The notes below the pieces were generated by a model. The model ran no database searches. It was not told the origin of the DNA and saw only the letters and a program-made list of their open reading frames with translations. DNA of 64,000 nt. It comes from Clostridiaceae bacterium (GTDB lineage: Bacteria > Bacillota_I > Bacilli_A > Erysipelotrichales > Coprobacillaceae). A program made the position numbers and the translations under genes. The DNA is taken from assembly GCA_902363625.1 (NCBI GenBank), contig CABJAS010000010.1, forward strand, positions 26,060 to 90,059, given 5' to 3'. This document shows, piece by piece, positions 1 through 64,000 of this stretch (its first letter is position 1; each line of letters starts with the position of its first letter).

Positions 1-1
1 A

Positions 2-33
2 AAAAAGACCTTCTCTAAAAGGAGAAAGTCTTT
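2..33 (-). terminator. Intrinsic terminator of the spoIIA operon
   Basis: On the minus strand, downstream of sigF, an imperfect stem (AAAGAC and TTCTC arms, one mismatch) is followed by six T residues. It ends the dacF/spoIIA transcription unit. Confidence 0.75.
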
Positions 34-125
34 GATACATCGTCATTAGGGTATAGCTGCCTATATCCTTATCTTATAAAATATCCTTTATACAGAATAT
101 ATCTTATAGATGTTGTATTTAAAAA

Positions 126-851
126 TCAGGATTCTTCAACTAAGCGGGATTTCAATTTGGCAATAATCTTCTTTTCCAGCCGAGATACCTGCACCTGTGA
201 TATCCCCAGCTTTTTAGCGATTACTTCTTGATTACAATTTTGCTTATATCTCATTTCAAGAATCATCTTTTCTTTATCATCTAATTTTTCAATTTCCATT
301 TCCAATGCTAATTTTTCAAACCACATTTTATTGTGACTATCCTCTATACGATCGGCTAAGGAAATGGCAGAACCGTCTTTTTCATAGATAGGTTCGTTAA
401 GAGAAGTCGGATAATAAGAGGCATCAATTGCTAGAATCACGTCTTGAACATCCACTTCCAAATACTCGGCAATATCATAAACATTAGGAACATCGTGTGA
501 GATATTCGTTAAATGTTCTTTTGCTTTTTGAATTTTTAAATTCAGCTCTTTTAATTGGCGAGATACTTTGATGGTTCCGTCATCTCTGAAATAGCGTTTG
601 ATTTCTCCCATAATAATGGGTACTGCATACGTTGAAAATTGAACGTTATATGAAAAATCAAAGTTATAGATGGATTTCATCAATCCAACACAACCGATTT
701 GAAAAAGATCTTCTTTATCGTAATACGTATTTTTAAAACGATGCACAATAGACCATACCAACCCGACATTTTGACTGACGAGCTGATCTAAAGCTGCTTC
801 ATCCCCTGATTGCGCAAGCTTAATTAATTCAACTGAATTTTTATTGGCCAT
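126..851 (-). CDS. sigF: RNA polymerase sporulation sigma factor SigF
   Basis: Forespore-specific sigma-70 family factor that directs RNA polymerase to early forespore genes. The 241-residue protein has region 2 (about 30-100, with the -10 recognition stretch around YAVPIIMGEIKRYFRD), region 3 (about 110-160) and region 4 (about 190-238, helix-turn-helix ISQVQVSRLEKK). The length fits SpoIIAC. Its ATG lies inside the end of spoIIAB (11-bp overlap), so translation is probably coupled, and the order spoIIAA-spoIIAB-sigF is the conserved one. SigG is the close paralogue, but SigG is not found behind spoIIAB, so SigF is the firm choice. Confidence 0.96.
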   Translation of the reverse strand: MANKNSVELIKLAQSGDEAALDQLVSQNVGLVWSIVHRFKNTYYDKEDLFQIGCVGLMKSIYNFDFSYNVQFSTYAVPIIMGEIKRYFRDDGTIKVSRQLKELNLKIQKAKEHLTNISHDVPNVYDIAEYLEVDVQDVILAIDASYYPTSLNEPIYEKDGSAISLADRIEDSHNKMWFEKLALEMEIEKLDDKEKMILEMRYKQNCNQEVIAKKLGISQVQVSRLEKKIIAKLKSRLVEES

Positions 852-1272
852 GTTTTTTCTTTAGTGTTTTTGTAATCGTTAGTTTAGTCCCCTGTTGTTT
901 ACTTGACAGAATCTCAAATTCATCACTTAATGCTTCAATGATGCTTAACCCCATACCGGCATGCTCATCCCCCGGTTTCGTTGAAAAAAGCGGTGTTGAG
1001 GCTTGCTCGATATCATCTATTCCGCATCCCTGATCTTCAATGATTAAGCATAGTGTATCCTCATCTAAGGTTGCTTCAATCGATACTTCACGATCTGTTT
1101 CTCCATTATATCCATGAATAATGGCATTGGTAAATGCTTCTGAAACCATCGTTTTGATTTCAACGATTTCATCGATGGTAGGATTTTTAGACATAACAAA
1201 AGAAGCGACGCTGTTTCTTACAAAACCATCGTTTACCAGTTCTGCTTTACACGTTATTTTCATCTGATTCAT
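841..1272 (-). CDS. spoIIAB: Anti-sigma F factor and serine kinase SpoIIAB
   Basis: GHKL-fold protein that binds SigF and, with ATP, phosphorylates SpoIIAA. The 143 residues contain the N box (EAFTNAIIHGY, about 46-56), the G1 box DQGCGID (about 80-86) and a G2-type AGMGLSI segment (about 105-111). The length matches the family. The start at 1272 follows an AGGGGA ribosome site; a second in-frame ATG three codons later is possible. The start overlaps the end of spoIIAA by 26 bp and the stop overlaps sigF. Confidence 0.96.
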   Translation of the reverse strand: MNQMKITCKAELVNDGFVRNSVASFVMSKNPTIDEIVEIKTMVSEAFTNAIIHGYNGETDREVSIEATLDEDTLCLIIEDQGCGIDDIEQASTPLFSTKPGDEHAGMGLSIIEALSDEFEILSSKQQGTKLTITKTLKKKHGQ

Positions 1273-1621
1273 TATGTTCCCCTACCTTTACTAATATTTC
1301 ATCTGTACTCTTAATATAATCCATTAAATTAAAGATACCTGTTAATTCAAACAAACGATAAGCCACTGGACTTAATCCGGTAATATAAAGTTTACCGCCC
1401 TCTGCTTTCATTTGATTGTAACGTCCTAAGACAAGACCAATTCCCGAACTATCAATAAATGTTACACGATTAAAATCCATCACTACAACTTTATATTTAC
1501 CTGTTTCCAGTTCGGCGACTAGCAAATTACGATAATTCATCGTATGAATACTGTCAATCTCTCCGGAAAAGTAGACAATGAGCTGATCACTATTTTTTTC
1601 AAACTGTATTTTATTCATCAT
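1247..1621 (-). CDS. spoIIAA: Anti-anti-sigma factor SpoIIAA
   Basis: STAS-domain protein that releases SigF by binding SpoIIAB. It has 124 residues spanning one STAS domain, with the phosphorylatable serine in the motif FIDSSGIGLVLGRY (about residues 55-68), the known SpoIIAB target. Two adjacent ATGs (1621, 1618) follow an AGGAGG site; 1618 has the better spacing. The C-terminal tail (EHNESDENNV) is read in the region that overlaps the spoIIAB start. Confidence 0.96.
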   Translation of the reverse strand: MMNKIQFEKNSDQLIVYFSGEIDSIHTMNYRNLLVAELETGKYKVVVMDFNRVTFIDSSGIGLVLGRYNQMKAEGGKLYITGLSPVAYRLFELTGIFNLMDYIKSTDEILVKVGEHNESDENNV

Positions 1622-1722
1622 TTTGCCTCCTCAGCTACATATCTTAAACTAATTTATGACTAAAAGATACGCATCCGACAAAACTAGAACTTATGTGAAA
1701 AAATTAGAAACAAAACGACAAA

Positions 1723-2862
1723 TTACTGCCACATCTTTTGAAAATCACGAATCACCTTCTGTGAGAACTTTAGCTTTGGTATATCTTCAAGGATCACCAG
1801 ATCATAGCTTTGAACTTTTCCGTCTTCGCTGTGCAGATCAAGCATTGCCACGGTTTCATTAGTAAATAACGGCGCCTGATTTTTTAAGATCCGGATATTG
1901 TAGCTTGGCTCATAAGCCTCTCCTTTTTTAGAGATATACGTAATATCATTTTTAGCATACAGATTCGTTTCTTTGATTTCACTGTCATTGACTTCTAAGG
2001 TTGTCACTAAATCTCCTTGATGGTAAACATAGCGGCTCTCATACAAATTAAAGCCATAGTCTAATATTTGTGCCATTTCACTGTTTCTTTGCTTTGGCGT
2101 CGGTTCCTTTAAAACCACTCCGATCAAACGCAGACCATCACGCTGAGCCGTTGCTACTAAGCAATAGCCAGCTTCTTTGGTATAGCCGGTTTTTAATCCA
2201 TCAATACCGCTGTAAGCATTCAATAGTTTATTGGTATTGACCAGCCAGAATTTCTTGTCTGTATCTTCTCTGACATATGTTTCTACCGTTGATGTTGTTT
2301 CTAACAGCTTGTCTCCGCCGATTTCAATTAAATAAGCTGCCATCGTCGCTAAATCCAATGCACAGGTATAATGATTATCATCATGCAGCCCTGTAGCATT
2401 CGCAAAATGCGTATTGACCAGCTTTAATTCCTTCGCCTTTTCATTCATCATCTTGACAAACTCATCATTTGTACCGGCAATGTATTCTCCTAACGCTACG
2501 ATACAGTCATTCGCAGAACCGATTGCCACAGATTTGAACATATCATATACACTCATCTGTTCATTCTCTTCCAAATAGATTTGACTTCCCCCCATGCTGG
2601 CCGCATAGGCTGATGTAGTGACCATATCATCAAAGCTGATTTTTTTAGAATTGATGGCCTCAAATAATAAGATCATACTCATGATCTTGGTCGTACTTGC
2701 CGGATACATTTTTTCCTGCTCATTAACCCCGTTGATAACCTGACGCGTTGATGCTTCGATCAGAATCATCGCCCCGCTGTTAGGTGCCAGATTGAGAGTC
2801 TCTGCTTTAACCGGCAGTATGCACATACATAAACATAATAAGAAAATACCTATTTTTTTCAT
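1723..2862 (-). CDS. dacF: D-alanyl-D-alanine carboxypeptidase (DacF type)
   Basis: Penicillin-binding protein of the S11 family that removes the terminal D-Ala from peptidoglycan stem peptides. A signal peptide (about residues 1-20) precedes the catalytic domain with the three active-site motifs: STTK (nucleophile serine), SAND (SxN) and KTGYT (KTG). A C-terminal PBP5-type beta domain follows. A GTG at 2871 is in frame, but the ATG at 2862 is better placed after GGGTG, giving 379 residues. Position immediately upstream of spoIIAA matches Bacillus dacF-spoIIA, so a role in spore cortex or prespore wall is likely. Confidence 0.9.
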   Translation of the reverse strand: MKKIGIFLLCLCMCILPVKAETLNLAPNSGAMILIEASTRQVINGVNEQEKMYPASTTKIMSMILLFEAINSKKISFDDMVTTSAYAASMGGSQIYLEENEQMSVYDMFKSVAIGSANDCIVALGEYIAGTNDEFVKMMNEKAKELKLVNTHFANATGLHDDNHYTCALDLATMAAYLIEIGGDKLLETTSTVETYVREDTDKKFWLVNTNKLLNAYSGIDGLKTGYTKEAGYCLVATAQRDGLRLIGVVLKEPTPKQRNSEMAQILDYGFNLYESRYVYHQGDLVTTLEVNDSEIKETNLYAKNDITYISKKGEAYEPSYNIRILKNQAPLFTNETVAMLDLHSEDGKVQSYDLVILEDIPKLKFSQKVIRDFQKMWQ

Positions 2863-2938
2863 TTCATTCACCCATAATAATATATGTTTGAATTAACAGG
2901 ATATGTTTTAATCCCTATGTTTTATCAAGTTTATTTTA

Positions 2939-2967
2939 TTGCATAACCCTCATGCTTTCATTATAAT
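2939..2967 (+). promoter_or_regulatory. Sigma-A promoter of the acetyltransferase fusion gene
   Basis: TTGCAT (2939-2944) and TATAAT (2962-2967) are separated by 17 bp. The expected transcript start near 2974 makes the ATG at 2980 too close and supports the ATG at 2998, which has AAGGAGGT just upstream. Confidence 0.75.
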
Positions 2968-2997
2968 AAATATAAGAGGATGAATAAGGAGGTCGCT

Positions 2998-4074
2998 ATG
3001 AAGGTATCTTTTAGTCAAGTAGAGCCATCTCAGATCAATCAGCTAGCAGAGTTAGCGAATCAGATATGGCATGAATTTTTTACAATCATTTTAAGTGAAG
3101 ATCAAATCAATTACATGGTAGATAAATTTCAGTCTGCTCATGCTATTAAAGAACAGACAGAACGCAAAGGATATACCTATTATTTTATTTTAGAAGAAAA
3201 TATTCCGATTGGTTTTACAGCGATTCGTTTAGAAAATGAAAGATTGTTTTTAAGCAAACTCTATCTGCAAAAATCAGCACGTGGAAAAGGCTATGCCAGC
3301 TTAGCTTTTGAATTTATAGAAGAGATTGCTAAAGAAAACCATAAAAACTTTATTTATTTAACTGTAAACAAATATAATGAACACACAATCAAAGTCTATG
3401 AAAAAAAAGGATTCGTAAAAGTGGATGCCAAGGTTTCTGATATTGGCAATGGCTTTGTCATGGATGATTTTATCATGGAAAAAGTATTGAATCCTTCTAA
3501 GCTTACTGAAATTCAAAAAATGATTCACGGCTATTATTATATGCCAAGCGATAAGTTTTTAAATAAAAAACGAATGCAGGCAAAGGAACTGCTTTATGAT
3601 TTTAACTTACTGATGCCCTCTGAAGTCGGCGATCAAATCCTTAAGCAATTATTGGGAAGCTGTGGTAAGAAGCCGCATATTGAACCGCATTTCAAATGTG
3701 ACTATGGAAAGAATATCCTGATTGGCGATTATTTTTATGCCAATTCTAACTGTACTATTTTAGATGAAGCAAAAGTTATTATCGGCAATGAAGTACTATT
3801 CGGACCTAATGTCGGTCTTTATACAGTCAATCACCCATTAGATGCTGCAAGCCGTGAAAAAGGCTATGAGATTGCCAAACCGATAGTGATTGGCAATAAT
3901 GTCTGGCTGGGAGCAAATGTCGTTGTTTTGCCAGGTGTCACAATTGGAGAGCGCAGTGTTATTGCCGCCGGAAGCATCGTTACAAAAGATATCCCTGCGG
4001 ATTGTTTGGCAGCCGGAAATCCCTGTCAGATCATCCGTGAAATCGATCAGGAGCAGCCGATCCCATTACCATAA
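2998..4074 (+). CDS. Fused GNAT N-acetyltransferase / maltose-type O-acetyltransferase
   Basis: A 358-residue two-domain protein. The N-terminal part (about 1-165) is a GNAT domain with the acetyl-CoA loop KSARGKGYAS and a VYEKKGF motif. The C-terminal part (about 170-358) is a complete left-handed beta-helix acetyltransferase of the Maa/LacA type: an N-terminal MIHGYYYMPSD helix region, the catalytic histidine in VNHPLD, hexapeptide turns and GNPCQIIR. Each half is normally a separate protein. The start at 2998 is chosen over 2980 because the ribosome site AAGGAGGT lies between them. Substrates are unknown. The gene is monocistronic between its own promoter and terminator. Confidence 0.85.
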   Translation: MKVSFSQVEPSQINQLAELANQIWHEFFTIILSEDQINYMVDKFQSAHAIKEQTERKGYTYYFILEENIPIGFTAIRLENERLFLSKLYLQKSARGKGYASLAFEFIEEIAKENHKNFIYLTVNKYNEHTIKVYEKKGFVKVDAKVSDIGNGFVMDDFIMEKVLNPSKLTEIQKMIHGYYYMPSDKFLNKKRMQAKELLYDFNLLMPSEVGDQILKQLLGSCGKKPHIEPHFKCDYGKNILIGDYFYANSNCTILDEAKVIIGNEVLFGPNVGLYTVNHPLDAASREKGYEIAKPIVIGNNVWLGANVVVLPGVTIGERSVIAAGSIVTKDIPADCLAAGNPCQIIREIDQEQPIPLP

Positions 4075-4109
4075 TAAAAAAAGCTTAAAACCCTATTATT
4101 TAAAGTTCA

Positions 4110-4152
4110 GACTATTGACAAATGATTTATTTGCTAATAGTCTTTTTGTTTT
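4110..4152 (+). terminator. Terminator of the acetyltransferase fusion gene
   Basis: A 14-bp stem with one mismatch (GACTATT... pairing with ...AATAGTC), followed by TTTTTGTTTT on the plus strand. It overlaps the 3' end of the convergent GNAT gene. Confidence 0.8.
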
Positions 4153-4702
4153 CTAAATACTCAAACTCCGATTTAAATAAAGAAAACAACAGATCGTCAT
4201 AAATAACATCCTCATATCCACACACAGCATGACGCAATGTTCCCTCATGCAAAAAACCTAATTTCTTTAACAGCCGAATTGAAGCGATATTAGGCGAAAA
4301 GACTCTTGCAGTAACAATATCCATCTTCAATATTGTGAATATATAGTTTAACACTTCATTCAAAGCTTCATGCATATAGCCATTCTGAGTCTTTGCTTCA
4401 TCTAAATAATAAGAAATGGAAACGGATCGCACTTTATATCTCAGCGTGTCAGGCTCAATAAAAACAGCACCAATGATCTCATTAGATTCTTTACATACGA
4501 GATGAAAAGTCCAATAGCTCTCATGAGGTGTCTCAAATTTCTTAATCAGTTCAGCAGTGCTGACCTTATTCATAGCGTTGTACCTTAATACATGCTCACT
4601 GTTGCAAATCTTTAAAATAGCCTTTACGTCATCAGCCTGTGGCAGACGAATAAGCAGTCTTGGCGTTTCTATCACCCTATTTTCTCTGCTGGACTTCATC
4701 AT
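4127..4702 (-). CDS. GNAT family N-acetyltransferase (RimJ/RimL-like)
   Basis: A 191-residue single-domain acetyltransferase. It opens with ETPRLLIRLPQADD, typical of the RimJ/RimL/SpeG-like branch, and ends its fold with SIRLLKKLGFLHEGTLR, the usual cofactor-proximal element; the protein or small-molecule target cannot be told. An ATGATG start follows GGAGGG and overlaps the stop of the upstream Rrf2 gene (TAATG arrangement), so the two genes are co-translated. Confidence 0.85.
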   Translation of the reverse strand: MMKSSRENRVIETPRLLIRLPQADDVKAILKICNSEHVLRYNAMNKVSTAELIKKFETPHESYWTFHLVCKESNEIIGAVFIEPDTLRYKVRSVSISYYLDEAKTQNGYMHEALNEVLNYIFTILKMDIVTARVFSPNIASIRLLKKLGFLHEGTLRHAVCGYEDVIYDDLLFSLFKSEFEYLENKKTISK

Positions 4703-5160
4703 TATCCCTCCGAATAATCCTTCATCGCCATCTTTAAAGTAACAGCACGCAACTTAGCCTTGAAAGCTTCTTCGGCATCTTCAAAAGCATTCAAAATCAT
4801 TTTTTGTTTCGTTGCCTTTAATTCTGCACTTTCTTCTAAAAAAACTTTTTCTACCAATCCGGTCGCTACAGCAAAAGCCTCTTTTCCTTCGATTGCTTCA
4901 AATATATCACATAATGTGATCTGTGCCGGATCTTTTTTCAAAGTAAAGCCGCCATTCTTTCCTGCTTCTGAATTAATCAATCCAGCGACCACTAATTGAC
5001 GAATTATTTTCTTCAAATAGGAATCCGATACATCTAAGCGCTGACTTAAAAAATAACTTTTAATATGTTCTTCATTTTTTCCATGCGCAATAATAATCAA
5101 TAAGCATATTGCCTGTTCTACACTATTTTTTACTCTCATTCTTTTTTCCACCTTCGTCAT
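4702..5160 (-). CDS. Rrf2 family transcriptional regulator
   Basis: A 152-residue winged-helix protein of the Rrf2 family. The N-terminal helix-turn-helix (SQRLDVSDSYLKKIIRQL, about 40-57) is followed by the wing AGKNGGFTLKKDP and the typical ITLCDIFEAIEGKE stretch. Unlike IscR or NsrR it has no three-cysteine Fe-S cluster motif; the only cysteines are isolated. It is divergent from the YhgE-like gene, a usual arrangement for a local regulator, and is coupled to the downstream GNAT gene. Confidence 0.88.
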   Translation of the reverse strand: MTKVEKRMRVKNSVEQAICLLIIIAHGKNEEHIKSYFLSQRLDVSDSYLKKIIRQLVVAGLINSEAGKNGGFTLKKDPAQITLCDIFEAIEGKEAFAVATGLVEKVFLEESAELKATKQKMILNAFEDAEEAFKAKLRAVTLKMAMKDYSEG

Positions 5161-5230
5161 TCTTCTTCTATTTTACCATATTTTTTAAAATCGCCACACT
5201 CCTTATCCCAAAATAATTACATAAATGGTC

Positions 5231-5259
5231 TTGACAAATCGCTATGAGGTGACTAAAAT
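5231..5259 (+). promoter_or_regulatory. Sigma-A promoter of the YhgE-like gene
   Basis: TTGACA (5231-5236), a 17-bp spacer and TAAAAT (5254-5259). The expected start near 5266 gives a leader of about 80 nt before the ATG at 5349. Confidence 0.75.
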
Positions 5260-5264
5260 GTCTT

Positions 5265-5312
5265 TTATTAATAGATATTATATATCCATAGATACATTTT
5301 GTCTATTAATAG
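5265..5312 (+). promoter_or_regulatory. Candidate Rrf2 operator: repeated ATTAATAG palindromes
   Basis: CTATTAATAG (5303-5312, a perfect palindrome) and TTATTAATAG (5265-5274) lie 38 bp apart, just downstream of the YhgE promoter and between it and the divergent Rrf2 gene. They could be operator half-sites or chance AT-rich palindromes. Confidence 0.35.
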
Positions 5313-5348
5313 CATATATTAAATCGTAATAGAAAGAAGGAGAAAAAT

Positions 5349-7727
5349 ATGCTTAAAAAGGAATGGCAAAACTTTCTTAAGAATCATTGGCTGGTGATCG
5401 TCATTATTGGTGTCATGAGTATTCCAACATTATATACGACGATTTTTCTAGGATCGATGTGGGATCCGTATGGAACGACAGACCAACTGCCTGTTGCCGT
5501 GGTCAATTTAGATCAGCCTGTCACCTATCAAGATCAAAAGATGAACCTTGGTGAAGAAATGGTCAACAGTTTAAAAGAAGATGCTTCCTTAGATTTTCAT
5601 TTTACAGATGAAGCTTCTGCTCAAAAGGGATTAGAAGATGAAACGTATTATATGGTAATCACGATTCCTAAAAACTTTTCTTCCAATGCGACAACGCTTC
5701 TTGATGAGCATCCTCAAAAGATGGAATTGGAGTATCAGACCAATCCCGGTACCAATTATATTGCTTCAAAAATGGATGAAACTGCCATTAATAAAATAAA
5801 AAGCAGTATTTCAACAAAAGTCACAGAAACTTATGCCAATACTTTATTCAATCAAATTCGTACTGTTGGTGATGGTTTCCATGAAGCCGCAGAAGGTGCA
5901 GCCCAAATCAATGACGGAACTGCTCAATTAACTGAGGGTAATACAACAATTACCGATAATTTACAAGTGTTAGCAACAAGCAGCTTAACGTTTAAAGATG
6001 GAGCCAATACACTTAATATTGGATTAAAAGATTATACCGGCGGTGTTTCTCAAATTTATCAAGGAGCTTCTTTACTGCAAGCCGGGATTGATCAATTGAA
6101 TCAAAACAACACTACATTAAATGATGGTGTTGCCAGTCTTGATACAGGGATATCCCAGCTTAAACTAGGTAGCGATACTCTGCTTGCGGGACTAAATCAA
6201 ATGTCCGAATCCTTAGGAGAATCACTGACGCCTACGCAAATGCAGAATATTGCATTATTAAAGGAACAGCTGCCTGTCTTAAATGATGGTATTCAAGCTT
6301 TGTATACTACTTTGAATGATACTTCTCCAGCAAGTCTGATGGCTACTGTTAATGCAGATCTAACGGCTGTTGGAACCAATGCTCAAGAAGCCGGGCAGAA
6401 TCTAGCTTTAACAATCGAAGAATTTAAAAATTCTGAAGCATTTAAAAAGCTAGATGTAAGCACTCAAAAAGAATTATTAGCCGCTCTAACAACGAACCCT
6501 TCCTTTGGTGCTTTGTCTAGCAATCTAAACAGCATTGGAACGCATTTAAACAGTGCCAGCACCACTTTAACAACCATCATGAACAGTTTACAAGAAAATG
6601 TCAAAACGATTGCTGAGGGAGCCAATATGCTGCTGCCAGGCAGTCAAACAGCTATCCAGCAATTATCCAATGGACTCGTTAGTGTTAAAGAGAACTTGGA
6701 TAAAGAAAACGGAATTATCGAAGGATGCGGAACGATCAATCAAGGCTTAACACTCATCAGCAGCAAGCTTCAAGGTCAAGATGGACTTCAAAACGGATTA
6801 ACCGCTTATACCAATGGAGTAGCAGCGTTAAAAGAAGGAAGTCAAGCCCTAGTCAACGGTGCTTCCACCTTAAATGCAAATACCCCTACGCTTCTTAGCG
6901 GCACAAATCAATTAAGCAATGGTGCCGGAGAAATTCATGAGGGAGCAGCTTTATTAAAAGAGGGTTCCCAAACATTAGGAGAAGGTCTTTCTACCTTAGC
7001 TGACGGATCAAAAACCTTGGCAACTAGCTTAAACGACGGAGCCAGTCAAGTCGATCAAGCCAATGGAAACGATCAGACCACCAGCATGTTTGCTGAGCCT
7101 GTCGAAGTCCAAGGATCGGAGTTATCTACTGTTCCTAATAACGGACACGCAATGGCACCTTATATGATGTCTGTCGGTCTTTATGTAGGCTGTATTGCCT
7201 TTTGCTTAATGTATCCATTGCTTCAGCACTCTACCCCATCGGTTGAGAGCGGCTTTAAATGGTGGCTTTCAAAGGCAAGTGTCATCGCTGTAGTCGCTTG
7301 TCTCCAAGCCTGCTTAATGGTGGGTATGCTGATGATGATAAATCATCTTGAACCTTTACAAATCTTACAGACCTTCTTAATGGGATGTCTTGTTTCTACC
7401 ACTTTTATGGCAATGATTGTTTTCTTTAATTTAATCTTAGGAAAAGTCGGAAGCTTCATTGTCTTAGTCTTTATGGTATTACAGTTAGGGGGAGCGGCAG
7501 GAACTTATCCGATTGAATTATCAGCCGGTTTCTTCAAAGCCATTCATCCCTATATGCCATTTACCTACAGTGTCCATGCTTTCAGGAATACCCTTTGCAT
7601 CGGTGGTAATATTCTTAATGATGTAGGTATCTTTGTTGTTATTTTGATTGCTTTTGCATTATTAACCTTCATGGTTTATGAAATAAAAGCCAGAAAACTT
7701 TCAATAATAAAAAACATTGAAGCATAA
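5349..7727 (+). CDS. YhgE/Pip-family membrane protein
   Basis: A 792-residue membrane protein related to YhgE/Pip (phage infection protein) and the ABC-2-type permease fold. A single N-terminal membrane segment (about 13-35) is followed by a YhgE-type extracytoplasmic domain. A long region of repeated L-x-x-G-A/S-x-x-L units (about 180-580) is probably helical. The last 190 residues hold about five or six membrane helices. Family members are linked to cell-envelope export or phage adsorption, but no transported substrate is proven. The divergent Rrf2 gene is a likely regulator. Confidence 0.85.
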   Translation: MLKKEWQNFLKNHWLVIVIIGVMSIPTLYTTIFLGSMWDPYGTTDQLPVAVVNLDQPVTYQDQKMNLGEEMVNSLKEDASLDFHFTDEASAQKGLEDETYYMVITIPKNFSSNATTLLDEHPQKMELEYQTNPGTNYIASKMDETAINKIKSSISTKVTETYANTLFNQIRTVGDGFHEAAEGAAQINDGTAQLTEGNTTITDNLQVLATSSLTFKDGANTLNIGLKDYTGGVSQIYQGASLLQAGIDQLNQNNTTLNDGVASLDTGISQLKLGSDTLLAGLNQMSESLGESLTPTQMQNIALLKEQLPVLNDGIQALYTTLNDTSPASLMATVNADLTAVGTNAQEAGQNLALTIEEFKNSEAFKKLDVSTQKELLAALTTNPSFGALSSNLNSIGTHLNSASTTLTTIMNSLQENVKTIAEGANMLLPGSQTAIQQLSNGLVSVKENLDKENGIIEGCGTINQGLTLISSKLQGQDGLQNGLTAYTNGVAALKEGSQALVNGASTLNANTPTLLSGTNQLSNGAGEIHEGAALLKEGSQTLGEGLSTLADGSKTLATSLNDGASQVDQANGNDQTTSMFAEPVEVQGSELSTVPNNGHAMAPYMMSVGLYVGCIAFCLMYPLLQHSTPSVESGFKWWLSKASVIAVVACLQACLMVGMLMMINHLEPLQILQTFLMGCLVSTTFMAMIVFFNLILGKVGSFIVLVFMVLQLGGAAGTYPIELSAGFFKAIHPYMPFTYSVHAFRNTLCIGGNILNDVGIFVVILIAFALLTFMVYEIKARKLSIIKNIEA

Positions 7728-7730
7728 CAT

Positions 7731-7782
7731 AAAAACGCATAGCGCAATAGATCATTCTATTTTGCGATGCGTTTTTTTAGTT
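7731..7782. terminator. Bidirectional terminator between the YhgE-like and surface-protein genes
   Basis: AACGCAT pairs with ATGCGTT and CGCAA with TTGCG. T-runs follow on both strands (seven T residues on plus, five on minus), so one hairpin serves both convergent genes. Confidence 0.8.
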
Positions 7783-7788
7783 TACTTC

Positions 7789-9972
7789 TTATCTGCTTAA
7801 ACTTCTTCTTTTTTTCTCTACTGCAACTAATGCCGCTGAAACTAAACCAAGAAGAGCAAAGGCACTGTATAATGAAGCATTTGTCTTATCTCCTGTTGAA
7901 GGATTATCCGTATTTTCGGTTTTGTTTTCTCCTTTGTCATCAGGTTTAACGACTTCCTCTACTGGTAATTTTTCATAAACCGCTGTAACAACTAAATCTT
8001 TAGTTACCTTACTAAAATCTGTATCCCATTTAATAAATGTATACCCTTCGATAGTTGGGGCAGCTGGAGCGGTTGCTTTTTCTCCATCTTTTACAGTTTC
8101 TATTTTTAACACTGCTCCATTCATATCCACAAAGATGACTTCATGTGTAGATCCTTCCGGAGTTGGTGCTGGTGTCACTGTTTTTTCTTCAAAAACAACT
8201 GCATAAGTTGAGAATCGATCTGTCTCAAATGTAATCACATTATCTGTTAACGCAGCTTTGATTTTATCCACTTTTCCTTCGTGCATACGTAATACATAAA
8301 CATCTTTATCTTTTGCATTCTCTGCTACAGCGTTTGGTAATACAACAGTGAAAGTTAACGGTTTAGGCAATACTGTGATATTACCTAAAGGAGTTGTTGG
8401 TGTTTTTACTAAAACACTTAAATCAAGATACATTGCAACTTCTGTCACACTGTTATTTTCCTGAGTAATTTGTTTCAATTCTTTTTCAATCGCTTTGATA
8501 TCTTCACTCGCCTGTGGATTTGCTGTGTTGATTTCTTCTACTGTTGGATTTACTGTAATTGTTTCTCCTGATGCAATCGCATCATTAATATTTTGTACTG
8601 TTTTTTCATCAGTATATACTGAATCTGTACCTTTACTGATAATATCATTTAATGTATCATTTAAAATTTCAGGTGCTTTTTCATCATTTAACCCTGCCTG
8701 CGGTTTCTCTACCGGTTTTTGGGTATCGACAGAAGGCGGTGTTGGGTTTTCTACCTTATAAACAGAAACTACACACTCTGCTTTTGCATTTCCTGCTGTC
8801 GCAGTAATTGTTGCTTTCCCCGGTGCCACTGCTTTGACTACACCATTTTCTACAACGGCGATTTTTGGATCACTTGATTCCCAAGTCACTGTATCCAACG
8901 TTTCATTTGGATTTACAGTAGCCGTTAATGTTTTGTTAGAGCCTGCTTCTAAAGTAAGTGTTGTATCTGATAATTCAATTCCTGTAGCAATAGGAGCTAC
9001 TTTGAATGTATCTTCAATCGGATATGCTTTGTAACCTGCTTTTACATAGTCAGTTGGATCAGAATCAAAAGTTCCCCCTATAACCTGAATATGGTCTTTC
9101 GCATCTGTCCATTCTGACGCAGTGTTTTTAGACCATGTATAAGCTAACAGTCCTTCACTGTACACAGATTTAAAGGTTCCCCCTGAAATAGTTACATTTG
9201 GTACAGAACTATACCCAGGACGGTTTACGATAGAAATTGCTGCACCATCGGGAACAGCTCCATCCCCTGTTTTGTCAACACGATGATCCTCACCGGTTCC
9301 TTCAATCATACCACCATTGATACTTACTACAGAAAGATTTCCTGCGCAAAGCTGAATGCCAAGATCTCCCTTGACTGTACCGCCATTAATCGTAATTTCT
9401 CCAGTCTGTGGATGATAGATTGCTGCTCCAGTTCCATCAGGATCAGAATTTAAAACTGAACCACCATTAATTGTAATAGTTGTTCCATTATTGTTTAAAC
9501 CATTCCCGGCAACACCATACCACTCACCTTTCAATGTACCGCTATTAAGTGTTAATTTAGAATTAACAAACACCCCAACAGCACATTGATAACCGAATAT
9601 TGAACCGCCACCGACACTGTCGTTAACGATCAAAGACGAATCGAATAATCGGATAGGAGCAGCCGTTTTATTTACACTCTCCCCCGTTAGTGATTGCGTA
9701 ACTTTCTTTCCGTTCAATTCTAAAACAAACGATTTTCCATTAACATCAATCGTGCTTTCTAAATTTATATCATTTAGAAGCTTAATAGTTTGACCCTCTG
9801 CCACATTTTGAACCGCATCAGATAATGATGTATACTTAGTTTCTCCTATTTCCGCAACATTTTCTGTATCGTTGATTTCATTTTCACCAACCGCATTCAC
9901 GGAAACTAAATTTCCCATGATCAAACTTCCAATCATCAATACAGAGACGAATAGACTTATTGTTTTTTTCAT
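7789..9972 (-). CDS. Wall-anchored surface protein with beta-helix, Big_2 and InlB B-repeat domains
   Basis: A 727-residue secreted protein. Visible in order: signal peptide (about 1-27); repeated ITINGGTV / VTISGGTF rungs of a right-handed beta-helix (about 60-305); a bacterial Ig-like Big_2 domain (about 329-406); a mixed domain; an InlB-type B-repeat (about 610-667); then the sorting signal NPSTGD (690-695), a hydrophobic helix and the tail KKRRSLSR. It should be covalently attached to the wall by a sortase. The beta-helix suggests carbohydrate or host-ligand binding, but no catalytic residues were identified. Its upstream region contains the inverted-repeat switch described separately. 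Confidence 0.88.
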   Translation of the reverse strand: MKKTISLFVSVLMIGSLIMGNLVSVNAVGENEINDTENVAEIGETKYTSLSDAVQNVAEGQTIKLLNDINLESTIDVNGKSFVLELNGKKVTQSLTGESVNKTAAPIRLFDSSLIVNDSVGGGSIFGYQCAVGVFVNSKLTLNSGTLKGEWYGVAGNGLNNNGTTITINGGSVLNSDPDGTGAAIYHPQTGEITINGGTVKGDLGIQLCAGNLSVVSINGGMIEGTGEDHRVDKTGDGAVPDGAAISIVNRPGYSSVPNVTISGGTFKSVYSEGLLAYTWSKNTASEWTDAKDHIQVIGGTFDSDPTDYVKAGYKAYPIEDTFKVAPIATGIELSDTTLTLEAGSNKTLTATVNPNETLDTVTWESSDPKIAVVENGVVKAVAPGKATITATAGNAKAECVVSVYKVENPTPPSVDTQKPVEKPQAGLNDEKAPEILNDTLNDIISKGTDSVYTDEKTVQNINDAIASGETITVNPTVEEINTANPQASEDIKAIEKELKQITQENNSVTEVAMYLDLSVLVKTPTTPLGNITVLPKPLTFTVVLPNAVAENAKDKDVYVLRMHEGKVDKIKAALTDNVITFETDRFSTYAVVFEEKTVTPAPTPEGSTHEVIFVDMNGAVLKIETVKDGEKATAPAAPTIEGYTFIKWDTDFSKVTKDLVVTAVYEKLPVEEVVKPDDKGENKTENTDNPSTGDKTNASLYSAFALLGLVSAALVAVEKKRRSLSR

Positions 9973-10041
9973 AATTTTCCTCCTTTTAAATCACTCACTG
10001 TTTTCCTCATCAGTTTCCCTATAATCCCCCCTAGTACAAAA

Positions 10042-10152
10042 GTTTACTATTTGTTACAAGAATGTTATGATTTATTTGACAAATATTGGTGCGAATAAAC
10101 CTATATTTTTATTTGCTACAGACCTTAGAATTATGTGTAACAAATAGTAAAC
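10042..10152 (-). promoter_or_regulatory. Putative invertible promoter switch bounded by 17-bp inverted repeats
   Basis: GTTTACTATTTGTTACA (10042-10058) recurs as its exact reverse complement at 10136-10152, bounding a 77-bp AT-rich segment. The segment lies in the 227-bp gap between the surface-protein start (9972) and the end of the serine recombinase gene. Promoter-like elements occur in both directions: plus strand TTGACA at 10076 with TATATT at 10102 (20-bp spacing) or TTGCTA at 10113 with TGTAAC at 10136 (17 bp); minus strand TTGTCA with TGTAAC at 18 bp. The state (ON or OFF) cannot be read with certainty. Inference: DNA inversion by the adjacent recombinase gives phase-variable expression. 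Confidence 0.75.
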
Positions 10153-10199
10153 CTTAAGTTACAAAAAAATATAATTCATTTGCAAATTTAAACCTATTT

Positions 10200-10805
10200 T
10201 TATAGCTTTCCTTTAATAAACTGCTTCACCCAGCGAGAAAAAGTCATGTGGCTGACATTCAGTATTTCACTGGCTTTTCTTAGACTGATTTTCTCATCCA
10301 GCCATAGTTGAAGAATTTCCGGGAATTCTTCGGGAATCTTTTTTGGTGGTCTGCCAAAAGCAACCCCTTTTAATTTTGCTTCACGGATTCCCTCTGCCTG
10401 TCTTTGACGAATATTTTCTCTTTCCACCTGAGCCACATAAGAAAGGATTTGCAGTACTAAATCGGAGATAAATTTTCCTGTAACGCCATTCACTTGATTT
10501 CTGGTATCTAGTAATGGAGAATCTAAAACAATAATATCAATATTCTTTATATTCGTTAGAAAACGCCATTGCTTAATTATCTCATCATAGTCTCTGCCTA
10601 AGCGGTCAATCGATTTGATATACAATTCATCCCCCTCCTGCAGTTGTCTGAGCAGTCTTTTATAGCGTGGACGATTAAAGTCCTTGCCGGATAACTTATC
10701 AATATAAATTTTATCTTTCATTATGCCAGCCTGTTTCATTGCTGACATCTGCCGATCGATATTTTGGTCTTTGCTTGACACTCGCACATAACCATATTTC
10801 TTCAT
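10200..10805 (-). CDS. Serine site-specific recombinase (Hin/resolvase family)
   Basis: A 201-residue resolvase/invertase. The catalytic domain has YGYVRVSSKDQ (nucleophile Ser10), the arginine motif SIDRLGRDYDE (Arg68, Arg71) and the long E helix (about 105-140, ending VERENIRQRQAEGIREAK). GVAFGRPPK leads into a C-terminal helix-turn-helix (about 160-195, ISLRKASEILNVSHMTFSRWVK). This compact size is that of DNA invertases and resolvases, not of large serine integrases. The gene lies directly next to a perfect inverted repeat in front of a surface-protein gene, so its job is probably to invert that segment. Confidence 0.9.
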   Translation of the reverse strand: MKKYGYVRVSSKDQNIDRQMSAMKQAGIMKDKIYIDKLSGKDFNRPRYKRLLRQLQEGDELYIKSIDRLGRDYDEIIKQWRFLTNIKNIDIIVLDSPLLDTRNQVNGVTGKFISDLVLQILSYVAQVERENIRQRQAEGIREAKLKGVAFGRPPKKIPEEFPEILQLWLDEKISLRKASEILNVSHMTFSRWVKQFIKGKL

Positions 10806-11032
10806 ATATCTTCCTCCTTATCTTCTACAAATTCTTATTATTTCACAATATGCTGTCATTAGGATATCAAAATGCTGTATTGCTTAATAATAAATTTATC
10901 TTAAATACTTCTATCTTTTTTGTGGCGTAGAATAACTTTTAGAATTAGATAAATAAAATAGGTTAAATATTTAGCTAAAGACTTATATTTATTAAGCAAA
11001 TAAAAGGAAATGATTCTACTTTATAGGCATGC

Positions 11033-11038
11033 TATAAT
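11033..11038 (+). promoter_or_regulatory. -10 element of the GNAT-like gene
   Basis: Perfect TATAAT 35 bp upstream of the chosen start at 11073; no good -35 hexamer is seen. Confidence 0.4.
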
Positions 11039-11072
11039 AATTTTATAAGTTAAAATGACAGGAGGAATAAAG

Positions 11073-11600
11073 ATGGAGATATGTAAAATAGGAACTTCTA
11101 ATGTTAATAGTGTAGCTAAACTGATGGCAGATATTAAACCGGACTGGTGGGATTTTGAGGGAGCCTGTCAGCAGCTGCAAGATGTTTCAATGCTCGCCAA
11201 ACTTGTAGGATGGTGTATGGAAAAGGATGGTAAACCGCTGGGCTGGATATTATGTGCTGAATTTGAAGGCTACTCTTATTTGAGCATAGAAAATCTAGGC
11301 TATGATGACCATGGCATCTTCGTCATGGAACAACAGCTGGAACCGTTATTAAACGAAGCTGAAAAATACGCAAGAGAGAAAGGATATCGCAATCTCAAAT
11401 ACGTTATTGGCTCTACAGACATGTCATGCCATGGTCGCCCGCTCCTCAATTATGCTGATGAATTAAGAAACTTAAAATCTCATCATCGTGAACATTTTGA
11501 TTATTTTATTGATTATGGCTTTTATCCAACCGGTTTTATTCCTCACTGTTATGGAGAAAACTATCATGGCATTATCATGATTAAATCATTATTGTTTTAA
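11073..11600 (+). CDS. GNAT-like acetyltransferase family protein
   Basis: A 175-residue protein with the general layout of a GNAT fold: a beta strand KPLGWILCAEF (about 50-60), a helix NEAEKYAREKGYRNLKYVIG (about 97-116) and a terminal YFIDYGFYPTGF element resembling the acetyltransferase 'GF' motif. The pyrophosphate-binding loop is not clear, so the assignment is tentative and the substrate unknown. An ATG at 11055 is in frame, but CAGGAGGA lies between it and the ATG at 11073, making 11073 the start. Confidence 0.6.
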   Translation: MEICKIGTSNVNSVAKLMADIKPDWWDFEGACQQLQDVSMLAKLVGWCMEKDGKPLGWILCAEFEGYSYLSIENLGYDDHGIFVMEQQLEPLLNEAEKYAREKGYRNLKYVIGSTDMSCHGRPLLNYADELRNLKSHHREHFDYFIDYGFYPTGFIPHCYGENYHGIIMIKSLLF

Positions 11601-11608
11601 TAAGAATA

Positions 11609-11690
11609 AAAAAGTGCTGTTAGTAATAAATGGAGCCTTAAAGTTGAACTATGCAACTAGAGGGATTCACAACACTAACAACACTTTTTA
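11609..11690 (+). terminator. Long-loop terminator-like hairpin after the GNAT-like gene
   Basis: AAAAAGTG-c-TGTTAGT (11609-11624) pairs with ACTAACA-a-CACTTTTT (11674-11689), with a 49-nt loop that contains a small GTTG/CAAC hairpin. The T-rich tail fits a terminator, but the large loop is unusual. Confidence 0.55.
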
Positions 11691-11950
11691 TTTTCTTTTA
11701 TAATAGATCTTCACTATTACTTCAATACATTAGAGCTTCAGCCATTTAGAAAATAAAGACAGCTTATAGGAATAGACATAATCCTTCATAAGCAATAAAA
11801 GTATTTTTATAATGCGCTTTATCTGCCATTACAAATAAAGTAAAAAAGATAATCGTGCATAGAAATGAAATTTTATTAAATAAAATATATCCCTTTATAA
11901 TAAAAAAACTAAAAATTATATTACATAATCTCTAGTTCCATAATATGAAC
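11691..11950. other. AT-rich intergenic region without recognisable features
   Basis: No open reading frame with a ribosome site, no clear promoter pair and no repeat was found between the GNAT hairpin and the terminator of the MupG-like gene. Confidence 0.6.
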
Positions 11951-11972
11951 AAAAGAGGCTGAACGCCTCTCA
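11951..11972 (-). terminator. Terminator of the MupG-like gene
   Basis: AGAGGC / GCCTCT stem with a 5-nt loop; on the minus strand it is followed by TTTTGTT. Confidence 0.7.
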
Positions 11973-11979
11973 AGTTTTA

Positions 11980-13071
11980 TTATTTAATAAAGTTGAATTT
12001 CTTCCATCCTTTAAGATGTTCTAAGATGCATAATTCTTCTTCAGGAATACGTCCTACTAAATTACGTTCTCCATCATTAGGAATATCTTCTAAGATGATT
12101 TGTACTTCTGCACGGTAATGTTTTAAGTTATCATTAATGACACAAACATCTCCGCGAGTGAAGAATTCTTTATCGCAAGGTGTGTGAGGAATTGAAGTTT
12201 CTCTGTAAAGCATACGAGTGAATGAACTTCTTACCATTTGACTTGGGTAATCCCCTCTGTTTGAATGCACATGGTTGAATAATAAGTTCTTTTCTTCTTC
12301 TGTAACAGTATCTGCTAAATCAATTTTGATCTGCACTGTATTTAAATCAATACCACCTAATGATTTTAATTCTTCTTCTGTTGCATAAGCATTACCAATG
12401 ATAACGTCGTCGATTAATCCTGTTGCAAATAAATGTCTTGCCTGTAAATCGATTGGCATTTTACGATGTATTTCACAAGTTGGTAATCCGGCATATACTT
12501 CCCATGGTCCGAAAGTCGGATCATTATGGCTTGATACGAATGCTGCTGTTGTGAATCCTAAACGTTTCCAGTTACGTGAGAAATTCATGAATAAATCCCA
12601 GTCTAAAGCTGTATATTTTTGTGGATAGAAGTTATGGCAGATCAGCATTTGATCTTGTCTAGCTCCCATATGAAGCATTGCTTCTACATTGTCTGAAGTA
12701 GTAGAACCATTGAATTCGATTTTTAATCCATAAGGATTTTGTGTTGTCATAGTATCCATCATGGCACCAAATGACATATCTAAACGTACGATATCTACAT
12801 GCATATCAGCGAATGGTTTTAAGTTAGTTGCACTTGCTCCTAAATGTTCAAATACTTTAGGATTTGTATCTACAGCTACTTCAAATCCTAATTCATGAGC
12901 TTTATCCATGAATTCTTTGAATTCTTCAATCATTTCTTCTTTTGGTTTGTTTACAGATAATAAGCAAGTAAAAATACGTGAAAATCCATATTTAGCTGCC
13001 ATTTCCATGTAAGCAAAATCTTTTTCTTTTGTTGAATGTTCTGGGTAAATTGAAATACCTAATCTTCTCAT
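11980..13071 (-). CDS. MupG-like TIM-barrel protein (DUF871; 6-phospho-N-acetylmuramidase family)
   Basis: A 363-residue protein with the DUF871/MupG signature: MRRLGISIYPEHS at the start, VDTNPKVFEHLG, VRLDMSFG, ICHNFYPQ and FVSSHN in an (alpha/beta)8 barrel, and a C-terminal cyclophilin-like domain (about 245-363). Characterised MupG cleaves MurNAc-6-phosphate-GlcNAc during cell-wall recycling; other family members act on phosphorylated glycosides, so the substrate is open. The frame is open to 13164, but AAGGAGA precedes the ATG at 13071, which gives the conserved N-terminus. A cre-like site lies about 90 bp upstream, and sugar-PTS genes precede it. Confidence 0.85.
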   Translation of the reverse strand: MRRLGISIYPEHSTKEKDFAYMEMAAKYGFSRIFTCLLSVNKPKEEMIEEFKEFMDKAHELGFEVAVDTNPKVFEHLGASATNLKPFADMHVDIVRLDMSFGAMMDTMTTQNPYGLKIEFNGSTTSDNVEAMLHMGARQDQMLICHNFYPQKYTALDWDLFMNFSRNWKRLGFTTAAFVSSHNDPTFGPWEVYAGLPTCEIHRKMPIDLQARHLFATGLIDDVIIGNAYATEEELKSLGGIDLNTVQIKIDLADTVTEEEKNLLFNHVHSNRGDYPSQMVRSSFTRMLYRETSIPHTPCDKEFFTRGDVCVINDNLKHYRAEVQIILEDIPNDGERNLVGRIPEEELCILEHLKGWKKFNFIK

Positions 13072-13160
13072 ATTGTGTCTCCTTTTTCTTTTCCCGTTTC
13101 TACGCTCAGATGTCCCGTATATCTTTAAGCTGCCTAAGGGAGTTTCATTTACAACTAATA

Positions 13161-13174
13161 TCATAACGCTTTCA
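13161..13174 (-). promoter_or_regulatory. cre-like site upstream of the MupG-like gene
   Basis: TGAAAGCGTTATGA on the minus strand matches the CcpA consensus TGWAANCGNTNWCA at 13 of 14 positions. It is located between the GH1 terminator and the MupG-like start. Confidence 0.5.
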
Positions 13175-13210
13175 AAGGCATAAAATAAAGATAATTCCAG
13201 AATCTGAAAA

Positions 13211-13240
13211 TGAAAACATCGCCTATGAAGACGATGTTTA
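13211..13240 (-). terminator. Terminator of the glycosidase gene
   Basis: AAACATCG pairs with CGATGTTT and is followed on the minus strand by a TCATTTTC tract. This suggests at least partial separation of the MupG-like gene from the upstream operon. Confidence 0.6.
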
Positions 13241-13241
13241 A

Positions 13242-14738
<1,497 letters not shown>

Positions 14739-14747
14739 TTATATTTA

Positions 14748-15155
14748 TTATTGAACAGACTTGCGATAGCTGCAAATACGTTTAATACGCATGACATTAT
14801 CTTCATTAGGAAAATGAAATGGATTCATCTTCGTTTCTTTAAATCCTTCGACGATATCCAATGCATCTTCATAGACATCTTCTACATTCATTGAGCCATA
14901 CATCTTTGGGGGCAGTAAATAAATCGGTGTTTCAATGTCCCCATATTTTTTCATGAATGTACTGATTTCAAATTTTAAATGCGGGCAGCACATCACGACA
15001 TCATATTGATTCATGACATCATGTGACAATGCAAAAGGTTGAAAATCAATTGATATTTTATCTTCATATCCTTTTTCCTTAATTTCATTTGACATCTTGA
15101 CAGACATTGCACTTGAAGAGAATCCGCCTAAACAGCATATTAATATTTTTACCAT
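14748..15155 (-). CDS. PTS lactose/cellobiose-type IIB component
   Basis: A 135-residue phosphocarrier protein. The active-site cysteine lies in the P-loop ILICCLGGFSSSAMS (Cys7 or Cys8), typical of the Lac-family IIB. The remaining fold includes MCCPHLKFEI and a longer C-terminal tail than ChbB/CelA (about 100 residues). It would pass phosphate from IIA to the sugar entering through IIC, but neither IIA nor IIC is present here, so the partners are elsewhere. First gene of the operon with the GH1 enzyme; a cre-like site lies upstream. Confidence 0.82.
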   Translation of the reverse strand: MVKILICCLGGFSSSAMSVKMSNEIKEKGYEDKISIDFQPFALSHDVMNQYDVVMCCPHLKFEISTFMKKYGDIETPIYLLPPKMYGSMNVEDVYEDALDIVEGFKETKMNPFHFPNEDNVMRIKRICSYRKSVQ

Positions 15156-15225
15156 GTTTTTCCTCCTTAACTGTACACAGTATGGCTTAATTTTAACACT
15201 GATTGTATTAAAACAAAAGCAATTT

Positions 15226-15239
15226 TATAACCGCTTTCA
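15226..15239 (-). promoter_or_regulatory. cre-like site upstream of the PTS IIB / GH1 operon
   Basis: TGAAAGCGGTTATA on the minus strand matches the CcpA consensus at 13 of 14 positions. It lies about 35 bp upstream of a TAAAAT -10 candidate at 15190-15195. Confidence 0.5.
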
Positions 15240-15252
15240 TTTTTTGTAAATT

Positions 15253-15274
15253 AAAAAACACCTCATCGGTGTTT
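15253..15274 (-). terminator. Terminator of the Gx transporter-like gene
   Basis: AAACACC / GGTGTTT stem with a 5-nt loop and TTTAATTT tail on the minus strand. Confidence 0.8.
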
Positions 15275-15788
15275 AAGCTTTCATGCTTTTTGTATATTTT
15301 GATAAATAGGTAACGATCGTGTTCGCGATAATCCCGGTAAATATTCCCGTTGGAATAGACGTAGCAAATAAAGCAATGATCCAAGTTGCCATTGCCCATG
15401 ACTGATAAATATAGACAACCACTAAAATTTGTCCCACACCATGACCAATCGCACTGACAATCGAGGTCGATACCATCGGCAGCTTTGTAAACCTTCTAAC
15501 CAGCATAATCGCAATGGAGCTTAATAAGACTCCTCCGGCAGATATAAACCATGTATAACTAAAGATAGAGCCTCTTAACAGTCCTGCTAATACCACTCTT
15601 AAAATATTGACAATAGCCATTTCCTTTGCCGAAAATAATTCGATTGTAACCAAGGAAATGATATTCGCAAATCCTAATTTTATTCCATAAGGCAGCGGTA
15701 AAGCAAGGCTGGCTTCAAATGTATGGAGAGCAACCGCAAGGGTAGTTAGCATCGCAATATAAACGAGCTTTCTTGTTTTTTTATTCAT
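15273..15788 (-). CDS. Gx transporter family / EetB-like membrane protein
   Basis: A 171-residue integral membrane protein with about five helices, of the family once named heptaprenyl diphosphate synthase component I and now Gx transporter. Conserved-looking segments are LPLPYGIKLGFANIISLV, AGLLRGSIFSYTWF and SAIGHGVGQI. The Listeria extracellular electron transfer protein EetB is of this family, and here the gene starts inside the end of an FMN-binding lipoprotein gene (8-bp overlap), pointing to a flavin or quinone-linked redox role. Gx transporter as the family is well supported; the electron-transfer role is inferred. Confidence 0.8.
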   Translation of the reverse strand: MNKKTRKLVYIAMLTTLAVALHTFEASLALPLPYGIKLGFANIISLVTIELFSAKEMAIVNILRVVLAGLLRGSIFSYTWFISAGGVLLSSIAIMLVRRFTKLPMVSTSIVSAIGHGVGQILVVVYIYQSWAMATWIIALFATSIPTGIFTGIIANTIVTYLSKYTKSMKA

Positions 15789-16152
15789 TGCTTCCTCCTG
15801 ATGTATTATTTTCTAACAGTGCTTCATCCAGCGCCACTTTGACAGCTTCCAAAACGCCTTGACTAGAAGCTGTAGCACCGGTCACAACGTCGATGCCTTC
15901 TAACGAATTCTTGCCAACGATCTCCGGCAGCAGTTTTTCTTTTACTTCAGACATATAAGATGCTGTTTCATTATCCTTAATAATATCTATAGCCGATAAA
16001 TTGCCTTCGCTCACCGTAATCTTAACCTGAATGGTACCGCATTTACCGTTTCCAACCCCTATGTATTCTCCATCTTTATAGAGAGATTTTTCTTTTGTAC
16101 TGCATCCGCTGATAACCAATAGAATGCTGAGAATCCATAAAATCTTTTTCAT
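15781..16152 (-). CDS. FMN-binding domain lipoprotein
   Basis: A 123-residue lipoprotein: signal peptide with lipobox VISGC (Cys17), then one FMN_bind domain (about 25-112). The motif DVVTGATASSQ (Thr94 in TGAT) matches the ApbE-directed flavinylation site, so Thr94 should carry covalent FMN on the outer face of the membrane. It is coupled to the EetB-like gene downstream and follows the exonuclease gene by one base. An ApbE enzyme is encoded at 30043-31134. Confidence 0.88.
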   Translation of the reverse strand: MKKILWILSILLVISGCSTKEKSLYKDGEYIGVGNGKCGTIQVKITVSEGNLSAIDIIKDNETASYMSEVKEKLLPEIVGKNSLEGIDVVTGATASSQGVLEAVKVALDEALLENNTSGGSNE

Positions 16153-16153
16153 A

Positions 16154-17053
16154 CTAACTCCCTACCCATGTATTTTCATTAATGATCTGCAAAAATTCAG
16201 TTAACCCAATGATCTGAATATCCTGTCCTTTCTGCATCAGTTCATATGCCCGTTTATAGTTATTTGTATCTGTCTTGCCGGCACTGATCAGATAATTCGT
16301 ATTGATGTTTACTTTTTCTTGTAAAAAACCGCCGGCAAGCGTTATATAATCTTTAATGACAGTGCCATAGCTGACATGAATACTATCTAAGCAGATGCAT
16401 TGGTGAAAAAGAAAATGATTTGTATCCTTGCCCTCTTCTTCACGCATTTCCTGATTACTGGCAATATCACTCATATAGATATTCTTATAATACTGATCTG
16501 CCATTCTTCCATATTGCACATGAATCAATTCATGCAGTTCATCTAAACTTCTTAATTGATAAATGCTTTTTATTTTTCGAATAATACGATAACACATAAT
16601 CGCATCCTCTAAAGCATGATGATGAGAAAAACGCAAATTAAAATACGTAGCAATCCCATCTAATTTATAAGAAGGACAGTTTGGCAGCAGCTTCTTTGAT
16701 AAAACAAAGGTACAGGACATATCACAGTTAGGATAGGTTAAATGATAATGATCCAACGTCGCTCTTAAAGCTAAGGCATCCTGCTGGATATTATGCGCCA
16801 ATATAACCGTATCATTGAATAAGGGAGCAATCTGTGCCCACACTCGATCAAAGGTTGGAGCCGCCGCTAATTTACCTTCACTGATTTGATGAATATGATA
16901 ATGTCCGCTTTCACTGATAAAAGGAACCGGTTTTACCCTTGAATAGAACGTATCGACAATTCGGTTGTTTTCAACAACGCAAACTCCGATTGCGCATATG
17001 CTGCTTGGATATCGATTGGCTAGTTCTAGATCAAATGCAGTATACCTTTCCAT
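16154..17053 (-). CDS. 3'-5' exonuclease (DnaQ-like) with C-terminal BRCT-like domain
   Basis: A 299-residue protein. Residues about 1-165 form a DEDDh exonuclease: FDLE (Asp/Glu pair near the N-terminus), ILAHNIQQD and HHALEDA (His and last Asp). Residues about 220-295 resemble a BRCT fold (ITLAGGF..., TNYLISAGKT..., RAYELMQKGQDIQIIGLTEFLQII). This architecture is common in Firmicutes and related to PolC/epsilon proofreading domains, but its physiological role is not settled. The start follows GGAGGG. It heads the short operon with the FMN lipoprotein. Confidence 0.85.
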   Translation of the reverse strand: MERYTAFDLELANRYPSSICAIGVCVVENNRIVDTFYSRVKPVPFISESGHYHIHQISEGKLAAAPTFDRVWAQIAPLFNDTVILAHNIQQDALALRATLDHYHLTYPNCDMSCTFVLSKKLLPNCPSYKLDGIATYFNLRFSHHHALEDAIMCYRIIRKIKSIYQLRSLDELHELIHVQYGRMADQYYKNIYMSDIASNQEMREEEGKDTNHFLFHQCICLDSIHVSYGTVIKDYITLAGGFLQEKVNINTNYLISAGKTDTNNYKRAYELMQKGQDIQIIGLTEFLQIINENTWVGS

Positions 17054-17099
17054 CCTGTTTCCCTCCGTAACGTTTATATCTTAACACAATTTAAACAAA

Positions 17100-17131
17100 T
17101 AAAAAAGGCTTCCGCCTATTCGAAAGCCAAA
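17100..17131 (-). terminator. Terminator of the pfkA-pyk operon
   Basis: GGCTT / AAGCC arms followed on the minus strand by six T residues. Confidence 0.65.
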
Positions 17132-17140
17132 TTTATGTAT

Positions 17141-18568
17141 TTACTTAACTGCAACCACTAAGTTTAAGAAATTAGTAGAACCAACTTGTCCAGGGTTTCC
17201 ACCTGTAACTAAGATTTTTTCTCCAGCTTCTACACCAAATTCTTTTGCTAATTCGATAGCATAAGGCACCATGTTTTCAACTTTTGTAACAGGTTCACAA
17301 ACAATCGCATGAACTCCCCAGTTGATTGCTAAACGTTTCATTGTCATTACATGAGGTGTTGCCGCTAAAATTGGACAGCTAGGTCTGAATCTTGAGATTC
17401 TTTGAGCTGTACGTCCTGATTCAGTAAAAGCTACGATAGCTGCTACATTGAATTTGTTAGCAATTTCAGTTACTGACATGCAGATTGCTTCATCAGAATC
17501 ATCATGTTTTGCAGTTCTTTCCGCTTTTCTGAATAATGATCCATGATCTAAAGCAGTTTCTGTTTTCATTGCTACTTTAGCCATAGTCTGAACAGCTTCT
17601 AATGGGTAATTCCCTTGAGCAGATTCTCCAGATAACATAACGGCATCACTACCATCAAAGATTGCATTGGCAACATCTGATACTTCTGCACGTGTTGGTC
17701 TTGGATTCATTTGCATACTTTCTAACATTTGAGTAGCTGTAATAACCACTTTACCAACAGCGTTACATTTTTTGATTAATTCTTTTTGGATCAATGGTAC
17801 ATCTTCAGCAGGAACTTCTACTCCAAGGTCACCACGGGCAACCATGATTCCATCAGCTACTTCTAAGATTTCATCCATGTTTTCAACACCTTCGCTGTTT
17901 TCGATCTTAGCGATGATTTGAACGTCAGGACGTCCGTTTTTGTCTAATAATGCTCTTACTTGTTTCACATCATCAGCACGTCTTACAAATGAAGCCGCTA
18001 CATAGTTGATTCCTTGTTCACATCCGAAAGTGATATCGCTGATATCTTTTTCAGATAAGTAATCAAATCCTAATTTGATTCCCGGAACATTGATTCCACG
18101 TTTGTTTTTAACTGCTCCGTCATTTAAACAAGTTGTTACAATGTCTTTTCCTTCTACTTTTTCAACACGTAATTCAACTTGTCCATCATTTACTAAGATA
18201 ATTCCACCAGGGATAACATCTTGGTATAAGCCTTTGTAAGAAATTGAGAAACGATCACTTGTTCCTTCAATATCTTCAAAACATACAATAGAAGTTTGAC
18301 CTTTTTTGAATTGAGCTACGCCACCTTCGAAATCTCCCGTTCTGATTTCTGGTCCTTTTGTATCTAATAAAATAGCACATTCTTTTCCAGTTTCAGCCTT
18401 AATTGCTTTAACAGTTTTAATACGTCCGCCATGTTCTTCGAAATCTCCATGTGAGAAGTTTAAACGCATAACGTTCATCCCAGCATCGATTAAGCTTTCT
18501 AAAATTTCTCTTGGTTCTGAAGCAGGACCAATCGTACATACCATTTTAGTCTTTTTAATAGGTTGCAT
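17141..18568 (-). CDS. pyk: Pyruvate kinase
   Basis: Converts phosphoenolpyruvate and ADP to pyruvate and ATP. The 475-residue protein has the N-terminal KTKMVCTIGPAS, MRLNFSHG, the signature IIAKIENSEGVENMDEI with catalytic lysine and metal-binding residues, MVARGDLGVE, and the C-terminal allosteric domain (from about 355) ending GGNPGQVGSTNFLNL. It lacks the extra C-terminal phosphohistidine-like domain of some Bacillus enzymes. It lies 31 bp after pfkA, the usual glycolytic pair. Confidence 0.97.
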   Translation of the reverse strand: MQPIKKTKMVCTIGPASEPREILESLIDAGMNVMRLNFSHGDFEEHGGRIKTVKAIKAETGKECAILLDTKGPEIRTGDFEGGVAQFKKGQTSIVCFEDIEGTSDRFSISYKGLYQDVIPGGIILVNDGQVELRVEKVEGKDIVTTCLNDGAVKNKRGINVPGIKLGFDYLSEKDISDITFGCEQGINYVAASFVRRADDVKQVRALLDKNGRPDVQIIAKIENSEGVENMDEILEVADGIMVARGDLGVEVPAEDVPLIQKELIKKCNAVGKVVITATQMLESMQMNPRPTRAEVSDVANAIFDGSDAVMLSGESAQGNYPLEAVQTMAKVAMKTETALDHGSLFRKAERTAKHDDSDEAICMSVTEIANKFNVAAIVAFTESGRTAQRISRFRPSCPILAATPHVMTMKRLAINWGVHAIVCEPVTKVENMVPYAIELAKEFGVEAGEKILVTGGNPGQVGSTNFLNLVVAVK

Positions 18569-18599
18569 TTCTTTTTCTCCTTTTTATTTTAACTTTATA

Positions 18600-19553
18600 T
18601 TAACGAAGTTTCTGATATTCTTCGTGAATATACGAATTGTGATAGTTTTCGCTTAACGCTTTTTCTATCGGTAATAACACGATCATTTCATCTTTTAAGC
18701 AAGTGCATTCTCCACTGTGTCCGTCATTTAAAGCATCGACAGCATATAAACCGCAGCGAGCTGCCAGCAAACGATCACGCGCACTTGGATTGCCTCCTCT
18801 TTGAAGGTAGCCAAGAACACTGCCGCGGCATTCAATTCCGGATAATTTTTCCAGACGCGCCGCCAGCTCATGCACATTTAATACATTTTCACTGATCATG
18901 ATCATACATTCATCTTTACGTTTTATCGAATCAATAACAAGATCTTTTAATGCCATTTCATCTATTTTTGTCTCTGCCGTAATCACAGCATCGACATTCC
19001 CTGAAATTGCCCCATATACAGCAAGATCACTGCAATGGCGTCCCATTACTTCTACAAGCAGACAGCGCTCGTGACTGCGAATCGTATCTTTCAACTGATC
19101 GATGCAATGCACGATTGTATTAAACGCACTGTCAAAGCCAATCGTAAACTGGGTTCCAGATATATCGTTATCAATAGTTCCCGGTACACCAATAGTTGGC
19201 ATCCCTGCTTTAGATAAAGCAAGAGCACCTAAATAGCTGCCATCACCGCCAATCACAATAATACCGTCAATCCCCGCTTCACGGGCTTTTTGAGCAGCCG
19301 CTTCCACATACTTCGCTTGTTTAAATTCTATAAAACGTGAAGATTTTAGAATTGTTCCCCCCATTGAGGCACTTTGACTTGTTTTGTCACTATGTAGTTT
19401 CACAAAATGTCCTTCGTACAATCCTTTAAAACCGCCAATCACTCCAACCGGCTCAATGTTTAAATTCGCACATCGAAGACATATTGCGTGGATGACACTA
19501 TTCATTCCCGGAGCATCTCCGCCGGAAGTTAAAACTGCCACTTTTTTCATCAT
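18600..19553 (-). CDS. pfkA: ATP-dependent 6-phosphofructokinase
   Basis: Phosphorylates fructose-6-phosphate. The 317-residue PfkA has the ATP loop TSGGDAPGMN, GGDGSYLGA, the catalytic motif PGTIDNDI (Asp127-type residue), MGRHCSDLA and the substrate element LGYLQRGGNPSARDR. Gly at the position after GGDGS.. is consistent with an ATP-type rather than PPi-type enzyme. Adjacent ATGs follow GAGGTG; the first has good spacing. It is the first gene of the pfkA-pyk operon. Confidence 0.97.
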   Translation of the reverse strand: MMKKVAVLTSGGDAPGMNSVIHAICLRCANLNIEPVGVIGGFKGLYEGHFVKLHSDKTSQSASMGGTILKSSRFIEFKQAKYVEAAAQKAREAGIDGIIVIGGDGSYLGALALSKAGMPTIGVPGTIDNDISGTQFTIGFDSAFNTIVHCIDQLKDTIRSHERCLLVEVMGRHCSDLAVYGAISGNVDAVITAETKIDEMALKDLVIDSIKRKDECMIMISENVLNVHELAARLEKLSGIECRGSVLGYLQRGGNPSARDRLLAARCGLYAVDALNDGHSGECTCLKDEMIVLLPIEKALSENYHNSYIHEEYQKLR

Positions 19554-19588
19554 ATGTTCACCTCATTAAGTTCTACAATCCCTCTGAT

Positions 19589-19616
19589 ATTTTATCATGA
19601 TTTTTCTATTTTTCAA
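19589..19616 (-). promoter_or_regulatory. Sigma-A promoter of pfkA-pyk
   Basis: On the minus strand TTGAAA (19616-19611), 16-bp spacer, TAAAAT (19594-19589), about 36 bp upstream of the start. Confidence 0.6.
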
Positions 19617-19632
19617 CATCTAAATAATAATT

Positions 19633-20532
19633 TCACATATTAAATTTAGCTGATTTTAACTCCATAATCATGCTAACCGCTTTCATTTTTTCAATTAATC
19701 GCTCTACTTTAATTGTATCCCCTTTTTGCTTAGATAAAACATAATATTTTTTTAATTCATCTAAACTGTAGACACTTGTAAAAAAGGTTGGCAGTTTTCT
19801 TAAAGCACGTTCATTAATAATGGCACTCAATACTTCATCACGAGACCATGCAGTAACATTTTCACCACCGATATCGTCCAATACTAAAACATCGACGCTT
19901 TTTAACTGATGCATAAGATCTGATTTCCCATCATTATAGGAAAACTGTTCTTTTAATTCAGCGATCAGTCCCGGCACATTGACAAAACCACAAGGAATCT
20001 TCTTTAAAGCTAATCGATAAATTAAAGCTGCCATGATAGTTGTCTTTCCATTTTGAATCGGTCCGTATAAGTACAGTCCCTTGTTTCCTAAATTTAAAGC
20101 CAGCTTCTGACAAACCAACAGCACATCCTTTCGTCCCGTCAATTCCAATTCATCCAATGGGATATCAAAAATTGATTTAGGCATATTGCAGGGTGCAATC
20201 AGATCCAAGGTATTGCGTTTAAGCTGACGTACTGCCTCTTTAGCACATGGATGCATACTCAATGCCACACGCTGATTTTCAAACTGCAGTGACATTTGAT
20301 AGCCAAGTGTATTTTTAGGACACTGCTCAATACCGGGACAATGACGGCATACTTCCTTATCTTCATAATAATTGATTAATTCGATCCAGTAATCATCCAT
20401 CATGCTTCTTTTTAACTGATATGTCTGCATAAATGACTGAATGAAAGGATCTTGACATAAGGCATCTAAGTTTTCTTTTTTCATCCTGTTAATTTCACTG
20501 GGCAGTTTTACTGCCTCACTTAATTTTTTCAT
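19633..20532 (-). CDS. dnaI: Primosomal protein DnaI (helicase loader)
   Basis: AAA+ ATPase that loads the replicative helicase. Residues 1-135 hold the N-terminal helicase-binding domain with a zinc-like cysteine/histidine cluster (CRHCPGIEQCPKN). The ATPase domain has Walker A GPIQNGKTT (about 157-165) and Walker B VLVLDDIGGEN (about 215-225). The length of 299 is typical. It follows dnaB by 12 bp and carries its own GGAGG site. Confidence 0.94.
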   Translation of the reverse strand: MKKLSEAVKLPSEINRMKKENLDALCQDPFIQSFMQTYQLKRSMMDDYWIELINYYEDKEVCRHCPGIEQCPKNTLGYQMSLQFENQRVALSMHPCAKEAVRQLKRNTLDLIAPCNMPKSIFDIPLDELELTGRKDVLLVCQKLALNLGNKGLYLYGPIQNGKTTIMAALIYRLALKKIPCGFVNVPGLIAELKEQFSYNDGKSDLMHQLKSVDVLVLDDIGGENVTAWSRDEVLSAIINERALRKLPTFFTSVYSLDELKKYYVLSKQKGDTIKVERLIEKMKAVSMIMELKSAKFNM

Positions 20533-20544
20533 AGGCCCTCCTTA

Positions 20545-21837
20545 TTAGATACTTTTAAGCAGTGCGCGTAATTCCTCATCTGAAATATCATTTTCTTCCA
20601 GCTGCTGATCTTCTTTTACGGCTTGTAGTTTCTTTTCTGCTTGCTGATCTTTAAACCATTCCGGTGTAATATCCTGATTATTTTTATTTTTATAACGAAT
20701 GTAGTTTTTAGCTTCCTGCATTGCCTGTTCAACTGTATGAATATTCTTACGTTTCCAAGTAGCGCCTATTGATTCAACGAAATCACGTGAAATACGCTCA
20801 TCATTTTGTGACCATGTCAGTTCCAGCAAAACATTGACGACCCCCGGTTCCAGGTTAAGATCGACCATTAGCTTTTCGATAATGGCTAAATCTCTTCGCA
20901 CTGGCTTTCCTCCCTGCTTCTTTTCAATCAATTTATAAGGCGACCAGGTTTCCAGCTGCTGAATATGACGTGATTTAGCGTTGTCTGCCTGCTCAGAAGA
21001 AGAAAAGTTAATTGGCTGCTGGTGATAGATACGTGTGAAACTGCGTGGTGATTCAAGATCATTGTAATCTCTTACCTTTTTAGCTAAAATATCTAAATTA
21101 ATGCGCTGATGGTCAATCGCATCATAAACAAGCTGTGCCATCTGCTGACCACTGATATGATAGGCCAGTCCCAATTGTTTGACTTTTGTTTCAACAGCCG
21201 GCGTGATCCATTTTCTTCGCACCTGCAATTCCTGAAGCTGCCTGTAAAAAAGATCCAAAGGGTAGTCCATCACCGGTGCTTTGCTTTCCTCTTTACGATA
21301 ATTCCCCTTATATTTTAGGATCTGTGAACCTTCTGTTGAGGTTTCATCAATAAAGAAAACCTCTTCAAAATTAGCTGTTACTTCATCATAACCGTTCAGA
21401 TCAATCTCCGGAAGACGGAATAAAAAACGGGTTTTATCATACTCTAATGATCCTAAAGTACGATAAAGCAGCACATTCAACAGATCATTTTGAAAGAATT
21501 GCTGCGGACTCATCGGCATCAGCAATTCATAAAGATATTTCGTCATCTCTGATTCATAGCGAATATAGCTTTTTACTAATCCGATTGCTTCCAATTTTTT
21601 CATATTCTCTTTAACCTGATGTAAAGACAGTGCGGTGTAAGAAGAAATGCGGCTATGATTCGATTCAATCGACAGCATTTTCATCACATCGACTTCAGAA
21701 TATAAATACAGATACAGTCCATATGCTTTTGCCCCAATAATAGGCTGATAAAGCTGCGATAAAACACTGTAAGATAAGGGAGACAATTGTCCCATTGCAT
21801 ATACTTGGTAACGATCACAGCTTAATAGTTCTCCCAT
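20545..21837 (-). CDS. dnaB: Replication initiation and membrane attachment protein DnaB (Firmicutes type)
   Basis: A 430-residue protein of the Bacillus DnaB/DnaD superfamily, not the replicative helicase. It has an N-terminal winged-helix part (about 1-130; LSPLSYSVLSQLYQPIIGAKAYGLYLYLYSEVD) and C-terminal DnaD-like helices (about 310-390) with the YIRYKN motif near residue 380. It works with DnaD and DnaI in primosome assembly at oriC and restart sites. The start overlaps the end of coaE by 16 bp. Confidence 0.9.
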   Translation of the reverse strand: MGELLSCDRYQVYAMGQLSPLSYSVLSQLYQPIIGAKAYGLYLYLYSEVDVMKMLSIESNHSRISSYTALSLHQVKENMKKLEAIGLVKSYIRYESEMTKYLYELLMPMSPQQFFQNDLLNVLLYRTLGSLEYDKTRFLFRLPEIDLNGYDEVTANFEEVFFIDETSTEGSQILKYKGNYRKEESKAPVMDYPLDLFYRQLQELQVRRKWITPAVETKVKQLGLAYHISGQQMAQLVYDAIDHQRINLDILAKKVRDYNDLESPRSFTRIYHQQPINFSSSEQADNAKSRHIQQLETWSPYKLIEKKQGGKPVRRDLAIIEKLMVDLNLEPGVVNVLLELTWSQNDERISRDFVESIGATWKRKNIHTVEQAMQEAKNYIRYKNKNNQDITPEWFKDQQAEKKLQAVKEDQQLEENDISDEELRALLKSI

Positions 21838-22421
21838 GAAATATCTCCTTTCTTTAACTCTCGAATAAATTGCTCAACTTGTTTAATCAAATCTTCATAA
21901 CTTCCATTATTATCAATTATATAATTTGCTTTTTGTTTTTTTTCAATTAACGGCATTTGTGAATCAACCCGTGCCTTTGCTTCAACAGCAGATAAGACAT
22001 TTCGTTTTCGCAGACGTTCTAATTGTACCTGTTCATCTACATAAACTACCAAAATCCGATCACACAGATATTCTAAGCAGGCTTCATAAAGCAGCGGAAT
22101 ATCTAAAAAAAGCCATTCCTCTTCACAGTTTTCAATTGCTTCTTTCATCTTATTAATGACATAAGGATGGACAATCGCTTCTAACTGTGCCTGAGCTTTT
22201 TTATCATTGAAAATGATGGCTCCTAATTTTGCCCGATCAATATTTCCAGACTCATCCATGCAGTTAAACAATTGACGAACCTGCAAAATGCAGGTCTCAT
22301 CCATCGTCAGTGCTTCTTTTGACAGCTGATCGGCATCCACCACAAAAAAACCATTTTGTTTTAAATATTGACTGACTGTACTCTTTCCTGATGCGATCCC
22401 GCCGGTAATTCCTATAATCAT
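21822..22421 (-). CDS. coaE: Dephospho-CoA kinase
   Basis: Last step of coenzyme A synthesis. The 199-residue P-loop kinase has ITGGIASGKST (Walker A, residues 4-14), DADQLSKEAL, the HPYV motif of the substrate domain and DIPLLYE. Its 3' end overlaps dnaB. The order mutM-coaE-dnaB-dnaI, all on one strand, resembles the Bacillus neighbourhood. Confidence 0.96.
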   Translation of the reverse strand: MIIGITGGIASGKSTVSQYLKQNGFFVVDADQLSKEALTMDETCILQVRQLFNCMDESGNIDRAKLGAIIFNDKKAQAQLEAIVHPYVINKMKEAIENCEEEWLFLDIPLLYEACLEYLCDRILVVYVDEQVQLERLRKRNVLSAVEAKARVDSQMPLIEKKQKANYIIDNNGSYEDLIKQVEQFIRELKKGDISWENY

Positions 22422-22600
22422 CTTCTCACCACCATTTTCTACATTATAAACAAATTCTTCTCTGCACGCAATTCTTCATCATAAAAAAACAAAGTTGATC
22501 CAATTATGAATATTCAGCTAAATTTATCAACTCTCTTTAAAACAATATCTTCCCCTCATAAAAAGTGCTATAATAGTATATTATCGAGGGGGTAAATATC

Positions 22601-22681
22601 ATGGATCAGCAGACTGCAAGATTGTCCAAAGATTTAGAATACCAGTATTTAATGGAGGAGCTTTTCTTATTCATAATGTGA
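22601..22681 (+). CDS. Possible 26-residue small protein on the opposite strand
   Basis: ATG at 22601 follows GAGGGGG by 8 bp, with a perfect TATAAT at 22569-22574. The peptide begins MDQQTARLSKDLEYQYLMEE and ends in a hydrophobic stretch. The same frame continues past the TGA for another 20 codons to TAG at 22742, so a nonsense mutation is conceivable. No family is recognised, and the rest of the 22422-22755 gap shows nothing else. Confidence 0.3.
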   Translation: MDQQTARLSKDLEYQYLMEELFLFIM

Positions 22682-22755
22682 TTTCTCCATACTCTACATT
22701 CCTCCTCAGTTGACTTTCATCACTTAGATTTATGCCGTGCCTAGTATACACAAAT

Positions 22756-22788
22756 AAAGGAATCCGTTCGTGGATTCCTTTTATCTTT
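22756..22788. terminator. Terminator downstream of mutM (bidirectional)
   Basis: AAAGGAATCC / GGATTCCTTT, a 10-bp perfect stem with a 6-nt loop. It ends the minus-strand mutM transcript and could end the small plus-strand ORF. Confidence 0.75.
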
Positions 22789-23599
22789 TCTTACGCTGAC
22801 ATTTCTTACAATAGTACGTCCCACGTCCTCCTACTTGGATTTTTTCAATCGGACTGCCACAGATTGGGCAAGGCTCTCCCTTTTTGCCATGAACATTTAA
22901 ACGTACCTGAAACAAGCCATCAATGCCATTTGCGCTAAAGGTATGAATGGTCGTTCCACCTTGAGCAATTGCTTCATTTAGCACCTCAATGGAAATTGAC
23001 ACTAATTCTTTAACTCGTTTTAATGTCAGACGATTAGCGGGAGCAGTAGGGTTTATCTTCATTCTAAAACAAATCTCATTTGCATAGATATTGCCAATGC
23101 CTAAGATAACGGACTGATCAAGCAAAACTTCTTTAATCGGTCTCCCGGTTTTTTTAAGAAGCTGATATAAATTCTTAGGATCAATATCAAAGGGTTCTTT
23201 GCCTAGCTTTACAAGGGGAAGCTCATTTTTGTAATGATGAACATCAACAAGCTTCATACGCCCAAATTTACGTGTATCATAATAGCGCAGATCCAGATCG
23301 TCATTTAAATGAAAGATTACATGGCAATGCTTTGTATAGGGTGTTTCTTTAGAAACGATATAATATTTTCCTTCCATTCTCAAATGAGAGATAAAGGCAT
23401 CATTTTCCAAGACAAAGATCAAATACTTGCCAACACGATCAATATCAATGATTTTTTGATGTGTGACTTGCTGGATAAACAGTTCGGTTTCATCTTCAAT
23501 GATGGGGGCATAAAGGACTTCAATCGATTCAATCGTTCGATTAATGAGAGGTCCCTGCAAGGTTCTTCGGATCGTTTCAACTTCTGGTAATTCTGGCAT
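22781..23599 (-). CDS. mutM: Formamidopyrimidine-DNA glycosylase
   Basis: Removes 8-oxoguanine and related lesions and cleaves the strand. The 272-residue protein has the catalytic N-terminus PELPEV (Pro2 Schiff-base residue, Glu3), RVGKYLIF lysine region, the helix-two-turn-helix GIGNIYANEI and a C-terminal zinc finger (CPICGSPIEKI...YYCKKCQ). The start follows AGGTGA. It is 8 bp after polA in the dnaE-polA-mutM operon. Confidence 0.96.
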   Translation of the reverse strand: MPELPEVETIRRTLQGPLINRTIESIEVLYAPIIEDETELFIQQVTHQKIIDIDRVGKYLIFVLENDAFISHLRMEGKYYIVSKETPYTKHCHVIFHLNDDLDLRYYDTRKFGRMKLVDVHHYKNELPLVKLGKEPFDIDPKNLYQLLKKTGRPIKEVLLDQSVILGIGNIYANEICFRMKINPTAPANRLTLKRVKELVSISIEVLNEAIAQGGTTIHTFSANGIDGLFQVRLNVHGKKGEPCPICGSPIEKIQVGGRGTYYCKKCQRKKR

Positions 23600-23606
23600 T
23601 GTTCAC

Positions 23607-26204
23607 CTATTTTAATTCGTACCAAGATTTACCGTAAGCCCCGTCCGCTTTTAGTTTCACTCTCAGTTCAACTGCACTTTCCATGCATTCTTTGATTAGC
23701 CCCATCATCACTTCTAATTCCTCTTTTTTAACGTCAAAGATCAATTCATCATGTACCTGAAGAATCATTTTCGATTTCAGCTGTTTTGCTTTCATAGCCT
23801 CATCGACTTTAATCATCGCCAATTTTAAGATATCGGCTCCGCTTCCTTGAATTGGTGAATTCATCGCTAAGCGTTTTCCTAATTCACGTACCATGTAGTT
23901 TTTCTCATTAATTTCTTTAATATAACGTTTACGATTTAAAATAGTCGCTACATAACCATTTTCCTTACAAAATTCAATTTCTTTATCCATAAATTCCTTG
24001 ATTCCCGGATAAGTCGCAAAATATTTTTGGATAAACTCTTTAGCGACATTGACCGGTACTCCGATTTGCTCGGATAAACCAAAGTCACTCATACCGTAAA
24101 TGATTCCAAAGTTGATTGCTTTCGCTTGACGACGCATATTGCTGTCAACTTCGCTCACATCAAAGATATCCTGAGCGGTTTTGGTATGGATATCCATGTC
24201 ATCATTAAATGCATCAATCAATGCGGGAACATTTGCCATATGTGCCAACACTCTCAATTCAATCTGTGAATAGTCAAATGACACAATATAATCAAAAGAC
24301 GGGATAAAGGCTTTACGAATCATTCGCCCTTCTTCACTGCGGATCGGAATATTTTGTAAATTAGGATCGGTCGAAGATAAGCGTCCGGTTTGAGTCAGCG
24401 CCTGATTATACATTGTATGAATCTTGCCATCCATAAAAATTTGCTCCTGCAGTCCAACGATATAAGTAGAATATAATTTGGTTATCGCGCGATATTTTAA
24501 TACTTTATCAATGATCGGATGAATCGGTGCTAATTTTTCCAGTACATCAACAGATGTTGAATATCCGGTTTTTGTTTTCTTGCCATAAGGCAGCTGTAGT
24601 TTTTCAAATAAGATTTCTCCTAATTGCTTCGGTGACGCAATATTAAACTCCACACCTGCCAGCAAATGAATTTCCTTTTCTAATTGTTGGATTGTCTCGT
24701 TGAAATCCTTTTCCATATCTTTTAAAGACTGACGATCCACTTTCACTCCGGTAAACTCCATGTCCGCTAAAATATATGCGACTGGCAGTTCTAAATTATA
24801 ATAGAGATCATACTGTTCCTGTTCACGCAGCTGTTCTTCAACGTGAGCCTTAATCTCATAGATTCCTTTTGCGATCTTTCCATAGTACTGTGTCAAAATA
24901 TCATTATCTGGAACTTTTCTTTTGGCTCCTTTGCCAAAGATTTCCTCACTAAATGGCAGTGAATGGTCACCATGGAAATCCATTACTAATTTAATTTCAT
25001 CCTTTAGACTTGGGTTAAGAATATAACTAGATAACTGCAAGTCAAAATCAAATCCATTAATTTCAATACCGTTCCATTTAGAAGCAATCATGCATTTTTT
25101 AATATCATAACCATATTTTTTGATAGCAGGATCTTTTAATGCTTTCTTGAAGCTTTCATCAGCTAAGGCATCTTCATAACTGATGTAGCCGCAGAAATCT
25201 TTATGATAGACACCATACCCTAAAACGATGCTTTTATGATAATTGTGATCATAAACAGCGACACTTAAAGCAAAATCCTTGGTCAATAGTGGCATCACCG
25301 TTACTTGTTTCATGATTGTCTCACTTTGATCAGGTACAACCGTAGATATCTTTCTTAATAAAGTATTCATTTCATACTCTCGGCAAAAAGCAGATAAGAC
25401 CTCTGTATCAAAACCATTATTACGATATTGCTCAAAATCAATCTCCATCGGTACATCTGTTTTGATAGTGGCAATCTTTTTTGATAAGAAAGCATCTTCG
25501 ATCTGATCACGAATCTTTTCTCCGAGCTTGCCTTTAATCTCATCGGCATGTTCTGCCATGTTTTCAATACTTTCAAACTGGGTCAGCAGCTTTACCGCTG
25601 TTTTTTCCCCTACTCCTTTGATTCCCGGAATATTATCGGCAGTATCACCCATGAGTCCTAAGAAATCTTTGAATTGATCAGGTCGAATTCCATATTTTTC
25701 AAACACAGTTTCCGGTGTCATCTCGACCATCTCGGAAACACCTGTTGTATTACGTAAAACCGTCGTGTTATCATCTACCAGCTGCATCATATCTTTATCC
25801 TTAGTGACAATATCGACATGAATGCCTTTCTTCTTTGCTTCAACAGAAAGGGTACCAATAATATCATCGGCTTCATATCCTTCAATTTCTTGATAGATGA
25901 TGCCGCGAGCCTTTAAATAATCTCTGGCAATCGGGAACTGACAAATCAATTCTTCATCGGTCTCTTTACGTGTTCCTTTATAGTCCCCCATCAGTTCATT
26001 TCGGAAGGTTTTCTTTCCATAATCAAAGGCTACAAATACATAATCCGGTGCTGACTGCATCAGTTTTTCGATCATGTTGGCAAACCCGGATACCGCATTC
26101 ATCGGTACGCCATGACTGGTTCGCATAAAATTTCCTGTATAGGCAGTGGCATGGTAGGCACTATATAAAAGGGAGTTCCCATCGATTAAAACAATTTTTT
26201 CCAT
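23607..26204 (-). CDS. polA: DNA polymerase I
   Basis: An 865-residue repair and Okazaki-processing polymerase. It has an N-terminal 5'-3' exonuclease (about 1-290; LIDGNSLLYSAYHA, TKDKDMMQLVD, GDTADNIPGIKGVGEKTA), a degenerate 3'-5' exonuclease domain (about 310-460, with no DxE proofreading pair) and a polymerase domain (TGRLSSTDPNLQNIPIR, FDYSQIELRVLAH, QAKAINFGIIYG, LQVHDELIFDV). The lack of proofreading residues is also seen in Bacillus PolA. It follows dnaE by 12 bp. Confidence 0.97.
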   Translation of the reverse strand: MEKIVLIDGNSLLYSAYHATAYTGNFMRTSHGVPMNAVSGFANMIEKLMQSAPDYVFVAFDYGKKTFRNELMGDYKGTRKETDEELICQFPIARDYLKARGIIYQEIEGYEADDIIGTLSVEAKKKGIHVDIVTKDKDMMQLVDDNTTVLRNTTGVSEMVEMTPETVFEKYGIRPDQFKDFLGLMGDTADNIPGIKGVGEKTAVKLLTQFESIENMAEHADEIKGKLGEKIRDQIEDAFLSKKIATIKTDVPMEIDFEQYRNNGFDTEVLSAFCREYEMNTLLRKISTVVPDQSETIMKQVTVMPLLTKDFALSVAVYDHNYHKSIVLGYGVYHKDFCGYISYEDALADESFKKALKDPAIKKYGYDIKKCMIASKWNGIEINGFDFDLQLSSYILNPSLKDEIKLVMDFHGDHSLPFSEEIFGKGAKRKVPDNDILTQYYGKIAKGIYEIKAHVEEQLREQEQYDLYYNLELPVAYILADMEFTGVKVDRQSLKDMEKDFNETIQQLEKEIHLLAGVEFNIASPKQLGEILFEKLQLPYGKKTKTGYSTSVDVLEKLAPIHPIIDKVLKYRAITKLYSTYIVGLQEQIFMDGKIHTMYNQALTQTGRLSSTDPNLQNIPIRSEEGRMIRKAFIPSFDYIVSFDYSQIELRVLAHMANVPALIDAFNDDMDIHTKTAQDIFDVSEVDSNMRRQAKAINFGIIYGMSDFGLSEQIGVPVNVAKEFIQKYFATYPGIKEFMDKEIEFCKENGYVATILNRKRYIKEINEKNYMVRELGKRLAMNSPIQGSGADILKLAMIKVDEAMKAKQLKSKMILQVHDELIFDVKKEELEVMMGLIKECMESAVELRVKLKADGAYGKSWYELK

Positions 26205-26216
26205 ATTGATTCCTTT

Positions 26217-29200
26217 CTATTTCAAACGTTTTAACTGGTTGACAGTAATCGATAAATTCGTTTTACGATCTACTTTGCCTTCCACTAAACAAACGTTTCC
26301 TCTTTTAATTATTTCTTGATATCTTTCATAATTCTGTGAGAAAACAACTCCATCTACTTGGTCATTTTCATCATAGAAGGTGACAAAGCACATTGTCTGC
26401 CCTCTTTTATCGTTAATCACCTTGACACGCTGAATTGCCAGTACACTGATCACTTTTTGTCCGAGGTGCTTTTCATATTCATAGATCGGTACAGTCGCAA
26501 AATTCAGTTTCTCACGATACAAAGATAAAGGATGCTTAGATAAATAAATGCCCAGCACTTCTTTCTCTTTTTCCAAGCGTTCCAAATATTGATCTTCTGC
26601 TACTTTTAAAATAGGCTTATCTGTAATTCCCAGCTTAGAATACACTTCACTGTATTCCAAAAGGATAGAAATATTTTCTTTCATCATCGCTCGTGAATAG
26701 CCAAATTCATCCAAGGCTCCTGAATCAATCAATGATTCGATCGTCTTAGCTGAAATACGGTGCTGATAGATACGAATAAAGAAATCAAAAATATCTTTAA
26801 ACAGCCCTTCCTGACGGACTGTCTCGATTTCTTTATAGACAACATCTCCCACATTTTTAATGGCTGTCAAGGCATAGCGAATATTATGATCTTCTACTTT
26901 AAAACGCTGAGTTGAGCGGTTGATCGAAGGCGGGAGCAGTGTAACACCATACTTTTTCCCTTCCTGTATCAAAGAAAGCTTGCTTGTCGTTGATCCGGAT
27001 TCACTGGAAATCAAGGCAGCAAAGAATTCTAAAGGATAATGTACTTTTAAATAAGCCATTTGATAGGCTACATAGGCATACGCTACAGAATGAGATTTAT
27101 TAAATCCATAATTGGCAAACTTTAAGATTAATTCAAAAACTTTGTTTGCCAGAGCTTCATCATACCCGTTTTTTAATGCTCCTTCAATAAATTCAACCTT
27201 TAAAGATTCCATGAGCCTAGTTTCCTTCTTTGAGGTTGCTTTACGCAGGATATCTGCTTTCGCTAATGAGAATCCAGCCAGCTTTTGAGCAACCTGCATT
27301 AATTGTTCTTGGTAGATCATGACGCCATATGTTGGTTTTAATATCTGATCCAGATCCGGATGCAGTGATTCAACCGGACTTTCCCCATGTTTTCTCGCTA
27401 AAAACAAAGGAATGTTTTCCATCGGTCCCGGTCTGAACAACGCATTTGCCGCAATAATATCATCAAAACAGCTGACCTTCATTTTTCTTAACAGCTGTTT
27501 CATCCCATCCGATTCTAGTTGGAATACCCCGAAAGTATCCCCAGCCGCAATCAGATCATAGACCTTTTTATCATCTAAAGGGATCGTATTAATATTGATC
27601 TTTTCACCGGTATTTTTCTCAATAGCTTTTAAGATATAATCAATCACTGTCAGATTTCGCAATCCTAAAAAATCCATTTTAAGCAGTCCTACTTCTTCAA
27701 TGTAATCTTTGGAATACTGACTCATCAAAAAGCCGCTTGGTCCATAGACTAGAGGAATCAGTTCATCTAACGGCTGCGAGGATAAAATAACTCCGGCAGC
27801 ATGCTGAGAAATATTACGAGGCAAGCGCTCAATTAAAAAAACACTCGGCATCATGTAACGGTAATGGTCATCTTTATCTACTTCTATTTGAAAACTGGCA
27901 TTGCCTTGATACATCTGCAATGCTGATTTTTTAATTTTGTATGAGGTCGGAACCTGAGAAGCCAGACGCTCTAAACGGGGCAAAGGTACCTTAATGACCT
28001 TCCCTAAATCCTTAATCGCTACTCTTGGTCCGTATGTATTAAACGTAACGATTCCGGCAACATGACGATTTCCATATTTACTAACGACATAAGACACTAC
28101 TTCTTCACGACGATCATCCTGAAAATCAATATCAATATCCGGCATCGAAATTCTCTCCACATTTAAGAAACGCTCAAACAAAAGATTATAATGAATCGGA
28201 TCACAGTTGGTAATTCCTAACACATAAGAAACCAAACTTCCTGCCGCCGATCCTCTTCCCGGTCCAACTAAAATACCATGTGATTTGGCATATTTGACAT
28301 AATCCCATACGATCAAAAAATAATCACAATAATTCATTTTGGTAATAACACTAAGTTCTTCTCTTAAACGTTCTATGTATTCTGACGGTACTTTTTGATT
28401 GGCAAAGCGTTTCTTTAAGCCCATGATGCAAAGCTGCTTTAAATATTCCTGACTGCTTCCATTATGAGGTACCGGATATTTAGGCAAATGCAGCTCATCC
28501 ATCGGAATCTTAGCATCGATGGATAATATCAGCTGAATGGTTTCATTGATGATTTCCGGCTCAAACAGCGTCTCCATTTCATCAGTCTTTTTAAGATATT
28601 TTTCCCAAGTGATCGGCTGATGAGTAGGATCAAAAGTAATGCCTAATTTGCTGGCATTTACTAAATCCAATCCTAAGGCATCCGCTTTATCCAAGTAGCT
28701 GACCTGATTCGAGCAGACTACTTTAATATAATGCATCTTAGCCAATGATAAGAGATGTTCGTTCACCTTTTCCTGCAAAGCAATCTGATGACGATGCAGA
28801 TTAATATAAAAATGATCTTTAAATAATTCTTTAAAATGAACCAGATGACGCAAAGCTTCATTATAAAGCTCTTTTGTAATCAAACGTTCTAAAATTCCGT
28901 TTTGTCCCGGTGTCAGTATAAAAAGGTGAGGCTGAAAATTAGCTAAGCTATCCAAGGTTACATCCTCACCTAACTGGATCATTGTGGAAATTTTGCATAA
29001 ATGAAAATAGCCTTCCGTATCTTTCGCAAGGAGCACAAAAGGATATTTCTCATCTTCGATCAAAATATCAGCTTCCATTCCTAAAATTGGCTTTATCTCT
29101 TCTTTTAGACACAGCTTATAAAACTCTACCATGCCATACAGATTGTTTTTATCGGTTAAAGCCACTGCATTTTGACCAAACTTTTTTGCTTGGGTGACAA

Positions 29201-29267
29201 TGTCCTTCACTAGCATGGTACTTTCTTGAAAACTATAGCCACTATACACTTGCAAATGTCCGAACAT
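26217..29267 (-). CDS. dnaE: DNA polymerase III subunit alpha (DnaE type)
   Basis: A 1016-residue family C polymerase, the second replicative polymerase of Firmicutes that extends primers on the lagging strand. The N-terminal PHP domain begins HLQVYSGYS, lacking the HxH metal ligands as in Bacillus DnaE. The palm has GPGRGSAAGSLVSY and the aspartates PDIDIDFQDD. The region GVMIYQEQLMQVA, helix-hairpin-helix (about 810-840) and a C-terminal OB fold (about 935-1010) follow. At about 100 residues shorter than B. subtilis DnaE it is compact but complete. Confidence 0.96.
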   Translation of the reverse strand: MFGHLQVYSGYSFQESTMLVKDIVTQAKKFGQNAVALTDKNNLYGMVEFYKLCLKEEIKPILGMEADILIEDEKYPFVLLAKDTEGYFHLCKISTMIQLGEDVTLDSLANFQPHLFILTPGQNGILERLITKELYNEALRHLVHFKELFKDHFYINLHRHQIALQEKVNEHLLSLAKMHYIKVVCSNQVSYLDKADALGLDLVNASKLGITFDPTHQPITWEKYLKKTDEMETLFEPEIINETIQLILSIDAKIPMDELHLPKYPVPHNGSSQEYLKQLCIMGLKKRFANQKVPSEYIERLREELSVITKMNYCDYFLIVWDYVKYAKSHGILVGPGRGSAAGSLVSYVLGITNCDPIHYNLLFERFLNVERISMPDIDIDFQDDRREEVVSYVVSKYGNRHVAGIVTFNTYGPRVAIKDLGKVIKVPLPRLERLASQVPTSYKIKKSALQMYQGNASFQIEVDKDDHYRYMMPSVFLIERLPRNISQHAAGVILSSQPLDELIPLVYGPSGFLMSQYSKDYIEEVGLLKMDFLGLRNLTVIDYILKAIEKNTGEKININTIPLDDKKVYDLIAAGDTFGVFQLESDGMKQLLRKMKVSCFDDIIAANALFRPGPMENIPLFLARKHGESPVESLHPDLDQILKPTYGVMIYQEQLMQVAQKLAGFSLAKADILRKATSKKETRLMESLKVEFIEGALKNGYDEALANKVFELILKFANYGFNKSHSVAYAYVAYQMAYLKVHYPLEFFAALISSESGSTTSKLSLIQEGKKYGVTLLPPSINRSTQRFKVEDHNIRYALTAIKNVGDVVYKEIETVRQEGLFKDIFDFFIRIYQHRISAKTIESLIDSGALDEFGYSRAMMKENISILLEYSEVYSKLGITDKPILKVAEDQYLERLEKEKEVLGIYLSKHPLSLYREKLNFATVPIYEYEKHLGQKVISVLAIQRVKVINDKRGQTMCFVTFYDENDQVDGVVFSQNYERYQEIIKRGNVCLVEGKVDRKTNLSITVNQLKRLK

Positions 29268-29326
29268 CCTATCACCACCTTTAAAATATTATACCATTGT
29301 TTTGCTGATTTATAAAGAAACAAGTC

Positions 29327-29650
29327 CTAAATGATACAGCGGTACGTACAGATGACTAGCAGAACAATAATATAGATACTGACAATAGCATAAATCGCCG
29401 CACAAATTTGAAACTGGTAATACCATTGACGTAATGCCACACGATAAAGAAACAAGCCTATGATCCAATAATTATATCGAGCGTCAATACAGCGAAACAT
29501 TTTTGTATTACAAATCACAATGACGGATAAAATTACTGCCATTGCATGAAATAAGACACCCCAATAAGAAAAGAAAAATTGTAGAAATAATAATATTGCA
29601 CAGAGAAACTGCAATTCTCTTATTTTTTTCACCATTATCATCATAATCAC
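29327..29650 (-). CDS. Hypothetical small membrane protein
   Basis: A 107-residue protein with about three membrane helices (about 13-50, 60-72 and 80-102) rich in Phe, Ile and Tyr. No family is recognised. Several ATGs lie at the start; an AGGTG site best fits the first or second (29650 or 29647). It stands between dnaE and the TSCPD gene without a clear functional link. Confidence 0.5.
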   Translation of the reverse strand: MIMMIMVKKIRELQFLCAILLFLQFFFSYWGVLFHAMAVILSVIVICNTKMFRCIDARYNYWIIGLFLYRVALRQWYYQFQICAAIYAIVSIYIIVLLVICTYRCII

Positions 29651-29693
29651 CTATTACACTATATGTCCTAAATGATTTAAGCATACTTGTTTT

Positions 29694-29721
29694 AAAATAA
29701 AAATACCACCTATGTGGTATT
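29694..29721 (-). terminator. Terminator of the TSCPD gene
   Basis: AATACCAC / GTGGTATT 8-bp stem with a 4-nt loop and TTTATTTT tail on the minus strand. Confidence 0.8.
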
Positions 29722-29962
29722 AGAGTGTTTCTCTTAACGCTTTTGCAAGCTGATCAGGACATGATGTCGGTTTAGCTCCGCAGCGGTTTCCTTCTAATTT
29801 TTCAATGACTTCTTCCGCTTTCATGCCTTTTACTAATTTTGATATTCCTAATGTATTCCCGGCACATCCGCCAACGAATTTCACATCTTTAATAATTCCG
29901 TCTTCCACCTCTAAATCAATTCGTTTTGCACATACGCCTACTGTTTGATAACTCATCTTCAT
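29720..29962 (-). CDS. TSCPD domain-containing protein (TIGR03905 family)
   Basis: An 80-residue protein with the family motif TSCPDQLAKAL near the C-terminus, preceded by GGCAGNTLGISKLVKG and the cysteine in RCGAKPTSC. The domain resembles the C-terminal zinc-binding part of class II ribonucleotide reductases, but the stand-alone family has no assigned function. A GGAGG site precedes it. Confidence 0.85.
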   Translation of the reverse strand: MKMSYQTVGVCAKRIDLEVEDGIIKDVKFVGGCAGNTLGISKLVKGMKAEEVIEKLEGNRCGAKPTSCPDQLAKALRETL

Positions 29963-30020
29963 ATTCGTATCCTCCCATTAGGTATGTTATCACCATTGAT
30001 TTATAAATGCAATAAAATCA

Positions 30021-30044
30021 CACAAAAAGCGAGTTTCCTCGCTT
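30021..30044 (-). terminator. Terminator of apbE
   Basis: AAGCGAG / CTCGCTT stem with a 4-nt loop and TTTTGTG tail on the minus strand. Confidence 0.8.
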
Positions 30045-31134
30045 ATCTGTTTAAATGGAAATTATCGCCTTCCACTAATCCGTCTGTATATTGAACAGTT
30101 CCATCGTTTAATAGCCAGACAGCCTCAACACCTTCTAAACTGTCAACCAACGCTTTTCCTTCTTCATACGGAAGTAAAAACAAAGTAGAAGACAAGAAGT
30201 CTGCATAGCCTGAATCTTCTGTGATGATGCTGACAGATCTGAAATAGGTTGCCGGATACAAAGTATCAGGATCAACTAAATGACTGTACACATTCCCATC
30301 CTTATCCTTAAAGTTACGCTGATAATCTCCGCTCGTGACAATGGCTTTGTTATCGGCAATGATCATTGCCGGATACTTCCCGTCACTATAAGCACCATTG
30401 TTTGGGGATTCAATACCGACAAAGAATTCATTTTTACTTCTTGGCACAAATTCATTGCCGTTTGCTTTGATCTTTCTTTCTCCATAGCTGGCAATATTCC
30501 CTCCGCCGGAAATAAGAAATGCTTCTACACCATTATCGATCAACACTTGTTTCACATATTCAATGGCATATCCTTTTGCTGTTGCACCAACATCAATAGA
30601 GGTCTTTGGATCTGAGATATAAACCGTATTATTGATCGTATCAATTTCTACAGAATCAATATTCATATGCTGACTGGCTTCTTCCAGCTGACTGGTGCTA
30701 GGGGGAACCCCAACTCCGTCCACAGCATTATCACGTGAATCATGCCATAAAGATAAGACAGATCCCATCGCAATATTGACTTTTGTCGAAACAGTCTTAT
30801 AATCCGTTACTGATTTTTGAAGCATATCCACGATCACCGGATCAACGCTAACCGCTTTTATTCCTGCATTGTCATTAATTGTCTTAATGTTGTTTAAGCC
30901 TTCATAACTGGTATATTTATCAAACAATTGGTCTAAGCGTGTCAATTCTTCTTTAATCAGTTTCATTTGAGTATCAAACTCTTTTTGAGATTTGACATAG
31001 GCCATATATTCAATCACTGTATCAAAAGGTCCTGTAAAAGAATCTTTTAAATATTGATATTTAGACGAAGAGCTTTGACAGCCTACCAACGCGAATGAAA
31101 GAATGACAGCTAATATTATTTTAATCTGTTTCAT
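30043..31134 (-). CDS. apbE: FAD:protein FMN transferase (ApbE lipoprotein)
   Basis: Attaches FMN covalently to threonine in FMN_bind and RnfD/RnfG-type proteins outside the membrane. It has a lipoprotein signal (lipobox ALVGC, Cys19), then the ApbE fold: GPFDTVIEYMAY, IDVGATAKGYAIEYV, SGGGNIASYGERK and HLVDPDTLYPATYFRSVSI, the last with the metal and flavin-binding residues. The length of 363 is typical. Eight candidate flavinylation motifs occur in proteins of this window, so it is the probable maturation enzyme for the Rnf complex here. Confidence 0.95.
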   Translation of the reverse strand: MKQIKIILAVILSFALVGCQSSSSKYQYLKDSFTGPFDTVIEYMAYVKSQKEFDTQMKLIKEELTRLDQLFDKYTSYEGLNNIKTINDNAGIKAVSVDPVIVDMLQKSVTDYKTVSTKVNIAMGSVLSLWHDSRDNAVDGVGVPPSTSQLEEASQHMNIDSVEIDTINNTVYISDPKTSIDVGATAKGYAIEYVKQVLIDNGVEAFLISGGGNIASYGERKIKANGNEFVPRSKNEFFVGIESPNNGAYSDGKYPAMIIADNKAIVTSGDYQRNFKDKDGNVYSHLVDPDTLYPATYFRSVSIITEDSGYADFLSSTLFLLPYEEGKALVDSLEGVEAVWLLNDGTVQYTDGLVEGDNFHLNR

Positions 31135-31190
31135 AAGTTCCTCCTCTGAGGTATTATATACTATTTATCGGCAATGATAAACTATAATTA

Positions 31191-33446
31191 TTATAATTTG
31201 ACAGTAATTTTATGATCAGACAGTAAATATTCTTCACCTTGATAACAGATTTTATTATCACCGTTAAACCCATCTAAAGTGATTGTCATTTCCTTTTCTT
31301 GACTGACAACATTCACTTTCCCCATGCGGCCATCATCTCCATAAACGAATTGGCAAAGTGTCTGATTAGGTAGAATATGATATAGTTTGATCATGACATC
31401 GCTCAGATAGTCATACTGCGCACTGCATTGATTTTCACTGGTCACTAAGATCGTATTCTCTCTTACCATGAGCGGCAGGCTGTCATAGCCGTGAGTTTCT
31501 TTAATCCAGTTTCCACCCTCATATTCTTTATTTGTCAGAATATTTGTCCAGATTCCTTTTGGCAAATAGTATTCAACTTCGCCATTTTCCTGAAGAATCG
31601 GAGCTACCAGCAGCTGATCCCCTAACATATATTGATTATCCAGACTATGGGTAGTACGGTCTTCTAAAAATTCTAACACCATTGCCCTCATCATCGGAAT
31701 TCCGGTTTGATGCGTCTTCACAGATTGCGTATATAAATAAGGCATCAGTGAAAGCTTTAGCTTTGTAAACTGGCGTGTGACTGCCACTGCTTCTTCTCCG
31801 TACTGCCAAGGTACTTTATATTCTCCGCTTCCATGATAGCGTGAATGGGTTGAAAGCAAACCAAACTGACTCCAGCGTTTATAAAGGTCAGGTGAACATC
31901 CATCTTCAAAACCACCAATATCATGTGACCAGTAGCCAAATCCGGAAAGTGTAAACGATAATCCGCCACGCAATGATTCTGCCATAGAAGCATAAACGGA
32001 AACGCAGTCACCACCCCAATGTACCGGGAACTGCTGTCCGCCAACAGTTGCAGAACGGGCAAATAAACATGCTTCATGTTCTCCCCTTTTATTTTTCAAT
32101 AAATTAAATACGGCTTCATTATATAAATGAGTATAATAGTTATGCATCAGTTTCGGATCTGAATGATCGTAGTAAACCACATCAGTGGGAATTCTTTCTC
32201 CGAAATCTGTTTTAAAGCTATCCACACCCATATCAATCAACTTTTCTAAATAGCTTAAATACCAGCGGGCAGCCTTTGGATTAGTGAAATCAACTAACCC
32301 CATTCCAGCCTGCCACATATCCCATTGCCAGACTGAACCATCAGCACGTTTAAGCAGATAACCGTTCTCCATTCCTTCTTTAAATAACGGAGACTTTTGT
32401 CCGATATAAGGATTGATCCAAACACAGATCTTAACTCCTTTATCATGAATCCTTTTCAGCATTTTTTCAGGATCAGGGAAGGTTTTAGGATTCCATTTAA
32501 AATTGCACCACTCAAACTCATCCATCCAGCAGCAGTCAAAATGGAAGACATCTAAAGGAATATCTCTTTCCAGCATACCGTCGATGAATTCATTGACGGT
32601 TGCTTCATCGTAGTCCGTTAAGAATGACGTAGACAGCCATAAGCCAAATGACCATGCCGGCGGCAATGACGGTTTTCCAGTCAAAGAAGTATAATGTACT
32701 AATACATCTTTCATGTCCTGACCGCCAATAAAATAGTAATGCAGGACTTCTCCTTCTGTACTGAACTGTACTTTTGACACCTTTTCAGAAGCCACTTCAA
32801 AAGATACCAATCCCGGTGTATTGACAAAGATACCATAACTTTGATTCGTAATGTAGAACGGAATATTCTTATAACTCTGTTCACTGCCGGTACCCCCGTC
32901 TTTATTATAGATATCGACAACCTGACCATTTTTTATAAACGGAGTAAAACGTTCTCCCAAACCATACACATATTCATTATGTGCGATCGTTAATTCTTCT
33001 TTCATATAAGCCGTTCCATTTGTCTCTACATATCCCAGAGATTTAAAAAGGCTCTCTGTTTTTAGCTGACCGTCATAATAAAAAGATAACTCATATTTTC
33101 CTTTTATCGTTTTAATCACAGCCTGTGCTTTTCCAGATGTATAGATAAGACAGTCGTCTTTTTCATCAATGATAATTTCGTGTTCAGTTTCATTTAATTG
33201 AAACTGCGGCTGATTTGGCAATCCCCCGATGTGATGATAAGCCTTCACCCCAATAACATCTTCAATCGGTGAATCTAATTCTATGCTCAGCATCCCCATA
33301 TTCAAGGTATCTCCTTTTGTTTGGATACTCTTAAATGGTGCATATAAAACAAGTGTTTTCCCTTTAATTTGGTAATCGTAAATTTCAATAGCGTTACTGT
33401 GAACAGTGCCCTCTTTAAGCATCCAATAACCGTCTGTAAACTTCAT
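31191..33446 (-). CDS. yicI: Alpha-xylosidase (GH31, YicI-like)
   Basis: A 751-residue cytoplasmic GH31 enzyme that releases alpha-linked xylose (or related alpha-glycosides) from oligosaccharides. The nucleophile lies in FKTDFGERIP, the YicI-type motif, and the acid/base region is FARSATVGGQQFPVHWGGD. FHFDCCWMDEFEWCNFKWN fixes the -1 sugar site. It is monocistronic and has a perfect cre site just before its start, so it should be repressed by CcpA in glucose. Confidence 0.92.
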   Translation of the reverse strand: MKFTDGYWMLKEGTVHSNAIEIYDYQIKGKTLVLYAPFKSIQTKGDTLNMGMLSIELDSPIEDVIGVKAYHHIGGLPNQPQFQLNETEHEIIIDEKDDCLIYTSGKAQAVIKTIKGKYELSFYYDGQLKTESLFKSLGYVETNGTAYMKEELTIAHNEYVYGLGERFTPFIKNGQVVDIYNKDGGTGSEQSYKNIPFYITNQSYGIFVNTPGLVSFEVASEKVSKVQFSTEGEVLHYYFIGGQDMKDVLVHYTSLTGKPSLPPAWSFGLWLSTSFLTDYDEATVNEFIDGMLERDIPLDVFHFDCCWMDEFEWCNFKWNPKTFPDPEKMLKRIHDKGVKICVWINPYIGQKSPLFKEGMENGYLLKRADGSVWQWDMWQAGMGLVDFTNPKAARWYLSYLEKLIDMGVDSFKTDFGERIPTDVVYYDHSDPKLMHNYYTHLYNEAVFNLLKNKRGEHEACLFARSATVGGQQFPVHWGGDCVSVYASMAESLRGGLSFTLSGFGYWSHDIGGFEDGCSPDLYKRWSQFGLLSTHSRYHGSGEYKVPWQYGEEAVAVTRQFTKLKLSLMPYLYTQSVKTHQTGIPMMRAMVLEFLEDRTTHSLDNQYMLGDQLLVAPILQENGEVEYYLPKGIWTNILTNKEYEGGNWIKETHGYDSLPLMVRENTILVTSENQCSAQYDYLSDVMIKLYHILPNQTLCQFVYGDDGRMGKVNVVSQEKEMTITLDGFNGDNKICYQGEEYLLSDHKITVKL

Positions 33447-33462
33447 AATTCATCCTCCTAGC

Positions 33463-33476
33463 TGAAAGCGTTAACA
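33463..33476 (+). promoter_or_regulatory. CcpA operator (cre) of the alpha-xylosidase gene
   Basis: TGAAAGCGTTAACA matches TGWAANCGNTNWCA at all 14 positions. It lies between a TATAAT -10 element (33488-33483, minus strand) and the ribosome site, a position typical of repression. Confidence 0.8.
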
Positions 33477-33521
33477 TGTTTTATTATAAACTATTTATAG
33501 CAAAAGTACAGATACCCATAA

Positions 33522-33549
33522 CAAAAAAAACCGGAATTTTTTCCGGTTT
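33522..33549 (-). terminator. Terminator of the tandem FMN lipoprotein gene
   Basis: AACCGGAA / TTCCGGTT stem with a 4-nt A/T loop and an eight-T tail on the minus strand. Confidence 0.85.
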
Positions 33550-33557
33550 TTGAATGA

Positions 33558-34502
33558 CTATTTAGCTGTTTCAAATGCTTCTGCTAAAGCAGCTTGGAAA
33601 TCAGCGATTGAGATTGTACATCCTGAAGCGATGTCAGTTCCTTCTTTAGGTACTGATTTATGATCTTCATCTTTGTCATAAACTTCGATTGCTTTTACTT
33701 TATCAGCAGTCATACCTTTTAATTTTCCAACTAAGAAGTTAACTTGTTCATAGAATTCTTTTCCGATTCCGGCTTTTTCAGAAACACCTTTCATTCCGTA
33801 ATCTTCTTTTTTCTCCATTTTACTTCTTACATCAGAAGCATTAGAAGTTTGAGCAACGTCAATATTTGACCATTCGATCTCACCTTTAGAGTTTAAAGCA
33901 ACTTGTGCTACAGTTGTATTAACTTGACCTTTAGCATCATCTACAGAGATAACTTCACCAGCTCCAATTTTGTCAGCTTTTACTTCTGCCATATTATCGA
34001 AAGCTTTTTGGATTGCAGCTTGGAATTCTGCGATTGAAATTGTACATCCAGCAGCGATGTCAGTTCCTTCTTTAGGTACTGATTTATGTTCTTCATCTTT
34101 GTCATAAACTTCAATGTTTTTAACATCTTCAGCAGTCATTCCGATTAATTTTTCTTCTAAGAAATCTACTTGTTCGTAAAGTTCTTTACCGATTCCGGCT
34201 TTTTCAGAAACACCCTTCATTCCGTAATCTTCTTTTTTCTCTACTTTTGTACGAGTTTCTTTTGCGTCATTCGTATTTTGTTGAGCAACATCTAAATCAA
34301 CATATGCGATTTTTCCTTTGCTGTCCAGACCTACAGTAGCCATAGTTGTATTAACTTGGTTGTAGTCTCCTTTTTCTGACACAGAAGTTACCATACCGAA
34401 ACCAACTTTTGTGTACTTAACAGATGATCCACCACATGCAGTAAGTGTCATCACCATAGCAGCTGAAGCAGCAACTGCCATAACTTTTTTAAAGTTTTTC
34501 AT
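33558..34502 (-). CDS. Lipoprotein with two tandem FMN_bind-like repeats
   Basis: A 314-residue lipoprotein (lipobox LTAC, Cys23) made of two repeats of about 142 residues (about 30-170 and 175-312). Each repeat ends in GTDIA[A/S]GCTISI followed by an amphipathic helix, aligning with the DxxTGAT flavinylation motif of FMN_bind domains but with Cys for Ala; the threonines would be Thr154 and Thr296. The block KKEDYGMKGVSEKAGIGKE is identical in both repeats. Covalent FMN is therefore plausible but not certain. It lies between the Rnf operon and apbE on the same strand, with its own promoter and terminator. Confidence 0.75.
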   Translation of the reverse strand: MKNFKKVMAVAASAAMVMTLTACGGSSVKYTKVGFGMVTSVSEKGDYNQVNTTMATVGLDSKGKIAYVDLDVAQQNTNDAKETRTKVEKKEDYGMKGVSEKAGIGKELYEQVDFLEEKLIGMTAEDVKNIEVYDKDEEHKSVPKEGTDIAAGCTISIAEFQAAIQKAFDNMAEVKADKIGAGEVISVDDAKGQVNTTVAQVALNSKGEIEWSNIDVAQTSNASDVRSKMEKKEDYGMKGVSEKAGIGKEFYEQVNFLVGKLKGMTADKVKAIEVYDKDEDHKSVPKEGTDIASGCTISIADFQAALAEAFETAK

Positions 34503-34563
34503 TTTTTCCTTCCCATCCTTACTTAGAATTTTGTTAGAGTATTAAGCTCTTTCTAACGCTTAT

Positions 34564-34592
34564 ATTATATACTAGAAGTGTATTTTGAGCAA
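34564..34592 (-). promoter_or_regulatory. Sigma-A promoter of the tandem FMN lipoprotein gene
   Basis: Minus strand TTGCTC (34592-34587), 17-bp spacer, TATAAT (34569-34564). Confidence 0.7.
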
Positions 34593-34609
34593 TACATTTC
34601 CACCAAATT

Positions 34610-34623
34610 TGCAATCGCTTTCA
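34610..34623 (-). promoter_or_regulatory. cre-like site upstream of the lipoprotein promoter
   Basis: TGAAAGCGATTGCA on the minus strand matches the CcpA consensus at 13 of 14 positions. Its centre is about 60 bp upstream of the predicted transcript start, a position associated with activation rather than repression. Confidence 0.5.
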
Positions 34624-34710
34624 CCTATTTATTATGTTTTTTGACATTATGATGTGAAATTTATCTCATATAATCACTACATTTCACATTCTGAAAACTA
34701 TTTTCAAATT

Positions 34711-34739
34711 AAAAAAAAGATGAGGGCAATCCTCATCTT
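34711..34739 (-). terminator. Terminator of the rnf operon
   Basis: AAGATGAGG / CCTCATCTT 9-bp stem with a short loop and eight T residues on the minus strand, directly after the rnfB stop. Confidence 0.88.
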
Positions 34740-35046
34740 ATAGTTTAACACTCAAAGTTGAACCATCCGGTCCTGGTGTTGTGTTCAAATATTCTACGAT
34801 TTCATCTTTTGCTTCTTTACTAGTTGGAGCACATTTTGACACTTGTGTCGCTTCTCCGTTCACTAATGCAGCAGCAAAACCTTGACATCCAGGATATCCA
34901 CATCCACCACAGTTTGCACCGGCTAGCTTGCTCATGACATAATCTTCTCTTGGGTCATTTTCTACTTTTAAGAATAGATCCGCAATACCTAGCATTGCTC
35001 CTAAAAGCGCACCAATGATCCCTAAGACAGCAACTGCTTCAATCAT
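34738..35046 (-). CDS. rnfB: RnfB, minimal form with a single 4Fe-4S domain
   Basis: A 102-residue protein: N-terminal membrane helix (about 3-26), then the RnfB cluster domain with Cys46, Cys49, Cys54 and Cys72 (CGGCGYPGCQGFAAAL...KCAP, the CX2CX4CX17C pattern). Usual RnfB continues into one or more ferredoxin domains; these are absent here and the stop is followed at once by a terminator, so this is not an assembly edge or visible frameshift. The frame is open to 35091, but GAGGAGG precedes the ATG at 35046. Last gene of the rnfCDGEA-x-B operon. Confidence 0.85.
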   Translation of the reverse strand: MIEAVAVLGIIGALLGAMLGIADLFLKVENDPREDYVMSKLAGANCGGCGYPGCQGFAAALVNGEATQVSKCAPTSKEAKDEIVEYLNTTPGPDGSTLSVKL

Positions 35047-35218
35047 TTTTTGTCTCCTCCTCATGGTGTACTGGATTGTGTGTACAATCAACTAGCTTGC
35101 AGCCATCACAATCCGCTGTTAAGTTTTCACACCCTTTTGGCTTAGGTGTTTTTTTGTTCCACATATATAATCCGATATACAGGAACACTAAGATCATTAA
35201 CCAAACTAATGCGATCAT
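35039..35218 (-). CDS. 59-residue Cys-rich membrane protein between rnfA and rnfB
   Basis: This small ORF fills the gap between rnfA and rnfB exactly: the rnfA TAA is followed by A then its ATG, and its last 8 bp overlap the rnfB start. The protein starts MIALVWLMILVFLYIGLYMW (one membrane helix, about 2-20), then a lysine-rich turn and a tail with Cys30, Cys37, Cys40 and Cys45 (CX6CX2CX4C). The layout recalls FeoB-associated Cys-rich membrane proteins. An Fe-S or metal-binding accessory role in the Rnf complex is inferred from position and cysteines; no family is firmly recognised. Confidence 0.75.
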   Translation of the reverse strand: MIALVWLMILVFLYIGLYMWNKKTPKPKGCENLTADCDGCKLVDCTHNPVHHEEETKND

Positions 35219-35219
35219 T

Positions 35220-35792
35220 TTATACCAATCCGGCTAATCCGGCAAATGCACATGCCATAATCGCTGCAGTGATTAAGGCAATAGGCACACCTTTAAACCC
35301 TTCAGGAGTTGAAGCGATTTCCAATCTTTCACGGATTGTTGCAAAGATATAGATAACTAAAGCAAACCCAATAGAAACGGCAAATCCGGCTACTGTTGCT
35401 TCAATAAATGAATAACCATCTGTAATGTTATTCAAAGTTGTCCCTAATACAGCGCAGTTTGTTGTGATTAAAGGAAGATAAACCCCTAATGCTTTATATA
35501 AAGGCGGAGATACTTTCTTTAAGAACATTTCAACAAATTGCACTAATGAAGCGATAACTAAGATAAACGTAATTAAATCCATGTACTCAATATGGTATTT
35601 AACTAACACTTGGTAATATAAAACATGAGTGATCATAGAGGCAATAACGATAACGAATGTAACCGCAGCCCCCATTCCTAATGCACTGCTTGATTTTTTA
35701 GATACACCAAGCAATGGACACACTGCCAAGAACTTTGATAAAACAACGTTGTTGATCAGTGCCAATGAGATAAATAATGCGAATAATTCCAT
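35220..35792 (-). CDS. rnfA: Electron transport complex subunit RnfA
   Basis: A 190-residue integral membrane subunit with six predicted helices, one of the two pseudo-symmetric ion-channel subunits of the Rnf (ferredoxin:NAD) complex. Visible family motifs are NNVVLSKFLAVCPLLGVSKK, where the cysteine is the membrane 2Fe-2S ligand, and LPLITTNCAVLG with the second cysteine. RnfE has the matching set. The length is normal. It lies 4 bp after rnfE. Confidence 0.96.
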   Translation of the reverse strand: MELFALFISLALINNVVLSKFLAVCPLLGVSKKSSSALGMGAAVTFVIVIASMITHVLYYQVLVKYHIEYMDLITFILVIASLVQFVEMFLKKVSPPLYKALGVYLPLITTNCAVLGTTLNNITDGYSFIEATVAGFAVSIGFALVIYIFATIRERLEIASTPEGFKGVPIALITAAIMACAFAGLAGLV

Positions 35793-35795
35793 CTG

Positions 35796-36452
35796 TTATT
35801 TCACCTCTGCTTTCTTTTCTGTAGCTTTTTTAATGCGACGATTAGAAATACTGTTTATAACCCCGATTAAAGTTCCTAATGTTAAGAAAGCTCCCGCAGG
35901 CTGAGTAATCAAACCGATTGCATACTCTTTAAATAAACTGAATTGGAAAATTACCTGTGTTGAATCGAATGGATTTACTAATGATAAACCACCTGTTCCG
36001 ATTAATTCACGGAAGAAAGAAACCGCTAAGATGGCAAGCGTATATCCTACGCCCATTCCCAAGGCATCAATCAATGAATCCAAAACCGTATTTTTACTTG
36101 CAAATGATTCTGCACGTCCTAAGATAATGCAGTTAACAACGATCAATGGGATAAATACACCCAATGAATTATATAGAGAAATCATATAGGCATTCATTAA
36201 TAGCTGCACACATTTTACAAGTGTCGCAATAATAACGATATATACCGGTATACGAATTTCTGAAGGAATCACTTTTCTTAAAAGTGAGATAATCACGTTT
36301 GATAAAATCAACACGCATGTTACTGCTAATCCCATCCCAATCGCATTGGTTAAGGATGTTGTGATCGCTAAGGCAGAACACAAACCAAGCAATAAGACAA
36401 AGATTGGGTTTTCAACAGTGATTCCTTTTTTGAAAATATCAAATTTTTTCAT
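35796..36452 (-). CDS. rnfE: Electron transport complex subunit RnfE
   Basis: A 218-residue six-helix membrane subunit homologous to RnfA. It carries LLGLCSALAITTSLTNAIGMG and IPLIVVNCIILGRAESFASKN, whose cysteines are the membrane 2Fe-2S ligands shared with RnfA, and ends in a lysine-rich cytoplasmic tail. It follows rnfG by 14 bp with its own ribosome site. Confidence 0.96.
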   Translation of the reverse strand: MKKFDIFKKGITVENPIFVLLLGLCSALAITTSLTNAIGMGLAVTCVLILSNVIISLLRKVIPSEIRIPVYIVIIATLVKCVQLLMNAYMISLYNSLGVFIPLIVVNCIILGRAESFASKNTVLDSLIDALGMGVGYTLAILAVSFFRELIGTGGLSLVNPFDSTQVIFQFSLFKEYAIGLITQPAGAFLTLGTLIGVINSISNRRIKKATEKKAEVK

Positions 36453-36466
36453 CTGTCAACCCTCCC

Positions 36467-36964
36467 CTATTTAGAGCTGCTGAATAATTCAGCCGCTTCA
36501 TTAATACCATTCACAACCGCTTGTGAAGAAATTGTCGCTCCGGAAATCGTATCCACTTCATCATCAGCAGTTGCTTCTAAAACAGATGCTTTAAAGTCTT
36601 CTCCTGCGATTTGATCTCCGATTCCAGAAGTTTCACTTGAGTAGTTTAATACTTCATACCCTACAAATTGACCTTCTGTATCAATTCCCAAAAGGAATGA
36701 AATTCCGTCTGCACCATAACCTTTTACATCAATTTTATAAGCAGTTCCGGCATCACATGTATATTGTTTTTTAACGAATTCTCCACTGACATCTTTTTCA
36801 GTGAATTTTGCATTTTCAAAAATTTTAGTTAGATACTCTGTTTCTTTAGAAGAACCATTTTCGGCAATGATAGGTGCTGTCTGACTGTTTACAAAAGAAA
36901 GACATAACCCAGAAAGCGCACTAATGACCGCTAGAAAAACAGCTAATTTAATTGTTTTACCCAT
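36467..36964 (-). CDS. rnfG: Electron transport complex subunit RnfG
   Basis: A 165-residue protein with one N-terminal membrane helix (about 5-27) and an extracytoplasmic FMN_bind domain. Thr144 in DTISGATISSQAV is the expected covalent FMN site installed by ApbE. RnfG passes electrons between RnfD and the membrane Fe-S subunits. It lies 13 bp after rnfD. Confidence 0.95.
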   Translation of the reverse strand: MGKTIKLAVFLAVISALSGLCLSFVNSQTAPIIAENGSSKETEYLTKIFENAKFTEKDVSGEFVKKQYTCDAGTAYKIDVKGYGADGISFLLGIDTEGQFVGYEVLNYSSETSGIGDQIAGEDFKASVLEATADDEVDTISGATISSQAVVNGINEAAELFSSSK

Positions 36965-36977
36965 TGTCTAGTCCTCC

Positions 36978-39107
36978 CTAGTTACTTGCAGCGATTGCTT
37001 TTTTAACAGCTTCCATGATTCCGTTTGCTGTTTTTGTTGCACCTGTCGCTGTATCAATTCCATCCACATCTGAAACACTGAATGAACTATTCAAGACTAA
37101 ATCATAGAAATCTTGAGCTTTGCTGTTCAGTCCTTCTCCGTGAACCCCTCTGATCATATCGGCACCAAAGTCTGAAGTTTCACCATTGGCTTCCAATACT
37201 TTTACATATTCTACAGTATCTCCTGATACTTTTACTTCAATTTTCATTGGATTTGATGCTCCGGCATAACCGTTTGCACTAATCACATACGCTCCATCAG
37301 CATTTGGTGCTAAAACATCATTGACAATTGTCATTGCTGTCTTCATTGCATCCACAATACCTGTCGCTGTCATTGTTGCTCCTGTTGCAGTATCGATGCC
37401 ATCTACATCTCCGAAAGCAACTTGAGAATTCAATACTTTATCATAGAAGTCTTGTGCTTTACTGTTCAATCCTTCTCCATGCACACCTCTGATCATATCC
37501 GCACCAAAGTCTGAAGTTTCTCCGTTAGCTTCAATCACTTTAACACTTTCAAACATAGATGTTGCTTTATTAATAACGATTTCTAATTTCATCGGTGTTT
37601 TCTTTCCACCATATCCGTTAGCTGTTAAATTAAATGTATAAAGGTCTCCCTCTACTTTCGGTGCTGCTTCTAAAGCTCCCTTAATTGCATTCACTACTGC
37701 TTTTGCTGTATAAGTGGCTCCTGTTGCAGTATCGATACCATCTAATTCATCAGCAGAAACACTTCCGGCAATGACTTTATCATAGAATACTTTTGCATTG
37801 GCATTTAAGCTTTCACCAACACCGCTTGTCAACAGGTCAGCACCCCAGCCAGCAGTTTCACCTTTGTATTTAACCGGTGTTACTCCCAGACTCTTATCTC
37901 CAGAAATAGTTACAGCCAATTTAACCGGCGCACCATCTCCGCCGAAACCTTTCACCTGCATGATATAAGCTCCGTCTTTATATTCCAAGAATAAGTAATC
38001 CGGAATTGGATCAGGTACTTTTACAGGTTTTTCTTCAACCGGTTTAAGAGTTGTACTGATTCCGCCTACTGTTCCAGCTGAAACTAAGAAACATACGGCA
38101 ATAACGATAATTTGTTTTAATGTTTTCTGATTTGTACGTCCTGTTGTCAGGTTATCAATTAAAGGTGTCAACATGTTCATAATTAAAATTGAGAACAATA
38201 CCCCTTCAGGATAATTGGCTTTTAAACGAATAATCATCGTAATAGCCCCTAAGAAGATTCCATAAATAATCTTTCCAAGCGGACTGGTCGGAGAAGTTAC
38301 CGGATCGGTTGCCATGAAGACAGCTCCGAAGGCTACCCCACCGATCGCGATATGTGTCAGCGCATTTGTAATTGGATCAATACCACATACTAAACCGCTG
38401 ATAAACGCTAAAATCAATGTTGTTCCTAAATAAGCTAAAGGAATGCGGGCATCGATGACTTTACGCCAAATTAAGAATACCCCTAGAATTAAGATCAATA
38501 CAGTGCAGGCTTCCCCCAACGCTGCTTGATAGTTTCCTAAAAATAAATCCGCTAAACCAAGAGAACTAGCGCCTAGCCAATGCGTTGCTTTTAAAGCCGC
38601 AGTTGGTGTCGCACCAGTCATAGCATCAGCCGCTCCCGGTAAATAAGATAATAATTGTGAACTAAATGATAAATGAACAAATACACGTCCTACTAAAGCA
38701 GGGTTAAAAATGTTTTGCCCAAATCCACCAAAAATCGCTTTTCCAAAGAAAATAGCGATAAATGATCCTACCCCAACCACATATAATGGTGTTCCGATAG
38801 GTAATGTAAGGGCAAAAATCAGCCCCGTTGCCAAAGGTGATAAAACAGCATTTAAATACTTATTATCTCCGGCATCATTGCGTTTGAATAGTTTTCCGCA
38901 TAACAAGTCTGTCACAAAAGCAACAACTCCAGCTACTACATAAATCAATAAGGCTTGGATTCCGTAATCAGAACCATATTTAATAAAATTGAACCCTACT
39001 GAATAAGCAGCTAAAACAATCACGGCGATCATCAGATTTTGCATGATGTTGATCGTTGAAAGCTTTTGACGATAGTTAGGCGATGTTCTTTTTAAAGTTA
39101 TCTTCAT
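36978..39107 (-). CDS. rnfD: RnfD fused to three C-terminal FMN-binding domains
   Basis: A 709-residue protein. Residues about 1-350 are RnfD, with about nine or ten membrane helices and its own FMN site (Thr167 in DAMTGATPTA). About 370-709 hold three FMN_bind domains of about 113 residues, each with DGIDTATGAT (Thr465, Thr578, Thr691). Normal RnfD has about 320-350 residues and no such tail. Domains 2 and 3 share a block of over 30 identical residues, yet the DNA differs at many synonymous sites, so the copies are kept similar by selection rather than by very recent duplication. The tail should form a chain of flavins outside the membrane. Confidence 0.93.
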   Translation of the reverse strand: MKITLKRTSPNYRQKLSTINIMQNLMIAVIVLAAYSVGFNFIKYGSDYGIQALLIYVVAGVVAFVTDLLCGKLFKRNDAGDNKYLNAVLSPLATGLIFALTLPIGTPLYVVGVGSFIAIFFGKAIFGGFGQNIFNPALVGRVFVHLSFSSQLLSYLPGAADAMTGATPTAALKATHWLGASSLGLADLFLGNYQAALGEACTVLILILGVFLIWRKVIDARIPLAYLGTTLILAFISGLVCGIDPITNALTHIAIGGVAFGAVFMATDPVTSPTSPLGKIIYGIFLGAITMIIRLKANYPEGVLFSILIMNMLTPLIDNLTTGRTNQKTLKQIIVIAVCFLVSAGTVGGISTTLKPVEEKPVKVPDPIPDYLFLEYKDGAYIMQVKGFGGDGAPVKLAVTISGDKSLGVTPVKYKGETAGWGADLLTSGVGESLNANAKVFYDKVIAGSVSADELDGIDTATGATYTAKAVVNAIKGALEAAPKVEGDLYTFNLTANGYGGKKTPMKLEIVINKATSMFESVKVIEANGETSDFGADMIRGVHGEGLNSKAQDFYDKVLNSQVAFGDVDGIDTATGATMTATGIVDAMKTAMTIVNDVLAPNADGAYVISANGYAGASNPMKIEVKVSGDTVEYVKVLEANGETSDFGADMIRGVHGEGLNSKAQDFYDLVLNSSFSVSDVDGIDTATGATKTANGIMEAVKKAIAASN

Positions 39108-39119
39108 TAAAGCTCCCCC

Positions 39120-40424
39120 TTACTTCTTCTTCATATTTGCAAGTTGCAGACGACGTTTTGCTTTTGCAACAAAATCCGACACTTCAATCTTAGAAGGACA
39201 GATGTAAGAACACATTCCGCAGCTTACACAACGGTCAGCTTCTAATTTTTTCACCATATCCACATTCGCAGCTTTTTCAGCTTGAATGATCTTAACCGGC
39301 TGTAAATTAGCTGGACAGTGATCTGTACACATACCACATTTCAAACATGGAAGCGGTACTGTATCTTCTCTTACTAAAACTGTCAGTGCATTCATATACG
39401 GTGCAATAACAAATGTATCATTCATCAATGAATTCCCCATCATTGGTCCACCGTTTAAAATGACACCATCTACTTCTTCATCGATGTATCCGCCAATGAA
39501 GGCAATAATTTCATTAGCTGGCGTCCCTACTGCTACTTTTACGTTTGTAGGTTCTTTTACACCGTTTCCCGAAACGGTAACAATACGTTCTGTAATGGTT
39601 TTTCCTTCGCGAATTCCTTTTGAAAGGCTGATCGCTGTTGTTGAATTGTTTACCACTACTCCTACTTCACAAGGAAGCTGATCGTATTCTTTTTTCAATA
39701 CCTGTTTAACTAAAGTTCTTTCCCATCCCATTGGATACTTATCAGGAACTTCCACACAAGTAATATTGGCATGTTTTTCACATTCCCCTTTTAATAGACT
39801 GAATAATTCAGGTTTGTGCTCTTTGATTGCGATAATCGCATTTTTGGCTCCCGCTGCCTTAATCAAGAATTCAGTACCATCAAATAATGCTTCCACATTA
39901 TCTTGCATTTCCATATGATCTGCGGTAATGAATGGTTCACACTCCACACCGTTGATCAATACTGTTTCTAATAATTCTGGCTTTGAATATTTGATGTACG
40001 TTGGGAAGCCTGAGCCTCCTAATCCTACTAAACCAAGTTCTTTGATTGCTTCCAACACATCACTTTGGCTCATATCATCAGGGTTGCTGATATCAATTGC
40101 TTTTACTGATGTATATTGCCCATCGTTTTCAATTGCGACATGGTTCTGCATTCTACCGCTGATATGCATTCTTTTTTCAATCGCTTTTACGGTTCCCGAA
40201 ACTGAAGCGTAAACCGGAACATACATATCTTTACGTGTAGCTAATTTAGTCCCAATGTCAACATGGTCACCGGGTTGTACATGTACGTCAAAGGCTGTTG
40301 ATGTTCCACTTACCAATGGAATATAAACAATTGCCGGCGCATCCATTGATTTGACAGGTTTATCTTTTGTCAATCCTTTTTGGCCGTCTAAATGTACTTT
40401 CCCAATTCCAGACAAAATTGCCAT
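39120..40424 (-). CDS. rnfC: Electron transport complex subunit RnfC
   Basis: A 434-residue peripheral subunit that takes or gives electrons to NAD(H). It has an N-terminal barrel-like part, an NADH/FMN-binding segment (GLGGSGFPTYIKYSK, INGVECEPFI), a SLBB-like domain (about 260-330; GTPANEIIAFIGGYIDEEVDGVILNGGPMMG) and two 4Fe-4S ferredoxin motifs (CLKCGMCTDHCP and CVSCGMCSYICP). The length is normal. First gene of the operon, with a strong promoter upstream. Confidence 0.96.
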   Translation of the reverse strand: MAILSGIGKVHLDGQKGLTKDKPVKSMDAPAIVYIPLVSGTSTAFDVHVQPGDHVDIGTKLATRKDMYVPVYASVSGTVKAIEKRMHISGRMQNHVAIENDGQYTSVKAIDISNPDDMSQSDVLEAIKELGLVGLGGSGFPTYIKYSKPELLETVLINGVECEPFITADHMEMQDNVEALFDGTEFLIKAAGAKNAIIAIKEHKPELFSLLKGECEKHANITCVEVPDKYPMGWERTLVKQVLKKEYDQLPCEVGVVVNNSTTAISLSKGIREGKTITERIVTVSGNGVKEPTNVKVAVGTPANEIIAFIGGYIDEEVDGVILNGGPMMGNSLMNDTFVIAPYMNALTVLVREDTVPLPCLKCGMCTDHCPANLQPVKIIQAEKAANVDMVKKLEADRCVSCGMCSYICPSKIEVSDFVAKAKRRLQLANMKKK

Positions 40425-40461
40425 AACATTTCCTCCATCTCTTTATAAATCATTCACCTTG

Positions 40462-40489
40462 ATTATACCATTTTGCCCCCTTGTTGCAA
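40462..40489 (-). promoter_or_regulatory. Sigma-A promoter of the rnf operon
   Basis: Minus strand TTGCAA (40489-40484), 16-bp spacer with a GGGGG tract, TATAAT (40467-40462), about 38 bp upstream of rnfC. Confidence 0.75.
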
Positions 40490-40567
40490 AGAAAAAAAAG
40501 TAAGAAGTATGCATTATAATAAATTATTTGTATTAATCGAAGTACAATCCGTTTTATTAAGCAAGAA

Positions 40568-40598
40568 AACAAAAAAACTAAGAATTTTTCTTAGTTTT
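40568..40598 (-). terminator. Terminator of the NusG-II gene
   Basis: AAACTAAGAA / TTCTTAGTTT 10-bp stem, 3-nt loop, seven T residues on the minus strand. It separates the NusG-II operon from rnf. Confidence 0.85.
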
Positions 40599-40941
40599 TG
40601 GCATCTTGTCGAATAAAAACATCATTTGGCACACATAAAATCGTGGTCGTACTTCCCTTTGCTACCCATCCTACTCGCTCACAATCATGATTCGGACATT
40701 CGACTTCGTAAACGCGATATTTTCCGTCTTTCACTTCAATATGCATCTTTCCGTAATCCCCGGTAAGTTCATATGTAGCATCTTCATCAATTTTAAATTC
40801 CATCACCAATTCGTTATTGTGATAAACAAATGCTTTTTCAATCTGATCAGCTCGTCCATGGATAAACCATTGATACCCAATAAATAAGACAACGGATACT
40901 AAAAGTAAAGCAACAATGAATTTTAAATCTTTTTTGGTCAT
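40591..40941 (-). CDS. NusG domain II-containing membrane-anchored protein (EetA-like)
   Basis: A 116-residue protein with one N-terminal membrane helix (about 8-26) and an extracytoplasmic NusG domain II fold ending EVECPNHDCERVGWVAKGSTTTILCVPNDVFIR; the CPNHDC...C cysteines are typical of this family. It is not the transcription factor NusG. The Listeria electron-transfer protein EetA is of this type, and such genes often accompany FMN-binding and Gx genes. The start codon overlaps the stop of the RlmD-like gene (ATGA), so the two are translationally coupled. It lies just upstream of rnf. Confidence 0.85.
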   Translation of the reverse strand: MTKKDLKFIVALLLVSVVLFIGYQWFIHGRADQIEKAFVYHNNELVMEFKIDEDATYELTGDYGKMHIEVKDGKYRVYEVECPNHDCERVGWVAKGSTTTILCVPNDVFIRQDAKN

Positions 40942-42260
40942 TTCTTCAGCCTCAATTTAGCAATAACCAAGACATTTTGACTATGTGGCAGCATATCGAT
41001 CGGAACAATCGATTCTACTTGATAATTATTCTCTAAATCCGATACATCTTTAGCAAAAGAAGATGGAGAAGATGACAGGTAGATCAACTCTTTGATTTTT
41101 CCTTTGATCAAACTTTCTTTAATCGTCTTACGCATTCCCAATTTGTTGCTGTGAACAATAAAGGCATCGAACTTCTTATTTTTAGTTAACTGTTTTGTCA
41201 GCTCTTCCAGCTTTCCGCTTTCATAGCTGCAGTTTTCCTTCTTTAAAAATTTAGCGTTTAATTTAGCGTCTTCAATATTAACACGATCAAAATCAATCCC
41301 TTTAATTTCGATTGAATCATCTAAATTCATACCTAACCATCCCATTGAACAGTTGATTTCCAATAATGACTTCACTTCTTTTGATAACAAAGATTTAACT
41401 GTCTCAATGACCGTTGGCACCATTGAAGTGTTAATCGGATATTCAGATTTTGGAGAAATGATGAATTTCTTTCCTTCTAATGTGAATTCCTGACGTGTTG
41501 CTCCTGACACTTTTTCATAATGACCATGACTGAATTCCTGTCCTTTATTGGTATTGATCGTGTAATAGATTGAATGGACATAATCCAGCTTTTCTATTGC
41601 TTCAATCAGTTTATTATCTAAACGATCACGCCCGGTAACAAAAACTAACTGTGCTTTTTCTTCAAAAACACGTACCGTTAAAAAGCGCAGTCCTGTTCTT
41701 GTTTCTTCACTGTAAGAACGTACCTTGGTTTCTTCAAAGATCGTTTCTAAATCATTTAAGCAACGATTGATCAATGGATTTTGTACTCCGCAGCGATTCA
41801 TGATCGTTAAATATTTTGTCTCTCTTTGATAAATCCCAAAAGTTACTTTTTGATTAAAACGAACAATCGGCAAATGAACACAATCACGATATCCTTCTTG
41901 TTTTACTGATGGCAGACATCTTCTAAAATCAATGCGGCGTAAATCTAAATTCGTATAGTGACGTAAACTGTCACGAATAATATCTTTTTTGAAATATAAC
42001 TGCTGATCATATGACATGTGCATGATCGGACATCCTAAACAATGATTTTGCTGAAAACAAGGTGCCTGAACACGATGCTCTGATTTTTTCAATACTTTGA
42101 TTAATTTCGCTTCTTTAAATGAACGCGTATCATTGGTAACTTCAACACTGACTTCTTCTTGCGGCAAGGCCCCTTTAACAAAAGTAATCTTACGGTTAAT
42201 ATATCCGATTCCCTCTCCGTTAATGCCTAACTTCTTAATTTCTAAATTTGTTTCTTTCAT
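40938..42260 (-). CDS. Degenerate RlmD/TrmA-family methyltransferase-like protein
   Basis: A 440-residue protein with a TRAM domain (about 1-58), a 4Fe-4S site with Cys68, Cys74, Cys77 and Cys157 in RlmD spacing, and a Rossmann-like C-terminal part. Catalytic motifs are lost: the SAM loop is EINCSMGWLG, the DPPR motif is VHSNKLG, the nucleophile motif SCNP is SSSP (Ser397 at the cysteine position), and the final PHTxHVE is PHSQNVL. It is unlikely to methylate 23S rRNA uridine by the standard mechanism. The frame is open to 42305, but AGAGGAAA precedes the ATG at 42260. It is coupled to the NusG-II gene. Confidence 0.82.
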   Translation of the reverse strand: MKETNLEIKKLGINGEGIGYINRKITFVKGALPQEEVSVEVTNDTRSFKEAKLIKVLKKSEHRVQAPCFQQNHCLGCPIMHMSYDQQLYFKKDIIRDSLRHYTNLDLRRIDFRRCLPSVKQEGYRDCVHLPIVRFNQKVTFGIYQRETKYLTIMNRCGVQNPLINRCLNDLETIFEETKVRSYSEETRTGLRFLTVRVFEEKAQLVFVTGRDRLDNKLIEAIEKLDYVHSIYYTINTNKGQEFSHGHYEKVSGATRQEFTLEGKKFIISPKSEYPINTSMVPTVIETVKSLLSKEVKSLLEINCSMGWLGMNLDDSIEIKGIDFDRVNIEDAKLNAKFLKKENCSYESGKLEELTKQLTKNKKFDAFIVHSNKLGMRKTIKESLIKGKIKELIYLSSSPSSFAKDVSDLENNYQVESIVPIDMLPHSQNVLVIAKLRLKK

Positions 42261-42279
42261 TCTTTTTTCCTCTTTCATT

Positions 42280-43041
42280 CTACATAATATATTGATCCAA
42301 AGCATTTACTGCAAAACCGATATAGATCGCTTTCGCAAAAAAATCAAACATCAATAACAACACTGCCACACTCGCAAACGGTCCGTAAATCGTTGTGTAA
42401 TTGGCAAATCTTAAGTATATACTAAATCCAAAAATAATCAATATAAATAATACTGAGGTGACTAGTGCTCCCTTATAAATTTCTTTTAAGGTTAATGGAA
42501 TCGATGGGACGACTTTAAACATGATCAGCATAATAATTAAAACAAAGAAGAAGCCGCCGCCAAATTGAATCAGACTCCAAATGGGTCCTAAATTAAGAAA
42601 GTTTAATATAAAAGGAACAATTGTCATCAACACCATTAATCCTAAAATCAGAATCACTAGCAGCAAGGTATTTAAGGCCGCTGTAAAACGTGCCGGCATA
42701 TAGGGCTTAGGATCTACTTTATACATATAATCGACTGTTCTTGTTACCCGATAGATTCCCTTGGAACAGACGTAAAGACAGATCAGTAAGGTAATAATGG
42801 AATAGTAAGATACACTTCTGGAAGTCAATAGTTCAATAACGCTGTTAGCAATATTTTCATTAAAAACCGTTTTTATTACCGACGTATCTTTTGCCAGATC
42901 AAAATGCAGCATCTGGGCAAAGCTTGCCAGCAACGTCGCTGCCGGAATTAATGATAAGATGAAATAATAAGCCAAACTGGTTGTATCCTCGGTTGAGACA
43001 TGGCGTACATAAAAATCATACATTCGTCTTAGCTTGTTCAT
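42280..43041 (-). CDS. YihY/BrkB family inner-membrane protein
   Basis: A 253-residue protein with about six membrane helices. The family signature appears in DTTSLAYYFILSLIPAATLLASF, ICLYVCSKGIYRVTRTVDYMY and LIMFKVVPSIPLTLKEIYKGALV. Once named ribonuclease BN, the family is now regarded as a transporter-like protein of unknown substrate. It starts the operon with the RlmD-like and NusG-II genes. Confidence 0.88.
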   Translation of the reverse strand: MNKLRRMYDFYVRHVSTEDTTSLAYYFILSLIPAATLLASFAQMLHFDLAKDTSVIKTVFNENIANSVIELLTSRSVSYYSIITLLICLYVCSKGIYRVTRTVDYMYKVDPKPYMPARFTAALNTLLLVILILGLMVLMTIVPFILNFLNLGPIWSLIQFGGGFFFVLIIMLIMFKVVPSIPLTLKEIYKGALVTSVLFILIIFGFSIYLRFANYTTIYGPFASVAVLLLMFDFFAKAIYIGFAVNALDQYIM

Positions 43042-43102
43042 AGTTTCACCTCTTATTCTTTATTATATATGAAATAATTTGAAAATGATACAAATTACAA
43101 TC

Positions 43103-43128
43103 ATAAAAAAATCTCCGAATCGGAGATT
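43103..43128 (-). terminator. Terminator of thiI
   Basis: AATCTCCG / CGGAGATT stem with a 3-nt loop and seven T residues on the minus strand. Confidence 0.85.
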
Positions 43129-44320
43129 AAAACAGATCTTCTTCATTTTTAGGATGTGCGCAAATCAATAAAGATTCCGTATTTTCTACACATTCTTTAA
43201 CTAAGCTTTCGTAATCAAAGTTTTCTTCATAACTAAGTACACGATGAAGTCTTGGCTTAGTTGCCGGATTTTTAGGTGTAAAAATCGTACAGCAATCTTC
43301 ATAAGGCTCGATTGAAATATCATAAGTATCAATCTTTTGAGCAATATCAATAATTTCTAATTTATCCATGCAGACAACCGGACGAATGATCGGCATATTC
43401 GTTACCTCATTAATGACACTCATACTTTCTAAAGTCTGCGAAGCGACCTGACCGATGCTTTCACCATTGGCTAAAACTAAACAATGATTTTTTTCGGCAA
43501 TAGCACATGCTACACGGTACATCATACGGCGCATGCACGTCATCGCATAAGATTCATCGCAATGTTCATAGATCGCTAATTGAAGATCTGTAAACGGAAC
43601 GATATGCACTTTTATTTTATCTGTATAAGCAGTTAGTTTTTGAACTAGACGCAACACTTTGTCACGAGCACGATCACTCGTATAAGGCGGTGATGAGAAA
43701 TGGATGCATTCAATCATCACTCCTCTTTTTAAAGTCAGATAACCTGCGACCGGTGAATCAATCCCGCCAGAAAGCATTAATAAGGCTTTGCCACCGACGC
43801 CAACCGGATACCCGCCGGCTCCTTTGACCACATCATTCATGATATAGGTGTATTCTTTACGTAATTCTACTTTTACTAAGATTTGCGGATGATGCACATC
43901 TACTTTAAGATCCTTCGTGGTATGATTAAAAACATGTCCTGCCATAACCCGGTTTATTTCCTGAGAGCTAAGCGGAAACTCTTTATCATTTCTTTTCGTA
44001 TCAATCTTAAATGTTGTACCATCACAATTTTCTACGATGTATTCAACAGCTTTCTTTATTTCTTCAAGCTCACTGTTCACTTTGATTGCCAATGAAAAAG
44101 AGTGAATACCAAACACCTTTTTCAATTTTTCTACAACGGCCTCCTGATCTTCATCATGAAGCAGGATATATAAGCGATCGTAAGTTCTCTGATATTCCAA
44201 GCTGCTAAACTCAGCTAAAGCCGCTTTAACATTCTGAACTAATTTTCCAATAAAGAGCTTACGGTTCTTTCCTTTTGTTGTGAGTTCACCAAAGCGAACT
44301 AAGATATGGTCATACTGCAT
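43127..44320 (-). CDS. thiI: tRNA 4-thiouridine synthase ThiI
   Basis: Adenylates uridine-8 of tRNA for sulfur transfer and can supply sulfur for thiamin. The 397-residue protein has an NFLD/THUMP N-terminal part (about 1-165), the PP-loop SGGIDSPVAGYL (about 185-196), and PEDCCTIF-like ending YEDCCTIFTPKNPATKP. It has no rhodanese domain, as in other Firmicutes ThiI that take sulfur directly from the neighbouring cysteine desulfurase. It lies 4 bp after that gene. Confidence 0.96.
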   Translation of the reverse strand: MQYDHILVRFGELTTKGKNRKLFIGKLVQNVKAALAEFSSLEYQRTYDRLYILLHDEDQEAVVEKLKKVFGIHSFSLAIKVNSELEEIKKAVEYIVENCDGTTFKIDTKRNDKEFPLSSQEINRVMAGHVFNHTTKDLKVDVHHPQILVKVELRKEYTYIMNDVVKGAGGYPVGVGGKALLMLSGGIDSPVAGYLTLKRGVMIECIHFSSPPYTSDRARDKVLRLVQKLTAYTDKIKVHIVPFTDLQLAIYEHCDESYAMTCMRRMMYRVACAIAEKNHCLVLANGESIGQVASQTLESMSVINEVTNMPIIRPVVCMDKLEIIDIAQKIDTYDISIEPYEDCCTIFTPKNPATKPRLHRVLSYEENFDYESLVKECVENTESLLICAHPKNEEDLF

Positions 44321-44324
44321 TCTT

Positions 44325-45464
44325 CTACCTCTGTTTCTTTAAATTTTTCATTGTTTCTTGGACAGCACTGATAAAGGTGTCCAACTCTTGCTGTGATGTT
44401 AATGCGGATAAACTAATGCGAATAGCGCTGCTGCCAATGGCAGGATCAACATGCATCATTTCTAAAGTACGTGACATTTGACTGGATTTCGTTGAACAGG
44501 CAGAACGAGTGGAAACATAAATCTCATATTTTTCTAATTCATGAACAAATACTTCAGGTTTATATCCTACAAATGAAACATTGATAATATACGGCGATCC
44601 ATTGGTCAAAGGAGTATTAATAACGACTCCCTCCATCATGGTCAAGCGTTCTCTTAAATAATGATTCATCTGTTTGACCTTCATCATCTTATCATTTAAA
44701 TGCTCTAATGCCAAACGCATAGTTTTTGCCAGCACTATATTTGTAAGCACATTGCTGGTTCCGGCTCTTAAATTAAACTCCTGCTGTCCGCCGCTCACCA
44801 ATGGAACAATCTGGCAGTTGTTTTTCTTCATCAAGATTCCACTGCCTTTTAAGCCATAAATCTTATGCGCAGAAAAACTGGCTAAGTCAATCTGACTTAA
44901 ATCAATCGGCACTTTTCCTAAAGATTGTACCATATCAATATGGATTTTAGTCAGCGGATTTTTCTCACGGACGATTTTGACAATCTGATCCACCGGATTA
45001 ATGAATCCTACTTCATTATTAATATGCATAATTGATACCAAAATCGTATCTTTACGAATGGCTTGATTTAATTGGTCTAAATCAAGCTTGCCATAACGAT
45101 CCACATTGATATATGTGATCTCATAGCCAAATACTTTTTCTAACTGATGACAGGTTTCATACACCGATGAGTGTTCACAGGTACTGGTAATAATATGTTT
45201 GCCGCGATTGGCGTATTGAAATGCCACGCCTTTGATCGCCATATTGTTTGCTTCGCTGGCTCCGCTGGTAAACAGAACTTCATCATATTTAACGTGCAGC
45301 ATATCAGCAATTAACTGACGTGATTTATTCATCAAGCTTTCCGTTTCTAATCCTAATTTGTGAATGGAATCCGGATTTGCGAATAATTCATTCAACAGCT
45401 TGGTATAGGTTTTAGTTACTTCTGGGTTAAGCGGTGTTGTCGCTGTATAATCTAAATAGATCAA
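44325..45464 (-). CDS. Cysteine desulfurase (NifZ/IscS-like)
   Basis: A 379-residue PLP enzyme that takes sulfur from cysteine and passes it to ThiI. Visible: YLDYTATTPLNP, the PLP-stacking histidine in TCEHSSV, IDMVQSLGK, the PLP lysine in SFSAHKIYG, and the sulfur-carrying cysteine in STRSACSTKS. The pair with thiI, downstream of ezrA, is the Bacillus nifZ-thiI arrangement. The IS element now lies between ezrA and this gene, 83 bp upstream of its start. Confidence 0.94.
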   Translation of the reverse strand: MIYLDYTATTPLNPEVTKTYTKLLNELFANPDSIHKLGLETESLMNKSRQLIADMLHVKYDEVLFTSGASEANNMAIKGVAFQYANRGKHIITSTCEHSSVYETCHQLEKVFGYEITYINVDRYGKLDLDQLNQAIRKDTILVSIMHINNEVGFINPVDQIVKIVREKNPLTKIHIDMVQSLGKVPIDLSQIDLASFSAHKIYGLKGSGILMKKNNCQIVPLVSGGQQEFNLRAGTSNVLTNIVLAKTMRLALEHLNDKMMKVKQMNHYLRERLTMMEGVVINTPLTNGSPYIINVSFVGYKPEVFVHELEKYEIYVSTRSACSTKSSQMSRTLEMMHVDPAIGSSAIRISLSALTSQQELDTFISAVQETMKNLKKQR

Positions 45465-45530
45465 TCTACTCCCTCATTTCTTTCATAGACATTATATGCA
45501 AACTCATAAAATAAAATCAATATTTAAATG

Positions 45531-45546
45531 AAAAACCCTACTACAG
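45531..45546 (-). terminator. Severed right half of the native ezrA terminator
   Basis: When the IS and one CAG copy are removed, minus-strand AAAAATCCTAC (47402-47392) and GTAGGGTTTTT (45541-45531) form an 11-bp stem (one G-T pair) with a 6-nt loop. The element sits in that loop. Confidence 0.75.
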
Positions 45547-45597
45547 TGAACCACCCCCTGTCAAGTAGACATGGGAAATAAATAAAATATTTATGCT

Positions 45598-45632
45598 AAA
45601 CCAAGCTGATTAATTTCAGTTTGGTTTTTTTC
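45598..45632 (+). terminator. Inward-blocking terminator at the IS end
   Basis: AAACCAA..CTGA pairs with TCAG..TTGGTTT and seven T residues follow on the plus strand. It overlaps the end of orfB and would stop antisense transcripts entering the element. Confidence 0.6.
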
Positions 45633-46653
45633 TTTGTTTCACATTGTCCCAATACTTCACAACTTGTGGATTTGGAGTTATTGGATATCGTGTTGGAATA
45701 TTCTCACTTAACGCTTTAATTCTTACTTCTGCTGGGGTTAACCCTCTAAACCTCATTTGTGGATATTCGTTTTGATAGTAATCCAATGTTTTATATATGG
45801 CTTCTTCTAATTCATCATACGTTTTTAAATTTGGATGAAGTATTACTAACAGTTCTTTAAAGATTCCTTGAAATCCTTCCATTGGTCCATTATCAATACA
45901 TCTGCTTACTCTTGACATGGATTGCTTCATCCCATGTTTCTCTAAATTTTTTTTAAATACCTCTCTTGTATATTGAAATCCCCTATCTGAATGATGTAAT
46001 GGATTGGCAGTTGGATTCGCTTCCATTGCTTTTCTTAGTGATTCATTTGTTAAATAGGTATCATTTCTTTTACTGACATGTAATCCAGGAACACTTCGAT
46101 CATACAAATCCAAATAAGAACTTATATATGCTTTTTGGGCTATACCTGGATACGCTATTTCTGTAACATCTGTACACCATACTTCATTTGGTTTAGATAC
46201 TTCAAACTTTCTATGAAGTACATTTTCTGCTGTCACTTGTGGAGTGCTTTTCTTCCAATTGGATCTTTTCTCTTTGCGAAATACGGAGAGTAAATGATGG
46301 ATACACATTAATCTATAAATACGCTTATGGTTGTAGTGACTCTCTAGTTTCTTATTCACTGTATACGTCATCTTTAAAGTACCAAATAATCGATTGTTAC
46401 TTTCTGCGATAGCTTGGATACATTCTAGGATTTCTCTATTTTCGATATCTAACTTGGTATCTACTCGTTTTGTCCACTTATAGTAGGCAGACCTGGAAAC
46501 CTTTAATTGCTTACACATCCAAGTGATATCCCAATTGTTATTATCATTGTATTCTTTGATTATCGAATGCTTTAGATTCCTTAATTCCCTTTCTTTATGA
46601 AATCTTTTCGCCTTCGGTAGTCGTGCTAATCCTTCTACTCGAAGGCATTCAAC
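45616..46653 (-). CDS. IS3-family transposase OrfB (DDE integrase), made by -1 frameshift
   Basis: The DDE catalytic part has the first Asp in VWCTDVTE, the second in HHSDRG and the Glu in DNGPMEGFQGIFKE. An internal ATG exists at 46518 (300 codons), but the same frame stays open back to the slippery sequence in orfA, with a basic linker (LARLPKAKRFHKERELRNL). The active product is therefore most likely an OrfAB fusion. The coordinates given begin at the slip site, so there is no start codon there. Confidence 0.85.
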   Translation of the reverse strand, partial: VECLRVEGLARLPKAKRFHKERELRNLKHSIIKEYNDNNNWDITWMCKQLKVSRSAYYKWTKRVDTKLDIENREILECIQAIAESNNRLFGTLKMTYTVNKKLESHYNHKRIYRLMCIHHLLSVFRKEKRSNWKKSTPQVTAENVLHRKFEVSKPNEVWCTDVTEIAYPGIAQKAYISSYLDLYDRSVPGLHVSKRNDTYLTNESLRKAMEANPTANPLHHSDRGFQYTREVFKKNLEKHGMKQSMSRVSRCIDNGPMEGFQGIFKELLVILHPNLKTYDELEEAIYKTLDYYQNEYPQMRFRGLTPAEVRIKALSENIPTRYPITPNPQVVKYWDNVKQRKKPN

Positions 46654-47315
46654 TTTTTTAGAAGTTCAATCTCACGTTCTAATTCTTCATTTCTTCTATT
46701 AAGTCTATCATTTTCTTTTCTAAGCTTTTCTTCACTAGTCAGCATTTCTTCTGCTTTGCGTTGTCCTCTGCGGTCACTAAGACCCTCTTCGCCATCCTTC
46801 TTATATTTGTTAACCCATTGATAAACCTGGGCATAGCTACATCTGAATTCCTGAGATGTTTTTTTATAATCGTTATTATGATCAAGACACCACTTTACGA
46901 TTTCAATACGTTCTTCTTTTGTTGTTTTTCTAGTTTTCATAGTATAGACCTCCAGTGCAGGTTTATAATCCTGCAGTTCTTCTTGTCTATTATACTTTGA
47001 AATCCAATTTTTAACAGTACTACTCGATTTAATTTTATATTTAATAGCTAAATCTCTAGTACTCCCTAAACCAGATACATACTTCTGAACAACCATGCAT
47101 TTAAATTCTTTAGTGTAGTGAGAATTACGATGACTTGATAGGAAAGCTTCATATCCATTTTCTCGATACATTCTTATCCATTCTAAAATATAAACATTTC
47201 CTGAACTGGACATACCTAACTGATTAGCAATTTGAATGGCTGACTTATTTCCGGAAATATAATCTTCACATGCTTGTATTTTTTGTTCTAATGTATATTT
47301 TGCTTTTCTCGACAT
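46635..47315 (-). CDS. IS3-family transposase OrfA (DNA-binding)
   Basis: A 226-residue protein with helix-turn-helix domains (about 5-50, 55-100 and 120-170: AKYTLEQKIQACEDYISG, KTTKEERIEIVKWCLDH) and a C-terminal leucine-zipper coiled coil (about 185-224). It binds the element ends. The frame is open to 47342, but GAGGAGGG precedes the ATG at 47315. Near its end the codons CTA AAA AAG form an A6G slippery site for a -1 shift into orfB. Confidence 0.88.
   Translation of the reverse strand: MSRKAKYTLEQKIQACEDYISGNKSAIQIANQLGMSSSGNVYILEWIRMYRENGYEAFLSSHRNSHYTKEFKCMVVQKYVSGLGSTRDLAIKYKIKSSSTVKNWISKYNRQEELQDYKPALEVYTMKTRKTTKEERIEIVKWCLDHNNDYKKTSQEFRCSYAQVYQWVNKYKKDGEEGLSDRRGQRKAEEMLTSEEKLRKENDRLNRRNEELEREIELLKKLNAFE
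46653..46660 (-). other. -1 programmed frameshift site (A AAA AAG)
   Basis: Minus-strand TAAAAAAG, in the orfA frame CTA AAA AAG. After a -1 slip the reading frame has no stop until the end of orfB. This is the standard signal type for IS3-family fusion. Confidence 0.75.
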
Positions 47316-47384
47316 AATAAAATCCCTCCTCTGTAGATTCATGAAATTTTATTTATTTCATCTGTCTACTTCGGTGGGATTGTA

Positions 47385-49136
47385 TCACAGGGTAGGATTT
47401 TTAACACTTTTTGTTGTCAGTCTTTCATTGAAACCGGGCTGAATTTTTTCTACGATATCCACCGCAATCTTTAATGCTTCTGAATATTCTCCATTTCTAA
47501 ACAACAATTCCGCTTTCGTTAATTCTGTATTCACTTCTAAAAATGCAGAGCGATAACGATTTCCATAAACAATCGTTTCTTCTACCATATCAGCGGTAAT
47601 CACTAAATTATGCACATTTTCATAAAGCTGATAAATGATGTCTCTTGCTTCATCTGCCTGTTTGGTTAAAACATTTAAATCAATTGGCAGACTGTTTCTT
47701 AAAATCTGAATAGCATTTGCACGTTCATAGGCTTCATCAATATAATCGATGTATTTTTCCGAGATAGATGGCAGATGTGTGTTTTTGATTTCCGACTTAA
47801 TTTCCAACAGGACAATATTGACATTATCTAATTCATCAATAGCTCTTTGTTCTGTTAAGTAAAGCTCATCACGCTTACTAAAGAAGTAACGCAATGTATC
47901 TTCATACTTTTCGCTTTTTGCCAATAAATCCTTTAAGCGTTCTACGACGACCGCATAGCTGAAATCCTTTGACTGAATCAGATGTTCCAAGCTTTTTGTC
48001 TCATCTAAAATAATTTCTAATTCCGGATAGGATTGTTCAATATCTAAATGAAGATCTTCAATGATATAGCGTTCATGAAGTTTTTTATACTCCGTGATCG
48101 CATATTTGTAATCCTCATGTACTTCACTGATTTTATTAAATATATCTTTCCAAATCGTTAAATATTCATTATGAGCCGCCTCTTCCTGCTCAAAATCCTT
48201 CATTAACTCATTAATTTCTGTAGTGATCACTTCTAAAGTTGAGCCGACCGCTTCAATTTTTAAATCCTGCATATCTTTCAATGCCGATTCTAACTCCATT
48301 TGCATCTTATTAAAACGTGTTGTTGCATTCAAACGTTCTAAACAGAATCCATTTTCATTCATGCTTTCCATTCTTTTGGTAATTTCAGAAAAGCGTTTTG
48401 GAATATAATTTCTTGAAATGGATACATATGTAGGTAAGTCACGTACATTAACCGCTAAAAAGTCAATAGTTTCTGTTAGCTTCGCACATTTCTCATTGGC
48501 TTCAGCATAAAGCTGAGCATTCATCATTTCTTCTAATTCCGAAAATTCCTGCTCTAAAGTGACAAGGGATTCACCAACAGCCGGAACATACTCATCAATC
48601 TTATACTTAACGTTTTCAAAGTTAGCCGCTAACTCACGATATTTCTCTTTTAGTTTAATAATGACAACACGCTGTTCGTTTTCTATTTCCGTGATTGTTT
48701 CAATATCCGCCAACAGTTCTGTCGCATCTTTTTTATATTTTTCAACTAATAATTTTAAACTAACCAACTTTCCTTTTACTTTGCTTAATCTTCTGAAATA
48801 GAGCTGTTCATCGATTTCATTAATCGCAAAAGCAACCTCTTCTTTCAACAATGTATTCAGCGCATCGTTTCTTTCCAAGAATTGTTCATATTTTTCGACT
48901 AATCCCTCATCGTTCAAAGCAATCTTTTTTACGCGTCCTAAACGATATTGAATAGGCATACTTTTAATTGAATTAATTTCACCATCCAATTCCAATACCT
49001 CTTTGCGATATTTCTTTAATTTCATTGATCGATATACAAAAAAAGCAATAATCAACGCGATTAAAACGACCAATATAATAATAAGTTTAGATTTTCCAAA
49101 ACTATTGACAAAGTCCATGATTGATTGCATACTCAC
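47385..49136 (-). CDS. ezrA: Septation ring formation regulator EzrA
   Basis: A 583-residue protein with one N-terminal membrane helix (about 18-34) followed by spectrin-like coiled-coil repeats to the end, the EzrA architecture. It controls FtsZ ring placement at the membrane. The TGA stop (47387-47385) consists of the first three bases of the IS inverted repeat. Reconstructing the uninterrupted site gives TAG after the same final leucine, so the protein is unchanged by the insertion. The divergent rpsD and downstream nifS-like/thiI genes match Bacillus synteny. Confidence 0.92.
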   Translation of the reverse strand: MSMQSIMDFVNSFGKSKLIIILVVLIALIIAFFVYRSMKLKKYRKEVLELDGEINSIKSMPIQYRLGRVKKIALNDEGLVEKYEQFLERNDALNTLLKEEVAFAINEIDEQLYFRRLSKVKGKLVSLKLLVEKYKKDATELLADIETITEIENEQRVVIIKLKEKYRELAANFENVKYKIDEYVPAVGESLVTLEQEFSELEEMMNAQLYAEANEKCAKLTETIDFLAVNVRDLPTYVSISRNYIPKRFSEITKRMESMNENGFCLERLNATTRFNKMQMELESALKDMQDLKIEAVGSTLEVITTEINELMKDFEQEEAAHNEYLTIWKDIFNKISEVHEDYKYAITEYKKLHERYIIEDLHLDIEQSYPELEIILDETKSLEHLIQSKDFSYAVVVERLKDLLAKSEKYEDTLRYFFSKRDELYLTEQRAIDELDNVNIVLLEIKSEIKNTHLPSISEKYIDYIDEAYERANAIQILRNSLPIDLNVLTKQADEARDIIYQLYENVHNLVITADMVEETIVYGNRYRSAFLEVNTELTKAELLFRNGEYSEALKIAVDIVEKIQPGFNERLTTKSVKNPTL

Positions 49137-49219
49137 ACCCCTAATTGATTTCTTTCTAAATTATAGCATAGTTCCTTGCTGAATTCATTATATACTTTTT
49201 GTTTTTTTCATTATTTTTC

Positions 49220-49248
49220 TTGCAAATAATACTTAAATCATGTAATAT
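49220..49248 (+). promoter_or_regulatory. Sigma-A promoter of rpsD
   Basis: TTGCAA (49220-49225), 17-bp spacer, TAATAT (49243-49248); the start is expected near 49255. Confidence 0.65.
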
Positions 49249-49254
49249 GTAATG

Positions 49255-49430
49255 GTGCTAGAAAGAGGCAGCACATGTTGTTATCAAAAAAGTGTTTATA
49301 ACCAGGCGAAAACCCACGTTTGTAAAGTATCTGGCTGCAAATGAGAAATACTTAATATGAACACTTCTGATATGAAGCATGCGTCTAATTATTTCAAAGC
49401 AAAAAAATAAAATTAGATGGAGGAACACAA
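49255..49430 (+). promoter_or_regulatory. Structured rpsD leader (probable S4 autoregulatory RNA)
   Basis: A leader of about 176 nt. It contains long-range pairings: TATC with GATA, AAGTGTT with AACACTT, and an inner ACCAG/CTGG helix around 49310-49355. S4 represses its own mRNA through such a leader in Bacillus. No intrinsic terminator was seen in it, so control is probably translational. It is assigned by position and folding, not by a covariance match. Confidence 0.5.
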
Positions 49431-50036
49431 ATGTCACGTTACACAGGACCACAATGGAGAATCTCTAGACGATTAGGATTTTCTACATTAGAAACAGGAA
49501 AAGAATTAAACAGAAGAGCTTATGCTCCAGGACAACATGGTCAAAAAAGAAGAAAATTAACTGAATATGGTGCTCAATTAGCTGAGAAACAGAAAGTAAG
49601 AAATATGTATGGAATGAACGAAAAACAATTCCGTAACACATTCTTTAGAGCAAGTAAAATGTCTGGGGTTAAAGGGACTAACTTCTTCTGCTTATTAGAA
49701 TCAAGATTAGATAACTTAACTTATAGATTAGGTTTAGCAACTACTCGTAGAGCAGCTAGACAATTAGTTAACCATGGTCATATCTTAGTTAATGGTAAAA
49801 AAGCAAACATCCCTTCTTACCAAGTAAAGGTTGGAGATGTTATCTCTGTTAAAGAATCTTCTAAAAACTTAGCAGTGATTAAAGCGGCTGTAGAAGCAAC
49901 TACACATATCCCTGGATTTGTTGAATTTGATGCAGATAAATTAGAAGGTAAATATGTAAGATTACCTGAAAGATCTGAATTAAACCAAGAAATCAATGAA
50001 TCATTAATCGTTGAATACTACAACAGATTGGGTTAA
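49431..50036 (+). CDS. rpsD: 30S ribosomal protein S4
   Basis: A 201-residue primary rRNA-binding protein. It begins [18 protein letters not shown] and carries the S4 domain (about 92-155; [36 protein letters not shown]). The N-terminus lacks the four zinc-binding cysteines, so it is the C-minus form. Monocistronic, with strong promoter, leader and terminator. Confidence 0.98.
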
Positions 50037-50040
50037 TCGA

Positions 50041-50066
50041 AACGGTCATGATGACCGTTTTTTTAT
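50041..50066 (+). terminator. Terminator of rpsD
   Basis: AACGGTCA / TGACCGTT stem with a 3-nt loop and seven T residues. Confidence 0.9.
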
Positions 50067-50085
50067 TTTCCTTAATTCCGGTATA

Positions 50086-50112
50086 CAAAAAAGCAGCCTA
50101 GGCTGCTTTTTC
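50086..50112. terminator. Terminator of the endonuclease/phosphatase-family gene (bidirectional)
   Basis: AAAAGCAGCC / GGCTGCTTTT palindrome with T tails on both strands, overlapping the minus-strand stop codon. Confidence 0.8.
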
Positions 50113-50895
50113 CAGTTCCACATAAATTGCAACGTGATCCGATACACGATCTCCTTCTAAGAAAAAGCGTTTCGCATCAATTGCCCGATAATCATTTGTA
50201 TTGGTAAAGACATAATCTAGCCTTAATTTTTCGGCATGTCTGAATTCAATCCCGCTGGGATTAATAAAAGTATAGTCATTCATCCCTTCCGGATTCGCCT
50301 GCAGATACTGATCAATATAGGCTTGTGATACCACCATGTCATAATATCGCGTATTGTAATCATTGCTGAAATCTCCGCTGATTACCGTGAAAACATCAGG
50401 CTCTTCTTTAATCCATTGATCAAGCTGCTGAAATTGGTATTCAAACGGTTCATATTCATCATCCCCCCACCCTAAGTGGACAGAATATACATTAATTTTT
50501 TGATCATGATCCCATAATGTAATCTTCATTACTTTACGACTTTTATAACTAAAAGTATCTGCGGTTTTAGAAATATAGCGGCACTCCACTTTTTCAATCG
50601 GACAACGGGTAATAATGCCTATTCCTTCTTCATAGATCGTAAAGCCAAAATGAGAAAAATCCCATGCATAATGATACGTATCTTTTGCTTTTTCATTCAC
50701 CATATCACAAATAATCTTCAATGCGTTATCCTCACGAATATGATCATGTGCATAAGGTGTATTAATTCTTTGCGATGCTTCTGAAAAGCACATAGCATCA
50801 ATCTCTTCATCGATGATTTTATCGGCAATTCGACGAAACTTTTCTTCCTGATTATCTTCCTGATAAGAATTTAGATTTAAAGCCATGATTTTCAT
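50098..50895 (-). CDS. Endonuclease/exonuclease/phosphatase family protein
   Basis: A 265-residue metal-dependent phosphoesterase-fold protein: MKIMALNLNSYQ (Asn metal ligand), IDAMCFSEASQR (Glu), NVYSVHLGWGDD, VISGDFSNDYN (Asp/Asn) and DYVFTN...VSDHVAIYVEL with the final His. The substrate could be DNA, a nucleotide or a phospholipid. There is no signal peptide. The frame is open to 50961, but the ATG at 50895 follows GGGGGA and starts the conserved fold. Confidence 0.85.
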   Translation of the reverse strand: MKIMALNLNSYQEDNQEEKFRRIADKIIDEEIDAMCFSEASQRINTPYAHDHIREDNALKIICDMVNEKAKDTYHYAWDFSHFGFTIYEEGIGIITRCPIEKVECRYISKTADTFSYKSRKVMKITLWDHDQKINVYSVHLGWGDDEYEPFEYQFQQLDQWIKEEPDVFTVISGDFSNDYNTRYYDMVVSQAYIDQYLQANPEGMNDYTFINPSGIEFRHAEKLRLDYVFTNTNDYRAIDAKRFFLEGDRVSDHVAIYVELEKAA

Positions 50896-51240
50896 AACAG
50901 CATTCCCCCGTTTAAAAACATTAGATAGTAGTTTATTAAAATATTGATATTTTTTGACCATAATAAAGTTCTGTAATACAGTATAGCATACTATTTAGGG
51001 GTATTCTAGTCTCATTGGCGCTTTTATTCACAACAAATCAGAGTAAGCGCTTTATATTTTAATATTTTTTATCATTCGCTAAGAAGAGCTAAATACCTAA
51101 CTTAATATGACAATAATTGTCTCTTTTATAAAAGATAACACAAAAATAAATCCTACCCCTATTTAAATTATATTCAAGAAATAAGTTGAAGTATTCATGC
51201 TTTATTTATAAGTTATTAAAAAATACAAAGAGGGAAATTT
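50896..51240. other. AT-rich gap upstream of the endonuclease gene
   Basis: No coding sequence with a ribosome site was found. A short AAGCGCTT palindrome occurs near 51049. The only clear structure nearby is the hairpin at 51241. Confidence 0.5.
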
Positions 51241-51292
51241 AAAGACCATAAATTTTTGCATTCCGCAATTCTTATGGTCTTTTCTTTTTAAC
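51241..51292 (+). terminator. Orphan plus-strand terminator hairpin
   Basis: AAAGACCATAA (51241-51251) pairs with TTATGGTCTTT (51272-51282), with an inner TTGC/GCAA helix, followed by TCTTTTT. No gene is recognised upstream on this strand, so it may end a small RNA. Confidence 0.6.
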
Positions 51293-51303
51293 ATACTACA
51301 GTG

Positions 51304-51331
51304 TTGACAAAACTATTTTCAATTTTAATAT
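51304..51331 (+). promoter_or_regulatory. Orphan promoter-like sequence in the leuS 3' gap
   Basis: TTGACA (51304-51309), 16-bp spacer, TAATAT (51326-51331). The 250 bp downstream, up to the convergent leuS terminator, contain no convincing ORF. Confidence 0.4.
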
Positions 51332-51558
51332 TCCACTGAAATAAAGGATTTCCCACTTTATTAAAACAATTACGAATCCAGTTTCTACATTAATTCAAAC
51401 AATAAGTTTTACAAAATTATAAAAAATATATAACAAAAGCAACAAACCTGTAGCTCGCTGCTTCCTACAAATAAAATATTTGGATTATGGTACTCCCCTA
51501 GTCTTCCCATGATATATAAAGTATAGTACAATTAAAAATTACTATCACTTTTAAATAT

Positions 51559-51588
51559 AAAAAAAAGATGCCAACATTTTTTGACATC
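51559..51588 (-). terminator. Terminator of leuS
   Basis: GATGTCAA / TTGGCATC stem (one G-T pair) and eight T residues on the minus strand. Confidence 0.8.
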
Positions 51589-51597
51589 TCATTTTAT

Positions 51598-53994
51598 TTA
51601 TCTTATAACCACATTGACGATCTTATTTTTAACGACAATCACTTTCACAATATTCTTGCCTTCAATATGCGCTTTAACATTTTCCTGTGCCAATGCATCA
51701 GCTTTTACTTTTTCATCATCTTCATCTTTGGCAATGGTCATCTTCGCACGAAGCTTTCCATTTACTTGAATCGCAATTTCGACTTCATCATCAACCAGCA
51801 TCTTTTCATCATAAGTTGGCCAAGCTGCATAAGTTATAGATTCCGTATGTCCAAGTTTCTGCCACATTTCTTCACAAATATGAGGAGCAATACATGAAAG
51901 CATCTTAATCAATGACTCAGCATATGGACGATAAATAGTTTCTGATTTATAAGCTTCGTTAATAAAAATCATCATTTGACTAATCGCTGTATTAAATCCT
52001 AACGTATTATAGTCATCTGTCACTTTCTTTACGGTGCGATGATAAATTTTATCTAATGTACCGTCATTTTGATCTGAAAGTTTATCTTGTTCAATAAATA
52101 AACGATAAACACGATCCAGCCATTTTCTAGCACCATCTAAACCATTCGTTGACCATGGCAAAGATGCCTCTAAAGGTCCCATGAACATTTCATAAAGTCT
52201 CAGTGCATCTGCTCCATGACTTTCAACAATATCATCCGGATTGATAACGTTTCCTTTTGATTTAGACATCTTCTCTCCATTATTTCCTAAAATCATTCCT
52301 TGGTGGAATAAACGCTGATATGGCTCTTTACTGTTTACAACGCCACAGTCATAAAGCACCTTATGCCAGAAGCGAGAATAAAGTAAATGCAGTACCGCAT
52401 GCTCCGCCCCGCCTACATATAAATCAACCGGCAGCCATTCATTGATGATTTTCGGATCACAGATTGCCTGATCATTATGAGGATCAATGTAACGGATATA
52501 ATACCAGCATGATCCCGCCCATTGTGGCATCGTGTTTGTTTCGCGGCGGCATTTTTGACCATCAATTTCAACGTATAACCAATCACCGCAATGTGCTAAA
52601 GGAGATTCCCCATCATCACTAGGTTTAAAATTATTAGTTGCAGGTAATTCAAGCGGTAATTCCTCTACCGGGACAGTGACCATCGTACCGTCAGGTTTAT
52701 AAATAATAGGAATTGGTTCTCCCCAATAACGCTGTCTTGAAAACAGCCAGTCTCTTAATTTATAAGTAATTTTAGCTTCACCGCAGTGATTTTCATTTAA
52801 CCATTCAATCATGGTTTTAATCCCATCTTCTTTGTTTAATCCATTTAAGAATTCTGAATTGATATGTACCCCATCTTCAGTATAAGCAGCTTCTTCAATA
52901 TTTCCGCCTTCAAGCACCGGGATAATCTCAATTCCAAATTTTTTCGCAAATTCGTAATCACGTTCATCATGTGCTGGAACAGCCATGATCGCACCCGTTC
53001 CATAACTTGCTAATACATAATCTGCAATCCAGATTGGAATTTCTTTTCCGTTTACTGGATTGATCGCATAAGCACCTGTAAAAACCCCTGTTTTTTCTTT
53101 AGACAATTCAGTTCTTTCCAAATCTGATTTGCTGGCGATAGATTCTTTATAAGCAGCTACTGCTTCCCTTTGATTTTCACTGCTAATTTCATCGACAAAA
53201 GGATGTTCCGGTGATAAAACACAATAGGTTGCACCAAACAAAGTATCCGGGCGTGTTGTAAATACAGTAAATTCTTTATTTGTTCCGGCAATTTTAAATT
53301 GTACATTTGCACCGCTTGATTTTCCAATCCAGTTGCGCTGCATCTGTTTTGTAGGCTCAGGCCAGTCTAAATCTTCAAGATCTTCCAATAGACGTTCTGC
53401 ATATTTTGTAATACGCAATACCCATTGACGCATTGGTTTTCTGATTACCGGAAATCCGCCACGTTCTGACTTACCGTCGATAACTTCTTCATTTGCTAAA
53501 ACTGCCTTCAATTCAGGACACCAATTCACCGGAATTTCATCAATATAAGCTAATCCCATGTCATATAATTTAGTGAATATCCATTGTGTCCATTTATAAT
53601 AGTCTTGATTAGATGTTGCAATTTCACGATCCCAATCATAAGAAAAACCTAATGATTTAATCTGAGTTCTAAACGTATTGATATTGTTTGTCGTAAATTC
53701 AGCCGGATGATTACCTGTGGTAATTGCAAATTGTTCTGCCGGCAATCCAAAAGAATCAAACCCCATTGGATGCAGTACATTAAATCCCTGCATTCTTTTC
53801 ATTCTTGCGATAATATCGGTCGCTGTATATCCTTCCGGATGCCCAACATGCAGCCCCTTTCCTGATGGATATGGAAACATATCCAATGCATAGTATTTGG
53901 GTTTGCTTAAATCAAATGTATCCGTTTTAAACGTTTTATTTTGTTCCCAATATTGTTGCCATTTTTTTTCAATCGTACTGTGATCAAAAGCCAT
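51598..53994 (-). CDS. leuS: Leucyl-tRNA synthetase
   Basis: Charges tRNA-Leu. The 798-residue class I enzyme has the HIGH-type motif [20 protein letters not shown] (residues about 37-56), the CP1 editing domain (about 215-400; [29 protein letters not shown]) and the KMSKS loop [11 protein letters not shown] (about 568-578), then the anticodon-binding domain. A T-box leader with a leucine specifier lies directly upstream. Confidence 0.98.
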
Positions 53995-54009
53995 TTTCTT
54001 TACCTCCTA

Positions 54010-54245
54010 AATAAAAAAAGTCATCCTCTAAGGACGACTTTGATCGCGATACCACCTTAGTTCACATCATCATGTGCACTCAATTCATTAACGCAGACTC
54101 ACGTTATCTACTACTGATTCATAGATACATCTCACAGGCGAGTTCATCTTTTGATTTTATCGATTTTCACCAACCATCGACTCTCTACTAAAACCGCAAA
54201 ACTACTACTCCTGATCATAGATTTTAATTCTATTAAAGAATAGCA
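54010..54245 (-). promoter_or_regulatory. T-box riboswitch (tRNA-Leu) controlling leuS
   Basis: Minus strand. The T-box sequence AAGGTGGTATCGCGATC (54059-54043) is followed by the terminator arms AAAGTCGTCCT and AGGATGACTTT with seven T residues (54041-54013). Upstream is Stem I starting GATCAGGAGTAGTA, and the segment GAACTCGCC contains CUC (54142-54140) as the likely specifier codon for leucine. Uncharged tRNA-Leu would stabilise the antiterminator. Confidence 0.9.
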
Positions 54246-54300
54246 TAACTGCTTCTTAAAATCAACAAAATTTATTATTGTCGCTATATTTAAGTGTAAA

Positions 54301-56148
54301 TTAGTAGCCTTGGTCTTTTAAACAATCTATCAAACTGACTTTTGACAGTAAACACATCGGTAACCAACCGCTTAAAAGCCCCAAACTCCCCATCAAGACC
54401 ACTACCCCCATTGACCACAACAAGGGAATAGCTTTAACCACCGTAAACCCCAAAGTTTTGATAAGCAGCTGACTTCCCTGAGATAAAAGCAACTCAACAA
54501 AAAGCACTCCGCCTACTCCGCCGGTCATACTTATGATCAAAATATCCAATCCTTGCAGATATAGAATTTGTCGGTGAGAGGCTCCAATCATTCTAAACAG
54601 ACCAATCTCCTTAATTTTTTCTGTTATATTCAAATAGACTGTCATTCCTAAAAGCATAAAAATAGTAACCAGCATCACTCCTGTAATCCCATAAAGAAAA
54701 TAACTGACCTTCTTTAAGATTCCTGTGACCTGATCACTGATGTTCGCCCCTACCTCCTTATATTCATACTCTGGAAACTGAATCCGATAAAATGTAAGCA
54801 GTTCATCAATTTCACCATCACTATACAACATTAAATAATCCCCTGTTACACTTGGAAGATCAAACAAACTTTCAATAATTTTCAATTCATCCAGACTATT
54901 TCTATAAATGGTGTCCATTCCTGTATATTCATCAACCACACCCACCACTTGGAAACCAAATCTTCTTTCTTGATCAGCATATTGATAATGTCCGTAGACC
55001 GTTTTTTCACTTATAGTTTCTCCAAACAGTCGTTCATATGTATTTTTGGAAAGCATGATTTCGCTTTCTTTTTGGGGCAGTCTTCCAAAAAGGAGCCTCA
55101 ATTCATCATGTGCACATCGCGTATTATCGCCAATAAAAAGAATCTCCCCACTATCCTTACTGATACCTAAAAAATCGATATAAGGAAGATTCAAATATGC
55201 CCCTTGTATATGTTCATTCGCTTCCATCAATACTGTGGCATCTTGAATATCCAGCCAATGACGATCCGTAAATTTAAGACTGATACACTGCTGAGGGAAA
55301 ATCTTTTTAATTTCTTTGAAAGTTTCCTGTTTTAACCCATAACTGACAACTAAAGTCAGCATTAAACAGATCGTACCAAACATGACCGCAAAAACAGATA
55401 ACAAATGCCGCTCTTTTTGACTTTTATAGCTTTCTTTCAACAACTGATAATAATCTAGGATAATCCGTCTTTTTCTTTTTTTCTTCATCGGTGACAAACG
55501 ATAGGGCGAAGAAATATTGGTTTGATCCAGCTGCCCATCATGCAGATATAAAATATGATTACAGTATTGACTTAACAGGTTAATATCATGACTAACGATA
55601 ATCACAATTGCCTTTTGCGCATATTCTTTTAAAAGTTCCATCATATTGACTGCATTTTCCTGATCCAGCGCACTTGTTGGTTCATCACACAATATAATTG
55701 CTGGATCTTTTTTCAGACCACGCACAAGAGCTAAACGCTGCTGCTGTCCGCCGGACAGCTGTCCACAGCACTTTACTTTAATTCCATTCATATTTAATTT
55801 CTTTAAAAGGTGTTTTTCTTCCACCTCACTTTGCCGATGAGAAAAATAAGAATATAAATTGAGATTATTTTTCACTGACCATTTCGATAACAAAGCAACC
55901 TGTTGATATAAAGTGCAGACATAATGCAATCGATACTGCTGTCGATCTTTTTTAATATTCACCCCATTAAACTTAACAATACCCTGATAGTCTTCTTCCA
56001 GTCCCCCTATTATATTCAATAAAGTGGTCTTTCCCGCCCCGCTTTGCCCATGAATACCAATAAGTGCCGGGCCTTCTATTTTTAAATTGACTTTATTTAA
56101 TATACATTGATCACGATATTTCTTAGTAACATTCACAAGCTCTAGCAT
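54301..56148 (-). CDS. ABC transporter, fused ATPase and FtsX-type permease (second of pair)
   Basis: A 615-residue fusion. The N-terminal MacB/LolD-type ATPase (about 1-215) has Walker A GQSGAGKTT, signature LSGGQQQR, Walker B IILCDEPTSALD and the His-switch VSHD. The permease half (about 245-615) has a first helix near 250-270, a large extracytoplasmic domain, and three C-terminal helices (about 485-610; FtsX-like). The start overlaps the upstream homologue by 7 bp, suggesting a heterodimer. The substrate is unknown. Confidence 0.88.
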   Translation of the reverse strand: MLELVNVTKKYRDQCILNKVNLKIEGPALIGIHGQSGAGKTTLLNIIGGLEEDYQGIVKFNGVNIKKDRQQYRLHYVCTLYQQVALLSKWSVKNNLNLYSYFSHRQSEVEEKHLLKKLNMNGIKVKCCGQLSGGQQQRLALVRGLKKDPAIILCDEPTSALDQENAVNMMELLKEYAQKAIVIIVSHDINLLSQYCNHILYLHDGQLDQTNISSPYRLSPMKKKRKRRIILDYYQLLKESYKSQKERHLLSVFAVMFGTICLMLTLVVSYGLKQETFKEIKKIFPQQCISLKFTDRHWLDIQDATVLMEANEHIQGAYLNLPYIDFLGISKDSGEILFIGDNTRCAHDELRLLFGRLPQKESEIMLSKNTYERLFGETISEKTVYGHYQYADQERRFGFQVVGVVDEYTGMDTIYRNSLDELKIIESLFDLPSVTGDYLMLYSDGEIDELLTFYRIQFPEYEYKEVGANISDQVTGILKKVSYFLYGITGVMLVTIFMLLGMTVYLNITEKIKEIGLFRMIGASHRQILYLQGLDILIISMTGGVGGVLFVELLLSQGSQLLIKTLGFTVVKAIPLLWSMGVVVLMGSLGLLSGWLPMCLLSKVSLIDCLKDQGY

Positions 56149-57995
56149 AAATCATCCTCCCGTAAGATTTGTCCCGCATCTTTTTTAAAGATTCTTAGCA
56201 ATGATATTAAGATGGCTAATCCATTTACTATTATCAGCATCACTAAAATCGCTATATAAACAAACATCGGCAGCTTTAACCCAGTAAAAAAAGTCTGATC
56301 ATAAGGGATAATAAGTAAATTTGATAAGGAAGGATCAATCCATTTGGGCAGACAGCGATTCAACAGTAAAATAATACCGCCGCCAAAGAAACTGCCTGCA
56401 AATAAAGTGACAAAGCTGATCAACGTACCTTCATATAAATAAAGCTTCCCGATTTGCCAACGCGAAATTCCATATACTCGCAGCATCGTGATTTCTTTTC
56501 GCTTCTGCAAAAAAGAAGCATAGTGCAATAAATAACTCATCAGGATATTCATTGTCATCGTAATAAAAAGAAAGATCCCCAACACTGTGTTAATCATCGA
56601 AACAAGTGTCTCAATATTTGTTTCGAATTCATAAAAATCATTCCTCATTGTATAGTTTGTCTGCTGACTTCTCGTATCAATCGTCTTTTTTACTTGGTTA
56701 TAATCTTCAAAGATTAGGGTGATGGCTTTTTCTTCGTACCATTGAATATCATTTTCAAGTAAGGAAGAAAAATAAACATTTTTATAAGATAGCGGATCTA
56801 ATGCATAGCCGCATACGATAAATTGTTCTTCTATTCCGTTAAGCAGATAATAAACCGTTTCGCCAATGACATTCTTTAATGTCGGATCAATTTCTTTAGC
56901 CAAGTCATAAGATAGGATTATTTCTTCCCTAGCTTTTGGATTCTCCCCTTCAAATCGCATCTTGGTTGTATCAGGAACGATTTGAAAATGAATATCCTTA
57001 TTTTCATTTTCCATATTAAGTACTGCTCGTTTTCGCGCAACCGTCTGTACGCCTTCCCATTTTTCAATCGACTGTATATCTTCCTGCGTTATTGTTTGAT
57101 CGGGATCAGCATTTTTATAAACCGTCAATTCATTTTGTGTAAAAGAATAAGATTGCAGTTTCATCAAATAACGAGATGTCCCGCCGGATAATGAAAAAAT
57201 AAGCATCATGATAGCAATCATAAGCAGCTGTGATATCTGACTCACGATCAGTTTTCCTCTTTTTGAATAGATATTCCATTTTATATAGTTCCAACAGCTC
57301 TTCCTATTAAGCTGATAGGATTGATTGTTATGACGTGTAAAGACAGTTGGTCTTTCAACTTCTTCATCAGAAACAATCCTCCCATTTGTCAGACCTATTT
57401 TACGGCAGACACCTTCTTTAAATAGATGGGTATCGTGACTAACGACTATAATGAGTGTATCTTTAGCCAGTTCAACAAAAAGCGAGTGAATCAGCTTAGC
57501 TGTCTTTTGATCTAGTGCAGCCGTTGGTTCATCCGCTAAAATAATCTTAGGCTGAACCAAAAGAACTCTAGCAATAGCAATTCGCTGTTTTTGTCCACCT
57601 GAAAGCTGCTGAACAATAGTTTTCATATAACTATCCATTTCTACTTTTTTCAACACACTCTCAATACGATCCTCATCAAATCCAAAAAGCTTTAAGTTAT
57701 CTTCCACACTCATCGCTTCGATCAGATGGTATCCCTGAAAAATAAAAGATACATCATTTTGATGTATCCGGTCTTTATCGCAGCGATATTTATTAGTGTA
57801 AGAAATTCCTTGTACCACCACTTCTCCTTTACTAGGTGTAATCAATCCGCCAATCAAATGCAGCAAAGTCGATTTGCCGCTTCCCGATGGTCCGGTAACT
57901 AAAACAATACCCGGATGATGGAACTGCAAATTAATATCCTCTAATATACTCGTCTGTTTTAAATGATAAGATAAATGAAATAATTGTAAAAGCAT
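56142..57995 (-). CDS. ABC transporter, fused ATPase and FtsX-type permease (first of pair)
   Basis: A 617-residue paralogue of the next gene with the same order: ATPase (Walker A GPSGSGKST, signature LSGGQKQR, Walker B IILADEPTAALD, VSHD), a first permease helix (about 250-270), an extracytoplasmic domain (about 270-460) and three helices at the end. Such ATPase-permease fusions occur among peptide, lipoprotein and antimicrobial-export MacB-like systems. No membrane-fusion, lantibiotic or two-component genes are adjacent. Divergent from the radical SAM gene with a short 43-bp gap. Confidence 0.88.
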   Translation of the reverse strand: MLLQLFHLSYHLKQTSILEDINLQFHHPGIVLVTGPSGSGKSTLLHLIGGLITPSKGEVVVQGISYTNKYRCDKDRIHQNDVSFIFQGYHLIEAMSVEDNLKLFGFDEDRIESVLKKVEMDSYMKTIVQQLSGGQKQRIAIARVLLVQPKIILADEPTAALDQKTAKLIHSLFVELAKDTLIIVVSHDTHLFKEGVCRKIGLTNGRIVSDEEVERPTVFTRHNNQSYQLNRKSCWNYIKWNIYSKRGKLIVSQISQLLMIAIMMLIFSLSGGTSRYLMKLQSYSFTQNELTVYKNADPDQTITQEDIQSIEKWEGVQTVARKRAVLNMENENKDIHFQIVPDTTKMRFEGENPKAREEIILSYDLAKEIDPTLKNVIGETVYYLLNGIEEQFIVCGYALDPLSYKNVYFSSLLENDIQWYEEKAITLIFEDYNQVKKTIDTRSQQTNYTMRNDFYEFETNIETLVSMINTVLGIFLFITMTMNILMSYLLHYASFLQKRKEITMLRVYGISRWQIGKLYLYEGTLISFVTLFAGSFFGGGIILLLNRCLPKWIDPSLSNLLIIPYDQTFFTGLKLPMFVYIAILVMLIIVNGLAILISLLRIFKKDAGQILREDDLC

Positions 57996-58038
57996 ACGTA
58001 TTCCTTCCTATTCATGGTATAATGACTGCGGTGATAAA

Positions 58039-58977
58039 ATGAATTTCAAATATACTTTAGATGACAAACGCTATCATACCTTTAATTATTATTTAAAAAC
58101 TAAATACAAACAGAAAATCGCTAAAATCTCATTAAATGCTGATTTTACCTGCCCAAACCGTGATGGAACATCCGGAACCGGGGGCTGTTTATTTTGCAGT
58201 GACAGCGGTTCAGGAGATTTTGCCGGTGATCCCAAAGATAGTCTCCAGCTGCAATTTGATAAAGTCAGTCAGATGATGAAAAGAAAATGGCCTGATTGTA
58301 AATACATTGCTTATTTTCAAGCAAACTCCAATACTTATGGTTCAATAAAAAAACTAAAAGAGACATTTGAGCCTTTCGTCAACAAAAAAGATGTCGTTGG
58401 CATCGACATTGCCACCCGACCTGACTGCTTAAACGATGAAATCATTGAATATTTAGCTGATTTAAACCAACGTACTGATTTATGGATTGAATTAGGACTG
58501 CAAACGATCCACGAAGAAAGCGCTCAATGGTTTAATCGCGGCTACTCTCTTTCAGTATTTGAAAAAGCTCTGCATCAGCTGCGTGAACATAATATTTCGG
58601 TCTGCGTGCATATCATTAACGGTCTGCCAGTTGAAACATCGGAAATGATGCTTCAAACCGTAGAATATTTATCCAGACAGGACATTCAGGGAATCAAGAT
58701 TCACATGCTTTACGCATTAAAAAACAGTCGTATAGCCCGATATATGGAAACGCATCAAATTGATTTTATGGAACGTGAAGCGTATATTGATTTAGTTGTC
58801 CGTCAATTAGAGCTGTTGCCTCCTCATGTTGTTGTACAGCGCCTTACCGGTGATGGAAAGCAAGATGAACTTTACGGACCCCTCTGGTCTATTAAAAAAG
58901 TAACGATTTTAAATGATATTACAAAAAGAATGAAAGCCCTTGATACCTATCAGGGGCAGCGTTATCCGCGTTCATAA
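58039..58977 (+). CDS. TIGR01212-family radical SAM protein (YtqA-like)
   Basis: A 312-residue radical SAM protein. The cluster cysteines are in CPNRDGTSGTGGCLFCS (last CxxC spaced as in this family), with GVDIATRPDCL-like GIDIATRPDCLNDE, ELGLQTIHEESAQWFNRGY and VCVHIINGLPVE in the partial barrel. It belongs to the Elp3-like group that lacks the acetyltransferase domain; the reaction is unknown. Own terminator directly after the stop. Confidence 0.9.
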   Translation: MNFKYTLDDKRYHTFNYYLKTKYKQKIAKISLNADFTCPNRDGTSGTGGCLFCSDSGSGDFAGDPKDSLQLQFDKVSQMMKRKWPDCKYIAYFQANSNTYGSIKKLKETFEPFVNKKDVVGIDIATRPDCLNDEIIEYLADLNQRTDLWIELGLQTIHEESAQWFNRGYSLSVFEKALHQLREHNISVCVHIINGLPVETSEMMLQTVEYLSRQDIQGIKIHMLYALKNSRIARYMETHQIDFMEREAYIDLVVRQLELLPPHVVVQRLTGDGKQDELYGPLWSIKKVTILNDITKRMKALDTYQGQRYPRS

Positions 58978-58990
58978 GAACGCTTTTTTG
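58968..58990 (+). terminator. Terminator of the radical SAM gene
   Basis: GCGTTC / GAACGC stem, 4-nt loop, six T residues; the stop codon lies in the loop. Confidence 0.85.
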
Positions 58991-58996
58991 TTAAAC

Positions 58997-59022
58997 AAAA
59001 AGTGCCTTTCGGCACTCTTTTT
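58997..59022. terminator. Terminator of hpf (bidirectional)
   Basis: AGTGCC / GGCACT stem with a TTTC loop and T tails on both strands. Confidence 0.85.
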
Positions 59023-59548
59023 ATTCATCTGTTTCAATAAGACCATATCCGCCATCATGACGAACATATACAACACTTACCAATTCGGTTTCAATATCTT
59101 TATACACATAGAATTTATGTCCTAATAATTCCATTTGCATAATGGCTTCTTCCAAATCCATTGGCTTAGGTGTAATGGTTTTAGTACGAACGACAACATC
59201 TTCTTCATTGTCATCCACATCTTCTATAGATTCCATATTAAATGTTGGTTTATTATTTCTTCGACTTAATTTCGTCTTTTGTTTTCTAATTTGCCCTTCA
59301 ATTTTTTCAATGACTTTATCAATTGCTGCATATAAGTCATCATCCACATCCTCTGCACGTAAGATCACATAATCTGTAGGAATAGTCACCTCTATCTTCT
59401 GACCATAAGGATAGGTTCTGGCTAATACTTTCGCTTCCACATCATCGCTGATGATGAAATATTTGTTTAATTTAGCCAGCTGTTTAGTGATTTTGTTTTC
59501 GATTGCTTCAGTAATTTCAATATTCTTCCCTCTTACAATTACTTTCAT
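59021..59548 (-). CDS. hpf: Ribosome hibernation promoting factor, long form
   Basis: A 175-residue protein that dimerises 70S ribosomes in stationary phase. The N-terminal HPF/RaiA domain (about 1-105) is followed by a linker and the C-terminal dimerisation domain (about 118-175; MDLEEAIMQMELLGHKFYVYKD...YVRHDGGYGLIE). The frame is open to 59581, but GGAGGG precedes the ATG at 59548. A TATAAT and a cre-like site lie upstream. Confidence 0.95.
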   Translation of the reverse strand: MKVIVRGKNIEITEAIENKITKQLAKLNKYFIISDDVEAKVLARTYPYGQKIEVTIPTDYVILRAEDVDDDLYAAIDKVIEKIEGQIRKQKTKLSRRNNKPTFNMESIEDVDDNEEDVVVRTKTITPKPMDLEEAIMQMELLGHKFYVYKDIETELVSVVYVRHDGGYGLIETDE

Positions 59549-59627
59549 AACAATCCCTCCTTCTATGCTTTTATTATACACTACTTAGCTTTTGATTACA
59601 TCAAAAATGAGAAGAAAAATTAAATAA

Positions 59628-59641
59628 TGTAAGCGTTTTAA
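59628..59641 (+). promoter_or_regulatory. cre-like site upstream of hpf
   Basis: TGTAAGCGTTTTAA matches the CcpA consensus at 13 of 14 positions, about 80 bp upstream of the hpf start and next to the metK terminator. Confidence 0.35.
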
Positions 59642-59671
59642 AAATAAAGAGATACCCTTTCGGATACCTCT
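59642..59671 (-). terminator. Terminator of metK
   Basis: AGAGGTATCC / GGGTATCTCT 10-bp stem, 4-nt loop, TTATTTTT tail on the minus strand. Confidence 0.85.
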
Positions 59672-60815
59672 ATAAATAGTTCTTTAAAACTTCCACTTTA
59701 TCTAAATTTTCCCATGGCAGATTCAAGTCACCGCGACCAAAATGACCATAAGCCGCTGTTTTTGAATAAATTGGGCGAAGCAAATCCAAACTGTGTATGA
59801 TACCATTTGGCGTTAAATCAAAGTTCTCTTTGATGGCTTTCAGTAAAACTTCCTGACTCACCTTTCCAGTGCCAAATGTTTCAACAAAAACAGATGTCGG
59901 TTCAGCCACACCAATAGCATAAGACAATTGAATCTCTGTCTTTTCTGCTAATCCGGCTGCCACAATATTTTTTGCAATATATCGTGCCATATAGGCGGCT
60001 GAACGGTCTACTTTCGATGGATCTTTTCCACTAAAAGCACCACCACCATGACGAGCATACCCACCATAAGTATCTACGATGATCTTTCTTCCTGTTAATC
60101 CCGTATCACCATGAGGACCGCCAATGACAAAACGCCCAGTTGGATTAATAATGACACGGAAATCCTGATTCATATCATACTTCGATACAACATACATCAT
60201 AATTTCATTCTTAACATAGTCTCTGAATTCTTCTTCGTTATAATCTTCATCATGCTGAATAGACATCAAGATCGTATCAATCTTAATATTTTGCGGATCT
60301 GTATAATCCACAGTAACCTGAGATTTCATATCCGGACGCGCATGTTTAAATTCTCCTGCTAAACGTTTTTCCGTAGCGACACGAACTAATTGATGTGCTA
60401 TAGAAATTGCCAACGGCATATATCCTTCTGTTTCAGTAGTAGCATAGCCAAACATGATTCCCTGATCTCCGGCTCCGCCGACTTCTTTGTTGGTTCCTAA
60501 AGCAATATCAGCAGACTGCGTATCCAAAACCACTCGAATTTCACAATGATCCGCATCAATACCGATATCCGCAGATGTATATCCGATTTTCTTTAATGTG
60601 TCTCTTGCTACTTTTTCATAATCCACAACAGCATTGGTAGTAATTTCACCGCCAATAATCAATAGATTAGTTGTCGCAAAACATTCGCAGGCAACACGTG
60701 AATATGGATCCTCTGCTAAACAGGCATCTAAAATTGCGTCAGAAATTTGATCACACACTTTATCGGGATGCCCGATTGATACTGACTCCGATGTAAATAA
60801 AATTTTTTCACTCAT
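59670..60815 (-). CDS. metK: S-adenosylmethionine synthetase
   Basis: Makes SAM from methionine and ATP. The 381-residue protein has [24 protein letters not shown] (His and Asp of the active site), [12 protein letters not shown], and [19 protein letters not shown] with substrate-binding lysine and aspartate. The frame is open to 60830, but GGGGGAAAG precedes the ATG at 60815, which gives [10 protein letters not shown]. Transcription is under a SAM riboswitch. Confidence 0.98.
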
Positions 60816-60846
60816 TTGTCTTTCCCCCATTCTTATTTTCTACTGC

Positions 60847-60993
60847 AAATAAAAAAGCCTTCTAGAGGAAAGCTTTATATACTAAAGATTTTCCTCTTAT
60901 TGTTCGAGATAACCTCGCTTAGGTACGGCACCTTCTTTTGCAAAAGGGTTGCCACCACATTATCGATCCTCATCTAGTGGTTCTTAATAAGAG
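60847..60993 (-). promoter_or_regulatory. SAM riboswitch (SAM-I/S-box-like) of metK
   Basis: Minus strand. P1 is CTCTTATT (60993-60986) with AATAAGAG (60901-60894). Between them are the SAM-I-type elements GTGGTGGCAACC and AAGGTGCC followed by CC. The terminator is AAAGCTTTC / GAAGGCTTT plus T tract (60876-60847). The alternative pairing AGAGGAAA with TTTCCTCT is the antiterminator; it shares AAGAG with P1, so SAM binding should free the terminator. The P2 region departs from the classical S-box sequence. Confidence 0.8.
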
Positions 60994-61007
60994 CTTTATT
61001 TTACTTG

Positions 61008-61118
61008 TCAATATTCTGTTGAATTATCCTTTTTATGGATCAATGCTTCAATCACATCATCAGACAGATGAACGCTCTTGTACACTTCCATTAATTTTTT
61101 TAAGTATTCGTCCTCCAT
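61008..61118 (-). CDS. 36-residue small protein in the metK leader
   Basis: ATG at 61118 follows GAGGTG with 6-nt spacing, and a promoter lies about 65 bp further upstream. The peptide begins MEDEYLKKLMEVYKSVHLSD and ends DNSTEY. It is acidic and probably helical, with no membrane segment and only its start methionine plus one other. The stop is 14 bp before the SAM aptamer on the same transcript. No family is recognised; it does not look like a methionine-rich attenuation peptide. Confidence 0.6.
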   Translation of the reverse strand: MEDEYLKKLMEVYKSVHLSDDVIEALIHKKDNSTEY

Positions 61119-61182
61119 ATTTTTCACCTCAATATATTTTGGCGAAATATGTCAAAACTATACTTCCAACTCAACGCAATTG

Positions 61183-61211
61183 ATTATAACTAAAAGACTT
61201 GAATAAATCAA
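61183..61211 (-). promoter_or_regulatory. Sigma-A promoter of the small ORF-riboswitch-metK transcript
   Basis: Minus strand TTGATT (61211-61206), 17-bp spacer, TATAAT (61188-61183). Confidence 0.7.
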
Positions 61212-61231
61212 GCGTTAATGCAATTAATATA

Positions 61232-61263
61232 AAATAAAAAAGCAGAAATAATTTTCTACTTTA
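61232..61263 (-). terminator. Terminator of the nifU-marR operon
   Basis: AAGTAGAAA / TTTCTGCTT 9-bp stem (one G-T pair), 4-nt loop, TTTTTATTTT tail on the minus strand. Confidence 0.8.
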
Positions 61264-61311
61264 TTATTCTAACATGTTTTAACGGACAAAACGTCTCATC
61301 TTTATCGCAAT

Positions 61312-61752
61312 TTATTTTGCCATTTTTTGCATTCGATTGCTTATTTCCTTGATCGTATCGCATACCCATTGCATTTTTTCTTCCGGTATGCAATCCATCA
61401 CAATTTTATCAATGCTAGCATGAATTTCATTATGTACATCCACTGCCTTTTTACCGCTTTGTGTCAATACTAAATAGACAACCCTTTTATCCTCATCGGA
61501 ACGAGAACGCATCACCATCTTTTTTTCAATCAGCTTATTGATTGCGGTTGTTAAAGAACCGATCGTAATGCGCAAACGATTTGCCACGTTGGTCATCGTC
61601 GGCTTCACCTCTAAAGAAACCGCTTCTAGCACATGGACTTCAGAAACAGATAAATTTGAAAATACGGTCTTTTTTAACTCTTGTGTTTGCAGATCATACG
61701 TTATATTTACACAATCGACCAATAAAGCTGTAATCGATTCGTTCTTTTCCAT
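61312..61752 (-). CDS. MarR family transcriptional regulator
   Basis: A 146-residue winged-helix repressor. The recognition region MTNVANRLRITIGSLTTAINKLIEKKMVMRSRSDEDKRVVYLVLT (about 53-97) has the DxRxxxLxLT wing signature. It resembles FabT, the fatty-acid synthesis regulator, but no fab genes or FabT box are nearby, so the target is unknown. The start codon shares a base with the stop of the NifU-like gene (TAATG). Confidence 0.88.
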   Translation of the reverse strand: MEKNESITALLVDCVNITYDLQTQELKKTVFSNLSVSEVHVLEAVSLEVKPTMTNVANRLRITIGSLTTAINKLIEKKMVMRSRSDEDKRVVYLVLTQSGKKAVDVHNEIHASIDKIVMDCIPEEKMQWVCDTIKEISNRMQKMAK

Positions 61753-61979
61753 TAAACCGCTACGACTTCGACAACACCTGGAACTTCTTCAATCAGGATT
61801 TGCTCTACCCCATCTTTTAATGTTTCATCAATCATAGAGCATCCTGCACAAGCTCCAAGCATTTTCACATATACGATTCCATCTGCAAATCTAACAAACT
61901 CAATATCTCCTCCGTCATGCTGTAAATAAGGGCGAATTTTAGTAATAACATTGATAATATTTTGTTCTAAATTTTCCAT
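61752..61979 (-). CDS. NifU-like Fe-S carrier (NFU domain)
   Basis: A 75-residue stand-alone NFU domain with the cluster-binding motif GACAGCS (CxxC). It opens LEQNIINVITKIRPYLQHDGGDIEFVRF, typical of the family. It delivers 4Fe-4S or 2Fe-2S clusters to apoproteins. It is translationally coupled to the MarR gene downstream. Confidence 0.93.
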   Translation of the reverse strand: MENLEQNIINVITKIRPYLQHDGGDIEFVRFADGIVYVKMLGACAGCSMIDETLKDGVEQILIEEVPGVVEVVAV

Positions 61980-62061
61980 AATTTATTTCTAACCACCTTT
62001 TCAATATGCTTAATATTTCTTTCATATTATAACATATTTTTAATGCATTTAAAGAATTATA

Positions 62062-62070
62062 TGCTATAAT
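62062..62070 (+). promoter_or_regulatory. Extended -10 promoter of the S1-domain gene and pgi
   Basis: TGCTATAAT; an extended -10 (TGn) with perfect TATAAT. The -35 region is weak. It is 22 bp upstream of the start. Confidence 0.6.
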
Positions 62071-62092
62071 AACTAGGAGTGGGGGGATAATC

Positions 62093-62482
62093 ATGAAAAT
62101 GATTAAAATCGGCGATATTGTTGAGGTTACCATTACCGGTGTACAGCCGTATGGAGCTTTTGCAACGTTGTCTAATCACCTGACTGGATTGATCCATATT
62201 TCAGAAATTTCTGAAGGATTTGTTAAAGATATTGAGAATTTTGTTCATAAGGGTGAAAAAGTTCGGGTGAAAGTCATCGATATTGATAACGCAACCAATC
62301 AGGCTAAGCTGAGTCTCAAAGCTATCGATAGTAAATCGAAGCGTCGCGAACGTCGTCTCAGTTACAAAAATCAAAGGAAGCAAATTCGCGAGACCCCAAA
62401 AGGTTTTGAACCCTTAAAAGAAATGTTGCCTATTTGGATAACAGAGGAACTAATGAAACTGGAGGAAAAAATACATGATTAA
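62093..62482 (+). CDS. yugI: S1 RNA-binding domain protein (YugI/CvfD-like)
   Basis: A 129-residue protein with one S1 domain (about 4-78; [46 protein letters not shown]) and a basic C-terminal tail (about 80-115). It corresponds to general stress protein 13 (YugI/CvfD), a ribosome-associated post-transcriptional regulator in other Firmicutes. It starts after GGGGGG and overlaps pgi by 8 bp, as yugI/pgi neighbours do elsewhere. Confidence 0.85.
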
Positions 62483-63755
62483 ATTGAACTTAGAAAACGC
62501 AAAGCTAGATCAAGATATTTTATCATATAGTGATAAAGTAAAAGAACTTCACAGCATGATTCATGAAAAAACTGGTAAAGGAAATGACTTCTTAGGTTGG
62601 TTAGACTGGCCGGTTAATTATGATAAAGACGAAGTTGCAAGAATTAATGCCAAAAGTAAAGAAATCATTGAAAAAGTAGATGTCTTATTAGTTTGCGGAA
62701 TCGGTGGTTCTTACTTAGGAGCAAGAGCAGCAATTGAAGCATTAAACGGAATCTATCCAACAAATAAAGTGAAAATTATTTATGTAGGGAATACATTCTC
62801 ATCAAATTACATTGCTCAAGTAGTCGAATTCATCAAAGATAAAGAATTTGCAATCAACTGTATCTCAAAATCTGGTACAACAACGGAAACTTCTATCGCA
62901 TTTAGAATTTTTAAAGAATTAGCAGAAAAGAGATATGGAAAAGAAGAAGCTAAAACACGTATTATTGCCACTACAGATAAAGAAAAAGGGGCATTGAAAA
63001 CATTAGCTGACAATGAAGGCTATGAAACTTACACAATCCCTGATGATATCGGTGGTCGTTATTCTGTTTTAACAGCTGTTGGTTTATTCCCAATCGCAGT
63101 AGCTGGAATTAACATTGAAGAAATGTTAGCAGGTGCCGCAAAAGCAAGAGAAGATTACAACAACCCTGATTTAGCTACAAATGACTGCTATAAATACGGT
63201 GTTGCTAGACAAATGTTGAATAACCAAGGATATCCAGCAGAAATGTTCGTAACTTACGAATTGCAGTATGCAATGCTTGCTGAATGGTGGAAGCAATTAT
63301 TCGGTGAATCAGAAGGAAAAGAAAATAAAGGGGTATTACCTACTTCTGCAACATTCTCAACTGACCTGCATTCATTAGGACAATTTATCCAAGAAGGATC
63401 AAAAGTATTATTTGAAACTGTATTGCAAGTAACAAAACCTATTTCAGACATTACTATCCCTGAAGATGCAGATAATTTAGATAACTTAAATTATTTAGCT
63501 GGAAAATCAGTGGATTATGTAAATAAAAAAGCAGCTGAAGGAACTATTGATGCTCATTCTAATACAGGAAATGTACCAAACATCTTAGTTACACTTGATG
63601 AAATGACACCATATTCATTTGGATACATGGTTTACTTCTTTGAAAAAGCATGTGCTTTATCTGTTTACTTATTAGGAGTGAATCCATTTAATCAGCCGGG
63701 TGTAGAAGTTTATAAAAAGAATATGTTCAAATTATTAGGAAAACCCGGAGCCTAA
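62475..63755 (+). CDS. pgi: Glucose-6-phosphate isomerase
   Basis: Interconverts glucose- and fructose-6-phosphate. The 426-residue short Firmicutes form has GGSYLGARA, the SIS-domain sugar-phosphate site SKSGTTTE, the catalytic glutamate in [13 protein letters not shown] segment SLGQFIQEG, and C-terminal [18 protein letters not shown] with the catalytic lysine. The start follows GGAGG inside the end of the S1-domain gene. Confidence 0.97.
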
Positions 63756-63772
63756 TGTCATTATAAAAACCT

Positions 63773-63806
63773 AAGCGATCTGTCAGTTGACATGGTCGCT
63801 TTTTAT
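63773..63806 (+). terminator. Terminator of pgi
   Basis: AGCGA / TCGCT outer stem and TGTCA / TGACA inner stem, followed by TTTTTATTT. Confidence 0.8.
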
Positions 63807-63852
63807 TTCATAAAAAAACTTATAATTAGATACAAAAATTAGCGAAATATTA

Positions 63853-63881
63853 TTGACGTATAAAAAAAGCTATGGTATTAT
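63853..63881 (+). promoter_or_regulatory. Promoter of the tRNA operon
   Basis: TTGACG (63853-63858), 17-bp spacer, TATTAT (63876-63881), about 19 bp before the tRNA 5' end. Confidence 0.75.
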
Positions 63882-63899
63882 AAATGGGCACTAGAAATT

Positions 63900-63975
63900 G
63901 GAGGTTTAGCTCAGTTGGGAGAGCATCTGCCTTACAAGCAGAGGGTCAGCGGTTCGAGCCCGTTAACCTCCACCA
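63900..63975 (+). tRNA. tRNA-Val (anticodon TAC)
   Basis: 76 nt with encoded CCA. The acceptor GGAGGTT pairs with AACCTCC, the anticodon stem TCTGC/GCAGA encloses CTTACAA with anticodon TAC, and the T arm contains GGTTCGAGCC. All arms fold normally. Confidence 0.97.
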
Positions 63976-63982
63976 TTTTTTT

Positions 63983-64000
63983 GCCGACTTAGCTCAATTG
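63983..64000 (+). tRNA. Partial tRNA, probably tRNA-Thr, cut by the window end
   Basis: Only the first 18 bases are present (GCCGACTTAGCTCAATTG): acceptor 5' strand and start of the D arm. The sequence resembles Firmicutes tRNA-Thr, but the anticodon is outside the window. It lies 7 bp after tRNA-Val, so it is one operon. Confidence 0.7.

Follow-up and report, generated by a model that had tools for sequence, protein, structure and literature searches.

The 64-kb window (the whole stretch of DNA that was analysed) contains a probable phase-variation switch, at which the promoter of a surface protein gene would be invertible by an adjoining recombinase (probability roughly 0.85). The initial annotation had proposed an invertible promoter beside its own invertase, and this proposal was strengthened by recurrent pairs of recombination sites across the recombinase family, by flipped segments in Streptococcus, and by a published precedent; inversion at the window locus itself, and the activity of its promoter, are what we infer. 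In the proposed mechanism, the recombinase would bind two imperfect palindromes, and strand exchange at their common TT core would invert the approximately 103 bp between the cores (Table 1). A sigma-A-type promoter would be split over one of these sites, with the -35 hexamer TTTACT lying on the core, and the -10 hexamer TATGAT, preceded by an extended TG, positioned 17 bp inward. As drawn, this promoter would face away from the surface protein gene, towards the recombinase gene at its 3' end (OFF); inversion would turn it towards the gene for the NPSTG surface protein (ON).

Organisation of the locus

The predicted target encodes a protein with Big_2 and Listeria-Bacteroides repeat (Flg_new) domains identified by Pfam, which has a hydrophobic N-terminus, and a C-terminal NPSTG motif followed by a hydrophobic stretch and a basic tail. 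The open reading frame, domains and C-terminus agree with the wall-anchored surface protein gene originally described on one side of the repeat. The counterpart in Beduini massiliensis GM1 is 78% identical and also carries NPSTG, and one sortase gene was found in the GM1 genome.

The recombinase matches the Resolvase domain of Pfam, with a C-terminal HTH_23 domain, and the residues R8, S10, R45, D67, R68 and R71 are all present. Hence it has the N-terminal Resolvase domain, catalytic residues and C-terminal helix-turn-helix of a small serine recombinase of the resolvase/invertase type, as had been surmised from Ser10, Arg68 and Arg71, and its PHROG annotation is "DNA invertase". Membership of the Mpi family was rejected, as the score against the NCBIfam model NF009949 (56 bits) fell far under the cut-off of 272. 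The window and GM1 recombinases are 97% identical; of 198 codons compared, 66 differ synonymously and 5 nonsynonymously, indicating strong purifying selection on the gene. Beyond it, an open reading frame of 181 aa at 11055-11600 matches an AAC(6')-Ia acetyltransferase model weakly (21 bits, relative to a cut-off of 265), and has no Pfam match.

Table 1. Coordinates of the features of the predicted switch, in window positions
Feature	Position	Strand	Basis and remarks
Surface protein gene, predicted switch target	7789..9972	-	ORF, Pfam, C-terminus; 727 aa
RBS-like AAGGAGG ahead of surface protein gene	9979..9985	-	Read from sequence
Recombination site L, GTACAAAAGT-TT-ACTATTTGTT	10034..10055	+	Family profile; predicted core TT 10044-10045
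Left arm of perfect inverted repeat	10042..10058	+	17 bp
Predicted -35 TTTACT	10043..10048	+	Overlaps crossover core; geometry recurs in relatives
Invertible segment between cores	10046..10148	.	103 bp; inferred from site coordinates
Predicted -10 TATGAT	10066..10071	+	Extended TG 10063-10064; directed away from surface protein gene
Right arm of perfect inverted repeat	10136..10152	-	17 bp; 77 bp between arms
Recombination site R	10139..10160	-	Family profile; core 10149-10150, TT on - strand
Serine recombinase gene, presumed invertase	10200..10805	-	Pfam, catalytic residues, PHROG; 201 aa

Between these two genes lies the inverted repeat, whose perfect arms and the spacing between them were recovered by a repeat scan as first reported, and which can be lengthened to 20 bp at 95% identity. 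No third copy of the arm was found in the 64-kb window with up to 3 mismatches allowed. It is the only perfect 17-bp inverted repeat in the window whose gap lies between 20 and 200 bp; among 100 first-order shuffles of the window, 2 contained one. Hence the length of the repeat by itself is just moderately improbable, and its position, together with its agreement with the sites of the recombinase family, is the weightier evidence. An origin of the repeat by chance, to which the two shuffles lend some colour, is scarcely credible, and was rejected, given that the repeat is perfectly conserved in GM1 and that its arms coincide with recombination sites ranked highly by the family profile. A 16-nt direct repeat (88%) is also present at 10096-10111 and 10189-10204, with one copy in the segment and the other at the recombinase gene's 3' end, and may be due to chance.

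Recombination sites across the recombinase family

For relatives of the recombinase, 80 of 82 loci from GTDB contigs were retained and others were added from further genomes, taking best-scoring loci only. A plain scan for inverted repeats separated few of these loci from shuffles, and therefore the sites were scored with a half-site profile blind to the core, the central dinucleotide. Set 1 served to train this profile, and the two held-out sets were scored with it as it stood; a strong pair was defined by a score of 20 or more. Near-duplicates (L019, L023, L045, L075 and L101) were left out of the counts, as were loci with repeated or too-short downstream DNA, reducing set 2 from 77 to 54; in set 3, 58 loci were fetched and 54 were usable.

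Many relatives have two imperfect palindromes, AACAAAAAGT-NN-ACTTTTTGTT, downstream of the recombinase gene. A strong downstream pair was present at 93 of the 224 best-scoring loci (41/116 in training, 30/54 and 22/54 in the held-out sets) and absent from the other 131, while reversed or shuffled DNA reached this score in 1/348, 2/162 and 1/54 controls for sets 1, 2 and 3, respectively. The two cores were equal in inverted orientation in 83 of the 93 strong pairs (39/41, then 23/30 and 21/22 held-out), leaving 10 unmatched. Permuting the cores, which was done for sets 1 and 2, gave at most 25 matches in 41 (mean 16.8) and 13 in 30 (mean 5.9), and when read as direct repeats the cores matched in 0/41 and 2/30 pairs. 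For inversion to occur, serine recombinases require inverted sites that have the same non-palindromic 2-bp core. The matched inverted dinucleotides are the pattern expected of such a crossover core. Across 94 segments, the cores were AG in 40, GT in 21, AC in 18, CT in 5, AT in 3, TT, AA and TC in 2 each, and TG in 1, such that the dinucleotide differs among loci, yet agrees inside each locus.

The window conforms to this pattern, with inverted sites between the recombinase and its target that have the identical non-palindromic core, TT/TT. Site L has the top profile score in the 64 kb, also when the window and GM1 are left out of the profile; site R ranks second with the full profile and third with the reduced one, under which a site at 62761 takes second place by 0.1 bit. 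The sites, their matching cores, their recurrence in the family, and the flipped orthologous segments in Streptococcus described below are established at the level of sequence.

What follows the second site is diverse. The longest open reading frame there often has a hydrophobic N-terminus and at some loci an LPXTG-like end, as judged by simple rules, while L026, L035 and L046 are among the loci with different genes or convergent open reading frames in this position, and several loci are cut. Viral contigs gave 0 matches to the exact repeat pair, and contained two relatives of the recombinase: L249, with an AC/GT pair, and L248, where no strong pair was present. The GM1 genome holds three further relatives of the window recombinase, 54-72% identical (L003, L151 and L152), the first two with AG-core site pairs downstream, and the third with two in-frame stops. 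On the Enterococcus faecalis conjugative plasmid pGTC3 (L250), a 60% identical recombinase is accompanied by a pair of AG/CT sites, and a promoter-like TAGACA-17-TATAAT, its spacing taken from the printed sequence, is directed at a downstream Rrf2 gene and a leucine-rich-repeat gene.

A relative on an Enterococcus gallinarum plasmid (L251), approximately 50% identical and beside a transposition gene, has a single strong site, upstream, and lacks a downstream pair, suggesting that the family grades into resolvases. It also raises the alternative that the window recombinase is itself a transposon- or plasmid-type resolvase, with the repeats serving as binding sites without inversion, in line with the closest solved-structure relatives by sequence being Sin and gamma-delta resolvase, with a Gin-type invertase behind them. 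However, core-matched inverted pairs recur downstream in the family whereas the resolvase-type L251 has none there, and the open reading frames around the window locus, 7 of them named by Pfam, include no mobile-element gene, making this explanation highly improbable.

Orientation among relatives

The closest locus is that of Beduini massiliensis GM1 (L001), among the best-scoring loci, which keeps the recombinase and the surface protein gene. Its inverted repeat is that of the window, with 78 bp between the arms, and the segment is oriented as in the window. The repeat was thus present in a relative that has both genes, where it had been expected if the switch were genuine, and both sites and both TT cores are retained. 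The exact repeat occurs only at this locus in the GM1 genome, once per strand. When the DNA of the switch was searched against 60 genomes, 23 had some match, and GM1 alone matched over the whole switch; no flipped copy of the window locus was found, with GM1, the only close relative found, oriented alike.

Inversion is instead evident in Streptococcus, where the segment of L015 is inverted relative to that of L013 (185 nt, 80%) and that of L016 (183 nt, 84%), with colinear flanks in both comparisons. The cores are AG in L013 and L016 and AC in L015, each matched inside its locus, and the three recombinases are 58-59% identical to that of the window. These flips show inversion within the recombinase family, not at the window locus. 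Hence the search for reversed copies in relatives succeeded in part, finding flipped orthologues in Streptococcus, but GM1 in the same orientation as the window. A wider survey covered 197 loci (some duplicates), giving 4047 pairs with colinear recombinases, most of which were unalignable in the segment. It found inverted matches between L015 and both L013 and its two duplicate copies, as well as a 40-nt match between L225 and L235 (E 0.001), and no others; in 16 pairs the segments aligned without inversion. The inversion between L015 and L016 was not relisted under the survey criteria. Flipped segments were confined to one clade among the 4047 compared pairs.

The shared orientation of the window and GM1 would also be expected if the element no longer inverted, through inactivity of the recombinase or its sites, leaving a fixed promoter that acted, for example, as antisense against the recombinase gene; the 28 of 33 callable loci in which the promoter faces away from the target (see below) fit this too. 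Such an explanation is very unlikely, as it is opposed by the intact catalytic residues and strong purifying selection on the recombinase, by the preservation of both sites and both cores in GM1, and by the flipping of the Streptococcus members. The invertible switch is therefore the favoured reading of the locus.

Promoter position and predicted state

The initial annotation envisaged promoter-like hexamers in both directions, and TGTAAC in each repeat as a possible -10 element, such that the ON orientation could not be decided. The present analysis departs from the last two of these points. The first was not borne out by a consensus promoter scan, which gave a single site, on the + strand only, in which 17 bp separate the -35 from a -10 inside the segment. 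As shuffles average 1.6 sites, this match to the consensus is no better than theirs, and hence the promoter call depends on the recurrence of its geometry. TGTAAC was rejected as a -10 because its position 2 is not A and its position 6 is not T, and TATGAT, whose geometry recurs, is the likelier element.

This recurrence is seen at the 45 loci with AG, TT, TC or TG cores: of their 90 segment ends, 35 have TAnnnT at a spacing of 17 bp from a -35-like hexamer that lies over the core, whereas other offsets from 24 to 63 give 3.0 ends on average and 9 at most. The same offset yielded 6 of 98 ends at the 49 loci with other cores. The grouping of cores was picked after the data were seen, and the rule itself comes from set 1; in the held-out sets the support for the -10 is small in number, at 3/14 AG-core ends in set 2 and 3/8 in set 3. 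With the same inward -35 at both sites, the promoter should outlast inversion, and then face the surface protein gene. In GM1, the predicted promoter is likewise directed away from this gene. Hence the window as drawn is predicted, with good though not full confidence, to represent the OFF state. Among loci with a fitting core and a -10, the promoter is directed away from the downstream gene in 28, towards it in 5, and both ways in 1, although related loci within this tally are not independent, and L015 (AC core) and L250, which face their targets, both fall outside it.

Alternatively, the switch may be real but drawn ON, if the surface protein gene is at present driven by a different, - strand promoter in the segment or close to it, and inversion silences the gene. 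A 47-bp part of the segment beside the surface protein gene is identical in GM1, and the - strand has a weak candidate, TTCGCA-17-AATCAT, which scores 5.1 against 7.9 for the opposite strand. As the recurrent geometry also places the -10 on that other strand, this arrangement is improbable, and OFF remains the predicted state of the window.

More tentatively, the crossover core may itself form part of the -35, as AG, TT, TC and TG cores give hexamers resembling TAGACT or TTTACT, with a -10 exactly 17 bp in, and the remaining cores do not. The recombinase and RNA polymerase would then share, and compete for, the same DNA, so that a given site could undergo either recombination or transcription but not both at once. 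With the switch OFF, the promoter would be antisense towards the recombinase gene and could damp it, keeping the switch OFF, which might explain why 28 of 33 callable loci face away. This idea, which is less likely than not, would if true physically couple promoter occupancy to recombination, and the overlap of core and -35, as well as the 28:5 bias towards OFF, may be new details.

Comparison with known systems

The RecV-dependent switches of Clostridioides difficile resemble the predicted switch of the window in that regulatory DNA is inverted in a Gram-positive inhabitant of the gut. They differ in that RecV is a tyrosine recombinase and acts on several loci. In Bacteroides fragilis, the serine recombinase Mpi inverts the promoters of surface traits at many loci in trans. 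The window locus shares the serine recombinase and, as predicted, the invertible surface-trait promoter, whereas in GM1 the exact repeat pair occurs once in the genome. The hin gene of Salmonella lies inside the invertible segment at fljBA, and inversion needs a Fis-bound enhancer. Here the recombinase gene is instead outside the 103-bp segment, although the serine recombinase, inverted sites, and promoter within the segment are common to both (PMC11868660).

The closest precedent is from Streptococcus zooepidemicus, for which Holden et al. 2009 (PMC2654543) described an invertible promoter of SZO08560, with the adjacent recombinase SZO08550. In that account, SZO08560 is a cell-wall-anchored surface protein with Listeria-Bacteroides repeats, its promoter of approximately 115 bp lies between GTAGACTTTA/TAAAGTCTAC repeats, and inversion was backed by five reversed reads and by RT-qPCR, with forward RNA 44-fold higher. 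This agrees with the initial annotation, which regarded invertible promoters beside invertases as an established mechanism of phase variation. No second description of this recombination site was present among the literature matches listed. In a survey of invertons from 2025 (PMC11892184), Firmicutes_A yielded new repeat motifs, and neither "LPXTG" nor "serine" occurs in its main text.

As in the SZO08550/SZO08560 kind of switch, the window has an anchored surface protein gene (here NPSTG) as target, with Listeria-Bacteroides repeats, an adjoining recombinase, and a predicted promoter between inverted repeats, and the published SZO08560 repeat fits the half-site of the window family with an AG core. 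The two differ in genus, in the TT rather than AG core of the window, in the reads and RT-qPCR behind inversion in S. zooepidemicus, relative to comparison alone for the window, and in the dominance of forward transcription there, where the window is predicted to be OFF. The matched inverted core dinucleotide, and the -10 at a fixed 17-bp distance, make a usable rule by which such switches can be located, and their ON or OFF state predicted, from an assembly. Hence this kind of switch is already known from S. zooepidemicus, and the window locus is a new example, adding a Beduini-like lineage to the thinly described phase variation of Gram-positive surface proteins.
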